In this document: positions 1 through 64,000 of the stretch, piece by piece | How the letters are laid out: each line of letters starts with the position of its first letter | Numbering within the stretch: position 1 is the first letter of the stretch | Assembly (NCBI GenBank): GCA_030562195.1 | Contig: JAUJPP010000007.1 | Coordinates: 2,418,001-2,482,000, forward strand | Length of the DNA stretch: 64,000 nt | Direction: 5' to 3' | DNA from: Nipponacmea schrenckii | Taxonomy: Eukaryota > Mollusca > Gastropoda > Lottiidae | Position numbers and translations under genes: made by a program | The notes under the pieces: model-generated | What the model saw: only the letters and a program-made list of their open reading frames with translations | What the model was told of the DNA's origin: nothing | Database searches by the model: none

Positions 1-247
1 GGCTACAATTTTCAAAGGATTTCGATGAAACTTGGTATAAGACGGTGGTCAAGTTCAACTTTGACGATTTATCGATGAACAGTTAATGAGTAATTGCCTT
101 TGACTAAGTAAAATTGTGTAAAAAATTTATTGTGGGTGCAATAGAAGCTTCAAATTTCAATGGATTTTAATGTAACTTGGTATGAGTATTGAAATTGAGA
201 AGACGCAGTCAAGTTCGAAATATACGATTTTTCGATGAACGTTTTTT
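1..247 (+). repeat. ATACGCCC-family repeat, internal fragment
   Basis: Degenerate copy of the internal subrepeat of the ATACGCCC family (GATGAAACTTGGTATGAG, then GACGATTTATCGATGAACAG), truncated by the window edge. No coding sequence is seen. Confidence 0.7.
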
Positions 248-1655
248 ATACGCCCGCATGAAATGGGGGGTGTATATTGTCGTCACCCATGTCCGTCCGT
301 CGGTTCGTCCGTCCGTCCGTCTGTCCACAATTGCTCGTAAACACTCTAGAAGGCACAATTCTTGACGGATATGAGTGTTTATGATCACGCAAGGATAAAC
401 ACTATTGAAAATCAGCGAAATCAGAAAAAAATTAGTTTGAGTTCTTGCCCTTATCCTTGAATGGCTCGTAAACACTCTACAATGTGCAATTCTTCATGGA
501 TAGCCCTTGAAAACGCGTTCAATTCAGAAAAAATAATTTTTAATGGATTTGACAAAACCCAAGGAGGAACCCTGTTGAAAATAAGAAATATCACAAAATA
601 TGTAATATGAATTATTGCCCATGTTCTTTGAAACGCGTTCATTTTTTGGATCGTAAATACCTTTCAAGGCACAATTCTATACAGATTTTGATGAATTTTG
701 TTGAAATTGTTTGTTATCATCCAAGAGTGGACCCTTTTAGTAACCAAAATACTGAAAAATATTTAATGAGTTATGGTCTTGTTTATAGGTATAATTCTTG
801 ACAGATTTTAATGAAACTTAAGAATATTGTACATTTATCAATACATGATTGAAGGTTGAATATTTCATTTTTTATTCATAAGCAATGCTACCAGTGGGCG
901 TATAATATCTTGCCTGGCAATCTACTTTAGTTATTGTCCTTAACCTTGTAAGATTGCGTCAAAATTTTATTGTAGGTGCAATAGGAGCCACTATTTTCAA
1001 TGGATTTTGATGGAACTTGGTGTGAGCATTGGAATTGATAAGGCGGCGGTCAAGTTCGAATTTGACGATTTTTTTTTTTGATGAACAGTTTTTGAGTGAT
1101 TTCCCTTGACTTAGTAAAATGTTGACAAAATTTTATTGTTTTTCAAAGGATTATGATGAAACTTGGTGTGAGCATTGGAATTGATTAGACCTCAGCCAAG
1201 TTTGAATTTGACAATTTTTCAATGAACGGTTTTGAGTTATTGCCCTTGACGTAGTAAAATTGCGTCAAAATTCTATTGTGGTTGCAATAAGAAGCTTCGG
1301 TTTTCAAAGGATTTTGATGGAACTTGGTGTAAGCTTCAGAATTGATAAGACAGTAGTCAAGTTTGAATTTGACGACTATTTTTAACGAATGGTTTTCGAG
1401 GTTTTTCCCTTGACTTAGCAAAATTGCGTCAAAAATTTATGTGGGTGAAAAAGAAACTTTTTTAATAGATTTGATGAAACTTGGTATGAGTACTGAAATA
1501 GATAAGATCGTGGTTAAGTTTGAATTTGAGTTTTTGACCTTGACTTCAATATTCAGTGAATAATTTTTCAGTTATTGCTCAATTTATTATTCAAATTCAA
1601 TGTTGCCAGTGAGCGTATGTTACCTTGCCTGCAGGCAAGCCTTCTTTTAAAATGG
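248..1655 (+). repeat. ATACGCCC-family interspersed repeat, full-length-like copy
   Basis: Starts with TACGCCCGCATGAAATGGGG, a short head hairpin, followed by GTCGTCACCC and a CGTCCGTC microsatellite. The body is made of diverged subrepeats of roughly 120 bases around CTCGTAAACACTCTA and GATTTTGATGAAACTTGGTG. It ends near GAGCGTATGTTACCTTGCCT. The same head, CGTC tract and tail recur in both orientations across the window. It is non-coding; short ORFs in it are chance. Confidence 0.8.
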
Positions 1656-1980
1656 AGGCGGCAAATGAATTAGTGGTGTCAGTGGTGCAAAATAAAATGT
1701 TGCTTTAAATGACAGACATGCAAACTATGAAAATGTCAAGTATGTTAAATAAGCAATTTATACTAGTGTTGGTGTAAGGTCTCATAACGACTAAATATGT
1801 TTAGTTGAAACTTCAATTTTGTTGGAGACAAATTTCTCGGTAACAGAAGTTTTCTCAACTTTCAGGTCAGCAAAGGAACACATTTCTTAAGAATTTGGCG
1901 TATAAGTCTAATAATGCCGCAAGAATGTTCGTCCGATGAAAAATAATTGAATGCCCTTTAAATGTAGTAATATTTTACAG
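1656..1980. other. Intronic sequence before the first visible PARP-like exon
   Basis: No intact gene. At 1653-1690 the words AANEL and V(V)SV resemble a worn macrodomain segment, but no splice sites or frame support it. A pyrimidine-rich acceptor (TATTTTACAG) ends at 1980. Confidence 0.4.
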
Positions 1981-2046
1981 GAGCTGTTTCGAAGGAGATA
2001 TATGAGGTTTATAAAGAAGATATTGATAAAAACAAATCGGCATCAG
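1981..2046 (+). CDS. PARP14-like: PARP14-like exon a: macrodomain, GGAVSK-type loop
   Basis: 66 bases between TTTTACAG and GTAAAA. It encodes AVSKEIYEVYKEDIDKNKSAS after a Gly codon split with the missing upstream exon. This matches the glycine-rich loop and following helix of macrodomains (GG-V-x-x-x-I), part of the ADP-ribose pocket. It ends in phase 1 and its final G completes GAA with the next exon. The exon is short, so identity rests mainly on the perfect phase fit and on sequence continuity with the macrodomain strand in the next exon. Confidence 0.75.
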
Positions 2047-5000
2047 GTAAAATAATTTATCAATCATATTTGTGACTAACTTGCTAATTGCAGTAAGTTT
2101 CATTATAATAGACCAGGCCTTCTCAAGATAATTTCCGAAGCACCACTTTTGTCAAAATAGTGAACAAGAAGCGCCAGTTATCGATTCATTTTGTAGGATG
2201 TTATTGGAGAGGTTAAGCAGTAAAATTGCGTTTCTAGGAATTATTATGTGGGGAGGGGCAAGTAGTGGTCACAGAATTGTCGATGAGGGATAGCGATACA
2301 TCTGACGATAGGCCTACACTTACAATAGTTAAGTCGGGGAGGTCGAAAACTCGGACTTCTCGGAATCCTAGGATTGTCGAATCCTATTGTCGGAGACCAT
2401 CGAAAATTGTCGATTTAACAGGTGAGAAATAATTTGCTACGTGGACTCTCCGAAAAGGTAGGCATATTGACACGCAAAGAATTGTATCAAATGTTTTCTC
2501 GTTTGTGATGTCATGTTATTGGGATTTTGGTATTATGTTGACTGGAGTTAGTTGTTTCCGTTCTTCATGCGGATGATTAGTTAAATATCTGCTCACAACT
2601 TAATAGTTGCATTTAGACGTTTTCTGCTGTCAATCATTAATGACCCGCGTAGCCACGAGACAGGTAGAGGGTCAGCTATAGCCCATGATCGTAAGAATTA
2701 TAATGTTACAAAATACCCATAACAGCTAAAAAAAAGTATTACAAGCAGTCGCTGCCACGGCATTCACAGTTTTGACAAACCACTCTGATACCCTTTATGA
2801 AATATTGTTTATTTTCGACATATAGAGCTTAAAAAGATAGCAAGGCAAGGTAAAATACGCCCACTGGCAGCAATCTTTACCTAATAACAAGGAACGAACT
2901 CATTAAATATTTTTTGGTATATTTGATGTTCAATAGGGTTCACCCTTGGGTGATAACAAACTATTTCCACCATTTTCATCAAAAACCATAAAGAATTGTG
3001 CCTTGTAGAGTGTTTACAAGCCAAAAATCGAAATATTTTTAAAGAACAAGGACAATAATTCATATTTTAACAATTTCAGTGACTTCTGTCAAAATCTGTA
3101 AAGAATTCTGGCTTCTAGAATTTTTACGAGTTAAAATTTTGACTCGTTTAATAAACAAGTGCAATAGATGATACTAACTATTTTTGGATTTATCTGATTT
3201 TCAATAGGGTTCATCCTGGGGTGATAACAAATACTCTAACCAAGGTTTATCAAAATCCTAAAAGAATTGTGCCTTGTAGAGTGTACGAGTCAAATATCGA
3301 ACGCATTTTAAAGAACAAGTGCAACAATTCATATTAAAAATATAGGGTTCACCCTTGGGCGATAATAAACATTTACAGCAAGTTTCGTAAAATTTGTAAA
3401 TTTGTGCCTTGAAGAGTGTATAAGAGCCAAAAATCGGACGCGTTTTAAAGATCAAGGGCAATAATTCATATTAAATATATCTTGATATTTTTATTTTTCA
3501 ATAGGGCTCATCTTTGGGTGATATCAAACAATTTCAGCAATTTTCGTTAAAATAGGTCTAGAATTGTGCCTTCTAGAGTATTTATGAACCAAAAAATTGA
3601 ACGCGTTTTCAAAATCAAGCCCTTAGGCCCAATATACGTCAGATTTTTGTCGCGTTAAAGGGATAATAGGCGTTAGAATACACTCGACCTATGGCTTCTA
3701 TTTGTGTTTAATATTGACTATTAGTTAAATAAGTATGCATCCCGCACTTTACCAAATTTTAAAAAGCGACAATAAAAATATATACGGAATTTAAAAAAAA
3801 AGTGAGCCAGCGACGATTCCATTCAGTTTGAGAATAAAAGCGTAGGGTAAATCAACGCTAAAACATCATTGTGCAATTCAATAGTAGGGGTCAAGGACGC
3901 GTGAAAACCCACATGTTAGAGTTACTTCACTTTATATTTACACAATTTGAAAATCGCTGAATGGAAGTATTAAGCGTTTTATAACTAACTACTTGATTTT
4001 GTGGATTTATCCGATAATAGAGGGATTTTGATGTATAGTTATGACACCAGGTAAGTCCACTGATCGGGAATATACTGTAATTTGAGTGAAATTAAATTTT
4101 TATGTTCTTTCTCACGCATATTATCCCTTTTAGTGAAAAGAATTTGAGATGTTTTAATTAAGTCCAATAAAATCCGACAAAAGCTTTGCGAATAAATCCA
4201 AAAACACCAGTCGCTTCAGACTGAGTCGAATTTTAAGAAGATTTGACACTCTAAGTCGAATAATTCGTCAAAAAAGCGACATAAAAAGTCTTGATTTATA
4301 CGTCCGATTTTTGTCGAATCGTAGCAGAAAGATAGCTTACCAGGCAAGGTAATATACGCCCACTGGCAGCATTGATTTTGAATAAAAAATGAAATATACA
4401 TATACATATACTTCTTTTCTTGGGTGATAAATGTACAATATTACAAAGTTTCCTTAAAATCTGTCAAGAATTATACCTAATAAAAAGGCAATAAGATTTT
4501 CAGTATTTTTTATTGTTAAAAGGATTCACTTTTGGGTGATAACAATCGATTTAAACAAAATTCATCAAAAACCGTAAGGATAAACGAGCCAAAAACCGAA
4601 CGCATTATAAAGAACACGGGCAATAATTCATATTAAATATTTTGAGATATTTCTTGTTTTCAATAGGGTTCATCCTTGAATGATAATTAAAAATTGCAGC
4701 AAGTTCTGTCAAAATATGTAAAGCATTGTGTCTTCTGAAGTGTTTACAAGCTAAAATGTTGAAGCTTTTTCAAAAAACAGAGCAAAAACTGATATTAAAT
4801 ATTTTAAGATTTATCTGATTTTCAATAGGGTTCATCCTTAGGTGATTACACATGCTCATGCCAAGTTCCGTTAAAATTAGTCAAGAAATGTGACATGCAT
4901 AGTGTTTACGAGCCAAAAATCGAAATCGTTTGAAAGAACAAGGGCAATCAAATATTATGTGATATTTCTTGTTTTCAATAGGGTTCATCCTTGAATGATA

Positions 5001-8000
5001 ATTAACAATTTCAACAAGTTTTGTCAAATCTTTAAATCATTGTGCATTGTAGAGGGTTTACAAGATGAAAATTTGGAGGCTTTTCCAAATACAAGGGCAA
5101 TAAAACTAATTCTAAATATTTTTCGATTTTCAATAGGGTTCATCCTTAGGTGATTACAAATACTCATGTCAAGTTACGTCCAAATCTCTCAAGAATTGTG
5201 ACTTGTAGAGTGTTAACAAGGCAAAAATTGAACACATTTCATAGAAAAAGGGCAATAAATCGTATTTAATCTATTTCGATATTTTTGATTTTGAATAGGG
5301 TTCATCCTTTGATGATATTAAGCAAGTTTTGTTAAATTGGTCAAGAAATGTGCTTTGAAGAGTGTTTAAGCCAAAAATTTAACGCATTTTCAAAAACTAG
5401 GGCAATAACTGATACAAACTATTTTTCGATTTAACTGAATTTCAATAGGGTTCATCCTTAGGTGATAACAAACCCTCAAGCCAAGTTTTGTCGTAATCGG
5501 TCAAGAATTGTGACTTGTAGAGTGTTTACAAGACAAAAATCGAACGCATTTTAAGTAACAAGGGCAATAATTCATGTTGAAGGGGCACAGTCTTGATTTG
5601 TTTCGGACAATCATGCGACAGCCTCAAACACATGAAATCTTTTGTTTAGCTAATCAGAAATAGTCTACAGAGCTTACCTTTGAAATTTGAGCCTTCAAAT
5701 CCATGGGTATACATATTTATCCGTGTTTGAAAATCATAATGTCTTAAGATATTATGAACGTCCCGTCATATTGGAAAATCAAAGAGTTATAAATAGACTA
5801 CTGCGCAGGCCCACACTGATAAAACAAAAAGAAAGTACATGAAATAACAATTGTAGATTTTGTCAACAGGACACACAATTTTCAGACTGACTGGAGACCA
5901 GCCGCGTACAGCACGGAAAAAAATAAAAAAGTGAAATTTTTGAGGTATATTTCAAGGTATTTTGCGATTTTCTTAGAGCTTGAGTATTTCTGAGGACTGT
6001 TTAAATGTAACAAAGGCCCAAAACGACCCCTAAAAATCAAGATTGTGCCCCTTTAAATATATTTCGATATTTTTTATTTTCAAAAGGATGATATTAAACA
6101 ATTTCAGCAAGTTTTGTCAAAATCGGTCAATAATTGTGAAAAAAATTTGAACGCGTTTCCAAAAACAAGGGCAATAACTGATATTAAATTTTTTTTGATT
6201 AAAAATGGTTTTCAATAGGCTTCATCCTTGGGTGATAACAAATACTCAAGCCAAGTTTCATCAAAATCCATTAAGAATTGTTCTTTCAAGAGTGTTTACA
6301 AGCTAAGAATTGAACGCGTTTTCAAGAACAAAGGCAATAACTCATACTAAATATTTTTTGATTTCGCTGATTTTCAATCCTTGAGTAATAACATACTCCC
6401 ACACCAAGTTTCATAAAAATCATTCAAGAATTGCACATTGTAGAATGTTTACGAGCCATTCAAGAACAAGGGCAAGAACTCATAGGCTACTTAGTTTTTT
6501 TCCGATTTTGCTGATTTTAAATAGGGTTCATCCTTGCGTGATCATGTATCAAGTTTCATCTAAATCCGTCGCTAATTGCACCTTCTAGAGTGTTTACGAG
6601 CAATTGTGGACGGACAGACGGACGGACATGGGTGACTACAATATAGCCCCCCCCCCCATTTCATGTGGGCGTATAAAATTTGCACTCGGTTACAGATTTC
6701 AGTCAGTATGCGCATGCTCATAACTACTAAAGTCGTTTCCGGGGTCAACAAATACAACCGCCCATATGAAATGGCGGGGGGGGGGCGTATATTATCGTCA
6801 CCCATGTCCGTCCGTCTGTCGGTCCAAAAATTGTAAAAGTTCAGGGTCATTGAAGGTCAAGGTCATTTGATATAGCCTTTTAATTTTTTTTAAAATTCAA
6901 TCCGGCTTAAAAAAAAATTAAATTTGAAAATGAAAATTCTGTTCACTACAAATTTTAGATAAAGTAACAAGGTTTCAAAAAACACCAAAATCGTACAAAT
7001 CGAAAATTCTACTTGAAAAATTCAGGGTCATTGAAGGTCAAGTCATTTGATTTGGCCTTTTGAATTTTCAAAAAAATTCAATCGGGCATTAAAAAAATTT
7101 AAATTTGAAAATCAAAATTCTGTTCCCAACAAGTTTTAGATAAAGTAACAAGGTTTCGAAAAACACCGAAATCGGACAAATCGGATAAAAATTAGCGGAC
7201 TTATTAAAATTTTGCTAAATGTCACCGTTCTGTGATAACACATAAAATTTCACTTCCGGTTCGAATTTTTTCCTCCAATTGGGTTCTAATTATGCCTGAT
7301 AGTTTATATGTATAGCTTTTGTACTCATTTCTTACATACACCGGAGGTTGGGTCACCCAACGTGGTTTCTGAAAAACCGGAAGTTCTCACGGACAAACCG
7401 GAAGTGGTAGAAAAAATCTTATGAAAACAAAGAGTGACAAAAATTTGCCACTCAAAAAGCGAAAATACCCAATATTTCAATATAAAATTCGTCTAAAAAT
7501 ACACAAGTACACAGGCATCAAATGGACGATCTATGTTCCGGCGATCAAGTACATGACCACAAAATAAATATAAAATACTTCACGAACATTGACATAATAT
7601 ATAGTTCCCGCGGCCATGCATCCGACCGCCGAAAAACAAGCCCGCCCATATGCACCCGCACATTTCTAACACACCGCACACCGAAACGCCGTACACCCTT
7701 CACAGCCATGCACCCGAACGCCAGGAAATAGACATTATCTATTATCTCGGCGATCAAGCACACTACCGCAAAAACACATACAACACCACAATGTGCAACC
7801 CGTCCAAAACACACAAGCACACGTGCATAAAACGGACAAACCCACCCTTCGGCGATCAAGCCCACGACCGCAAAAACGATATATTATTTCAACGTACAAT
7901 TGTTTTAAAATACACAAGTACATGTGTATAAAATGGACAGATCTTTCTTCCGGCGATCCAGTACATGACCGCAAAAACTATATATCATTTCAACGTACAA

Positions 8001-11000
8001 TTCGTTTTAAAATGCCAAAAGAGTCAGTGCATGTGCTGCGAGCATGCTATCTAACCCTACCCCTTTTCCGCCTCCCAATTTAATAGGCCCCAGAACTCCC
8101 AGCAAAATTATCACTCTAGAAATAATCAGCAATGGCACCACAGCTCGCATCAAAATAATTATCACTTTAGAAATGATCAGCAATGGAACCAGCACTCTCA
8201 ACAAAATTGGAATCACTCTAGAAATAATCAGCAACGCCAGGAAATAGACATTATCTATTATCTCGGCGATCAAGTACACTACCGTAAAAACACATACAAC
8301 ACCACAATGTGCAACCCGTCCAAAACACACAAGCACACGTGCATAAAACGGACAAACCCACCCTCGGCGATCAAGCCCACGACCGCAAAAACGATATATT
8401 ATTTCAACGTACAATTGTTTTAAAATACACAAGTACATGTGTATAAAATGGACAGATCTTTCTTCCGGCGATCCAGTACATGACCGAAAAAAATATATAT
8501 CATTTCAACGTACAATTCGTTTTAAAATGCCAAAAGAGTCAGTGCATGTGCTGCGAGCATGCTATCTAACCCTACCCCTTTTCCGCCTCCCAATTTAATA
8601 GGCCCCAGAACTCCCAGCAAAATTATCACTCTAGAAATAATCAGCAATGGCACCACAGCTCGCATCAAAATAATTATCACTTTAGAAATGATCAGCAATG
8701 GAACCAGCACTCTCAACAAAATTGGAATCACTCTAGAAATAATCAGCAATATCCTGTAAATCCACAGCATCGAGTTAGCCAGAGTGCCGAAGCACCTATC
8801 ATACGTATGTTTTATCAAGTCTTACAGGCCCTTCACCATATGTCGCTCATTAAAAATCAACTTGAAGGTCGCCCATCTAAAAACTTTTTCCATAAAATCA
8901 AGGAACTTAACTACTTCATCAAACCAGCCATGAGAAACGACGTCATTACAAAAGTCATAAACACCATCAACCATTCTTGGGCTAAAAATATTCTAACTTC
9001 CTTAAGAGACCACTACGATTCTATGCTGAGCCAGAAAATCAATGCCATCAAGTCTCGCTCTTTCTCTGATTCTCGTATTAAGGAATTTTCTACCACAGCT
9101 ATCAATTGGGCTAAAACTAACTACAGGCGAAAATTGTCCGACGAAACGTTAAGAAAGTATTCTGACATCATTCGCAATATTGGTATTCCTGAAGATTCCA
9201 TGGACGTCACTGACACCATTGCAGTTGCTACTACTAACCGATACAACATCCCAACTAATAGCAACCAAACACCTAGTCGCAAACGTCGCCCTTCATCCTC
9301 GTCTCCAGACCCAGTCCAAGGTACACCTAGAAAGACTACAAAGATTTCTTCAACATCGAAACCTGTACCACTTATGTCTTTGACATTGCCTTCTACTTCC
9401 ATGCCTTCTACCAGTTATTCTTCTACAAATAACCGTTTCAACAACTTCTCATTTACTCCCACGTTTGCATTTGCTTCCAACCCTACAACTAGTGCCACTT
9501 CTTCTACTACATGTACTAACTTGTCTACCATACCCTCTACCAGCTCGTCGTCTATAGCCTCTATATACTCGTCTACCAGTTCGTCGTCTACGGTTACTAT
9601 CAGTACTTCATCCATATCTTCTACCTCCTCTTCTACCATGCCCTCTTCCAGTTCGTCGTCTACGGTTTCTGTTACCACTTCATGTATACCTTCTACCTCG
9701 TCTACCATTACTTCCACTGTTTCGTCTACCATTATCCCTGTCATTCCTTCTACCAAACCAACCCTTCCCTCTAATAGTTCTTCATCCAAATCTTCCCCTT
9801 CATCTCCCAATCTAGCTATTCCATCTACCAACAGTTCTCTCCAATCTTCATCTCAACCATGTTCACCTCTTTTAACCTCTTCTCCATCTCCTTCCCGACA
9901 ACCATCTTCGCAGAATTCTAAATCTTCTCGACGTAAAATAGATTATGATCCCAAACCACTACCAAGTCGTCACGCCAATCAAAACAAAGACTCGTGGACA
10001 TTTCCTACTGTTTCTAAACCAGTCTTAATCCTAGGATCGTCTAACCTCAATCGCATAGATAGAACTAAAATCAAGCCAGATACCCAAATTGAGTCTTATC
10101 CAGGAGCCAAGATAGACCACTTAATCCAGATTATTAAGAAATACCAAATTCAGAGACCATCTAACAGCATTGATCCTGAGCACATCATTTTTCATGTCGG
10201 ACTTAACAACAGAAGTGAACCCGCAGAAACCATCCTGAAAAAAATGTCTAATGTTATTTCTTTAGTTACTTCTTCATTTCCAAACTCTCTTCTCTACATT
10301 TCCCACATACCTACAGCCCATTCTTTCCAACTTAAGAACAAAACAGACAGCAAAAATCTGGAGAGATTTAATAATATGATCATCAACAGTCCTCCACCAA
10401 ATACCACTATCATTCCTCCAGCCAATACAATCATCAAAGTCAGAGGCGATGATATCCACTGGACACCAATAACAGCTCAATCCATCTATAGCCACTGGAT
10501 GGACTTCATCACAGCTTCTTCAGCACCTTTAAACTAGATGCGGGGGGTCCCAATACTAGTCTCCAGCTTGGAAAAACAGTTGTCAACCTAAGTTCAAGAA
10601 TTCTCTCTCCAAATGAACAAAAACTACTAGATAAAGGTCTTAAATTCGTACCCTCTAAAAAACCTTCATCACGTATACCATTAGTGGAAGCCACTAAAAG
10701 ATTTCAGAGAAATTTAAAGTTGAACTATTTCTATAGAAACACGCCTTCTCGTGGTCCGATCACCAAGTTTGTAGAAAAATCAAAATTTACGCCTGCTGAT
10801 AGCTGTATGCACAAAGAAATTTTAGATACCTTTCAGGAAATGGATAATGAAGTATCTCGTTTGCCTATCGTAAACGAGAAAGCCAACCTCTCTCATGCGG
10901 AACGTACTGCTTTGAACGCTCTAAAGAAAGACAAAAATATTGTTATCAAGAAAAGCGATAAGGGAAGTTGTTGTGTGATCTTGAATAGGCAGGATTATGT

Positions 11001-14000
11001 CAATGAAGCCGAATCACAATTAAGTAACCTTGAATATTACACTCCTTTAGACAATCCGATTTACATGGAAACTACCAAATTAATAACAAATATTTTGAAA
11101 GATTTACTTGATAAAGACTACCTTAAACCAAAGCAATTTGATTATCTGAAGCCCGACAAAGAGCCCCGTCAAAGACATTTGTACACCCTTCCGAAAATCC
11201 ACAAAAATCCCGAAAATGAGTGGTTTTCACCCAATAAAATTCCCAAAGGACAGCCAATAATATCTGACTGTGCAAGTGAGTCTTATAGGGTCTCAGAATA
11301 TATAGATCACTTTTTACTGCCACTAGCTTCAACACATCCTGCCTATATTAAAGACACAAACGACTTCGTTGAGAAGATTAAAACGCTTAAAATCCCAGCA
11401 GATGCCTTATTAGTTTCTTTAGACGTTCAAAGCATGTATACTAGAATTGACAATGAGTCTGGATTGCGCGCTGTAAAGCAAGCATTCGAGCGGAAGCCCG
11501 ACCCTGATAGACCGGATAAAGAAATCCTAGAACTGTTAGAAATTTGTTTGAAACGGAATGACTTTATTTTTAATGAAAAAATTTATCTTCAGGCTTCAGG
11601 AACTGCCATGGGAAAACGATTTGCTCCCTCCTATGCAAATATTTTCATGGCAGAATGGGAAAGAGAGGTATCACTTCTCTGCCCAAGACTACCAATTTTT
11701 TATGTACGATTCCTTGATGATATTTTCTTAATTTGGACTCATACGATTGACGAATTTTGGGAATATTTTAATATTCTCAATAACCACCACCCATCTATAA
11801 AATTAACCTCCAATATTAGCGAAAAGCAAACTGATTTTCTGGACACTACAGTTTTTAAAGATACCAATTTTCATGAAACCAATCAATTAGATATTAAAGT
11901 TTTTTTCAAGCCCACCGACACACCAACTTTTATTCAAATCGTCTTTTCATCCGAAACATACTTTTTCTGGAATTATTAAGTCACAAATCTTGAGATTTCA
12001 CCGAATTTGTACGCGTAAAGAGGACTTCGAGGAGGCTTGTTCTATTGTCTTTCAAAAACTACGCGAACGCGGCTACTCAAGAAGATTCTTGAGAAGTATC
12101 AAAAGTTCCACATTAGCTGAAATCTCAGCTAAAAACGACTCGAACCTTTTACCATTACCAAATTCTTCTGTTCATCCATGTAATACAACCCGCTGTCAAA
12201 CATGTCCCTTTATTTTGCCCACTGATTTTTTTAAAAATACACGTACAGGTGCAATTTTTCAAGTTAATGACAAACTTGTTGTACCAGCAGTAACATCATT
12301 TATCTTATCTCCTGTACAAGATGTAGCCAACAATACGTCGGCGAGACAATGAATTCGTTAAGGGTTCGCTTTAATCATCACCGATCTGACATCAACCTCA
12401 AAAAAAAACAAATAAAACAGTATCTAAACACTTTAACCAATCCAATCATCAATTAACAGACCTAAAAATTATTCCAATAGAACAGATATATGAACAACCT
12501 GGTATGAATACTAAGAAAGTTCGATTAATTCGTGAAAACTTTTGGATTAACAAATTACAAACCATGCATCCGTTCGGCATGAATATCCAAGTAGACTTTC
12601 AGATTATACCCTTGGTTATTCAATACAATAGTACAGCTGGTCAAGTTCCTCGTATAATTATCCACCTCTACAAACAATTGCAAGAAAAATTCCCAACAGT
12701 TTTTACAAACGATTTAGTTGTCGCCTATACCCGAAATAAAAATTTAAATGATATCTTAGTCCGTGGTAGATTACCTCTCCTTTCTTAGATTCATTTCTTT
12801 TCTCCTTATTTCTGATGTAACCACTATCTATAGAGTGCCTTTCCTCGTCATTATCTTCAACATGCTTTAAGGCTATGTCCCTTTTCTCCCTTTTTTCCAT
12901 TAAACTTTTCATTTTCACAAGTAAAAAACATTTATTATAATTGATATTCCTTTGATATTAATGTTCCTGTGGGAACCAGTAGTATTTTTTTACATTTCAG
13001 ATTATAAAGATTATAGATGATTACTTGAACTTTTCATTCCATTTTTTTTTTTTGCACAACTGCACATACAATTCCTTATCACTGGAGGTAATGCCTACAT
13101 GCCTGTGCCTGTGCTTTCGTAACATTGCTTTACCGCAATGTTACAACCTACAATCCCTACTCCATGTTATGTTCTTATTTTGTTATGGATAGGGGGAATA
13201 TTTGTCCATGCTCAAGACCAGCTTTAAGGATGTTTACTCATCAACCGACAGCAATAATTTAGATTTTCAAAATCGTTCATGTTTAGGCCAAAATAGAATC
13301 GTTGGTTAAAAAATATGTGATACACCTGAGGGAAAGGGAAAAATAAAATTAATAATTTACTTGAATCATTAAATCATGGAGAAACACAATGATTAAGATA
13401 GTTATTAGTAAGGAGGCCTATAGTTCAAAATATGGACAAATGTAAGAAAAGGAACATGAACATTGAGAAGGTAAGGTAAGGTGACAGGAAATATGCTTAT
13501 GCTAGGGAAAGATTACCAAGAATCATCCTTCGGAAAGTTTTAAAATCTGATGCTGATTTGAAATTTTCGTCCAGATCATTCCATAAAATTGGTCCTTTGT
13601 ATTGGATACTTTGTTTAATCATATTGATTCGTGGTTTTTGCACCACAAGTTTTGAATTTATGCTAGAATAAGCCGTCTGTTTATAGGGAGCTGGTTGTCA
13701 GCTTCCGTTTCGACAGTGAATTTAATTCGGTTTTCTTTGCTATTGCTATTTCTTTGCTATTTGCAGTTGTTGGCGGTCATCAGAGTCCTTAAGTATGACG
13801 AAGGTGTCATCAACTTTCCGGAACCAGCAGATTGGTCTTATTGGTGATGTTCGAAGAGCATTTTCCTCAAACTCATACACTTCTGATTTCACTGGAGAGG
13901 GGAGTTCCCATTAGTAAGCCATGTACCTGTTCATAAAGATCGCCCCCCTCCCAAACTGAAATAAATGGAGTTAATGGAGTTGATGGTGGCACGGGCATAG

Positions 14001-17000
14001 GGCGGACGTGGGTTGGATGGTTTAAGCTGTTGATTGGTGATTTCATTGTTCTGAGCTAGGGTTCCAAGAAATTCGTTGTTGGAATTGTTTAGAGATGTTG
14101 CTGGGTCCTTATGCGGCGATAGGTTGTGGTATCTTTCAGGAGATTGTTCACTCTCAGTAGAAAACCATCCTTGTTCATAAGTACTTTAGACTATACTCTG
14201 TCAGCTGGAAGGATTTCGTTGTCCATTTAGCACATGGTAATATTTATTTAGCATTTTGGCTAACATTTCGCATTTCATAATTAGTAATTCGCATTATGCC
14301 TCACTGGCTTTCCATAAAATTTAACAAATCTGACTTACATTCGCTTTAGGCTATTAAAACGTGTCTGATGTGCGATAACGGTAAAGATTGAGATTGAGAC
14401 TCAGGTTCAGATTATGTAGTTGCCCTTTAGGCAACACACTTTCTATAGCTGCTAAGACACCACCGAACATTGATCAGTGCCATGGTAACGTTATTTATTT
14501 CATATCGAAATAAATACTTTTATCGTCGGAACATCGATAAAGACAAAACACAATTGAATTGAATTCTTGAATCTTATTAAGGTTGGCGTTGAAGAACGCA
14601 GCTATAGAATTTATGTTACACAAATGAGTTGTCACCGACCTAAATGGTATATGTATATGGTGTTCGATATTTGCGATATCTTGATTCATTGAGGCAAAAC
14701 TTAGTTTAATATTGATAAACATATATGAATAACATGAGTATACATCGGACATTGTCCACCTGAAGGTTCCTTATACTCAAGGGGAATCACTCTTAATAAT
14801 GATAAAGAAGAACCAGACCACTAGTATTATTGTCTATGTGATTGAGTCTATTGAATATCCAACATAATGGGCGAAAATGCATATTTTGAACTCTGTTCGG
14901 TCTCAGGCGTTCAGTAAATTAATGTTTCTATAGAATATTTGATGTTCAAAAACAATAAGCCCCCTTTCATCTTCTCGATATCTATTTATCCGTGTTGTTG
15001 TTGTAACTTTGTTTCCTATGTATACTTATGGTTCCTTCTTGTTTATACTCATTATACTCCTGATGACGGTGTGAGAACCACATTGAAACGTCGAATAATA
15101 ATAAATATTCTAGAAGTGTTCATCCATAATAATTATTTTTATTTATATTTTACATGGATAACAACTTAGGTTCACATTTCGCCGTGACAGGGATCCCTTC
15201 TATCAGCTGGTCCTTGGCCGAACCTCTTGGCATTGATCTTTTATGGATTATCCGTACCAATTAACAGTTGGGTGGACTGAAATCATGAGTGAAGAGGACT
15301 TTTTCAAGGTCATCGAAAATCTCACTATTCATGATGATTATAGATATGAGAAACAAAATCTCACTATTCATGATGATTATAGATGTGAGAAACCAAATCT
15401 CACTATTCGTGATGATTATAGATGTCAGAAATAAAATCTCATTAGTCATGATCAAAGATGTATATTTTCTGCAAGTTTCAATAACAAAAGTACTTTCACA
15501 AATCAACATTTGTATTTTTGTCATTTTGGAAATTTTTATTGCCATCGAAACCTCATATAATACAGCTCATTGTGTCCAAATTATAGACCTACCTTAATTT
15601 GTCAAAACTTTACAAGACGTCATTTATTTGAAAACTATGGATAGCTTATCATTCACCCTCAATATGATTGCTTCATTAATGCTGATTTGTGATTTAAATG
15701 CTATTTGAATGGATTCATTCTAAATATTTAACATAAACGTTCTTTTTGGAACTTTATGTTATTAACCTTCTCCCAAGCCAACATGACTTGAATAATATGT
15801 GGAAGATAAGATTTTTATTTCTCTGTTAAGATCATATGCTTATTTTTTATCCATGACTTTTGGATGACCACTCATTTGATATTGCAGAATCAGATATGGT
15901 TGATTATGGAATTACAGTAACACCTACTAGAAGATCAAACATCCTTTATATTATACATGTTGATGCTGGTAGATATAATGATAATTGGAAAAAGGCAGTA
16001 TGTCTCTGTTTAAAAAGAGCAGATGATCTAAAACAAAATTCAATAGCTTTTCCGGCTCTTGGATCAGGTAAGTCTATTAGCTTTGTCGGTAAATTGTGTA
16101 TTGTATTACATGGTCATAAAACTTAGTAACCCATTCAACTACGTAAATGATTTTGATTTTGGGAAAGGGAGGGATTGATTATCCCAGATACACGGACCTT
16201 GGGTGGAACCATAGAGTTATAATAAGAACTATAGAGTCCACACTGACGTCATTAAACGTTAGTGGTATCGTAACGTCACTGTGCCGACTATGGAGAGCGG
16301 CCGCAAAATAAAAATAAAACACACTTTTGCTTGATAAAAAAAATCCGTTAGTAAAGGTATATAGACATGTAGAAATATGTTTTGATATGTTAAAGGTGGG
16401 AAATACCAATGTCCTACGCCTACCTATGGAATTATCGATAGGTAGGCCTATAGATATTATATAAAAAGATCAGCATCGGACAAATAACGGACACAGTTCC
16501 TAGTCTATTCACATCTTAAAGGCTAAATATTTTAATTCCTAATTTCGGATTTTTAAATATTTTTGAATTTTTAGTAATAGATATAATTATGAAGACAAGT
16601 TATAGGCCTATACGTCATGTGCATGCTAATTCTATAATTCAGACCGGTCATTTGAGTATAATGTTTAAAAAATCTTAGTTCATAAAAATATATCAACCTA
16701 TTTGGAATCCAAAAAAGGCCTACTATGGGGATGATCAGTCAGTTGTCCGAACTACAGCCAGAATTCAGTCGTCAAAACACCAATATCGATGATATGATTA
16801 ACAATGCTACTTTATTATCAATGATATGCCTTTTACCAGTCTAGGCCTTGCAAGGAGTCTAGGCCCGTTTATATTATTATTATTAACGCACTGTCACTGG
16901 AGTTTAATAATTATCGATCAGTTAAAAGTCTGTAGATCCATCTGAAAATAACAGATACTGGGCCTAGGCCATTCCATATGCTATTTTATCTCGTTTATCA

Positions 17001-20000
17001 CACCTTGACACCTATAATCCCTTAGACTCACAGCCATACACACAAATCTCTTGCTTCCCAATCAATTCCTCTTCGCCAGAGACAAATAAAGAAACTACGT
17101 CTTTTTGCCCAGTACTGCAATTCGAATCGTAGCATCTGGGACCTTTTTCTGAGGTTCTAAAGGTACCAATGGCCTTTATCTATGTAGGCTATTTTTGATA
17201 AATGAAATGTTCATTAGGAAAGTTTGTTCTAAGGTTAGACCTATTATTGAACTAAGCGGAGCTACTTTCAAATAACTGAATTCTTGATTGAGATTTGATG
17301 GAATAAATAACATTTACTAAACAATATTATCGCCGTGCACGAATATATAGTGAACGATTAATTATAAACAATAAGGCTTCCAGCCTTCAAGGAGACACCA
17401 ATTTAAATTAAATGAAACTGGATTGTTTTTAAAACTTTAGGTAGGCCTTGTAACAAACAACTTAAAACGAGCGTGTTCATTATCATGCTACAAAAGCCAA
17501 CTTATTTATAGGCCTATTGTATTCATCTTTTTTTCGTATAGAGGACCTTGGCCTAGGTCAAAGATAGGTCTAAAATAATAAAGCAGTTATTTCTTTATAT
17601 GATTAAGATGAGGCTATAACTTTATAAGCTTAGCTAAGACTATCAACTCTTCATAACCTGTCAATAGGACAAGCTAGAAACAAAACTTGTTTGTTGACTT
17701 TGTTCTCATTAGACTTTTTGTGGGACTTTGCTTTCAGCAAAGTCCCAGTTTGTTTTCGAAATGCAAAAAACAGTTTTTCGGCTCTAGAAGGCGCAATTTT
17801 TCAGAATCTACATACAATATCCAATAGGATAGCAGTTGAAAAAATTCGAATTTCCATAATTCGTAGCAGACAATATTTTGCCGTATTTTCGAATTTTTTT
17901 ACCATTTTTTAAATTTCTGTCCGATTAAGTACCAATTTTTGGTGCTAAGAGAGACTATAAATCTGAACAAAATGACATTGTCAAATATTTTGCGTCACTT
18001 CCGGTTTACGCTCAAAAAGGGTTCAAAGTTGAAATCTCTGATTTTCGGTCTACTTCCGGTCTAATTGTCATGGGTCATTGAAACTTGTGTTGAACAATAT
18101 CTTTTGAAAAAAACTGGCCGATTTAAAAAAAAAAAAAGACCGGAAGTAATACTTTGGCCGCCATCTTGAAATTCACTTTTTTGTAAAACTCAAAATGGGG
18201 CCTCTACGGTAAGAGCGATTAGCGTGATGTTTATATTTCTGGAAAGCTTAGTTGATTGCAAAAAAAATGTTGGTAACCGATTTTTGAATTTCGCTTTTGC
18301 AATTTTGCAACATCCTGTTGAATTTTTTCGAAGTTTGGGGACTTATTTCTCGTGACCTTGACCTTTGGTGACCGTGACCTTCAGTAGGTCAAAGGACATT
18401 GACCTTGGCTATCAGTTGATACTTTGACCTTTGACCTCCGACGTCTACTTTCGGTTTTATAGCTGCCCGAAAACAGCAAAATTCGCAATTTTGGACTTTT
18501 GGATTCTAGAGCTTGACCTAATTAATTTAGAGTATTTTTTTCAGATTCTTAAGGTGCTTTTTGTCCTCTATCCAACGATATATAACAAAAGTTTATAAAA
18601 TGAAAATTGAAGTTTTTTATTTTTGCAAAGAAAAGTACATTTTGCCGTATTTTCGCTCGTTTGAAATGTATGTGTGTATATCTCGTGATCTATTAGCTAT
18701 ACATGAGATGGGCGTGGCACATCCGGGTAAACTTTCAATTTACCATTTATATCGGTCAGCGCTCTACGTCTGTAGGAAATAAGGTTTTTCAAAAAAGTTC
18801 TTTGCACACAGATACCTCGTTGCTTTGGCCAGTTTCTCCAAGAAAATCAGATGTTTCGGCCTGTTGGTTGCAAGCTTGTGACGTTAGCAAAGTCCCACTC
18901 TGTACCACTTGTGGCTCTAGTTGCAGTGCGTTCTATCGAACGCACTGCTTTGTTTTCGAAATGTTTTTTTTTTCGAATCCTTCCCATCGTGCCCAGCCAA
19001 AACTACAAATGCCACATAAAAACTGTTAACATTTCTCCCGCAAAACCCGCGAAACTAAACTACATGAATGTATTTTGACGCCATTTTGTCCAACCGGAAA
19101 TGACGTACGGGCCTATGTCTAACTTTAGGTTTTTTCTCATTTACGACGCTAGTTTTTTATCAAGTTTGATAGCGTTTTTTTTATTTATTACTATCTATCT
19201 TTCTTTACAAGATAGCTTTTTCAAACTTTTAGAATTCTGAACTTTGTCGCTGACTATTTTAATTTTAATTTTTGCGGTTTTTTCAACTTCTACAATTTTA
19301 TTTCGATCGATCTGAAAATTTAAAGATATATAGACATTTTGATTGCGACCTATAATTAATTTTCAAAATTTCGATATCACTTCCGGTTTTGAAGTTATTT
19401 GCTTTTAAAGTTGAATTTTGCACTTCCGAAATATTGAAGATATTTGAAAAATTTCTTTTGTAATTAGCTACAATTGTCTATTAATAAATGCTAAATTAAA
19501 AAAATCCGAACCGGAAGTAACGAATCAGCCGCCATCTGGATATGACTAATTTTTGTAAAACTCAAAATGGGGCCTCAGGGTTAAATCTAATTTGCATTAT
19601 TTTAGATTTTCTAAAAACATTTAACGATTGCGCAAAAAAGTATGGGAAGGGATTTTTGAATTTCGCTTTTGCTTTTCTTTTATTTCCGGTTGAAAATTTC
19701 CAGTAATTGTCAAAAATTTAAAATGTCATATTTCGCGACCTTGACCTTCGGTGACCTTTTGACCTGAACAAAAGTTATTGCCCTTGATTATATCTACCCA
19801 ATGGTATCTTCACTTTTGTTGTCCGATGTTTACTTCCGGTTTTGCAGTCAAGTAAAAATCACGAATTTTAACTTTAAAGAGATCTATCACGTGACCTAAT
19901 TTACATAGGACAGAATTTCTTACATATTCCTTTTACGCTTAATCTCATCTTTCTATAAATATATCACACTTGGTATTTTGATCAAAATTGCGCGTTAAAA

Positions 20001-23000
20001 AATTTCAAAATTTTGTAATTTCTTCTATACTAACTGTGCGTGTTTTTCTTTAAATTATCAGGGGATAATTCGATTTGTGTTATTTTGATGTATATAGCAT
20101 CTATAACCGATCGCCGAAATATATATGGAAACCGATTTTTGAATTTTGATTTTGATTTTTTTACGATTAAAATTTTTAAAAACTTTGAAGGGTCGTATAT
20201 TGTGACGTTGGCATTTGGCGATCTTTTGACCTGTACAAATGTGATAGGTCTCGAGAAGATCTATCCAATGATATATTAAACTTTATTGTAAGATTTATAC
20301 TTAAGGTTTAATCGGAATTCAAAAATTGCAAATTTTTCATATAAAACGTTACATTTGGGCGATCTACAAGATATGAGTTTCAGCGATCCAAATTTATTTT
20401 TTCGTTTAATCGTTCTACATCCAGTTAAAATGATTCTAAGCTATTATATATCTTAAATAAAAGGGATTATTGTGTATTTCTAGTTGTGGCCGATGTATGA
20501 TATGGAATATTTGGCAGGGAATTACAACCTTTAGAATTTTACATTATATCTCTAAAGCAACAATAAGGTACAGTTGAGTGGAATAGTGGTCTAAGGGACG
20601 AAACTCTATAAAATACACTCTTAAAGATGTAAAGCCGCGCTGTTAATTTGATATCTCTGTTATACATTGGCAACTTGTCACAAATTGCAGGATCTAATGT
20701 TCCTACTACCTAAATTAATATAGATGTTTAGTAATAAATAAACAGATTAAAAATAATTAACGATCTGGAAAGTTAATGAAATCCGAAATCAATTTATAAT
20801 CTCAAATAAGGTGTTATGTCCCTTAGATCACGAATTGGTTGTTTTCGACGTTTTGTAAAACACCTCTTTCAACGTCTAATAGAAACGATGCAAATACATT
20901 ATGGCATTTTTTGAATTCTTAATGCTGCATTCCCGTTATGCAACGCACTGCTTCAGTGCCGTTAGTCGTACGGCTCTAGTTTTTTTTTCGGGAAGCTCCC
21001 TAGCCCAACTCGAAAATGGTATAGAAATTTGGTTTGAAAAATACGATAAGAGACGTAATGGAATAGAAAATGAATTTATAAAACTAAAATTTTTACACAT
21101 CAGTAGTTAGTAATTGCATAATAATAATATGCATAATTGCATAATATGCATTGTTGCTAATGATCCGATCGCTTTGAAATTTACAGAATATAGAGAAGTC
21201 GCCTATAGAAATAAAGCCGCATCATAGAAAAAATTCTACCACTTCCGGTTCTTGCGTGAGAACTTCCGGTTTTTTAGAACCGCGTTGGGTCACCTAGCTT
21301 CCGGTGTATGTAAGAAATCAGTACCGTAGCTATACATATATACTATCAGGCATAATTAGAACCCTTTTAGGATAAAAAATCCAAACCGGAAGTGATACTT
21401 TATGTGTCATCACAGAACGGTAACATTCAGCAAAATTTCCGCTTATTTTTTATCCAATTTGTCCGATTTTGGTGTTTTTCGAAACCTTGTTACTTTATCT
21501 AAAACTTGTTGGGAACAGAATTTTGATTTTCAAATTTTAAAAATTTTTTTTAGTGTCCGATTGAATTTTTTTGAAAATTCAAAAGGCCAAATCAAATGAC
21601 CTTGACCTTCAATGATGAATGTTCTTGAGCTAAGCTATGCACACATATGCCTATTATGATTCGACAACAATTTTTTTGGTACCCGTTTTAGTTTTTTGAA
21701 AATTCACAAGGCTATTAGACTTTTTTTTTCGGGAAGCTCCCTTGACCAACTCGAGAATAGTTAAAAACAACCATACTTAAACTAAAATTGCTTACATCTA
21801 TGAACGTATTTCGACAACCTAAAAATATTTTGTAAACAGAATTTGCAATTGCTAAATATTAAATGGGTTATACAACAATGAACATGATTATATCTGATTA
21901 TGTAGTTTTTATTTTAACCTAAAAAGCATCTATCCATGTTTGATATAGTAGATAAATTTCAATCTCTTGTTTTATTCACAATGATAAATATTATTGACAA
22001 TTCTGACCTTAAATATTTTATGATGGAACCTTAAAAACTTTCTCATTAATATGCAATTAACTTTAAACTGTGGTGTAACAATATTACATAATAAAATTGA
22101 ACCCATAGAGGTTGTTTGCCTCTCTCGAAACTGTTCACAGTTCTAGTTTTTTTATTTGCGTCTGAGGGAAATGCACAATAAACTTTCAACCTATCAAAAG
22201 ACCGTCCATTTTTATTAGGAAGACTACTTTTAGTTTGGCATTACGTCACTATCAGAATCTATAGTCTGTATCAGATATGCTAACAACCACCAGCGCCGCT
22301 TGTCGTCATAATTTCAATGTACACAATTATGAAGACAGGTGGCGTTGGTTTATATTCGAGAAATGTATTTGATGAAATGTTAAGCAACATTTGTTGGGCA
22401 AGATTTTGTATTTGAAGAATTTTTACGAAAGAAATGTTAAGAGAGACTTGTGTATTTTAATTTAGCATTAATAGAAGAACAATACTTATACAATTTTACT
22501 TGACAAATTATGGATTAGAGAACGAATTTTGATTTTTATAAACAAAAGTTGATTTTGTTAAACAAATGACTAACGAATGAAGGAGTATGAATTAAGCATT
22601 ACGGACTAAGGATTAAGGATTAAGACGTCTTAATATTGGGCTGTTTGGTCTTCCATACGAATGGAGTAACACTATTTCCTTGCACAGCTTACACATTACT
22701 GATACTGTAATTGAATAATCGAATTGAAAAGGATCTTTCAATAATTGACTTTACTTCCCTTTGAAAAAAAATCACCTTTTGGTATTTTTCAGTTTCAATA
22801 TCATAAAGTTAATGGTTATATATCTAGTTTCTATTCTTTATTCATTACATTACATTACAAGTCCAACTAATAAATATATACTCTTTTGGACTGAGATTGA
22901 GACCTTTATTTTATTTTATTTTATATTAAAATAAGGATATGAAAATTCCATGGAGAAAATGGCCCAGATATTTTATAAAACTTTATCTGAGACGAAAAAA

Positions 23001-26000
23001 TTGAAATACCTAAAAACAGTTGAAATTGTCACCAATCAATCATCTGATTTGGATTCTTTTGTTAATGGATTCAATACATTCTTGATTGACAAGAAAAAAT
23101 CTAAGAAATCTTTTGTTAAAGGTAAGTTTTTATTTGTTTGACATTTGTATAGGAAAGGAATTATGACATTTTGTCTTATCTTGTCTTAGATTTTTTAAGA
23201 CCTATTGTTCAACTAAACGGGTATAGAATTAAAGCTAAAAAATCTTTGGTTGTTATTATTGTAGAATTAATCGGCTCAATATACACCCCCTGGAAAGAAG
23301 ATAATAAAGAAGATGGATATGAAGTGGTTCAAGAAGAATTTGAAGACATAGATGAACCAGTAGTATCTATGCCTAGTACTAAAGATGTATATTTGTCATT
23401 TTATTCCGACGATACTAATGAAATTACAAAAGCTATGAACCAACTTGACAAATCAATGAAACTAGATGTTCAGGAGCTAAAAATTTCTCTTGATGATGTT
23501 AAACTAACTGATACACAGGTATTTACAATAACCACACTCACTGACATTAATATAAGCACTTAATGAATAATTTGGCTTGTGCTCACATTACATTCTTTTG
23601 ATTTTGATTTTGTGGGTCATTGTTATCATGAAGATGATCTCTGTTGATTTTCACGATGATCTTTTCACGATGAATTTTTCACCGAAATATCGTTTCGGAC
23701 ATTACGTTTCACGTTTATTAGTTATATTGTACAATTTTTTCAATATTCATTAACCAATTTTTTTTAATTCTCAATTCTACAATTATTACTTGATCATTCA
23801 CATTCTCATTTTTACACTATTAATATTTATATGACCCATGTCTGTCCATAACTAGGTAATAATGATAGTTATAGTCACAGAAAATTTAAACAAATGTATG
23901 ACTGAAGGTTGAAGATTTCATACTGTTAATTTCACTGCCACATCAAAGCTGCCAATGGGCAAATATCTTTCCTTGCGTGCCAAGCTCTGTTGAATTGTTG
24001 CCCTCAACTTTAACCAAATTTATTTGACATAGACATTGAGAAGGGACCACACTGTCGGCAAGGACAGTCTAATTTGAAATAATTTTTGAAGTTGAGTCTA
24101 ATGGACAATTGAATCAAAATGAAATGTCTTCACGATGTCGAGCTATTCGTCACTAAATATTGTAAGTCAGAGTCTTTGACAGAAATACTTAATTGCTTAT
24201 TTTTTTTACAGTCTGTCTAAAGGGCTATGATTGTCTGTATTTTCCAGCATACAAGCGAATCAAATTGCTTATTTACAAACTTTCATGATACAAGAATAGT
24301 GCCTTTTTTAATCAAGATATTAAAACCAATTTTTTTATAGCTTGACATGATGAATATGGGGTTGTATTATCACAACCAATGTCTATCAACCGGCACTTTC
24401 ACAATTGCGTGCTTTACAAAATTGTTTAAATATCACCAAAGGATTAACTCTATCAACAACAAAAAGAAAACCCTGTTGTTAAAGATGCATGTTGATCCTA
24501 AGCAAAAGCAAAATTATAACTAAAAGAAGAAATATTTTTTCCATGTAATGTCTCTTTCTATTTGAAATATATCCTAATCTAAACAGAAATACCATGATCA
24601 GGTCTCTTTGAATTCAAATGTAATAATAACGAGTAGAACAGGTGGGACTTTGCCAATGTGGCTAATTGCAAGAGAATCAACGTTTATGTGACAGTATCGG
24701 CAGGATGCCAAGGCCATTGACATTTAACCTTGTAAGGTCGGTCATCAAAGGATAATGTCACAAGATATTAACTATCAAATTCAAACGGTTGTTTAACCGG
24801 AAGTAGACTTCAGAATTAAAGAAATAAAGCATTGAAGGGTATCTCAGGTCAATGACATTTAGCTCTACAAAGAACAAGGTAAAAAAACTTGTTCTTTTTT
24901 TAAACTTAAAGGCTGACACTATTGATTACTCTTTAAGACAATATGACCAAATGAATAACGTATGTGTGTGCAGAGTTATGAGTCAACCCCCAAAAATATC
25001 TAAGGTAGAAGTCCACCCAGATGTGCCACGCCCATCAATTTTCTTTGTCTTTTTTGTCATGAATGAAATTACTTTTAAAATGCCTACTTATGTCCGATAC
25101 TTTAAGTTTATATAGGAGCGGCGGTGGCGTAGTGAGTTGGACGCTTTCTCGCTAACTTGAAGTTCCAGGATTCACTCCCGGCAAAGGTCAAGAGGAACTT
25201 TCTGATTTTTTCAGCCCGGTTTCCCCTTGTCAGTGATGCAGGTCGGAGGGAAAAACCGATGCCCCATGTACTACAGGCTGTGCACGTTAAAGATCCATCA
25301 ATAGTTGGAAATCGCAAAAAGAGTAGCCCAATGCCGCTGTCCTGGCAAAATTTCCCTCACTGCACACTGCATCTTCATAAGCCCATAAGGTGCAGAAGAG
25401 TAGGACGTAAAACTCCACCCATTTCATTTCACTTTCATATCACGAGATATACATGCATCCATTTAAAAAAAAGAACAAATATGAAAATTTAAGAATATTC
25501 AAATTCTAAAACCCTTTCCTTTTTACTTAAAGACTGAAATATCTAATCTTTTGGGATAAACTGCCCAATATAATGAGGTATCTGCCCAAAGTCCTTTTGT
25601 GAAAAATTATATCAAATTTTATTTATAATTTACCCTGGATGTGCCACGCCCAAGAAATATACATACAACAATGCTAAAAAATCGAAAATATTGCAAAAAA
25701 ATACATTAAAATACTTTTGTTATACATCGTTGGTAAGAGCATAATAGGCACATTAAGAATCTGCCAAAAATTATCCTCAAGATAAATTAGGTCTCGTTCA
25801 AGAGCAGTCCAACGTAGTGAATTTTGATTTTCTCAGACAGCCATTAAAAAACGGAAGTGGATGTAGGAGGTCATATTAAAGAATCCGCTGATAGCCATGG
25901 TCAACGACCTTTGACCTACTAAAGATCAAGGTCACCAAAGGACAAGGTCATTAGATATAAGATATAAGACTTGAAGTTGAAAAAAGCAATAGCGAAATTA

Positions 26001-29000
26001 AAAAATCGGCTTCCACAGTTTTATTTAGGAATCGATTATAGATAACACAAATCCACTTCATCTGGAGGACTGTATTCGATTTTCATAAAAGCTGGATAAA
26101 CAAAATGGCGACCAAAGTATCACTTCCAGTCCAGATTTTTGCTTAAAACCGGAAGTGATTTAATCGGAGGCAAAATTAGATTTCTCTTTAAACCGGGAGT
26201 GGGGCAAAAATTTGACTATTCCATTATGTTTACTCTGTAGTCCGTCTTTACCTCAAGTATATCAGATCAATCGGACTAAAATCCGCAATTTTTGTTAAAG
26301 CGGCCCAGGCTTGATTTTTATGGGCCTTTGTTACATTTAAACAGTCCTTAGAAATACTCAAGCTCTAAGAAAATCGCAAAATACCTTGAAATATACCTCA
26401 AACAAAAAATTTCACTTTTCATTTTTTTCCGTGCTGTACGCGGCTGGTCTCCAGTCAGTCTGAAAATTGTGTGTCCTGTTTACAAAATCTACAATTGAAA
26501 ATGCGTTGTAGTCTATTTATATAGATGACCGCTATTGCACGACGGGAAGGATAACTCTTTGATTATCAAGACGAACCGTTTCCAATATGGCGGGACGTTC
26601 GTAATTTCTTAATACATTATGATTTTTCAAACACGGATAATTATGGATACACATGGATTTGAAGTCCGGTGCTCCCGACTGGATAAAGAAAGAGTTTGAT
26701 TATCAAATATTGACTCGGATTTTAGATCGAGATTCAACAACATTACAATAATAACACCAACAAAGGGAAAATTCAAAATATCTAAATTAAATAAATATTT
26801 AATCTCTAAAAAGGGTCTTTTTGAGTAAGAAATCCAAACTCTTTTCTTTGTGACGTATATTGTCCTTGATGAACAATTTGAGTTAACGCCATAGAATGAG
26901 TAAATTTATCAGAATTGTATTGTGAGTCCAATAGAAACTTGGCTCAGTAAAATCTCGTGAAAATTTTATTTTTGATGCTCCAATTTTCAATGGATTTGAT
27001 GAAACTTAGTTTGAGCATTGAAATTGATTAGACCTCAGTCAAGATTGAATTTGACGATGTTTCAATGGACAGTTTTTGAGTTATTGCCCTTGACTTAGTA
27101 AAATTTTGTCAAAATTTTAGTGTGGTTGCAAAAGAAGTTACAATTTTCAATGGATTTTGATGAAACTTGGTGTGAGCATTGGCATTGATAAAAATTTTCA
27201 ATGAATGCTTTTTTAGTTATTGCCCAATATTTTATTCAAATTCAATTCTGCTATTGGGCGTATGGGCGTATTTTACCTTGCCTAGCAAGCTATCTTTCTT
27301 GATGTTTCGACCATTTTGTACTATCACGTGAGCAATATATCACGTGAAAAAATTGACGTAGTGAGTGTAGATACGAAGAATTAAGCTTGATTATCCAGAC
27401 AGCTAGCTCTCCTTCTAGAATGTCAAAATTAAAAATCGACATAATACGATAACGGTGGGCCGCGTGCTTTCTTGTTTTAAATTATTGCATGAATTCAATA
27501 AAATTAAAACCCGAAGATAAAATATTGCGACTAGTGCCAATTTTCAACTTGCCATGTAGTACTCCCGGTTTTTCAAAAATTATCAAATCTTATATAATGC
27601 AACACTTTGCTACTACAGAAGGTTGCTGCAACTACTGTAGATTAAGCACAGTGGGTGTGTAAATTTCGAAAAAAAGCAATTATCATTTCGATAACAAACT
27701 GGTTGCGTTCCACAATTATGATCAACTCATTTTTTTACATGGATCTGAATTAAGTCCAATACAGAGTCCTATCTGACATTCAGCCCATGAAAATGAAAAA
27801 CAAAATATGAAATAATTGACATTACCATGAATAAGGTACATGTACATGTTAGTCATATAATCAATTTAAACCCAACATAACCTTCAATTTGATTGTACTC
27901 TTCTGTTTCAGAAGGATAGAATATTGTCCTTTGAAGAATCACATTCAGTGGTTGTAAAACTAGATGAAAGATTATTCTCTATAGTTATTCGAGGTCTAAT
28001 GGCAGATATGAATGAAGTTAATAGTGCCATTAATGATATATTACGCAAAGCATTATCCAAAGAACATGAAGCAAAATTTTCAGCTGTATTAAAGGATGTA
28101 ATTCAATGGAGTCGATTAGAAAATGGGCTAAAAAAAGAATTTTCAGAAAATGCCAACCATAAGATTGAAGGGGCATATGTCAGTAAAGATTCAAAATTCA
28201 AATTGAAGTATTCAGATCAAATGTTAATGTTTGATTTTGTTAAGATGGAAGTGACTGATAAACAGGGTAATTCAAACCCATTGTTACGACAAGATATAAT
28301 GAAAGGTAAAATCATATATTTCTTTCAACTTAACACGAGGCTTACTAAGTTTCATAAAATCTTATCAAACTGATGAGTATTTAAATCAATGCTAATTCAT
28401 AAACTCTTCGACATATCATCTGTGATAGAGAAATATGGAACGCAGTAACTGCCTTATGTTAGTATTTTTGCATTATCAGCATCTTTTTATATTATCAGCA
28501 TCATCTTTTCGTATTATCATCTTTATGCATTATCATCTTTTTGCATTATCAGCATCTTTTTGTATTATCATCTTTTTGTCTTATCAGCAACATCTTTTTG
28601 TATTATCATCTTTTCCGTAACTGGCTGTAGGTTAACGGAAATCAACGTTAAGCTTCGTAAAAAGTCGTTAACAAGATGTCGTAGACTAGGTTACAAAAAA
28701 ATTATGCTGATAATACAAAAAGATTATAATACAAAAATATGATGCTGATAATGCAAAAAGATGATAATACAGAAAGATGATAATACGAAAAGATGATGCT
28801 GATAATACAAAAAGATGCTGATAATGCAAAAAGATGATACTGATAATGCAAAAAGATAATAATACGAAAAGATGATAATACGAAAAGATGGCGCTGATAT
28901 TACAAAAAGATGCTGATAATGCAAAAAGATGATGCTTATAATGCAAAAAGATGATAATAGAAAAAGATAATAATACGAAAAGATGATGCTAATAATACAA

Positions 29001-32000
29001 AAAAATGCTGATAAGGCAAAAATTCTAACATAAGGCAGTTACGGCGTTCCATAGGGAAACATCAACTGAGCTGACATTGTTAAGTAACATGTTTGATATG
29101 GGAGGATACAGAAATAGATATATCAAATCCAGATTAAACATCACTAAATTCTTTATATATTAGAATTTCTTTCATTGTTTGTTATCATTTCTTCCAGAGG
29201 CTACAGAAACAACAAGATTGCCTACATCTTGGACAATAGCCAACGACACTAATTTGAACATTGTTCAATTGAATGCTACAAGTTCTGAATATAAACAAGT
29301 AGAGAGCAATTTTAATTCAACACTTGAAGGAAAGACCATCCAAATACAAAAGGTAATTGTAAAGATATAATATCGAGCAGTGATGCAGGTCGGAGGGACT
29401 GATATGGAAAAAGCGTCTAGTCGTTCGGATGGGACAATAAACCGAGCCCCGTGTGCTACAGGCTGTGCACGTTAAAGATCCCTCGACAGTTGGAAATCGC
29501 AAAAAGAGTAGGCTAATGCCGCTGTCCTGGCAAAATTTCCCTCATTGCACACTGCATGGCGTTCCCCGTCTTCATTAGCCCATAAGGTGCAGAACAGTAG
29601 GACGTAAAACTCCATTCATTTCATTTCATTTTTTACATATCGAGAATGTGAGAAAATCGAGTTCATTTTGATTCTGAAATTCATATTGATATGGAAAAAA
29701 TACATAGTGAATTAGAATTTGATTAAAAAAATAAAACCAAATTATACTAGAACTGTGAACAGCTCCGAGCGTGGCAACTGTGCGTTATCCCATGGATTTC
29801 GAACATTTTGAAACTTCTAACCTGCTAGCTTTCAATTCCGGTACTTTTCAGCCTACAATTGTAAGCGTAAACTTTCCGCTATATAGGCAATTTTTTCTAC
29901 TATAAGTTTCTACTATCAGTTCCTTATTAGATTTTTGTACATGTCTAAGATTTTGGTAGGATATTTACATAAATTCCAAACTAAAATTTAAGTAGGTAGT
30001 AAGATGTCAAGTTGTCATGAAATTTAAACTCTCTATATTCAAATTTAAACATTATTTTGTAACTTTGGTTGTAATTAACATAGAGAGAAAATTCAAGCTA
30101 TGTGATAATTTGCTAATTCACAGCTTTATAAAGAGATATTTTTTGAATTTGTATGCAAAAATTTTACAAAAAAATAAATAAATTTTATTAGCAATTGGAA
30201 TTTTTTTCTTCTCGAGGGATGCAAATTATTTTGTATAGCTAATGTACTGTTTTTGCTTACATTCTTGAATTACACGGGATGTAGGGTCGCCTGAAATGAG
30301 ATAAAAAAAAAACGGAAGTCCCCACGCCCAAACCGGAAGTGATCAAAAAATTTTGATGATATATTTTTAATTGTGTTGCGTATCTATCTATATCCTGTAA
30401 ATTTCAGATCGATCCGAACATTAGAGCCCGAAAGTGTAACATAACCATCCAAAATTGCAACATAGTCAGATTTCGGTCGGCTATAAAACCGGATGTTAAT
30501 ATTTGTCATGCATTATCAGCACATCTATAGACAGCTGAGGTCAATGACATTCTACATCTCAAATGTCAAGGTCATTTAAGGTCAAGGTCACGAGATATAG
30601 AGTTTTAAATTTTCGAAAAATTCGAACGGGCATAAAAAAAATTCAAATTCGAAAATCAAAATTCTGTTCCCAACATTTTATAGATAAAGTATCAAGGTTT
30701 CGATAAACACCAAAATCATAAAAATCGGTAAATAATTGCCGGACTTATTAAATTTTTAAGAAAATTTGCCATTTTTGAAAACTGCGCATGCGCAACATTC
30801 AATTTTATTTTTCTTCATCTCAGGGGATTAAAATCATTTAGTATAGCTTAAATATACTGTTTTTGTTTAGATTCTTGAATTACATGGGAAGCAGGGTCGC
30901 CCGACATGAGACGAAAAAACCGGAAGTCCCCACGCCCAAACCGGAAGTGATCAAAAAATTTTGATGATGTAGTTTTAATTGCGCTGCCTATCTATCTATA
31001 TCCTGTAAATTTCAGACCGATCCGACTATTAGGGCCCGAGCTAGCTTGAAATCTTATTTGCATATTATGCAATTAGCCACTTTCGGGTTAGCGAAAATAT
31101 TATGTTAGATATTCATTTTTGATTCCAGCCCATATAAAACGAAAACAAAGCGTGACAAATTTTATTTGCCACGCAATAATCCGAACGAAAACAAAGCGTG
31201 ACAAATTTTATTTGCCACGCAATAATGGATAAAAAATCAAATGGGCATTGATAATTTGTAAATGAAATGAAATGAAATGAATGGAAGCTTACGTTCTGAT
31301 AATTTGTAAAACTCAACTATGTGTGTATGTTAGAAGACGCGATACAGTGGACCAAAGTTGTCCAAAATGTCAATTTGGAGATGCCTATAAAACCGGAAGT
31401 TAAAATTTGTCAACCAATATCAGCAAACCAATGGATAGCTGAGGTCAAGAATATTCTACATTAAAAAGTTCAAGGTTATTGAAGGTCAAACGGACATGAA
31501 TAAGATTTAAATTCGAAAATCAAAATTCTGTTCGCAACAAGTAGCAAGGTTTTAATATACACCAAAATAATACAAAACGGATAATAAATGGTGGACGTAC
31601 TAAAGTTGTTCAATGTTCAACATTTTAAATTGTTATACGCCACATATATTGTCGTCACCCCCATCCGTCTGTCAATCGGTTCACAATTGGCTTGTGAACG
31701 CAATACAGAAATATTTATGATGAATGACTGCTGCTGATTGGAGGGTGATATTGTGTCCACCGTCAAGAAAAGTAAGAGTCAAGAGGGTGGTGCTGAATAT
31801 TTATCAATTTCGTTGAAAATTGACCAGGGGAATTATTTTGTTTTCTTTAGTTTCAATGTTCAATGTGGTGAATACCGAAAGTTTGTATTTATGTTTAATA
31901 TTGTATTTAAAGATAGAAAGAATAGAAAATCGGTCAGTTTATCAACAATATATGGCCAAGAAGAAGCATATGGAATTGGAATTGAAAGGTACATATGCTA

Positions 32001-35000
32001 CAGTAGAGAAACCTATATTATGGCATGGTACTGATCAACAAGCTATATTTAATATCAATAATTATGGTTTCAATAGAAGTTATTGTGGTAAAAACGGTAA
32101 GTATGTTTATTTTAATCTTGTTTTATTTGTTTATAGATATCAGTAATCCAAATAATATAATAACAATCGATAATACCAAATATGCAGTGATGTATTTCAA
32201 ATAGTCTGATATCGAATGTGCCTATCTTAAAGATTTAATTCAGCTCTATACCCCAACGTTCCCTCAGATCCTTTCGCCAGCTTCTACTCAGCCCTATAAA
32301 ACAAATATGAAATTGAACAAAGAGCTTTCTTTTTCTCATCCCCAAAAAGAATTGAACAAACTCCCTCTACAAATTAAACAAAGTTGTTGTTATTATTATT
32401 ATGATTATAATTTTGATTATTATTTTTATTTTTATTATTTTCTTAAAACCTTCATAGTACCGAAAGCTCTTTAGCCAGCGTCCGTTTAATATAATTATTA
32501 CATTTTCACTATTGTATAAATCTGTCTGGAAGGGTGAAGATAAGTTGCAAAGATGTATATTGTCTAAAAATTATAAAAATGGTGGTTTAAACATGGTGAA
32601 TTTTAAACTATTATCAACCCGCTCTCCTATCTTTTGGATAATAAAACTTGTAAATTCTTCTAATCAGACCTGGATGATACCTTATAGTTTTATCATGAGA
32701 AATTCTGAAACTTCAGAATGCACTATCCTTCCTATCTGCAACTATCCAAAAAAATTTGACATCTCTGTTCCATTCTATTCTATGGATATATGAAAACTGG
32801 TATGAAATTTATACAAAATTTATTATTGAAATATCAAAATCGAAAGAAGAAATTTTATGGTATAATGGCCCGTATGAACTAAATGAAATTAAGCCTAATT
32901 GAATTCTATTCTTCTAAATAACATTAACTTAATTTTATATTTTGTATGAACCTCATAGAATTACCTTAAATGTATTTAAAAATCGGCTAATTTAATGCTA
33001 AACTTAAAGTTGGTCGGAACTTATATACAGGCATAGCTACATCCACGGTAGATTGTCTGAAATTAGAGTTGGCATATTGGAAATTCTAGAAACGTTTTGA
33101 AAGAAGAAAGAATTCATGTACTTTATCAAAAATTATTTTAGATTGGTCAGGGTCGTTGTGTACAACATATAAATTTGATATGTTTGTAAGATTAGTTGAT
33201 AAAAGGTTAATAGATCTGTGAAGTGCATCTGAATGTAAGGGGCAGTTCAAAAGGAAATGTTCTGCATCTTCAAATTGATGACCACATTGGCACGCAGAGC
33301 TATCACTAACGTGTCTATTAAATTTATGACCATTAAGGTCGCTGCAGGAAAGACGAATACGGAAATGGTAAATTTGATTTTTTCGTTTGCCAAAGTTGTA
33401 TGTATCAGGTGGACTAGTTGATTTAATAGACTTTTTGAAAGATGAAATTGAAAGATGTAATTTTTGAAAATTTGGTAGTTTGTTCCATTCTCTGATTGTT
33501 GACGGAATAAATGAATCATAAAAGTTCTGCAGTTAAGATATGGAAAATCGCTGTTATTTCTTAGATTGTAAATGGTATTTTTTGTGGGAATAAGATCTGA
33601 TAAAAAGTTTGGAGCAAGATAATTTAGAATTTTATACATCATTGTCAGCTTATGCCGTCGTCGCCTTTCCTTCAAAGTAATGAAACCTGTTTCCTTGTAA
33701 AGTAAAGCATGGCTGGTACCCTTAACAGCCCCGCGTTCTGAGTGCATCTAACTGAAGATTCTCTAATGCAGTTGTTAGTTCATTTGTGCACCCGTCCCAT
33801 ATAATATCAAGGTAATCAAAGTGCGGCAGAATGTATGAGGTATAAAATGTTTTGAGCGATTTCCTACTTAACCGGTACTTAAGCCCCCTAAGACAGTTGA
33901 TAAGCCTACCAGTTTTCGATAAAATGTTTTTATATTGAAATCCCAATGACAGTTTGTTTTAAAAGTAAGGCCTAGGTGTTTGTGGTGTGCAACTTCCAGA
34001 ATAGGTACATTAAATGGGCAATGTTTGAGTGCTTTTAGTATGTAGTGCAAGTGTTTCAGTTTTCAGCGGGTTGAAGGTCACTAGCTACGCTTAAGCCCAG
34101 TTGTTGATGGTTTCAATATCATTATTTAGAACGTCAGCGGAAGCATTCGGGTCATCTATTAACTTTTAATTCTATTTGTAAATCTGTATAAATTCCTTTT
34201 GTGGCTCTTCGATGTTTAAAAATGTAGAATTATTTAGACGATTTAGATGAACTTGGTTAAATTAACTATGTTATTCTTATTAATAGACATATTAGAGATT
34301 GCCTGGACCCTTTTACATGGTTTTCGGAAGAGGAATTTAAATCAAGGTTTAGATGGAATAAGCATCGGTGTTGACTATAACTAATAGTTTGCAAAATATT
34401 CTGGAAACACCAACTGAAAAAAATGCTGCATTGCCCATTTTACTGCAAGTTTGTGGATGTTTTAGACTTCTATCGGGTGTATTCTATTCTACACTAGTCT
34501 ATCCTATACTATCGGGTGATTCATTTCAGTGCACATCTGGTGACCTTATACATTTCCACCAAACAACCATAAGCAGATGTCTTGAGCGTTTTTTAAATGA
34601 ATAAACGTTCAAGTTGTCTGTGGACCTGATCTGCGATTTTACAATATAGTAGCCTATGTAGACTCACGAATGTTTGATAACTGTAAAAAAATGAAATCTG
34701 TCTTAGTGACTAATCTTTAGACTCTTTTGTCATATAAATTGTGTATGTGGTTCGAGTGGAAATTAGAATCTCAATTACGGTAGAGAAAAATATATTTAGT
34801 TAATTGTTAGTTAAAAATAGAAAATAGAATTATCTTCAAATAAATTTAACTAAATCTATTTAAGGTTTAAAATAATTATATTCTCCTTAATTTGATAGTA
34901 TTTGGTGCATACGGGCCAATATAAACCTATGAAGATTATCTTTTTGATGAAAATCTCATTATATATTTACTGTATTGGATCTTCTAGAAATGGGTCATCT

Positions 35001-38000
35001 TAAGCAATTCTTCAATTTCAACTTATACATAAGTAAATAAGATACCGATACATTATTTCTTACAGAATCGATAGAAAATATTTTAGATAAAAATTTATAC
35101 AAATTGCATAAATGTAAATTGAAAAACATTTTATCTAAAATTATCTAAGATAAGCTAATTGATATGAAATATAGTAATCCTGTGTGGGTGTGGGTGAAGA
35201 AATCGCTAGGGCAAACTGAAATTGATAGAGTATATCAGCAAAGCATTTGAAATGATCAATTATTAATAGATAAATTAGTTTTATACAGATTTCACTCAAA
35301 TTTTATTATGTATATAAATATGTTCCAATCTAATATCAAAAATTTACTTACTGAACCGAATTAAACCCCACTGACCATTAGAAAAAAACGTATTTTATTT
35401 TATAATAGTTATTTATTCTACCCGTCATGGATTATTGTTGTATTGTTTGTCTTGCATAAAATTCAAAAAACGAGCAGCGCGAAGTATCCTAGACGCGAAC
35501 TACGATGCAAAATAACACTCTTAATTGGCTCACAATCTATCAACGTTTTAAACTTAATACTGGGATACTGACATACAAAATCATTAATAAAAATTGCCCT
35601 CTTTATTTAAAAAATTATTTTTCTAAGAAATCACTTGTTTCCTCAACAAACTGAAAGCAATGAAACGAATCTTCCAATATACAGCAAGTCTAATTTGGAA
35701 CTCTCTGCCCAAAATAACTAAAACATCTACATGTCTAGCTATGTTTAAAATGAGGTTAAAGGCAGAGCTATATTAAGTACCACCATCAAGTTGGTACCAG
35801 TCTTTATGGAACGCCGCAGCTGTCTTATGTGGCATAAGTATCATTATATTGTCGCGTTCAGATCCTTAGATCTTCATTTGTATTCTATTGTTGACCTTTT
35901 TAAGTTAGTATTAATTATAGTTGGTCTGAATATTACTATTGATCCTAAACTTGGATTTACCTCCCTTTAGTTGATTGTATTTAAACTTATGAATATGTAA
36001 CATCTGATGATGTCACTTCCTAGAGAGAATAAAATCATGGCTGAATGTAACTAATTGGGCGCTACTTCACTTATGTACCTCTCGATGATTTTAATAGTTT
36101 ATCCACTAAAAGACACCAGGGTCATGTTAAGGACATTATTATGAATGTTCACACCAAATTTCATCGCAATCGGACCATTTTTACTACCCTAAATCGAATT
36201 TTTTGTTCGTACAATTGTCGCTCTTTTCATAAATAATGTTCGATTGTCGAAAAAGGGATAACTTCAATTTCAACATGAATAAAGGTAAAGAGTAAATATT
36301 AGAGTCGTTTCGTACTAATACACACTAACTCGAGACAATTTTTGTGACTTTTCGTACCAAGTTAATAACATTCAAATATAATTCGATGTGTCAGGCCCCA
36401 TACTGTTTGCCAAAACAGGTACCGGTAGGTGAAATGATAATTCATGTTTTGATGATGTAATCAGAAAATTTATCGATTACTCACATGCCTCATGAGTCAT
36501 CACAATGACAATAACTGACAATATTTACATTAGCTGTTGTTTTTCTCCATTGGACTAATGTTAATACGTGTGGCGTTTATGAGACAATAACTGCCATTGC
36601 CTCATCACCAAAACATTGAGCGTAGTAATACACGGTAACAAATGTAAATAAACATGGCCGTCGCGCTATTAACGTCGATCATCTTCACGCTTGAACGTAA
36701 AATTCCAATTTTAATGATGAATTCTAATATGTAATAAAGTTTCCATTAGCCTAACCCAAAGCCAATCTAATACTCACAGTCTCATACAAGAATAATTGGC
36801 AAAATGCGATAGAACTCAATCGAATTAGGCCTGAGTGTACTGGCCACAGCCGTAGACCCATTTGACCTAGTTACTCGCTTCAGTTTAAGAGCCTAAAAGT
36901 GCAGGTTTATGGATTGTTTAATATTAAGTTTCAAAATACTATACTTTTGCTGAAAATTGAGTTGAATTGAGTGTAAACTGTGGTCACCTATCAACATATG
37001 GAGCGGGCCTTCTTCTAGATTGGTCTTTATAGTTTCTTTCATTTTCTCAGCTTTCCTACTTGTTTACATGCGGTCAGGTCTAGCCGAATCAGCTAACGCG
37101 CATTCATTCAATTTTCCATCCAACCTTTGTCCTGATATACGACCATAACCGCCATAGGGTGACCGTTTATTGCTTAAATAACTCACAAGGCTTAAGAGTC
37201 ACCTCACTGACCAACACTGTCCAGTAGCGGGTTTTTAAGTACGCTTAAATATCGTCTACATTAGCCATATAGTCTCTACTTCAGTATACTACCGCTAACG
37301 GAAATGATGATTACAAATTTTTGATTTTTTTAAGATGTGACCCACAGACACTGACGATGGCTCACATGGCTCGTGAGTCATCTTACTGACCCACACTGTC
37401 CAGTAGCGGGCCTTTAAGTAAGCTTACATATCGTCTTTATAAGCCATATAGCCCCTACTTCAGTATACTACCGCTACCGGAAATGATGATCCAAAAAATT
37501 GGATTTTTTATGATGTGACCTACAGACACTGACAATGACTCACCAACCCCCAAATTTTCCGACGGGGTTTAAGCAAGCCAATACGTCTATATAAGCCATA
37601 TAGACCCTACTGGACAGTGTGGGTAAGTGCGGTGACTCTCGAGCCATGTGAGTCGTCAGTGTCTGTGAGTCACATCATAAAAAAATTTTAAAAAATTTTA
37701 TCATTATTTCCGGTAGCTATATGGCTTATATAGACGATATGTAGGCTTACTTAAATGCCCGCTACTGGACAGTGTGGGTTAGTGAGGTGACTCTCGAGCC
37801 ATTTGAGTCATCGTCAATGTCTGTGGGTCATGAGAAAATTAAATTTTTTTCATAATCATTTCCGGTAGCGGTAGTATACTGAAGTAGGGGCTATATGGCT
37901 TATGTAGACGATAGGTAGGCTTACTTAAAGGCCCGCTACTGGACAGTGTGGGTCAGTGAGGTGACTCTCGAGCTATGTGAGTTAGTGTCAGTGTCTGTGG

Positions 38001-41000
38001 GTCACATCATAAAAAAATCAAAAATTTTTGATCATCATTTTCGGTAGCGGTAGTATACTGAAGTAGGGGCTATGTGGCCTCTTTAGACGATATGTAGGCT
38101 TACTTAAGTGCCCTGCTACTGGACAGTGTGGGTCAGTGAGGTGCCTCTCGAGCCATGTGAGTCATCGCCAGTGTCTGTGGGTCACATCATAAAAAAATAA
38201 CAATTTTTGGATCATCATTTCCAGTAGCGGTAGTATACTGAAGTAGGGGCTATATGGCTTATATAGACGATATGTAAGCTTACTTAAAGGCCCGCTACTG
38301 GACAGTATGCGTCAGTAAGGTGACTCACGAGCCATGTGAGCCATCGTCAGTGTCTGTGGGTCACATCTTTAAAAAATCAAAAATTTTTAATCATCATTTC
38401 CGTTAGCGGTAGTATACTGAAGTAGAGACTATATGGCTTATGTAGACGATATTTAAGCGTACTTAAAGACCCGCTACTGGACAGTGTTGGTCAGTGAGGT
38501 GACTCTTAAGCCTTGTGAGTTATTGTCAGTTATTGTCATTGTGATGACTCATGAGGCATGTGAGTAATCGATAACTTTTTCTGATTACATCATCAAAACA
38601 TGAATTATCATTTCACCTACCGGTACCTGTTTTGGCAAACAGTATGGGGCCTGACCATAGAGGTATTAATAGAACTAGAGGGCTAACTCCAGAACGAGGC
38701 TGAAGTCGCTATGTACACCGCCGCCATGTTGTTTGTACGGCAAAAGACGTCAAACGTCGTACAACCGAAATTAGATGTATTTTTAGAAGTAAATTCACAA
38801 TTACGGTCATTTCCTGCTAGGCTTATAATTGTCAAGAGTGACAAAGTTCTGTTATTGTCTTAAAAGAGAAAAATAACGTTAGGAATTAATTTTTTTCACC
38901 GGAAAGCTTGAAATAGGCCTAATTTAAGAAGACTTAAACCTACGTTAAAATTGAGGCTACGCCAATTTCTTGTTGGTCATTAAGACGATGTTATCAATAG
39001 ATCCCGTTCAAATCGAACTCAATTTTTCTCATTGTTGTTAGATCCTCTGACTCCTATTGAGTTACGTAAAATGAATCATTTGCTAAACGCGGCTCAACCC
39101 CCAAGACAAGAATCTATGCCTATCTATGCCTATGCCGCTATGGCAATCCGAGTGTCTAGACCTAACTTTTTAAAAAAAATAATACTTTATGGGTGTGTAA
39201 GGGGTTCAAGTGATTGCTCCAGGAGTATGATGGCTCAAAAAGGTTGGCAATCACTGGGTAGTAGTAAGTACTTCGTCTTAAGTAATAGGCTACTGTAGAC
39301 TGTAGGCTAACTAGGTCCAGACAGAGACAGAGTCTAGGCTACTCGTAACTGACGTAAGACTCCAACCATTGAGCTGAACTGATTGGCCTAGCTGTGCTGG
39401 AATTCGATGGGGTTAATAGATTTCTTGTAACACATAACTTTTAAAAAACCCTTAGTGTAATCATAGTATATGCTACTCCTTTCGAGCGGTCTTTTGAGAA
39501 TAATAAGAAGCAGGTGCTTGTTTACATTAATGACGACACACCTCAATGACGTCTTTTCCTAGAGGGGCATCTACAATTGAGTTATTCAATGATTGGCTTT
39601 TAAACAATAAGGTCACAGGTCGAGGTCAGAGCAGTCTTAGTATTTCACAGGCATCCGTATTGTTCTTAAGCCCTGGGCTTCCATCTTTTTCGGGTGGCGT
39701 CCCTTATTTTGATTTGGTTCGGACTCGCGTCCCTATCTATTTTCAAATTCACCTACAGCAGGGATATACGAAGAGTGGATTAGTCGACAACCTTCAGTTG
39801 TTTCGTCGACAAAGATTAATGAAATGAAAATGTTATATTTATGCAGTTTCAAACAAATTTAGTTTAAGCCAAGGCCTGAACGTCCAATATTGCAACACTT
39901 TTATTAGGCCCTATTCGCCATCTTAAAACGAGAAATAATGTTTGGTATTGAATATAATGTAAATAGTGTTCAAAAGTACTAGAAATGTACGAAAATCGAA
40001 CAATCGCTTCGAATGTATCTAAATTTAATTTTATCTTTCTATCTCTTTATAAATTTGATGAATTCATGATTAATTATTTAATTTTATGATTCTGTTATAT
40101 TCCATATACCGGTTCTTTATTCTTGCATTTAATTGCATCTTTGCTGTCGAGTTTCACTCTAAACCCGATTTTTTATTTTTACAGAGCTTCGCTCGAACTG
40201 TTTATATATATTTCATGAATATATTTAGGCTTCTATATCTTAGAATGAAAATAAAAATAAAAAAACAAATTCAAATTCTTAAACCTGGCCCATAACCTAA
40301 GAGCATTGGCCTATATTTATCAGTGTCCAAGTTATTTTGTTTTATAAAATTTTATGTTCATTATAAGTAGTATTATTCCATTAAAATATTTCGAGCTAAT
40401 TAGTGGTGTTTTGTGCATATTTGGTACATCGAAGATTTGAAAGAAATCGGATATAAATGAATTTATTCGTCGCATAAATATCAGCTTTTTACTACAGCCA
40501 GCGTAGATTACGTCGCTTTTTGCCGTACAATTAATATGGCGTCAATCGTCCACGAATGGCTTCAGTGACGCAAGAACAAAATGACGTCAGTCAGTCCTCT
40601 AGTCTTTATTATTACCTCTATGGGCCTGACACATCGTTTACTTTTGTCTATTTCGAATTTGGACGTGTGAAACGAATATATTGTCCATAAAACAAATAAT
40701 TTGAATTATATTTGAATGTTATTAACTTGGTACGAAAAGTCACAAAAATTGTCCCGAGTTAGTGTGTATTAGTACGAAACGACTCTTATATTTACTCTTT
40801 ACCTTTATTCATTTTGAAATTGAAGTTATCCCTTTTTCGACATTCGAACAGTATTTATGAAAAGAGCGACAATTGTACGAACAAAAAAATCGATTTAGGG
40901 TAGTAAAAATTGTCCGATTGCGATGAAATTTGGTGTGAACATTCATAATAATGTCCTTAACATGACCCTGGTGTCTTTTAGTGGATAAACTATTAAAATC

Positions 41001-44000
41001 ATCGAGAGGTACATAAGTGAAGTAGCGCTTAGTAGCAAAAAGCTTTCAAATCTTCCACAATTTTGACAACTCACAAAGACGCCATTAATCATTATTCATG
41101 TCGACGCTTGACTCCAAACAATCGGTTTGTTTTCATTTTGTGACCTTGGCCGTTATACAATACCAAATCGGAATCATGACAACTCGGACCGAAGACAACT
41201 CGGACTAGGCCTAGGCCTACTAAAAATGTTTATGCTTATTTGTTTAAAATAACATGTCTTTCCAAAATGGACATCCTAACACGCCCGGACATCTCAAACT
41301 GTGTCGGTCACAGTTTGAAATGTCCGCGACTAGTGCGCATGTGCCATTGGACATTTCAAACTGCTGGACATCTCAAACTGTCACACCGGTAAGCACAAGG
41401 CAATATGAAGTCAAGTGAAATTTAAAGCTTAATTGTTCCAAAGCTAGAGACCTTGTATTTCATCTTCGTTTTAGGGCAGAATTAGAGCACCTTTATTTCT
41501 TAGGGATTGGTGTCGGAGAAAGAACTGTTTTTTTTTAAGCCGACGTCTCAGGCAGACAATGACAACAACCGACCAAAAAAAAAAAAAAAAAATTGTGAAG
41601 AACCTTTCGTTCCAATAATTTTTATGTGTTGATTGGGAAGCTCCTGTGTCAATCACGTTTTATTTTTAATTTAATTTTTTAATTTTTATTTAATTAATTA
41701 ATGAATAATTTTTTTATGACGTGATTGATACTACTTTTTCTTATTAACAAACTGCGATGCAACGTGTCAATGTTCAGTTAAACATGCATATTCAAGTTCT
41801 ATGAGCCTCTTGTCTTGTCTTAGACTTAGTTACGTCGGTTTTCCAACAAAGTTATAGAATATTAGCTGTTTATGTTTTTCTCCAATTCTGATTCTATCCC
41901 CTGTAGGTCTAATAGTAGTTAGTTGGTCAGACAATCCACACGTCTTGAAATCGCGTATTTTGTTGGTTTGAAAATTAATATAAAGAGGGGAGCAGGGGAG
42001 ATCCTGCTCACTTAAGATACATCGTCCAGTGTTCTGGCATAAAGAGTAGTCTCCTCCTTAAAAAGCCCTAAATTAACGGATTATTAATCTAGACTATCGA
42101 CCACATCACGTAATGAAGTTAAAACACTATATAATGTAGCTAGGACACCATGTAATGAACTAAGGACTCCATATAATGAAGTTAGGACCCCATATAATGA
42201 AGTTAGGACACCATGTAATGAATTAAGGACACGATATAATGAAGTTATGACCGCATATAGTGAAGTTAGGGCCCCATATAATGAAGTTAAGACACCATAT
42301 AATGAAGTTAAGACACCATATAATGAAGTCAGGACACCATATAATGAAGTCACCATATGGTTATGTTGGACTATTGGGTTTAGGTCCAGGGTGTCTGTCC
42401 TTAGTTCCTTTTCACATGGAAAACAATTAGTTACATTCAGCCATGATTTTATTCTCTCTAGGAAGTGACATCATCAGATGTTACATATTTAATCAAATTG
42501 TTAAATTTTGTTAAAATACAATCAACTAAAGGGAGGTAAATCAAAGTTTAGGATCAATAGTAATATTCAGACCAACGATAATTAATACTAACTTAAGAAG
42601 GTCAACAATAGAATACAAATGAAGATCTAAGGATCTGAATGCGACAATATAATGATACTTATGCCACATAAGACAGCTGCGGCGTTCCATAAAGACTGGT
42701 AGCAACTTGATGGTGGTACTTAATATAGCTCTGCCTTTAACCTTATTTTAAACATAGCTAGGCATGTAGATGTTTTAGTTATTTTGGGCAGAGAGTTCCA
42801 AATTAGACTTGCTGTATATTGGAAGATTCGTTTCATTGCTTTCAGTTTGTTGAGGAAACAAGTGATTTTCTTACACCATATAATGCAGTTAGGACACCAT
42901 AAAATGAAGTAAGGACACCATAATATAATGAAGTAAGGACACCATAATATAATGAAGTTAGAACACCATAATATAATGAAGTTAGGACACCATAATATAA
43001 TGAAGTTAGGACACCATAATATAATGAAGTTAGGACACCATAATATAATGAAGTTAGGACACCATATAATGCGGTTAGGACACCATAATATAATGAAGTT
43101 AGGACACCATAATATAATGAAGTTAGGACACCATAATATAATGAAGTTAGGACACCATAATATAATGAAGTTAGGACACCATAATATAATGAATTTAGAA
43201 CACCATAATATAATGAAGTTAGGGCAACATAATATAATGAAGTTAGGACACCATAGTATAATGAAGTAAGGACACCATATAATGAAGTAAGGACACCATA
43301 ATATAATGAAATTAGGACACCATGTAATGAAGTAAGGACACCATTTAATTAGTTTATCTGGTTCCCGAACCAATTTAGTCTCGATAAAAAAGTGGCACAT
43401 TTTTGACAGTTCGCGATGTACAAGACTGCCGATGTTGCGCGTGCGACCGTAAAACTAGTCCTTCTCTATTGCCGAAATAAAGCCGGCTTTTTGCGTTTCC
43501 ACTTGTTTAAAAAGCCGGCTTTAAAGCTAGCTTTCATTTGGCCCCCGATAAATTGCGGAACGCAAAAAGGGGGGTTTTCGGTTCCCGAAACGTAATGGTT
43601 CGGCAATTTAACAAGTGGAAACACAGAAAAGCTAGCTTAAAACCGGCTTTTTGGCCAAGTGGAAACACGGTTCATATAAAACAATTCTCAGAAAGCCGAA
43701 TTGGAATTTCGATTTAGCTTTTCCTTTATTTCCGGTTATATTTTTTTACTGAGTGCCTAATTTTCGAAGGTTCATATATCGTGACCTTGATCTTTGGTGA
43801 CCTTGTGACCTGCACAAAAGTTATTGCCCTTGTCGAGACCTTTCTATTGATGTCTTCATTTTTGTCGTGCAATGTCAACTTCCGGTTTTACAGACATTTG
43901 AAAATAGCAATTAGAGCTCTGTCACGTGACCTAATTTCCATACGTCAACATTTCTTTCAATTCCTTATTACACGTAATCTATTCTTTCCAATGATGTATA

Positions 44001-45934
44001 ACACTTGATATTTTGATCAAAATTGCGCTTTTGAGAATTTGAAAATTTTGTTATAAGTTCTATAGTAATTGTGCGTGATTTATAAAAGAGCACGTGTTTT
44101 TTTTAATTACGTATTTTTAAGAAAGTCGTCAAATTCGTTAATGGATTTGATAGAACATGATAAAGAAAGACAAAAAAGTGAAAAAATTTGATCCTGAAGT
44201 AACACTTAAACCGCTATCAAGAAATGACTAACTTTTGTAAAACGAAAAATTGGGCCTTAGGGGTTAATCGGACAACTGTAATGTTGAAGTCTATGTAATC
44301 CTCAATCGATTGCTAACAAATCTCAGGCAGCCAATTTTTGAATTTCGATTTAGCTTTCCTTTTATTTCCGGTTCTTTATTTTCAGTACGTGCCTAATTTT
44401 CGAAGGCCTGTATCTCGTGACTTTGACCGTTGGTGACCTTGTCACCTGCATAAAAGTTATTGCCCTTGTCGAGACCTATCTATTGATGTCTTCATTTTTG
44501 TTGTGCAATGTCAACTTCCGGTTTTAAAGCCATTTGAAAATCGCAATTTTTAACTTTGAATAGCTCTGTCGCGTGACCTAATTTACATACGTCAAAATTT
44601 CTTTCGTGTCCTCATTACATGTAATCTATTCTTTCCAATGATGTATAACAATTGATATTTTGATCAAAATTGCGCTTTTTAGAATTTGAAAATTTGTTCT
44701 TTGTTCTATAGTAACTGTGCCTGATTTTTGGCGGGAAAAAGCAAGTGTTTTTTTTTAATTGCATATCTTTATGAAAGTCGACAAATTCTCTTAAAGATAT
44801 GATAGAACATGACAAACAAAGAAAAAGAAGTGATTTAAACGGATCCAGAAGTAACACTTAAGCTGCCATCTTGGTATCAGCAAATTTTCTGTAAATAAAT
44901 ATAATTCACAAAGTCATCATCCGATTTGCTTAATTTTGATGTTTATGGAGTCTTTAGTAGATTGCTAACAAAATTCTAAGGTTGGGCATTTCACAGTTTG
45001 CCTTTTTTACTAGAAGCGGCTAAGAGAATAACCGGCGAAAGGTATTAATGTACGAAATGGCCTTAAAGCTACGAATGTTAAGCAAAGTGCTGTACTCAGC
45101 TCTAGCTTTATTTAAATTTAAGGCTGCCATTGGTCGTATATTACCTTGCCTGAAAAGCCATCTTTATAAACCGAGAGGTATTTATTTCACTGAAATTTGG
45201 ACAATAACAGTATGTTCCGATCAGTGGACTTACCTGGTGTCATAACTATACATCAATCCCTCTATTATCGGATAAATCCACAAAATCAAGTAGCTAATTA
45301 TAAAACGCTTAATACTTCCATTCAGCGATTTTCAAATTGTGTAAATATAAAGGGAAGTAACTCTATCATGTGGGTTTTCACGCGTCCTTGACCCCTACTG
45401 TTGAATTGCACAATGATGTTTTAGCTTTTATTTACCAGACGCTCTAATTATCAAACTGAACGGAATCGTCCCTGGCTCACTTTTTTTTTTAAATTTCGTA
45501 TATAGTTTTATTGTCGCTTTTTACTTATTTAACTAATAGTCAATATTAAACACAAAGAGAAACCGTAGGACGAGTGTATTCTAACGCATATTATTCCTTT
45601 AAACTATTGATGGGGGGAATGATGAATTAATGACTTTTTTTTAGTCAATATGTTTTGTTTTGTAGCTACTAAATTTGGTGAAGGAGTATATTTTGCTGTT
45701 TCGTCGTCTTATTCTGCTCAGTTTGCCAGGGGAGCACAAGGACAAAGGCAGATGTATCAGTGTAAAGTATTGGTGGGTGAATATACACAAGGTAACAGTT
45801 CATATAGAGTTCCACCAACAAAATCAGGATCATCTGGTACTTACGAGTCTTTAGTTGATAATGTTAATAATCCTTCAATGTATATAATATTCCATGATAC
45901 CCAGGCTTACCCTGAATATCTTATAACATTTTAA
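1981..45934 (+). CDS. PARP14-like: PARP14-like mono-ADP-ribosyltransferase, C-terminal part (8 exons visible)
   Basis: Exons 1981-2046, 15888-16067, 22936-23121, 23190-23518, 27912-28305, 29198-29352, 31913-32096 and 45666-45934 join through GT/AG sites with phases 1-1-1-0-1-0-1 and no stop, giving about 587 codons. Order: macrodomain (about residues 1-140), KH-like linker, WWE-like domain, ART catalytic domain ending in QAYPEYLITF and TAA. This is the architecture of the macro-PARPs (PARP14/PARP15), which transfer single ADP-ribose units from NAD and act in antiviral and interferon-type signalling in vertebrates. The first visible exon starts with two bases of a split codon, so more exons lie upstream of the window. 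Triad: His in LWHGTD, Tyr in GVYFAV, Met in PSMYIIF where PARP1 and tankyrase have Glu and PARP14 has Leu. That predicts mono-ADP-ribosylation. Two introns exceed 13 kb and are filled with mobile elements. No disruption is seen, so I regard it as functional. The family call is sure; the exact orthologue is not. Confidence 0.9.
2047..2835. other. Intronic sequence, no gene seen
   Basis: AT-rich intron with no recognisable coding, RNA or element ends. The TCGG-rich stretch at 2270-2420 (repeated GTCG/TCGGA words) looks like local low complexity. Confidence 0.5.
2836..3654 (-). repeat. ATACGCCC-family repeat, minus orientation
   Basis: Tail end at 2836-2875 (GCAAGGCAAGGTAAAATACG, then CCCACTGGCAGCA), followed by reverse-oriented subrepeats with GAGTGTTTACAAG and AATAGGGTTCACCC. 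Its 5' part is interrupted at 3655 by the TTAA MITE. Confidence 0.75.
3655..4133. mobile_element. TTAA-flanked MITE, family 1 copy 1 (piggyBac-like target)
   Basis: Left end TTAAAGGGATAATAGGCG, right end CGCATATTATCCCTTTTAG, which are imperfect terminal inverted repeats of about 20 bases, with TTAA on the left and a mutated TTAG on the right. About 479 bases, no ORF. Further copies lie at 45184-45602 and 50866-51326. TTAA duplication is typical of piggyBac-type transposition; no transposase is present, so it is non-autonomous. Confidence 0.8.
4134..4331. other. Short non-coding spacer
   Basis: No gene seen. The word ATACGTC(A/C)GATTTTTGTCG occurs just before the MITE (about 3642) and again near 4299, so the insertion may extend beyond the MITE. 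Confidence 0.4.
4332..6680 (-). repeat. ATACGCCC-family repeat, long minus-strand copy
   Basis: Reads on the minus strand from the head at 6680 (TATACGCCCACATGAAATGG, a C-rich run, GTCACCCATG, then CGTC-type repeats at 6600-6640) to the tail at 4332-4376 (AAGATAGCTTACCAGGCAAG, then ATACGCCCACTGGCAGC). The body has many subrepeats of about 120-170 bases with AATAGGGTTCATCCTT and GTTTACAAG words. A second TTAA MITE is nested at 5577-6056. Non-coding. Confidence 0.8.
5577..6056. mobile_element. TTAA-type MITE, family 2, nested in the ATACGCCC repeat
   Basis: Left TTGAAGGGGCACAGTCTTGA, right CAAGATTGTGCCCCTTTAA, terminal inverted repeats of about 19 bases. The flanking tetranucleotides TTGA/TTAA imply a TTAA target with one mutation. 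The surrounding repeat resumes at once on both sides. About 480 bases, non-coding. A partial, reverse-oriented relative is at 26295-26672. Confidence 0.8.
6681..6880 (+). repeat. Head of a second ATACGCCC repeat, head-to-head with the previous one
   Basis: At about 6758 the head ACCGCCCATATGAAATGGCG, a G10 run, CGTATATTATCGTCACCC and CCGTCCGTCTGTC begins in + orientation, about 80 bases from the head of the minus-strand copy. The body breaks off near 6840. Confidence 0.7.
6881..7500. repeat. CCGGAAGT-type interspersed repeat fragment
   Basis: Contains TTCAGGGTCATTGAAGGTCA twice, CAACAAGTTTTAGATAAAGT and CACTTCCGGTTCG/ACCGGAAGT words. The reverse complement of 7200-7400 recurs at about 21240-21420. 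A hairpin (GAGTGACAAAAATTTGCCACTC) at about 7430-7455 resembles the terminal hairpins of the poly(A)-tailed repeats. No gene. Confidence 0.7.
7501..7716 (-). repeat. Tandem array of about 115-bp units, outer part
   Basis: Units contain CGGCGATCAAGTACATGACC, then CACAAGTACA and AAATGGAC. The same unit, on the other strand, forms an array at 56870-57370. Short ORFs here on both strands are products of the repeat. Confidence 0.65.
7717..8232 (+). repeat. 516-bp tandem duplication, copy 1 (5' region of the Penelope-like element)
   Basis: Begins AACGCCAGGAAATAGACATT and ends AAATAATCAGCAA. It is repeated almost unchanged at 8233-8748. It contains about three 115-bp units followed by the Asn/Gln/His-rich coding stretch that leads into ORF1. 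A tandem partial copy at the 5' end is the usual pseudo-LTR arrangement of Penelope-like elements. Confidence 0.8.
8233..8748 (+). repeat. 516-bp tandem duplication, copy 2
   Basis: Second copy of the 7717-8232 block, differing by only a few bases (for example GTACACTACCG for GCACACTACCG). Its 3' end runs straight into ORF1: the frame of ORF1 is open back to a TAA at about 8568, encoding an Asn/Gln/His-rich peptide (QQNYHSRNNQQWHH) without ATG. Confidence 0.8.
8807..10537 (+). CDS. Penelope-like element ORF1: Ser/Thr-rich protein with SGNH-hydrolase domain
   Basis: 576 codons from the first ATG; the frame is open upstream to about 8568, so the true start may be earlier or spliced. Residues 1-150 look helical and basic. 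About 160-390 are a Ser/Thr/Pro-rich low-complexity linker. About 400-570 form a divergent SGNH (GDSL-type) hydrolase domain: LILGSSN (block I, Ser kept, Asp of GDS replaced), FHVGLNN (block III, Asn), and GDDIHWT near the end (Asp and His of block V). SGNH/esterase ORFs accompany CR1-type LINEs and the giant Athena Penelope-like elements of rotifers; their role in retrotransposition is unsettled. The last two sense codons, TTA AAC, form a TTTAAAC slippery site before the TAG. RT follows in the -1 frame. The intact 1.7-kb frame suggests a recent insertion. Confidence 0.85.
   Translation: MFYQVLQALHHMSLIKNQLEGRPSKNFFHKIKELNYFIKPAMRNDVITKVINTINHSWAKNILTSLRDHYDSMLSQKINAIKSRSFSDSRIKEFSTTAINWAKTNYRRKLSDETLRKYSDIIRNIGIPEDSMDVTDTIAVATTNRYNIPTNSNQTPSRKRRPSSSSPDPVQGTPRKTTKISSTSKPVPLMSLTLPSTSMPSTSYSSTNNRFNNFSFTPTFAFASNPTTSATSSTTCTNLSTIPSTSSSSIASIYSSTSSSSTVTISTSSISSTSSSTMPSSSSSSTVSVTTSCIPSTSSTITSTVSSTIIPVIPSTKPTLPSNSSSSKSSPSSPNLAIPSTNSSLQSSSQPCSPLLTSSPSPSRQPSSQNSKSSRRKIDYDPKPLPSRHANQNKDSWTFPTVSKPVLILGSSNLNRIDRTKIKPDTQIESYPGAKIDHLIQIIKKYQIQRPSNSIDPEHIIFHVGLNNRSEPAETILKKMSNVISLVTSSFPNSLLYISHIPTAHSFQLKNKTDSKNLERFNNMIINSPPPNTTIIPPANTIIKVRGDDIHWTPITAQSIYSHWMDFITASSAPLN
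10492..11979 (+). CDS. Penelope-like element reverse transcriptase (ORF2, RT part)
   Basis: Open from 10492, overlapping ORF1 by 46 bases; coding probably begins by frameshift at 10534. The N-terminus has NLSSRILSPNEQKLLDKGL, a typical Penelope-like leader. Then KKDKNIVIKKSDKG, LYTLPKIHK (about 11176), SLDVQSMYTRI (motif A, about 11418), GTAMGKRFAPSYANIFM (about 11600) and YVRFLDDIFLIW (catalytic DD, about 11703). These identify a Penelope-like RT, related to telomerase RT, rather than a LINE or LTR type. The frame is lost near 11922 within ACACAC: the expected continuation (SSFHPKHTFSGIIKSQILRF) is in the next frame, as after a 2-base deletion, so the stop at 11979 is not original. This copy is therefore nearly intact but damaged. 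Any GTG start at 10684 is spurious. Confidence 0.9.
   Translation, partial: PLDGLHHSFFSTFKLDAGGPNTSLQLGKTVVNLSSRILSPNEQKLLDKGLKFVPSKKPSSRIPLVEATKRFQRNLKLNYFYRNTPSRGPITKFVEKSKFTPADSCMHKEILDTFQEMDNEVSRLPIVNEKANLSHAERTALNALKKDKNIVIKKSDKGSCCVILNRQDYVNEAESQLSNLEYYTPLDNPIYMETTKLITNILKDLLDKDYLKPKQFDYLKPDKEPRQRHLYTLPKIHKNPENEWFSPNKIPKGQPIISDCASESYRVSEYIDHFLLPLASTHPAYIKDTNDFVEKIKTLKIPADALLVSLDVQSMYTRIDNESGLRAVKQAFERKPDPDRPDKEILELLEICLKRNDFIFNEKIYLQASGTAMGKRFAPSYANIFMAEWEREVSLLCPRLPIFYVRFLDDIFLIWTHTIDEFWEYFNILNNHHPSIKLTSNISEKQTDFLDTTVFKDTNFHETNQLDIKVFFKPTDTPTFIQIVFSSETYFFWNY
10528..10534 (+). promoter_or_regulatory. Candidate -1 ribosomal frameshift site TTTAAAC
   Basis: The heptamer sits in the right register (T TTA AAC in the ORF1 frame), directly before the ORF1 stop TAG at 10535-10537. 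The RT frame is -1 to ORF1, is open from 10492, has no ATG before 10807, and already encodes conserved N-terminal RT sequence there. A G-rich tract (GCGGGGGGTCCC) follows 5 bases after the heptamer and ACTAG/CTAGT can pair across it. TTTAAAC is among the most efficient eukaryotic slippery sequences. Functional use is inferred. Confidence 0.7.
11922..12788 (+). pseudogene. Penelope-like element ORF2 C-terminal part: thumb, zinc motif, GIY-YIG nuclease, frameshifted
   Basis: Continuation of the RT in shifted frames. 11935-12290: HPKHTFSGIIKSQ and RGYSRRFLRSIK (thumb), then HPCNTTRCQTCPF, a Cys-rich motif usual before the nuclease. 12292-12410, another frame: NIIYLISCTRC, QQYVGETMNSLRVRF and NHHRSDI, the core of a GIY-YIG endonuclease, which nicks target DNA in EN(+) Penelope-like elements. 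12420-12788, a third frame: IRENFWINKLQTMHPFGMN, then PRIIIHLYKQLQEKFPTVF and NKNLNDILVRGRLP, resembling the block normally found between RT and nuclease. At least three frame breaks (about 11922, 12290, 12420) make this copy inactive unless trans-complemented. Confidence 0.85.
12789..13164. mobile_element. 3' region of the Penelope-like element and junction
   Basis: AT-rich non-coding DNA after the nuclease stop, with a T12 run at about 13042 and a short inverted repeat GTAACATTGC/GCAATGTTAC at about 13119-13144. The exact 3' end is not definable from one copy; LINE sequence on the other strand begins by about 13165. Confidence 0.5.
13165..13690 (-). pseudogene. LINE 3' fragment (RT C-terminus and 3' UTR), minus strand
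   Basis: On the minus strand this encodes SSINSKLVVQKPRIN, IKQSIQYKGPILWNDLDEN and SASDFKTFRRMIL, nearly identical to the C-terminus of the LINE at 55034-56524. The following UTR (AAATCATGGAGAAACACAAT, CTTAAAGCTGGTCTTGAGCA) matches 56525-56780. It is truncated at its 5' end (13690), where it abuts a second Penelope-like fragment. Confidence 0.85.
13691..14260 (-). pseudogene. Second Penelope-like RT fragment, minus strand, decayed
   Basis: Minus-strand reading gives NEILPADRV, VLMNKDGFLLRVNNLLKDTT, DLYEQVHGLLMGTPLSSE and WFRKVDDTFVILKDSDDR, the Penelope-like RT signature with its DD motif. Stops and deletions interrupt it. It is a different lineage from the 8.8-12.8 kb element (YEQVHG/RKVDD versus QASGTAMG/RFLDD). 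The LINE fragment at 13165-13690 lies within or beside it. Confidence 0.75.
14261..15310. other. Intronic sequence, no intact gene
   Basis: AT-rich. Around 15058-15110 CTGATGACGGTGTGAGAACC with ATTGAAACGTCG resembles the 3' tails of Penelope-like elements, but this is weak. Nothing else is recognisable. Confidence 0.35.
15318..15462 (+). repeat. 39-bp tandem repeat, about 3.5 copies
   Basis: Units AATCTCACTATTCATGATGA followed by TTATAGATRTGAGAAAC. As 39 is a multiple of 3, both strands stay open and give artefactual ORFs. Confidence 0.85.
15888..16067 (+). CDS. PARP14-like: PARP14-like exon b: macrodomain core
   Basis: Acceptor TTTGATATTGCAG, donor GTAAGT; 180 bases. Encodes SDMVDYGITVTPTRR, NILYIIHVDAGRYNDNW, then AVCLCLKRADDL and SIAFPALGSG. 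These are the central strand (normally VIHAVGP or similar) and the AFPALG-TG strand of macrodomains, which bind ADP-ribose. The first two bases complete a Glu codon with exon a and the last G completes Gly with exon c. Macrodomain identity is clear; whether it binds or hydrolyses ADP-ribose cannot be read from this part. Confidence 0.9.
16068..17690. other. Intronic sequence, no gene seen
   Basis: AT-rich, with several occurrences of the palindrome-like word TAGGCCTA (about 16443, 16611, 17510) that recur elsewhere in the window. No ORF or element ends recognised. Confidence 0.5.
17691..20960. repeat. CCGGAAGT / GGGACTTTGC repeat block
   Basis: Opens with a perfect 11-bp-stem hairpin (GGGACTTTGCT TTC AGCAAAGTCCC, about 17723-17747). 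Contains direct repeats with TGACCTTTGGTGACC, AAAATGGGGCCTC, ACTTCCGGTTTTA and CCGGAAGTAA at about 17.7-18.6 and 19.1-20.3 kb. A second hairpin (GCAGTGCGTT...AACGCACTGC) lies near 18931-18956 just after AAAGTCCCACTCTGTACC. Non-coding. Confidence 0.75.
20961..22147 (-). repeat. Poly(A)-tailed hairpin-bearing repeats, minus strand fragments
   Basis: Two poly(T)+CGGGAAGCTCCC ends (about 20978 and 21723) are reverse complements of the GGGAGCTTCCC(A)n tail; one head (CTGTTCACAGTTCTAG) ends at about 22147. Internal words match the reverse complement of 7200-7400 and of the copies at 29.7, 51.7, 59.9 and 61.3 kb. Confidence 0.75.
22148..22935. other. Intronic sequence, no gene seen
   Basis: AT-rich. 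The part at 22290-22440 (TGTCGTCATAATTTCAATG, GAGAAATGT) resembles the foldback loop at 53170-53290. TTACATTACATTACA at about 22843. No gene. Confidence 0.45.
22936..23121 (+). CDS. PARP14-like: PARP14-like exon c: macrodomain C-terminus
   Basis: Acceptor AAAATAAG, donor GTAAGT; 186 bases. Completes ALGSG and continues YENSMEKMAQIFYKTLSE, then KYLKTVEIVTN and SDLDSFVNGFNTFL, equivalent to the GTG-x-P-x-x-x-VA helix and the last strand and helix of a macrodomain. Followed by a Lys-rich stretch. The phase fits both neighbours. The intron before it is 6.9 kb, the one after only 68 bases. Confidence 0.88.
23190..23518 (+). CDS. PARP14-like: PARP14-like exon d: linker with KH-like features
   Basis: Acceptor TTGTCTTAG, donor GTATTT; 329 bases, ends in phase 0. 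Contains PIVQLNGYRIKAKKSLVVII, an acidic stretch (EEFEDIDEP, PWKEDNKEDGYE) and DVYLSFYSDDTNEITKAMN, a strand-helix unit like the KH-type repeats between macrodomains and WWE in macro-PARPs. No catalytic motif. Function is likely scaffolding or RNA binding by analogy. Confidence 0.8.
23519..25114. other. Intron with repeat remnants
   Basis: 23840-24010 is a worn ATACGCCC-family tail (GCCAATGGGCAAATATCTTT). 24650-24850 carries reverse-oriented GGGACTTTGCC and CCGGAAGTAGAC fragments of the CCGGAAGT family. No gene. Confidence 0.5.
25115..25436 (+). repeat. tRNA-derived SINE, full-length-like
   Basis: The head has a Pol III A-box-like TGGCGTAGTGAGTTGG and a B-box-like stretch GTTCCAGGATTCACTCCC, so it derives from a tRNA. 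The body reads GATGCAGGTCGGAGGG, CTACAGGCTGTGCACGTTAA and GATCCATCAATAGTTGGAAA. It ends CCATTTCATTTCAC, an ATTTC-type tail. The copy at 29372-29635 shares the body but lacks the head. Confidence 0.85.
25437..26294 (-). repeat. CCGGAAGT-family fragments, minus orientation
   Basis: Contains AAAAACGGAAGTGGATGTAG, GACCTTTGACCTACTAAAG, AAGGTCACCAAAGGACAAGG and AACCGGAAGTGATTTAATCG: the same words as 17.7-20.3 kb reverse-complemented. No gene. Confidence 0.6.
26295..26672 (-). mobile_element. TTAA-type MITE family 2, partial reverse copy
   Basis: Begins TTAAAGCGGCCCAGGCTTGA and runs antiparallel to 5577-6056 (GGCCTTTGTTACATTTAAAC, CGTGCTGTACGCGGCTGGTC, CAGTCAGTCTGAAAATTGTG). The far terminus is lost. 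Confidence 0.75.
26800..27296 (+). repeat. ATACGCCC-family repeat, 3' part
   Basis: Subrepeats GATGAAACTTGGTGTGAGCA and GACTTAGTAAAATTTTG lead to the tail GGGCGTATTTTACCTTGCC, TAGCAAGCTATCTTTC. Non-coding. Confidence 0.75.
27297..27911. other. Intronic sequence, no gene seen
   Basis: AT-rich; ends in the acceptor TTCTGTTTCAG. No element ends recognised. Confidence 0.5.
27912..28305 (+). CDS. PARP14-like: PARP14-like exon e: KH-like unit and WWE-like domain
   Basis: 394 bases, phase 0 to phase 1, donor GTAAAA. The first half (SHSVVVKLDERLFSIVIRGL, then DMNEVNSAINDIL) has the strand-strand-helix pattern of the last KH-like repeat. The second half starts VIQWSRLENG, then HKIEGAY, MLMFDFVKMEVTDKQGN and NPLLRQD. 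This is the WWE pattern (QW...W...IE.AY...V.F..M...G....R) with the second Trp replaced. WWE domains in PARPs can bind ADP-ribose polymers; the replaced Trp makes binding here uncertain. The domain precedes the catalytic exon, as in PARP14. Confidence 0.85.
28434..29053. mobile_element. Foldback element built of GATGATAATAC-type units
   Basis: Ends TATGGAACGCAGTAACTGCC and GGCAGTTACGGCGTTCCATA are inverted repeats, continuing into CTTATGTTAG/CTAACATAAG. The arms are made of short tandem units (TGATAATACAAAAAGA on the right, the reverse complement on the left) around a centre at 28630-28690. Multiple ORFs on both strands are repeat artefacts. Confidence 0.8.
29198..29352 (+). CDS. PARP14-like: PARP14-like exon f: start of the ART catalytic domain
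   Basis: Acceptor TTTCTTCCAG, donor GTAATT; 155 bases. Encodes RLPTSWTIANDTNLNIVQLN, then SSEYKQVESNFNSTL and KTIQIQK. This matches the PARP14-type entry to the catalytic domain (LP-x-x-W, ... V-x-L-x-x-x-S-x-E-Y-x-x-V-x-x-x-F). Ends in phase 0, exactly before IERIEN in the next exon. Confidence 0.9.
29372..29635 (+). repeat. tRNA-derived SINE, 5'-truncated
   Basis: Begins GTGATGCAGGTCGGAGGGAC and shares GCTACAGGCTGTGCACGTTA, GGAAATCGCAAAAAGAGTAG and the CATTTCATTTCATT tail with 25115-25436; the tRNA head is missing. It lies 20 bases after exon f. Confidence 0.85.
29747..31225 (+). repeat. Poly(A)-type hairpin repeat, copy A
   Basis: Head CTAGAACTGTGAACAGCTCC. An internal block (CCCACGCCCAAACCGGAAGT through TATCTATATCCTGTAAATTT) occurs twice, about 600 bases apart. 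Subfamily marker TGTAAGCGTAAACTTTCCGC is shared with copy D. The tail lacks GGGCTAGCGAGCTTCCC and poly(A) but has two GCGTGACAAA...TTTGCCACGC hairpins (31146-31220). Non-coding. Confidence 0.85.
31625..31720 (+). repeat. Truncated ATACGCCC-family head
   Basis: TTATACGCCACATATATTGT, CGTCACCC, CCGTCTGTC and CACAATTGGCTTGTGAACGC, then unrelated sequence: a 5' end fragment only. Confidence 0.7.
31913..32096 (+). CDS. PARP14-like: PARP14-like exon g: catalytic His and NAD-binding segment
   Basis: Acceptor GTATTTAAAG, donor GTAAGT; 184 bases. Encodes IERIENRSVYQQYMAKKK, then EKPILWHGTDQQA (catalytic His in HGT, which contacts NAD) and NYGFNRSYCGKN, the conserved G-F-x-R-S/-GK(N) segment of macro-PARPs. 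Phase 0 to 1. The polypyrimidine tract before the acceptor is weak, but the protein junctions on both sides are exact. Confidence 0.92.
32097..32490. other. Start of the 13.6-kb intron, no gene seen
   Basis: AT-rich with a TTATTATTATTATGATTAT microsatellite near 32390-32440. Confidence 0.5.
32491..32890 (+). pseudogene. L1-like LINE C-terminal fragment
   Basis: Encodes LLYKSVWKGEDKLQRCILSK, NYKNGGLNMVNF and SPIFWIIKLVNSSNQTWM. This is the F-x-WKG...R..L....GGL.M......W pattern downstream of RT in L1/Tx1-type LINEs. Truncated at both ends, no catalytic core. Confidence 0.65.
33235..34150 (-). pseudogene. LINE RT C-terminal fragment, minus strand
   Basis: On the minus strand: KTFYTSYILPHFDYLDIIWD and LENLQLDALRT, then frame-shifted ERRRRHKLTMMYKILN and IREWNKLPNF, ending CQCGHQFEDAEHFLLNCP, the C-x-C...H...C motif at the end of many LINE ORF2 proteins. 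At least two frameshifts; the catalytic YADD-type core is absent. It is inserted in opposite orientation to the fragment before it. Confidence 0.8.
34151..35395. other. Intronic sequence, no gene seen
   Basis: AT-rich; the short ORF at 34368-34604 (78 codons) has no recognisable homology and no splice context. Nothing else seen. Confidence 0.45.
35396..36058 (+). pseudogene. LINE 3' end (RT C-terminus plus 3' UTR)
   Basis: VMDYCCIVCL, LNWLTIYQRFKLNTGILTY and KIINKNCPLYLKNYFS show the LINE post-RT domain with stops. The UTR (CACCATCAAGTTGGTACCAG, GGCATAAGTATCATTATATT) ends ATCATGGCTGAATGTAACTA, then ATTG. The same 3' end is present reversed at 42420-42866. The foldback element begins directly after it. 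Confidence 0.85.
36535..37172. mobile_element. 640-bp insertion in the left arm of the foldback element
   Basis: Left arm reads ACTGACAATA, then about 640 extra bases, then AATAACTCACAAGG; the right arm (38510-38540, reverse complement) reads ACTGACAATAACTCACAAGG without the insert. The join implies an AATA duplication. No clear terminal inverted repeats and no ORF. Confidence 0.7.
37205..38500. repeat. Inverted tandem array of about 178-bp units (core of the foldback)
   Basis: The landmark GGACAGTGTGGG or near matches occur at about 37611, 37767, 37941, 38121, 38300 and 38479; the reverse complement CACTGTCCAGTAGCGG occurs at about 37214 and 37393. Each unit also contains GGTAGTATACTGAAGTAGGG and GTCTGTGGGTCACATC. 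Orientation switches near 37580. Confidence 0.85.
38655..40623. mobile_element. 1.97-kb TIR element nested in the foldback, 6-bp target duplication
   Basis: Ends CCATAGAGGTATTAATAGAA and TTTATTATTACCTCTATGG are inverted repeats (about 28 bases; weaker similarity continues about 100 bases, including TTGTACGGCAAAA on both sides). GCCTGA lies immediately outside each end (38649-38654, 40624-40629). The opposite arm at 36399-36412 shows the uninterrupted site once. ORFs of 88 codons (39032) and 93 codons (39546) inside have no recognisable domain. Non-autonomous, superfamily not assignable by eye. Confidence 0.85.
41028..42100. other. Intronic sequence with a hairpin at 41287-41325
   Basis: GGACATCTCAAACTGTG and CACAGTTTGAAATGTCC form a 17-bp stem (one mismatch) with a 5-base loop. 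GGACAT(T/C)TCAAACTG recurs twice within the next 60 bases. A T8 run at 41528 and an A18 run at about 41574 face each other. No gene. Confidence 0.6.
42101..42355. repeat. 21-bp minisatellite
   Basis: About 12 copies of AGGACACCATATAATGAAGTT with variants. The unit equals the 24-bp unit at 42873-43348 minus three bases (ATA). ORFs on both strands are artefacts. Confidence 0.9.
42420..42866 (-). pseudogene. LINE 3' end, minus strand, host of the 24-bp minisatellite
   Basis: Minus strand: AMKRIFQYTASLIWNSLPKI, TKTSTCLAMF and RLKAELY-stop, then the same 3' UTR as 35760-36056, ending at about 42420. The upstream RT sequence is cut at CLNKL by the minisatellite that starts at 42873. Confidence 0.85.
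42873..43348. repeat. 24-bp minisatellite
   Basis: About 20 copies of AGGACACCATAATATAATGA+AGTT with a few 21-bp variants. No unique spacers, so not CRISPR-like. It yields long artefactual ORFs on both strands because 24 and 21 are multiples of 3. Confidence 0.92.
43482..43670. mobile_element. Small hairpin element (MITE-like)
   Basis: AAAGCCGGCTTTTTGCGTTT+CCACTTGTT on the left and AACAAGTGGAAACACAG...AAAACCGGCTTT on the right are imperfect inverted repeats over about 190 bases. No ORF. Confidence 0.65.
43683..44990 (+). repeat. CCGGAAGT-family repeat, two direct copies
   Basis: The block with CGAAGGTTCATATATCGTGA, TTTGGTGACCTTGTGACCTG, AAAAGTTATTGCCCTTGTCG and CAACTTCCGGTTTTA recurs about 610 bases later (43750 and 44390). 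It is related to 19.7-20.2 kb. Non-coding. Confidence 0.75.
45184..45602 (-). mobile_element. TTAA MITE family 1, copy 3, minus strand, truncated
   Basis: Antiparallel to 3655-4133 (GGACTTACCTGGTGTCATAA, CACGCGTCCTTGACCCCTAC, TAACTAATAGTCAATATTAA), ending TTCTAACGCATATTATTCCT+TTAA. The other terminus is lost. It lies 60 bases before exon h. Confidence 0.8.
45666..45934 (+). CDS. PARP14-like: PARP14-like terminal exon h: catalytic Tyr, C-terminus
   Basis: Acceptor ATATGTTTTGTTTTGTAG; 269 bases to TAA. Encodes TKFGEGVYFAVSSSYSAQFA (catalytic Tyr), KVLVGEYTQGNSSYRVPPTK, YESLVDNVNNPSMYIIF and QAYPEYLITF. The residue aligned with the polymerase Glu of tankyrase (ten residues before QAYPEY) is Met, in PSMY; vertebrate PARP14 has Leu there. 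The protein ends at LITF as in PARP14. The join with exon g gives GKNATKFGEGVYFA, matching the family without gap. Confidence 0.93.
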
Positions 45935-45996
45935 TATTAGATAGATACTTTTAGCTGTTTCAATTGTTACAGGAGGATAAACAATTATCTTACAAG

Positions 45997-46002
45997 AATA
46001 AA
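45997..46002 (+). terminator. Polyadenylation signal AATAAA
   Basis: Canonical AATAAA 63 bases after the PARP14-like stop codon. A second copy (48667 region) is in the downstream duplicate. Confidence 0.7.
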
Positions 46003-46206
46003 GTGAATAACATTACATATTTAAGGGATTCGTTTATTTAGATTTGTACAAAAGTATTTGTCAATTAAGAAATCGCTTTTTACACAATTATAGTAATGAA
46101 ATTACATATTAAATTTTGTTGTGATTTGGTGAAGGGGATGAAGTGCATCAATTTATTACAGATAATCATATGTTAACTTTTTACTTACTGTCTACTTTAT
46201 TGTGCT

Positions 46207-47276
46207 TTTATACGCCCACATTATAATGTGGTCGTATATTGTCGTCACCCCTGTCCGTCCGTCCGTGTTCGTCCGTCCGTCCGTCCGTCCGTCCACAATT
46301 GCTTGTGAACGCGATAGAGACTACAGTTTTTGTCGGATTTTGGATGAAATTTGCTGTGATCATTTACATTGATGAGATCTCGGACAAGTTCGAAATTGGC
46401 GATTTTTCGATGAACAGTTTTTGAGTTATTGCACTTGACGTAGTCAAAACGCGTCAAAATTGGTTTGTGAACGCGATAGAGACTACAGTTTTTATCGGAT
46501 TTGAATGAAACTTGCTGTGATCATTTATATTGAAGAGGTCTCAGATAAGTTTGAAATTGGTGATTTTTCGATAAACAGTTTTTGAGTTATTGCCCTTGAC
46601 TTAGTCAAAACGCGTTAAAATTGGCTTGTAAACGCTATAGAGACTACATTTTTCATTGGATTTGAATGAAACTTGCTGTGATCATTTATATTGATGAGGT
46701 CTTGGAAAAATTCAAAATAGGCTATTTTTCGTTTAATGGTTTTTGAGTTATTGTACTTGACTTAGTTAAAACCCGTCAAAATTGGCTTGTGAACGCGATA
46801 GAGATCACAATTTCCATTGGATTTGAATGAAATTTTGTGTCATCATTTATATTGATGAGATCTTAAACAAGTTTGATAGTGACGATTTTTTGTTGAATGT
46901 TCTTTGATTATTGCCCTTGTCTCAGTCAAAACAACAGTTTTCATCTGATTTGAATGAAATTTGGTGTGATCATTGAAGTTGATGAGATCTTGGTCAAGTA
47001 CGAAATTGACGATTTTTGGATAAACTGTTTTTGAGTTATTAGTCTTGACTTAGTCAAATCACTGCGAAATTGGCTTGTGATTGCAATAGACAGTTTTCAT
47101 AAAAAATAGCTAGTAAATACAATAGAGACTAGGTTTCATCTGATTTGAATCAAATTTGGTGTGAACATTTATATTGAGGAGAACTTGAATTAGACCTAAA
47201 TAATGTTAGAGTTTCTGCCTGTGTTAAAACAGAAAATATATTTTAAAGTGGGCGTATCTTGCTAGGCAACCACTTG
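46207..47276 (+). mobile_element. ATACGCCC-family element, complete copy with defined ends
   Basis: Absent from the paralogous block at 48.9 kb, so its ends can be read: head TATACGCCCACATTATAATG with a small hairpin, GTCGTCACCCCTGTCCGTCC, five to six subrepeats of about 150 bases (GGCTTGTGAACGCGATAGAG, TTTTTGAGTTATTGCCCTTG), tail GTGGGCGTATCTTGCTAGGC+AACCACTTGT. ATACGCCCAC and GTGGGCGTAT are exact inverted sequences near the two ends. Non-coding. Confidence 0.85.
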
Positions 47277-47452
47277 TTATAGAATGAATAGAGATACTGT
47301 TCAATTCCTAAGTAATTGTTTCTCATATTTAATTATTATTATTATTATTATTAGTATTATCATATACCGGTAGTGATTTTATCCCTATAAAAACTAACTT
47401 ATAATTACAACTTTATTGTCTGATTCTTTTATATCAATGAAATACTTCTGAG

Positions 47453-47883
47453 TAGGGCTGGCAAAATTTATCGAAATTCCGATTAATCGTTACCTGCCGA
47501 TTACGATTATCGATCTAAAATTTCATAATCGATTATCATGATTCAATAAATTATATCCAGTCAATGTTTTCAAACAACTGTTTACAAGATGGAATGAACA
47601 ATACTATCACAAAACCTACCAAATAATACCGCTATCGACTTTTAATACGACACAATAACGACAATAGGCCTATAAATAACAACAGTGTAGAGCGCCATCT
47701 GCTCGGAGGATATGCTACTTTCATTTTCAAATGTACTATGTTTACGATACTCGAATGTGGTTATCTCCCTTACTTAAAATAGACATGAAAATTCTACCGA
47801 TTATTAATCGATTATCGGTCGGTGCACGTCACCGATTATTTGCCGATAATCGATATTAAAATCATAATCGATTCCCAGCCCTA
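47453..47883. mobile_element. hAT-type MITE with 8-bp target duplication
   Basis: 431 bases. Ends TAGGGCTGG / CCAGCCCTA, then TCGATTA-rich subterminal sequence. CTTCTGAG stands at both flanks (47445-47452, 47884-47891). The duplicate block at 49040-49052 holds the unoccupied site. The TIR start TAGGGCTG is shared with the hAT transposase copy at 53798, a likely source of mobilising enzyme type. Confidence 0.93.
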
Positions 47884-47938
47884 CTTCTGAGTCTAATAAA
47901 TAAAACAGTCCTTACATTATGTTTTATTTGTTTCCCAG

Positions 47939-48005
47939 GCATATGAGGACTATATATTTTTTATTGTTGATTACACTGGCCAACACTCTGTTTGTTGCTT
48001 TTAAG
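47939..48005 (+). CDS. Exon-like block 1: AYEDYIFF...HSVCCF-stop
   Basis: A strong acceptor (TTTATTTGTTTCCCAG) precedes GCATATGAGG. The frame after it reads AYEDYIFFIVDY, TGQHSVCCF and TAA. The duplicate at 49098-49164 keeps the same frame with two replacements (I to M, Q to E). It could be the last exon of a gene or isoform ending here. It does not fit the phase of exon g, and I do not recognise the peptide. Confidence 0.4.
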
Positions 48006-48039
48006 GAAAGACTTGATTTTGGTAATTTTTATTTAAACT

Positions 48040-48140
48040 TTATCACCCAGGTAGTTCAAAATTAAGGTAATTTATTCATACAAAAAAATGTCGTATGTGA
48101 GCCACCGGAAACGTCCCTACGTATGGCAAACTTTTGGTCA
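48040..48140 (+). repeat. 100-bp repeat shared with 53395-53530
   Basis: TGTCGTATGTGAGCCACCGG+AAACGTCCCT and the CACCCAGGTA(G/T)TTCAAA(A)TTAAG stretch are common to both loci. Confidence 0.75.
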
Positions 48141-48160
48141 CAATGGCAGCCATGTTGAAT

Positions 48161-48202
48161 TTCCATAGAACTATAAATAAATTTATTTATAGTTCTATGG
48201 AA
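48161..48202. repeat. Perfect 42-base palindrome
   Basis: Each arm is 21 bases, TTCCATAGAACTATAAAT+AAA on the left, with no loop and no mismatch. It would extrude as a cruciform or give a hairpin RNA. Confidence 0.95.
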
Positions 48203-48642
48203 TTTCCCAATTGTACACCCGAATGCGATATACCTCGTGTTTACCATTTCCATGTTGGAAACACCGCACAAACTAGCGGTAATGAATACCTCTAGTCCTC
48301 CTATAATAATTGTGCATATACATATGCGCTCTGCACTTCGGCATACAAGCCAACTTCGAGGAAAAAACACAGCATGGTTTTTACTAAACTGGTATCAGTT
48401 TTTGGCCTGATATTGAAAACGCGATCAATTTTTTAGTTCATAAATTCTCAAGAAGGCACAACATTTGACCTATTTTGACGAAACTTGCTGAAATTGTTTG
48501 ATATCACCCACAGATGAGCCCTGTTGAAAAATAAAAATATGAATTATTGCCCTTGAACTTTAAAACGCGACCGATTTTTGGCTCGTATACACTACACTCT
48601 ACAAAGCACATTTCTTCTTAATTTTTGACGAAACTTGATGAA
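48203..48642 (+). repeat. Non-coding; worn ATACGCCC-family subrepeats from about 48400
   Basis: GGCACAACATTTGACC, GACGAAACTTGCTGAAATTG and GAATTATTGCCCTTGAAC are subrepeat words. No gene. Confidence 0.55.
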
Positions 48643-49179
48643 ACAATTATCTTACAACAATAAAGTGAGTTACATTAATATTATATACTTTAGGGATTCG
48701 TTTATTTAGATTTGTACAAAGGTATTTGTGAATTAAGATATCGTTTTTTATACAATTATAGTAATGAAATTACATAGGCCTATCAAATTTTGTTGTGATT
48801 TGGTGAAGGGGATGAAGTGCACCAATTTATTACAGATAATCATATGTTAAACTATTCTTACCTTTTACTTAATTTTGTTTTTTATAGAATGAATAGAGAT
48901 ACTGTTCATTTCCTAAGTAATTATTGGGATATTTTCTCATATTTAATTATAATTATTATTATTATCATATAGTGATTTTATCTCTATAAAAACTAACTTA
49001 TAATTACAACTTTATTGTCTGATTCTTTTATATCAATGATATACTCTGAGTCTAATAAATAATACAGTCCTTACATTATGTTTTATTTGTTTCCCAGGCA
49101 TATGAGGACTATATATTTTTTATGGTTGATTACACTGGCGAACACTCTGTTTGTTGCTTTTAAGGAAAGACTTGATTTA
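48643..49179 (+). repeat. Tandem-duplicated block, copy 2 (empty sites)
   Basis: Colinear with copy 1 but without the ATACGCCC element (uninterrupted at about 48884-48888) and without the hAT MITE (ATACTCTGAGTCTAATAAAT at about 49041). It carries its own AATAAA near 48666. Confidence 0.9.
49098..49164 (+). CDS. Exon-like block 2: duplicate of 47939-48005
   Basis: Same acceptor (TTTATTTGTTTCCCAG) and same frame, AYEDYIFFMVDY, TGEHSVCCF, stop. Flanks diverge straight after (GATTTAAGTCAATCTGAAG versus GATTTTGGTAATTT). Retention of the frame in both copies may reflect coding function or recent duplication. Confidence 0.4.
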
Positions 49180-49379
49180 AGTCAATCTGAAGTTTTTTTT
49201 GCTGCAAGCTACAGATTTATGCAATTTCAGATTTTTATTAAAAAAAATCGAGCATTATTATAGAACAATGCATTGACAGCCACAAATCAATATAATGTTA
49301 TAGAGAAAACAAAAAAAGAACATTCTAATATGATTAGACCATTGTTGGCTGTATTTTTCTTGAAGCATTTCTGAGAAAT

Positions 49380-50215
49380 AGTCTATATCGAAAAGTAACA
49401 TGTTAACATATTTCAGAACATTGCCACAGCTGATAAAAGTTTATCAATTTCTGTCTGCATTTTAGTCAGACAGGAATTTGCGTTTGTACACTTCCTCTGA
49501 GCAATCTTGTTTCATGCTCAAGCAGATGCCAGGAAACTGATCAAGGTGGCTGTTTAAAATATGATGCTTGAATGTTGCACCTAAGATCGCAAAAAGCGAG
49601 AAGATTTCTGTTCACAAGTTCATCGTTATAAGTATCCGCTTTTAGTTCTGATCGACTGCCACAAAAGATAACTATGCTGCCCTCTAAAAGACGGTCATCT
49701 TAGCAATAAACTGATCATCACGAATTTGTCGGCCATCAAAAACACCTGCTTTTATCTTCTCAAATGATAACCCTGGTATAGCTGTGATGATGTGTCGAAA
49801 CATTCACTTTCGATATTAAGTGCTTTGACAAATTATTTTATCAGACCTAATTTGATGTGAAGAGAAGGAAAGATGACCCTTTCTCTGTTTACAATTGCGT
49901 TATGTGTGATATTTGACATTCCTGCTTCGAGCGTTTCACGAATAGGCCAGTCCTTATGCGTTTACAACTGTCTAAAAAGAGTCCTAAATATTGAGGAACA
50001 CCCAGTTCTTTTAGAAGCCCTTCAATATCATGGCAGTAAACAAAGTAACTGTCTTCTAAAAAGGTGGTCACAAAAAACTAGTCACGTTTTCTTAAATATT
50101 GTTGTTATTGAGAACCACACGTCTAGACCAGGGTCTATATCATGCAGCACGCAATCATTAGTACAGTTTGAGGAGTGACGTCAAATGCGTTGTTCTAGAT
50201 CTTCTTTTCTAGGTC
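49380..50215 (-). pseudogene. Decayed multicopy invertebrate ORF (transposon-associated), minus strand
   Basis: Minus-strand reading in shifting frames gives FLEDSYFVYCHDIEGLLKEL (about 50071-50010), KDWPIRETLEAGMSNITHN (about 49955), IFPSLHIKLGLI, FVKALN and FKHHILNSHLDQFPG. These correspond in order to a protein family present in many copies in arthropod, mollusc and cnidarian genomes and generally regarded as transposon-derived; I know no established function. Stops, frameshifts and an internal gap show it is dead. Confidence 0.7.
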
Positions 50216-50865
50216 TAGCTTGATATGAATTAATGACAACTGCTAATACTAATATGAGGGTTCTTTTCTTTTCTTCTAGTTCTAACATCAGTATTATTTA
50301 TCATTTAACATTACATAACTTTACAAACTATTTAACTCTATCTACAGATCTTCGAAAAGACGATTAACTACAAAATAATATTACATAATAAATCAAATAT
50401 GATGTAATAATCAATACAAAACAAGTGTTTATAAAAATATAAAAGTTACACGTGCATAACGGAATTTTCTCAAAGTCTCAAGTCTAGATCTAAGCCTCAC
50501 ATGTAGGCCCTAATAAAGTAAACTTTAATATATATATCTTACAGGAGATAGCGCACATTTTAATCGCAACTAATACATGTAATAAATAAAATGTTAATGT
50601 TTGTGATACCGTGTTTGTATACTCTCAAAACTGTCCTAATTCTTGATCATTTCCTCTAAGTTCTTTCAGTTCTTTATTTCGTCTGCATCGTTGTTTACAA
50701 ACTTTCTAACGCTCTCTCCTGATTGGCTAAAAACCTAACGTCCGGTTAAGGGAAGATAACTACGATGTTACCGTTGCTATGGCAGACTACAAACAACACA
50801 CTAAAAAGAGGCGTTTTTATATATCGGGCTTACAGGTCGCATTTGAGATCAACAAATATGACACT
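50216..50865. other. Intergenic sequence, no gene seen
   Basis: AT-rich with no recognisable ORF, RNA or element end. Confidence 0.5.
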
Positions 50866-51326
50866 TTAAAGGGATAATAGGCGTTAGAATACACTCACCC
50901 TACGGCTTATATTTGTGTTTAATATTGACTATTAGTTAAATAAGTATGCATCCCACACTTCACCAAATTTTAAAAAGCCACAAAAAAAATATATTCGGAA
51001 TTTTAAAAAAACGTGAGCCAGCGACGATTCCATTCAGTTTGAGAATAAAAGCGTCTAGTAAATTCAACAGTAGGGGTCAAGGACGCATGAAAACCCACAT
51101 GTTAGAGTTACTTCCCTTTATATTTTACAATTTAAAAATCACTTGATGGGGGGCTTAAGCGTTTTATGATTAACTACTATATTTTTGGGGATTTATCGGA
51201 TTTTAGAGGGATTTTGATGTATAGGTATGACACCAAATAAGTCCACTGATGGATATATACTGTTATTGTCAAAATTTGAGTGAACTTAAATTTTTATGTT
51301 CGTTCTAACGCCCATTATCCCTTTAA
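50866..51326 (+). mobile_element. TTAA MITE family 1, copy 2, intact ends
   Basis: TTAAAGGGATAATAGGCGTT and AACGCCCATTATCCCTTTAA are near-perfect inverted termini with TTAA on both sides; 461 bases. The best-preserved copy of the family in the window. Confidence 0.9.
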
Positions 51327-51646
51327 CAGTGTTATCAACAAGATTTATGCCTTGTAATGTTAATGCCAGAAGCTTATGGAAGGCGGAATGGCCTTTAATT
51401 CAATGTTATTCATTGCTATTTCTTATTTCTTAATTCTAAATTCTTATCTCTTAATTTGTACGTTAAATTCAACATTTGTCGTCAAAAATTGACATTCGTA
51501 TACAAAAATCACAATTTTTATTAAAAATGGGAATTCTTTGCTAAACATTCGATTTTCTAATTATTAAATTGAATAATTAATAGAATACTTGCCAAAAATA
51601 TCTTCAAATACAAATCTACATAAACATGTCTAGCTAAACATATCTT

Positions 51647-53365
51647 CAAATGAAAATTGTCAAACACAAAACTCAACCAACAAATGTCCAAATACATATT
51701 TAACTAGAACTGTGAACAGCTCCGAGCGTGGCAACTATGCGTTATCCCATGGATTTCGAACATTTTGAAACTTCTAACCTGCTAGCTTTCAATTCCGGTA
51801 CTTTTCAGCCTCCAATTGTGGAACAAGCGTAACAATATTGTTAGATCTATAGACAGCTGATGTCACGGCCATTCTATATGGAAAATTTCAAGGTCATTGA
51901 AGGTGAAGGTCACAAGATTTAGAATTTCAAATTTTTAAAAAATTCAAACGGGCATAAATAATAAATGACGGACTAATTAAATTTTAAAGAAAATTTGCCA
52001 TTCTCGGAAAAATGGCGCATGCGCAACTAGCAATTGGAATTTTTTTCTTCTCGGGGGATACAAATTATTTTGTATAGCTAATATATACTGTTTTTGCTTA
52101 CATTCTTGAATTACACGGGATGTAGGGTCGCCTGAAATGAGATAAAAAACCGGAAGTCCCCACGCCCAAACCGGAAGTGATCAAAAAATTTTGATGATAT
52201 ATTTTTAATTGTGTTGCGTATTTATCTATATCCTGTAAATTTCAGATCGATCCGAATATTAGAGCCCGAAAGTGTTATATAACCGTCCAAAATTGCAAAA
52301 TAGTCAGATTTCGGTGGGCTATAAAACCGGAAAATAATATTTGTCATGCAACATCAGCACATCTATAGACAGCTGAGGTCAAGGACATTCTACATCTCAA
52401 ATGTCAAGGTCATTGAAGGTCAAGGTCACGAGATATAGAGTTTTAAATTTTTGAAAAATTCGAACGGGCATAAAAAAAATTCAAATTCGAAAATCAAAAT
52501 TCTGTTCCCAACATGTTTTAGATAAAGTATCAAGGTTTTGATAGACACCAAAATCATAAAAATCGGTCAATAATTGGCGGAATTAAAATTTTTTAAGAAA
52601 ATTTGCCATTTTTGAAAACTGCGCATGCGCAACATTCAATTTAATTTTTCTTCATCTCAGGGGATTAAAATCATTTAGTATAGCTTAAATATACTGTTTT
52701 TGTTTAGATTCTTGAATTACATGGGAAGCAGGGTCGCCCGACATGAGACGAAAAAACCGGAAGTCCCCACGCCCAAACCGGAAGTGATCAAAAAATTTTG
52801 ATGATGTAGTTTTAATTGCGCTGCCTATCTATCTATATCCTGTAAATTTCAGACCGATCCGACTATTAGGGCCCGAGCTAGCTTGAAATCTTATTTGCAT
52901 ATTATGCAATTAGCCACTTTCGGGTTAGCGAAAATATTATGTTAGATATTCATTTTTGATTCCAGCCCATACAAAAACCATTGGTGAAAACAAAAATAGT
53001 CTATCTTTTTCCGTTTGGGCTAGCGAGCTTCCCAAAAAAAAAAAAAAAAAAAAAAAAAAAATAATAATAATCCGAACGAAAACAAAGCGTGACAAATTTT
53101 ATTTGCCACGCAATAACAAATCTCGCTAAACAAATCTTGCGAAACCTTTGGGCTGGATGATAGAGGCTATCTATAGTCTATATCTTATTTGGCGATGGTT
53201 CTACAGCGACACCTGTCGTCATAATCATGACCTTCAAATATATTCATTATGTATTTGGAGAAATGTTTCGCAAGATTTGTTTAGCGAGATTTGTTATTGA
53301 ACATTTGTATTTGGACATTTGTTGGTTGAGTTTTGTGTTTGACAATATTCATTTGAAGATATATA
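51647..53365. mobile_element. Foldback element interrupted by repeat copy B
   Basis: Outer arms: CATATCTTCAAATG...CAAACACAAAACTCAACCAA, then CAAATGTCCAAATAC (51650-51697) and their reverse complement (53305-53361). Inner arms: a perfect 31-bp pair, AACAAATCTCGCTAAACAAA... (53117-53147) and its complement (53266-53296), with a loop of about 118 bases. The poly(A) repeat copy B lies inside the left arm only, so the right arm shows the pre-insertion sequence. Confidence 0.85.
51704..53116 (+). repeat. Poly(A)-tailed hairpin repeat, copy B
   Basis: Head CTAGAACTGTGAACAGCTCC, tail GGGCTAGCGAGCTTCCC + A28, then AATAATAATAAT and the hairpin GCGTGACAAA...TTTGCCACGC. Subfamily marker GTGGAACAAGCGTAACAATA is shared with copy C. 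Confidence 0.9.
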
Positions 53366-53797
53366 TTTAAAACTTTATCATCTAATTTTCACCTAGGTGA
53401 AAATATTTTTAGCTGTTCTGTCACATTATTTTCACCCAGGTATTTCAAATTAAGGTTTTTTAGTCATATAAAAAAAAGTGTCGTATGTGAGCCACCGGAA
53501 ACGTCCCTGCGTATGGCAAAATTTCGGTCACAGTTATAATGAAATAAATATTTTTAAATAATCAAATATTCCATATTTTGCTAATTTCAATTATATTACA
53601 ATCTATGTACCCTTAATTTGTCATTCGAATCTTGTTTTGTTGTTTTTTATGTTTTACGTCACTGAACGGCCTCCTTTTGGTTTTTTACGAATTTGATCCA
53701 TTGTTTTTAATTCATTCTCTTCATAGGAAAACCATGTACGGAAACAAGAGGTGTATTTCCACACATCTCCCCTCACACCTCTTGTTAGTAGTGATTC
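53366..53797. other. Non-coding, shares 100 bp with 48040-48140
   Basis: 53395-53530 repeats the CACCCAGGTATTTCAAATTA...GAGCCACCGGAAACGTCC stretch. The remainder is AT-rich without gene; the 76-codon ORF at 53632 has no support. Confidence 0.5.
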
Positions 53798-55030
53798 TAG
53801 GGCTGTCGGAAATAATCGATATTATCGATATTGATCTGAGCGTATCGATAATTCTAGTATAATAATATTGACGACATTGTTACCCTACTTTCACTTTTGA
53901 CATGGCAGACCATGATTGTGGTTATCGTAATCTTCACGACAATCAAAACTTTTCTAAACATTTGACCGCAGCATGGCGTCCTCTGATTTTGCTTTAGTGA
54001 AAAATGAAAAAGGAAAATCGGCGGTGTGGAAAAACTTTGGGTTTAAAAAAACTGCTGATGGAATACAATAATACAGTCATATGTAGAATGTGTGCTATGG
54101 AAATAAAGTACTGTAATAACACTACAAACGTGACACCGCATATGCGCAGACATCATCCTTCTAGAATTATGTCGACCGAACGCGAAAGTGGCGAAAACAT
54201 GTCAAATAGGCCTAGTCAAAGAACAAGATGGTGGAGATAGAGAACAAAAAAGCATCAACTTATTTCTTGGATATGATAAAATTATACCTCTTCCACAAAA
54301 TTCCTAAAGAGCAAACGAAATTACTAAAGCTATTGCTTTCTTCATCATAAAAGATTTATGACCGTTTGATGTTGTAGAAAACGAAGGATTCGTAAATTTA
54401 CTCAAAGTATTAGAACCAAGATACTGCGTTCCCAGCAGGTCCCATTTTTCAGAGGTACTAATTCCTGTCTTGTATACCAATGCTAAAACTATGGTTATGG
54501 AAAATATGAAAGGAGCTAAGCATGTATCCTTAACAACAGATTCATGGACATCAAGGGCCACTGACTCATACGTAACAATTACAAGCTCATTCCTAAAAGA
54601 TGATTGGTCATTCTCAAATTATGTGCTGCAGACTAGGAAGTTAAAAGAAAGTCGTACAGGTAGGTGAAAATGAAATGGAATTTACAATTTGAACCTGTCC
54701 CCACAAAAAAAACTGGCTTTAGATCTTCTGTATTTGGTCAGTTGCAAGTTTTGTCGACTGTTTTTTTTTTATATCAATACAATATTCAACAGCTTGTAAA
54801 CAGAACTCATCTATAACCTAGGCCAAATGAGATTTAATCTGGCTGCAGTTTTGTACACGTTGTAATAGTTACCTAATAAGCAGTAGAAGAATGGAATATT
54901 CCTGACAGACCAAGTTTGGTTACAGACAATGCCAGTAATATGTATGTGATGGCATCAGCTGGTGATTACCTCATTCATTTTGGTTGCTTTGCACACACTA
55001 TAAATTTTGAAGCCATGAAAGCCTTAAAAA
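53798..55030 (+). pseudogene. ZBED/hAT transposase, 5' part, two exons, decayed
   Basis: Element start TAGGGCTGTCGGAAATAATC at 53798. ATG 53973: SAVWKNFGFKKTADGI, a frameshift at about 54060, NTVICRMCAMEIKY and HMRRHH give a BED zinc finger (C-x2-C...H-x4-H). After stops at about 54304 and 54358: PRYCVPSRSHFSEVLIPVLY and LTTDSWTSRATDSYVTIT, hallmarks of the hAT (Ac/ZBED1-like) transposase. Donor at 54660, acceptor at 54883: EEWNIPDRPSLVTDNASNM and HFGCFAHTINFEAMKALK. The split Val codon fits, so the intron is genuine. A LINE interrupts at 55030. Two stops and one frameshift make it inactive. Confidence 0.88.
55025..55030. repeat. Target-site duplication TAAAAA, left
   Basis: TAAAAA here and at 57527-57532 flank the LINE. 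Removing the LINE and one copy rejoins the hAT frame as ALK-IQRVEKLL. Confidence 0.85.
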
Positions 55031-55033
55031 CAG

Positions 55034-56524
55034 TTGTCTTCGTTAAATGCAACCAAAAGTGCTGGTTTAGATAAATTAAATCCTCTATTTCTCAAATATG
55101 GTGCTTTTACGTTAAGTGATCCTTTGACACATATATATAATCTATGCATTGATGCAAATATATTTCCTGATAAATTCAAAGAAGCAAAAGTTTTACCACT
55201 GTATAAATCCGGCGCTAAATCTGATCCTAATAATTATAGACCAATTTCTGTATTATCTAGTGTATCTAAACCACTTGAAAGACATTATTCAAAACATATA
55301 AATAATTTCTTAAATAATAATAAGTTATTGTATTCGCACCAATCTGGTTTTAGGTCTAATAGTTCTTGTCAAACAGCTCTGACTAACATAATTGAAAACG
55401 TTTATGATGCAGTAAATAATAATCTTATGGTTGGTTCTATTTTCTTTGATTTTACAAAAGCATTTGATTTGATTTCCCATGAGATAATTATTGAAAAACT
55501 AAAACTATACAAATTTTCAAATGCATTAATAACCTTCATAAATTGTTACTTGTCGAATCGTACTCAGCGTTGTTACGTCAATGGAACTCTTTCGTCTTCT
55601 CGAAGTATAAAGTATGGAGTACCACAAGGATCAATTTTAGGTCCCTTGTTGTTTAATCTTTATATTAATGATTTGCCATTGCATATTAACTCTAACTGTG
55701 ATCTTTTTGCGGATGATACTACGATTTATACTTCTGGTAAATCGGTTACTGACATACAATTAAAATTGCAAGAAGATACTGATGCAATCTTAAACTGGTG
55801 TTCCTTTAATGTCATGATTTTAAATGAAAATAAGACCAAATGTATGTTAATTACAACTTCTCAAAAAAGAAAATATTCATCAGATTTATCAATTGAACTT
55901 AATAATCAATTTATTGAACAAGTTGAAAACTTTAAATTACTAGGTGTTACTGTGAATCAAAATCTCTCATGGACTCCGCACGTAAAGTTCGTTGCTAAAA
56001 TTTTAAATACTAAGTTATTTCAACTGCGACAGTTAAGAAAGATCATGCCTGAAAAATATAGATCTATTTTTTATAAATGTCACTTTCAACCATATTTGGA
56101 TTATTGTTCAAGTATTTGGGATTCGCACGACATTGCATCGGCCGATATTTTACACAGGCAACAAAAAATTGCTTTTAGATTAATTCTTGGTTCTAAGTAT
56201 AATACTGATTTGTCACTGAATCTTAAAAGGCTTAATATTTTTGACATTAAAACCAGGCATAATTTTAATTCGTATAAATTTATGTATAAAATTCTGAACA
56301 ACTTGTCTCCTTCCTACCTTTCAAGCCTCTTTAGCTATAAACAGACGCCTTATTCTAGCATAAATTCAAAACTTGTGGTGCAAAAACCACGAATCAATTT
56401 GATTAAACAAAGTATTAAATACAAAGGATCAATTTTATGGAATGGTCTAGACGAAAATATTAAATCAGCATCAGATTTTAAGACTTTTCGAAGGATGATT
56501 CTTGGTAATCTTTCATTAACATAA
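55034..56524 (+). CDS. Non-LTR retrotransposon reverse transcriptase (5'-truncated)
   Basis: Open for 496 codons; the annotated start is the truncation point, not a real initiation codon. Motifs: KSAGLDKLNPLFLK, EAKVLPLYKSG, NNYRPISVLSSVSK, IFFDFTKAFDLISH (motif A Asp), YGVPQGSILGPLLFNLYIND (motif B), CDLFADDTTIYTSG (catalytic ADD, motif C), NENKTKCM, FKLLGVTVNQNLSW, then a post-RT region to SDFKTFRRMILGN. This order is typical of LINE RTs of the CR1/Jockey group. The endonuclease domain is lost. The frame has no stops, so the insertion is recent. The 3' end matches the minus-strand fragment at 13165-13690. Confidence 0.93.
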   Translation: MSSLNATKSAGLDKLNPLFLKYGAFTLSDPLTHIYNLCIDANIFPDKFKEAKVLPLYKSGAKSDPNNYRPISVLSSVSKPLERHYSKHINNFLNNNKLLYSHQSGFRSNSSCQTALTNIIENVYDAVNNNLMVGSIFFDFTKAFDLISHEIIIEKLKLYKFSNALITFINCYLSNRTQRCYVNGTLSSSRSIKYGVPQGSILGPLLFNLYINDLPLHINSNCDLFADDTTIYTSGKSVTDIQLKLQEDTDAILNWCSFNVMILNENKTKCMLITTSQKRKYSSDLSIELNNQFIEQVENFKLLGVTVNQNLSWTPHVKFVAKILNTKLFQLRQLRKIMPEKYRSIFYKCHFQPYLDYCSSIWDSHDIASADILHRQQKIAFRLILGSKYNTDLSLNLKRLNIFDIKTRHNFNSYKFMYKILNNLSPSYLSSLFSYKQTPYSSINSKLVVQKPRINLIKQSIKYKGSILWNGLDENIKSASDFKTFRRMILGNLSLT

Positions 56525-56820
56525 GCATACTTCCTGTTACATGGGTATTCTTTTCACCAACTATAGGCTTACTTGCTGATGGCTATCTTAACAATTGTGT
56601 TTCTCCATGATTTAATGATTGAAGTAATAACAATTCTATTTTGGCCTAACTTGAACCATTTTGAAAATCTAAATTACTACTGTCGGGGGATGAGTAAACA
56701 TCCTTAAAGCTGGTCTTGAGCATGGACAAATCCTACCTCCCCCTCCATAGAAAATAAGAACATAAAATGGAGTAGGGTTGGGTAGCCCGCTCGCAGTACA
56801 TGCACTGACGCTTTGGCAAT

Positions 56821-56821
<1 letters not shown>

Positions 56822-56862
<41 letters not shown>
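56822..56862. repeat. Poly(T) tract, 41 bases
   Basis: Uninterrupted T run after ATTC, followed by TATATGTATG. It may mark the poly(A) end of an insertion in reverse orientation. Confidence 0.9.
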
Positions 56863-56865
<3 letters not shown>

Positions 56866-56869
56866 TGTA

Positions 56870-57370
56870 TGTTTTGATGTCTGATCGTCTCATGCAGATG
56901 TACTTGTCTATTCCTTGGTTTTTGTGGTCATGTACTTGATCGCAGAATGATGAATCTGTCCATTTTATACACATGTACTTGTGTATTTTAAAACTAATTG
57001 TACATTGAAATGATATATGGTTTTTGCTGTCATGTACTTGGTCGCCGGAAGATAAATCTGTCCATTATTTACACATGTAATTGTGTATTTGAAAATAAAT
57101 TGTACGTTGAAATAATACGTGATTTTTTGCGGTCGTGTGCATGGCCTCGGGAACTATATATTACATCCATTTTATAAACAAATTGTAGGTTGAAAATCTG
57201 TCTATTCATGCACATGTACTTGTGTATTTTTAAACAAATTGTACGTGGAGTATTGTATATTTATTGTGGTCATGTACTTGATCGCCGGAACATATCTCTG
57301 TCCATTTGATACACATGTACTTGTGTATTTTTAGTATTTCAGACGAATTGTATATTGAGATATTATGTAT
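56870..57370 (+). repeat. Tandem array of about 115-bp units, copy within the LINE
   Basis: About four to five diverged units with CATGTACTTG(A/G)TCGCCGGAA, TCTGTCCATTT, ACACATGTACTTGTGTATTT and TTGTACGTTGAAAT. The same units, reversed, form 7501-8540 beside the Penelope-like element. Confidence 0.85.
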
Positions 57371-57529
57371 TTTCGATTTTATTTTATTTTTTTCTTTATT
57401 TTTTTTTTTTTTTTTTTTTTTTCAATGTATTGCCCCATGGGCTGAATGTGAGACAGGACCATGTCCTTGTGTATTGGGCCTGATTCTGACCCATGTAAAA
57501 TAAAGAGTTTATTATTATTATTATTATAA

Positions 57530-57601
57530 AAATCCAGAGGGTTGAAAAACTGTTAGCAAAAGTCAGAAGAATAGTTGGATATTTTCATAGAAGCACTACA
57601 G
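57530..57601 (+). pseudogene. hAT transposase, continuation after the LINE
   Basis: IQRVEKLLAKVRRIVGYFHR+STT, in frame with AMKALK at 55024 once the LINE is removed. The VGYFH-S motif follows the H..C.AHT motif in ZBED1-type transposases. A GTATTG donor-like site follows; no further exon is recognised before the next repeat. Confidence 0.85.
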
Positions 57602-57759
57602 GTATTGAATTTATTTTCTGATTTTTTGTAATTTGATTAACTTGTATTACATATTATATTTTACTTTTATTTATCATGTTATCATTTATAACATATATCA
57701 TTAACTATAATTGTTATTATAACAGTATTAGAGAACATTCGATAAAAAAAGTAAATCAT

Positions 57760-58860
57760 ATAAAACGTATCGTCACCAACATCCGTCCGTCCGTCCGTCC
57801 GTCCGTCCGTCCGTCCGTCGTCGGTCTGTCCCCCTGTCCACAATATTACTCGTAAACACTCTAGAGGGTGCAATTCTTAATGGATTTTGAAATTTGATTT
57901 GCGTATTTATGATCAGGCAAGGATGAACCCTTTTGAAAATCAGCTAAACGGAAAACATTTAGTATGAGTTCTTGCCCTTGTTCTGGAATGGCTCGTAAAC
58001 ACTCTACAATGTGCAAATCTTGACGGATTTGGATGGAACTTGGTGTGAGGGTGTGTTATAGCTCAAGGATGAACCCTATTGAAAATCAGCAAAATCGAAA
58101 AATATTTAGTATGAGTTATAGCCCTTGTTCTTGAAAACGCGTTCAATTTTAGCTTGTAAACACTCTTGAAAGATCAATTTTTAATGGATTTTGATGAAAC
58201 TTGGCTTGAATATCTGTTATCAACCAAGGATGACCCCTATTGAAAATCAGTTAAATCGAAAGATATTGAGTATTAGTTATTGCCCTTGTTTTGAAAACAC
58301 GTGTAATTTTTGGCTTGTAAACACTCTACAAAGCACAATTCTTGACCGATTTTGACAACACTTGCTGAAATTGTTTAATATCACCCAAGGATGAACCCTA
58401 TTGAAAATCAAAAGTATTGAAAAACATTTAGTATGAATTATTGCCCTTGTTCTATAAAATGTGTTCGATATTTGCCTCGTAAACACTGTACAAGTCACAA
58501 TTGAGCGGTTTTGACAAAACTTGGCATTATAATTTGTAATCACTCAAGGATGAACCCTATTGAAAATCAGATGAATCTCAAATTATTTAATATCAGTTAT
58601 TGCCCTTATTTTTGAAAAAGCGTCAAAATTCTAAACAAGGCACAATGCTTGAGAGGTTTTGGTGGAACTTGCTGAAATTGTTAATAATCACCGAAGGATA
58701 TGAACCCTGTTGAAAATAAGAAATATCACAAAATATTTGATATGAATTATAGCCCATGTTCTTTAAAGCGCGTTCGGTTTTTGGCTCGTAAACCCTTTTC
58801 AAGGCACAATTCCATACGGATTTTTATGGATTTTGTTGAATTTGTTTGTTATTGGGGGAT
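57760..58860 (+). repeat. ATACGCCC-family repeat, + strand copy
   Basis: A (CGTC)n tract at 57782-57815, then subrepeats (CTCGTAAACACTCTA, GGATGAACCCTATTGAAAAT, TTATTGCCCTTGTTCT). It lacks the TATACGCCC head (ATAAAACGTATCGTCACC instead) and breaks off near 58850. Non-coding. Confidence 0.8.
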
Positions 58861-59903
58861 ATTCAGACTCATAGGCTTAAATGTGGTCTGAGTATCATGG
58901 TCAGTTACGTCCCTTTTAAGATAACTCGACCAAGCTGGTCGCTCTGCTGAGTAGCTATGATTTGGATCTAGTCTTGAAGTTGAAACACTGCTGTGTATAT
59001 GATGTTCACAATATAATTAATGTTAAACAAAGTCTTATTTATCAATGTTCACCAAAGAACATACCAGTTATCACCCAAGAGTGAACCCTGTTAATAATCA
59101 AAAAAACTGAAAAATATATATGTTAAGTTATCAATCAGTACATAAAAAGTTAATAATTTCATTAATTTGAGAGTAGTCATGTTGTGAACATAGAGTTATA
59201 TATATGGTTGTGAACTATCTCTATACAATATAAAATCGGTGGGTTCGTTTTGCAACATTGCCCAACTCGCCGCATCGTGCCCAACTGCTTATAAAAGACC
59301 TGTAAAACGAAACTTTGGGTTTCTGATAAAATCTTTTAAGGCGTCATTTGTAACACATGAAACGAAATATTTTTTTTATCTGTTGTCCCGCTGCAAGTGT
59401 TTTATTTATAATTTCGACCTGTTAGGAAAATCGAAACTGTAATATATCTGGAATGGGACAAAAAATACAAGTTTGCAAAAATTCAGAATTCTCATATTAG
59501 ATGTGCCATATAATTCGGCAGTAGCTCAACCTACAATGGTTCTAGATAAGTCCCAGAATATCCTGGTGGATAAGACAGAGGCTGGAGTTGATTGGCTCCA
59601 CACTACCGTTGAGATACCCATTTATGCTCGATTATATTTACATATATTGAGATGCTTATATATTAGGTTTATGTTATTGCACATAGTAGATTGACTAGAG
59701 AACTATATACCAACTTAATACAGTTGCGTTTTAATTGAAACATCATTGTTAGATAATTGAAATTATAGTGGTCTGAACAGTACCAGAGTTATCTCCCTTT
59801 AGGATATCTGTGAATGCATATGTGTAATTTGGTGTCTGGGTAATCTGGATGGAAATTAGAAAAACAACACACTGTATCATGGCTGACTAATAATAATAAA
59901 ATA
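58861..59903. other. Intergenic sequence, no recognised gene
   Basis: ORFs of 67 codons (59239) and 73 codons (59473; SAVAQPTMVLDKSQNILVDK) show no known motif or splice context. Ends AATAATAATAAAATA before the next repeat. Confidence 0.4.
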
Positions 59904-61235
59904 CTAGAATTGTGAACAGCTCCGAGTGTGGCAACTATGCGTTATCCCATGGATTTCGAACATTTTGAAACTTATAACCTGCTAGCTTTCAATTCCGGTA
60001 CTTTTCAGCCTCCAATTGTGGAACAAGCGTAACAATATTGTTAGATCTATAGACAGCTGATGTCAAGGCCATTCTATATGGAAAATTTCAAGGTCATTGA
60101 AGGTGAAGGTCACAAGATTTAGAATTTCAAATTTTTAAAAAATTCAAACGGGCATAAATAATAAATGACGGACTAATTAAATTTTAAAGAAAATTTGCCA
60201 TTCTCGGAAAAATGGCGCATGCGCAACTAGCAATTGGAATTTTTTTCTTCTCGGGGGATACAAATTATTTTGTATAGCTAATATATATACTGTTTTTGCT
60301 TACATTCTTGAATTACACGGGATGTAGGGTCGCCTGAAATGAGATAAAAAACCGGAAGTCCCCACGCCCAAACCGGAAGTGATCAAAAAATTTTGATGAT
60401 ATATTTTTAATTGTGTTGCGTATTTATCTATATCCTGTAAATTTCAGATCGATCCGAACATTAGAGCCCGAAAGTGTAATATAACCGTCCAAAATTGCAA
60501 AATAGTCAGATTTCTGTGGGCTATAAAACCGGAAGTTAATATTTGTCATGCAATATCAGCACATCTATAGACAGCTGAGGTCAAGGACATTCTACATCTC
60601 AAATGTCAAGGTCATTGAAGGTCAAGGTCACGAGATATAGAGTTTTAAATTTTTGAAAAATTCGAACGGGCATAAAAAAAATTCAAATTCGAAAATCAAA
60701 ATTCTGTTCCCAACATTTTTTAGATAAAGTATCAAGGTTTTGATAGACACCAAAATCATAAAAATCGGTCAATAATTGGCGGACTTATTAAATTTTTAAG
60801 AAAATTTGCCATTTTTGAAAACTGCGCATGCGCAACATTCAATTTAATTTTTCTTCATCTCAGGGGATTAAAATCATTTAGTATAGCTAAAATATACTGT
60901 TTTTGTTTAGATTCTTGAATTACATGGGAAGCAGGGTCGCCCGACATGAGACGAAAAAAACGGAAGTCCCCACGCCCAAACCGGAAGTGATCAAAAAATT
61001 TTGATGATGTAGTTTTAATTGCGCTGCCTATCTATCTATATCCTGTAAATTTCAGACCGATCCGACTATTAGGGCCCGAGCTAGCTTGAAATCTTATTTG
61101 CATATTATGCAATTAGCCACTTTCGGGTTAGCGAAAATATTATGTTAGATATTCATTTTTGATTCCAGCCCATATAAAAACCATTGGTGAAAACAAAAAT
61201 AGTCTATCTTTTTCCGTTTGGGCTAGCGAGCTTCC

Positions 61236-61267
<32 letters not shown>
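59904..61267 (+). repeat. Poly(A)-tailed hairpin repeat, copy C
   Basis: Head CTAGAATTGTGAACAGCTCC, same subfamily as copy B; ends GGGCTAGCGAGCTTCCC + A31. Copy D begins at the next base, so the two are head-to-tail without spacer. Confidence 0.92.
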
Positions 61268-61269
<2 letters not shown>

Positions 61270-62796
61270 AGAACTGTGAACAGCTCCGAGCGTGGCAACT
61301 ATGCGTTATCCCATGGATTTCGAACATTTTGAAACTTCTAACCTGCTAGCTTTCAATTCCGGTACTTTTCAGCCTACAATTGTAAGCGTAAACTTTCCGC
61401 TATATAGGCAATTTTTTCTACTATAAGTTTCTACTATCAGTTCCTTATTAGATTTTTGTACATGTCTAAGATTTCGGTAGGATATTTACATAAATTCCAA
61501 ACCAAAATTTAAGTAGGTAGTAAGATGACAATTTGTCATGAAATTTAAACTCTCTATAGTCAAATTTAAACATTATTTTGTAACTTTGGTTGTAATTAAC
61601 ATAGAGAGAAAATTCAAGCTATGTGATAATTTGCTAATTCACAGCTTTATAATGAGATATTTTTTGAATTTGTATGCAAAAATTTTACAAAAAAAATAAA
61701 TAAATTTTTATTAGCAATTGGAATTTTTTTCTTCTCGAGGGATGCAAATTATTTTGTATAGCTAATGTATTGTTTTTGCTTACATTCTTGAATTACAGGG
61801 GATGTAGGGTCGCCTGAAATGAGATAAAAAAAAAAACGGAAGTCCCCACGCCTAAACCGGAAGTGATCAAAAAATTTTGATGATATATTTTTAATTGTGT
61901 TGCATATCTATCTATATCCTGTAGATTTCAGATCGATCCGAACATAAGAGCCCGAAAGTGTAACAGAACCGTCCAAAATTGCAAAATAGTCAGATTTCGG
62001 TGGGCTATAAAACCGGAAGTTAATATTTGTCATGCAATATCAGCACATCTATAGACAGCTGAGGTTAATGACATTCTACATCTCAAATGTCAAGGTCATT
62101 TAAGGTCAAGGTCACGAGATATAGAGTTTTAAATTTTCGAAAAATTCGAACGGGCATAAAAAAAATTCAAATTCGAAAATCAAAATTCTGTTCCCAACAT
62201 TTTTTAGATAAAGTATCAAGGTTTCGATAGACACCAAAATCATAAAAATCGGTTAATAATTGGCGGACTTATTAAATTTTTAAGAAAATTTGCCATTTTT
62301 GAAAACTGCGCATGCGCAACATTCAATTTAATTTTTCTTCATCTCAGGGGATTAAAATCATTTAGTATAGCTAAAATATACTGATTTTGTTTAGAATCTT
62401 GAATTACATCGGAAGCAGGGTCGCCCGACATGAGACGAAAAAACCGGAAGTCCCCACGCCCAAACCGGAAGTGATCAAAAAATTTTGATGATGTACTTTT
62501 AATTGCGCTGCCTATCTATCTATATCCTGTAAATTTCAGACCGATGCGACTATTAGGGCCCGAGCTAGCTTGAAATCTTATTTGCATACTATGCAATTAG
62601 CCACTTTCGGTTTAGCGAAAATTTCATGTTAGATATTCATTTTTGATTCCAGCCCATATAAAAAACATTGGTGAAAACAGAAATAGTCTATCTTTTTCCG
62701 TTTGGGCTAGCGAGCTTCCCAAAAAAAAAAAAAAAAAAAAAAAAAAAATAATCCGAACGAAAACAAAGCGTGGCAAATTTTATTTGCCACGCAATA
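61268..62796 (+). repeat. Poly(A)-tailed hairpin repeat, copy D
   Basis: Head CTAGAACTGTGAACAGCTCC, same subfamily as copy A; tail GGGCTAGCGAGCTTCCC + A29, TAATCCGAACG and the hairpin GCGTGGCAAA...TTTGCCACGC. The Lys-rich ORF running through the poly(A) is an artefact. Confidence 0.92.
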
Positions 62797-62829
62797 ATTC
62801 ATATAAAACATTCCCTCATTTGATGACAT

Positions 62830-63212
62830 GGTGTCATGCTTATTTTGTCCCCAGTCGTAATCTTATACATGAGAGAGCCAAATTTCACCAAAGAAAAAGT
62901 ACGTCAGACTGAGTTGGTGAAATCTCAAGTAAAACTTCAGGCTGCTGCTACTGTCCCTGCACCAGAGGTTAAGCAAGATGTTGAAGAAATAAAAAGAAAT
63001 TATCAGAAAAGTAAAGGTCAAAGTTCATATCAACAATATAAATTTCAACAGTGAAAGCCTGATAATCCACTGTGTGAGAGATGCAACTACAGACATAAAT
63101 TTAATAATTGTCGAGCAAAAGGTCAAAAATGTAGATCCCGTGGAGGTTATAATCATTATGGGGTGTGCTGTAGAAATAAAAATAAGAACAATAGAGGAAA
63201 GAAACCATTTTA
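62830..63212 (+). pseudogene. Ty3/Gypsy gag C-terminal part with zinc knuckle
   Basis: RNLIHERAKFHQRK in one frame then VRQTELVKSQVKLQ in another (a frameshift at about 62895), matching the capsid end of invertebrate Gypsy Gag. After a TGA at 63052: CERCNYRHKFNNC (CCHC knuckle) and a second, broken knuckle in which the second Cys is Arg (CRSRGGYNHYGVC). Stop at 63211. Gag of these elements packages the RNA; this copy is defective. The upstream LTR is not seen; repeat copy D abuts it. Confidence 0.8.
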
Positions 63213-64000
63213 AAAGCCTATGTTGAGAGAAGTTGTAGATCAGGAAGATTACAATTTGTATGAGATAGATAATACCACAAGAGAGTCTAAATAATAATTT
63301 TATTGAGGATCAGTAAATTGTGGTGATGCAGAAGAGACATGGAAGATCCATTTGAAGATTAGAAATGTTGATATAGAATTCAAAATAGATTCGGGTGCTG
63401 ATGTTACTGCAATAGGAGAAGAGGCCTAGAACATGATGAAACCTAGACCAGCTTTAAAACCGGTAAATACAGTCCTGGAGGTTTGCTAAATTGTAAAGGA
63501 AGATTTGTAGCTGAGACAAACTATAATCAACAACTTTACATGTTCAATTACATGTTCAATGTAGTATATGTAATCAGAAGCGAAAATCAAGGAATTCTAT
63601 TGAAAAGAGGGGTTGCTACTGCAATGAAGTTAATCAAACGTATTGAAGAGGTAAATCGTGATTCATTTGGTTCAAGTGGTGAAGTAAACTGTCAACCAGT
63701 ACGAATAAAATTGAAGCCAGATATTCAACCTTACAGCGTTTCAACAGCCCGTTATTTGACAAGATCTGAAGAGACTAAATGAAGCTGTCAAACGTGAAAG
63801 ACTTATGTTACCAATATTAGACGATATATCACCTAAGCTAGTAGGAATGAAAGTATTTTCAAAATTGGATGCTTCATCTGGATTTTACCAATTGCCATTA
63901 CATCCAGATAGTCAAAAATTAACAACATTCATAACTCCATTTGGAGGGTTCCATTTTAAGACAGTTCCCAAGTGGCCCAGAAATATTTCAGCGTGTCAGG
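63213..64000 (+). pseudogene. Ty3/Gypsy pol: protease and start of RT, decayed, runs off the window
   Basis: FKIDSGADVTAIGEEA (aspartic protease DSGA, about 63370-63427) is followed by a stop. Another frame at 63590-63780 reads LLKRGVATAMKLIKRIEEVN and VRIKLKPDIQPYSVSTAR, the protease-RT connector. From about 63776: LNEAVKRERLMLPILDDISP, then KVFSKLDASSGFYQLPLHPD (RT motif A) and KLTTFITPFGGFHFK, with a frame loss at about 63968 (VPKWPRN instead of the LPFGI..AP type). The RT catalytic YLDD and integrase lie outside the window, if present. Confidence 0.88.

What the first reader, a model, noticed from the sequence alone, without database searches (positions are those of the whole stretch)
10492..10600. 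Penelope-like element with a textbook -1 frameshift site exactly at the ORF1 stop
TTTAAAC occurs in the correct register as the last seven bases before the ORF1 TAG. The RT frame is -1 to ORF1, opens only 46 bases upstream, has no ATG before 10807, yet already encodes the conserved RT leader (NLSSRILSPNEQ...). So RT is best explained as an ORF1-RT fusion made by -1 frameshifting, giving a Gag-Pol-like ratio in a Penelope-like element. I am not aware of a described TTTAAAC/stop arrangement joining an SGNH ORF1 to a Penelope-like RT.
Basis: partly seen in the sequence, partly recalled or inferred. Interest (0 to 1): 0.92.

Follow-up and report, generated by a model that had tools for sequence, protein, structure and literature searches.

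The report
Frameshift site in Penelope-like retrotransposons
A decayed jumping gene, probably in a mollusc genome, carries a ribosome-slippage signal where its first gene overlaps its copying-enzyme gene, and many related elements show the same signal or its trace, which suggests that this poorly understood class of jumping genes makes its copying enzyme by frameshifting, much as retroviruses do.

Summary
TTTAAAC lies at 10528-10534 in the ORF1 register (U_UUA_AAC), directly before the ORF1 TAG. The reverse transcriptase (RT) frame is -1, overlaps ORF1 by 46 nt and has no ATG before 10807. It is the only in-register X_XXY_YYZ heptamer in 656 ORF1 codons. The copy is dead (its RT-endonuclease part changes frame three times), so it proves nothing alone. 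Relatives decide. (1) A tandem element with both ORFs open (L001, RT 45% identical) has TTTAAAC in the same register and phase; its RT frame has no Met until residue 392 of 765. (2) Among 32 RT N-termini with a recognisable site, 21 read FKL (as TTTAAAC would), 2 KKL and 2 GKL (AAAAAAC, GGGAAAC, also strongly slippery); 7 read otherwise. (3) Of 60 ORF1 relatives, 56 reach the site and 55 read [HYN]WxxxLN there, the zero-frame reading of the same site, amid variable residues. ORF1 has an SGNH fold by prediction. SGNH ORF1s in Penelope-like elements are in print; I found no report of the frameshift. Only two cases are known here at DNA level, no stimulatory RNA structure was established, nothing was measured, and the host genome could not be searched.

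The parts
7717..8138 (+). Upstream copy of a direct repeat (pseudo-LTR-like); ends in a copy of the start of ORF1
   Evidence: families D1 and D6, 98% identical, spacing 515-516; tblastn finds ORF1 residues 1-60 at 8055-8234, 100%
8233..8653 (+). Second copy of that direct repeat, running into ORF1
8570..10537 (+). ORF1 frame, 655 codons stop to stop; first ATG at 8807; Ser/Thr-rich middle, SGNH domain at the C-terminus
   Evidence: homologues P0121 and L001 ORF1
9959..10534 (+). SGNH/GDSL-type hydrolase domain of ORF1 (GSSN, GLN, DDIHW blocks)
   Evidence: Model from a two-sequence alignment, mean pLDDT 73.9; best PDB match PAF-AH 1es9, E 1.8e-6; motifs
10492..10537 (+). 46-nt ORF1/RT overlap, RT in the -1 frame
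10528..10534 (+). Slippery heptamer TTTAAAC, register T_TTA_AAC
   Evidence: the only in-register heptamer in ORF1
10535..10537 (+). ORF1 stop TAG, next to the heptamer
10492..11979 (+). RT frame (-1); homology to P0001 runs 10588-11922; no Met before residue 106 (nt 10807)
   Evidence: (RVT_1, E 1.5e-7)
11900..12773 (+). Remainder of RT and the GIY-YIG endonuclease region, split over other frames: this copy is broken
   Evidence: tblastn of P0001: 11900-12277, 12280-12411, 12411-12773 in changing frames

Best explanation
The site is a decayed copy of a programmed -1 ribosomal frameshift signal of a two-ORF Penelope-like element. Ribosomes translate ORF1, a protein with an N-terminal variable region and a C-terminal SGNH hydrolase. 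Most stop at the ORF1 stop at or a few codons after U_UUA_AAC. A minority slip one base back on the heptamer (Leu-Asn codons UUA AAC re-pair as UUU AAA) and read on into the RT-endonuclease frame, giving an ORF1-RT-EN fusion at a low ratio, in the manner of Gag-Pol. The signal is old: it or its protein trace is kept across elements that are probably from mollusc and fish genomes and from many unnamed sources, with the first three bases apparently exchanged within the slippery class. Shown: heptamer, register, phase, overlap and absence of an early RT ATG in two elements; conserved protein signatures of the site in many. Inferred: that slippage occurs, its rate, and the fusion's role in RNP assembly.
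For: Position and register. L001, a tandem element in a bacterial record: ORF1 1290-3140 and RT frame 3056-5353 both open, TTTAAAC at 3119-3125 in the ORF1 register, -1 phase, 85-nt overlap, with the first Met of the RT frame at residue 392 of 765. RT N-termini: of 120 listed homologues, 32 show a recognisable site by eye: FKL 21, KKL 2, GKL 2, other 7; FKL at residues 60-399 of the same proteins occurs once in 10,880 positions. [quoted passage not shown] The -1-frame shadow of ORF1 'HW' stands at a fixed distance before 22 of 31 sites with enough sequence: 11 as the full [SPTA]L[VADEG]xx (background 0.7%), 11 as M[VADEG]xx at the predicted start. ORF1 side: 56 of 60 homologues, the query's own record included, reach the motif and 55 of 56 read LN exactly four and five residues after W, while the three residues between vary. 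In the RT tree FKL occurs in five of six main groups, in one of them only as the window.
Against: Only two DNA-level cases (window, L001); the rest is read from proteins. The window copy has lost its coding continuity further down, and its ORF1 has ten residues between W and LN instead of three. No stable or unusual structure follows the heptamer in the window (z +1.67; pseudoknot scan 32 of 60 shuffles as good). L001 has a GC stem starting 6 nt downstream, but it is not beyond chance (z -0.35, 9 of 60). The nearest RT relative in the tree, P0003 (61%), and P0079 have long N-termini without a recognisable site. Seven of 32 sites are not XKL with X = F, K or G, and 9 of 31 lack the HW shadow at the fixed distance. 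Half of the shadow cases rest on M being a recoded TTG start. The tree rows were chosen for long N-termini and its deepest forks are weak (72/89). In-frame ORF1-RT fusions would have been too long for the database searches to return.
Confidence: 0.87

Rival explanations
1. RT is translated separately: by splicing that joins an upstream exon to the RT frame, by non-AUG or internal initiation, or by reinitiation after the ORF1 stop.
For: A spliceosomal intron inside a Penelope ORF is known in a rotifer (PMC3846280 passage). P0003 has a predicted start shortly upstream of the RT leader and no heptamer trace. No transcript data were available.
Against: In L001 the RT frame has no Met before residue 392. 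In the window the ATG right after the ORF1 stop (10538) is not in the RT frame. Neither idea explains why the overlap keeps FKL, KKL or GKL in one frame and LN in the other.
Confidence: 0.07
2. Coincidence in a dead copy: ORF1 and RT were once in one frame and an indel put them out of phase.
For: The copy has other frame breaks, and TTTAAAC is not rare in this window (22 on +).
Against: The same heptamer, register and phase occur in L001, whose two ORFs are open, and the protein signatures recur across the tree.
Confidence: 0.03
3. FKL and LN are conserved as protein motifs of RT and of ORF1, not as a slippery RNA sequence.
For: The conservation is mostly read from proteins, and codons are unknown outside the two DNA cases. 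In 44 of 56 ORF1 relatives exactly four residues follow the LN position before the stop, so the tail itself may matter.
Against: Two different peptides in two frames are conserved over what would be the same bases. The substitutions F to K or G are not conservative for a protein but fit the X_XXA_AAC series (PMC5009743). The residues between W and LN vary freely.
Confidence: 0.03

Closest known systems
Canonical EN+ Penelope-like elements (Penelope/Poseidon), as described in PMC11167929
   Same: RT plus C-terminal GIY-YIG endonuclease; direct repeats at the 5' end like pseudo-LTRs; tandem copies (L001, 5441-bp spacing)
   Different: That paper says canonical PLEs encode RT and EN in a single ORF (passage); here there are two overlapping ORFs with RT in the -1 frame
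SGNH-esterase ORF1 proteins of CR1, L2, RTEX and some Penelope elements (PMC3905857)
   Same: SGNH domain in an ORF1 upstream of RT; that paper already reports the esterase in Repbase Penelope-like elements (passages)
   Different: 'Frameshift' does not occur in its main text; no overlap or slippery site is described in the passages seen
Gag-Pol -1 frameshifting of LTR retrotransposons and retroviruses (reviewed in PMC5009743)
   Same: Heptamer class, -1 phase, stop at or just after the site, enzyme as a minority fusion product (the last inferred here)
   Different: Unrelated element class (kin of telomerase RT, passages); the upstream protein is esterase-like rather than Gag; the review's held text (300,000 of 475,107 characters) has no 'Penelope'
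GDSL ORFs of bdelloid Athena/Terminon elements (PMC5408684, PMC6431247)
   Same: A GDSL/SGNH ORF carried by a Penelope-like element (passages)
   Different: Those are endonuclease-deficient giant elements with several extra ORFs; no -1 linkage is described in the passages seen

Membership tests
Penelope-like element (EN+) | Reverse transcriptase domain | tested here: met
   PF00078 E 1.5e-7; 44-64% identity to 21 relatives
Penelope-like element (EN+) | C-terminal GIY-YIG endonuclease | tested here: met
   PF01541 in all five relatives scanned and in L001; the window's own fragments give no Pfam hit but align to that region of P0001 at 12280-12773
Penelope-like element (EN+) | Pseudo-LTR or partial tandem structure | tested here: met
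   Direct repeats at 515-516 bp spacing; L001 tandem at 5441 bp
Penelope-like element (EN+) | Hammerhead ribozyme in the pseudo-LTR | tested here: inconclusive
   No Rfam hammerhead match at E up to 5 in window 5000-16000, nor at E up to 1 in L001; diverged variants could be missed
Penelope-like element (EN+) | RT groups with telomerase and PLE RTs; clade within PLEs | not tested
   No named PLE or telomerase reference was placed in the tree
Programmed -1 frameshift signal | X_XXY_YYZ heptamer in the upstream register | tested here: met
   also L001
Programmed -1 frameshift signal | Downstream ORF in the -1 frame, open across the site, without its own early start | tested here: met
Programmed -1 frameshift signal | Evolutionary conservation of the site | tested here: met
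   two cases at DNA level, the rest at protein level
Programmed -1 frameshift signal | Stimulatory stem or pseudoknot 5-9 nt downstream (distance recalled) | tested here: inconclusive
   Window: none beyond shuffles; L001: stem at 6 nt, not significant
Programmed -1 frameshift signal | Measured fusion product | not testable with these tools
   Needs a reporter or mass spectrometry
SGNH hydrolase (ORF1) | SGNH (flavodoxin-like) fold | tested here: met
   Foldseek to PAF-AH, E 1.8e-6, TM 0.68 by query, on a model of mean pLDDT 73.9; no Pfam SGNH hit for ORF1
SGNH hydrolase (ORF1) | Catalytic blocks G-x-S, GxN, DxxH | tested here: met
   Window GSSN, GLN, DDIHW; L001 GDSN, GLN, DHLHW
SGNH hydrolase (ORF1) | Hydrolytic activity | not testable with these tools
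   Needs an enzyme assay

The most novel reading that the evidence does not exclude
A whole, old and widespread branch of animal Penelope-like elements is built like a Gag-Pol element: an SGNH-esterase ORF1 stands in the Gag place, and RT-endonuclease is made only as a -1 frameshift fusion at a conserved X_XXA_AAC site, with X exchanged among T, A and G and with a fixed HWxxxLN end of ORF1. The branch would span molluscs, ray-finned fish and many unnamed sources, and its RT proteins in databases would often be cut short because gene callers do not know of the shift.
Probability: 0.78. Interest if true: 0.8.

Novelty: new variant of a known kind. Interest (0 to 1): 0.72.

Why it matters
Penelope-like elements are treated as a third class of eukaryotic retroelements (PMC11167929, passage) and are kin of telomerase; how they make and assemble their proteins is hardly known. 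A conserved frameshift would mean that a defined minority fusion tethers RT and endonuclease to an esterase-like ORF1 protein, which gives a testable model of RNP assembly. It would extend -1 programmed frameshifting to a retroelement class where I found no report of it (searches; listings, and passages of 15 papers). It would also explain why many predicted RT proteins of this group lack a plausible start, and give simple signatures (ORF1 ending HWxxxLN, RT frame reading FKL) for finding intact, possibly active elements.

Tried and rejected
Relatives in IMG/VR, phages and plasmids: none confirmed. Genome collection: two loci. L001 was used. L002 (29% identical RT in a cyanobacterial MAG record) was set aside after looking at its six-frame ORFs and bases 1301-1760: I recognised no SGNH ORF upstream; an A-run at 1503-1509 near the start of its RT frame was not analysed.

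Structure after the heptamer: simple folds and a home-made H-type pseudoknot scan with rough stacking energies gave nothing beyond shuffles. Rfam: no hammerhead. A sequence search of the L001 SGNH region against PDB chains gave nothing up to E 1; only the fold comparison did.

A first regular expression for the RT leader matched nothing and a second missed 29 of 122 rows, so the sites were listed by eye from the printed N-termini; 86 of the 120 proteins were left out, by eye mostly because they start downstream of the site, and were not counted either way. P0003 and P0079 were kept as misses.

Literature: the 2021 paper on permuted-domain PLEs (recalled; DOI looked up) is not held, so its text was not seen. 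Fifteen papers were opened, as searched passages only, none whole; most papers in the listings were not opened. Three that hold both 'Penelope-like' and 'frameshift' were opened late: the frameshift passages shown there concern mutations or alignment, not programmed shifts (in PMC2678813 one of 13 places was not shown, and its single 'frameshift' was not among the passages shown).

Full report
What is there. The ORF1 frame is open from 8570 to the TAG at 10535-10537. TTTAAAC occupies 10528-10534 in the ORF1 register, T_TTA_AAC. The RT frame is open 10492-11979 in the -1 phase, so the two overlap by 46 nt, and its first Met is at residue 106, nt 10807. This is the only in-register X_XXY_YYZ heptamer among 656 ORF1 codons. 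The copy is dead: homology to P0001 runs on at 11900-12277, 12280-12411 and 12411-12773 in changing frames. Upstream lie direct repeats at 515-516 bp spacing that include the first 60 residues of the ORF1 frame, as expected of the pseudo-LTR layout of Penelope-like elements. The ORF1 frame has no ATG until 8807, so its start, or an upstream exon, is unknown.

Identity of the parts. The RT piece hits RVT_1 (E 1.5e-7) and has 1133 homologues at E up to 0.001, of which the best 120 were listed; 63 of these 120 (my hand count of the precomputed Pfam column) carry GIY-YIG, as do all five that I scanned. ORF1 had one homologue, a hypothetical Lottia gigantea protein (P0121), so the host is probably a limpet or another mollusc; this is an inference. 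A model of its C-terminal domain, made from two sequences (mean pLDDT 73.9), matches PAF-acetylhydrolase and other SGNH hydrolases (best E 1.8e-6), with GSSN, GLN and DDIHW blocks; Pfam gives no SGNH hit. That an SGNH esterase ORF1 exists in Penelope-like elements was already reported in 2013 (PMC3905857, passages).

The DNA test. The one scan of bacterial and archaeal genome contigs returned two loci. L001, a contig of an Epulopiscium single-cell record, holds a tandem Penelope-like element (5441-bp spacing; the second copy is cut by the contig end). Of the 12 named proteins among its ORF1 relatives, 11 bear fish names (one of these also a ferret label) and the twelfth is L001's own, so it is most likely host DNA in a bacterial assembly. 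ORF1 (1290-3140) and RT-EN (3056-5353) are both open. The sequence reads TAT TTA AAC TTC AAA GCC CCT TAA in the ORF1 frame, with TTTAAAC at 3119-3125 and the RT in the -1 frame. RT identity to the window is 45% in the best segment. The RT frame has no Met until residue 392 of 765, well inside the RT, so an ordinary AUG start cannot make this RT.

The protein test on the RT side. Gene callers sometimes extend the RT frame upstream through the site. Among the 120 listed homologues I found by eye 32 N-termini with a recognisable site: FKL 21, KKL 2, GKL 2, FFC 2, and FFL, FRI, LKL, VKL, FLV one each; P0003 and P0079 reach as far but show none. The other 86 were not counted either way. [quoted passage not shown] it also notes G_UU(A) of an arterivirus, which would read VKL (passages). 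Codons of these proteins were not seen. In a tree of 36 RTs, chosen for long N-termini, FKL occurs in five of six main groups (in one of them only as the window itself), GKL is sister to FKL in one pair (P0015, P0050), and the deepest forks are weak.

The frame shadow. In 22 of the 31 sites with at least four residues upstream, the site is preceded at a fixed distance by [SPTA]L[VADEG]xx (11) or by M[VADEG]xx at the very start (11), where M may be a recoded TTG. Of the 20 sites with at least five residues upstream, 11 show the full pattern (hand count). Read one base later, CAY TGG, this is His-Trp. At residues 60-399 of the same proteins the full pattern has a rate of 0.7%. It predicted that ORF1 proteins carry HWxxxLN near their end.

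The protein test on the ORF1 side. I then searched with the L001 ORF1 SGNH region: 60 proteins at E up to 0.1, one of them (P0122) from the L001 record itself. Four do not reach the motif (P0159, P0175, P0176, P0179). Of the other 56, 55 have L and N exactly four and five residues after W; the exception is P0172 with LG. The residue before W is H in 51, Y in 4 and N in 1. The three residues between are variable (commonest residue 19, 15 and 11 of 56), and 44 of 56 end four residues after the LN position (range 0 to 14). The window itself departs: ten residues stand between W and LN. These ORF1 relatives were found from the L001 side; the window's own ORF1 search gave only P0121, which lacks this region.

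Mechanism. The simplest reading is -1 programmed frameshifting: ORF1 protein as the main product, ORF1-RT-EN as a minority fusion. The overlap, the two-frame conservation, the choice of heptamers and the missing RT start fit together, and no other idea considered explains all four. A stimulator is not shown: the window's downstream RNA folds no better than shuffles; L001 has a GC stem 6 nt after the heptamer, but that too is within chance.

Limits. Two DNA cases only. The searches could not return in-frame ORF1-RT fusions, which would exceed the length window (at most 1.75 times the query). The host genome was never searchable (last try). The clade within Penelope-like elements is not assigned, because no named reference was in the tree.

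Novelty. PMC11167929 describes canonical Penelope-like elements as having RT and EN in a single ORF (passage). Searches showed me no report of programmed frameshifting in a Penelope-like element in the held open-access library; I saw the listings and passages of 15 papers. One search found one paper holding both 'Penelope-like' and 'ribosomal frameshift', and its passage is about Ty1. Papers outside that library, including the 2021 description of new PLE clades, were not seen, so prior mention cannot be excluded.

Noticed in passing
L001 and P0122: The 'hypothetical protein AN641_04890 [Candidatus Epulonipiscioides gigas]' is ORF1 of a Penelope-like element whose named relatives are fish proteins, so the bacterial record seems to contain host DNA.
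   Followed up: partly
L002 1492-3549: A contig of an uncultured cyanobacterium MAG record encodes a Penelope-type RT (29% identical), probably eukaryotic DNA in the bin.
   Followed up: partly
P0121 (Lottia gigantea LOTGIDRAFT_174980): The predicted protein joins the first part of ORF1 directly to a tail like the C-terminal end of the RT-EN protein, which looks like an internally deleted copy annotated as a gene.
   Followed up: no
window 8560-8603: At the start of the ORF1 frame there is CTAAC, a pyrimidine tract and AG, resembling a 3' splice site; ORF1 has no ATG until 8807, so its first exon may lie upstream.
   Followed up: no
L001 ORF1 relatives P0122-P0181: 44 of 56 end exactly four residues after the LN position, so the distance from the heptamer to the ORF1 stop also seems constrained.
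   Followed up: partly
window 15857-16126 (+): An 89-codon open frame matches a Macro domain (PF01661, E 5.9e-5), possibly an exon of a host gene.
   Followed up: partly
window 15278-15452: Four direct copies at 39-bp spacing.
   Followed up: no
window 6604-6829: 54-nt inverted repeat, 89% complementary, 118 nt apart, with long G and C runs.
   Followed up: no
window 5104-6542: Diverged repeats of 45-160 nt in several copies upstream of the element.
   Followed up: no
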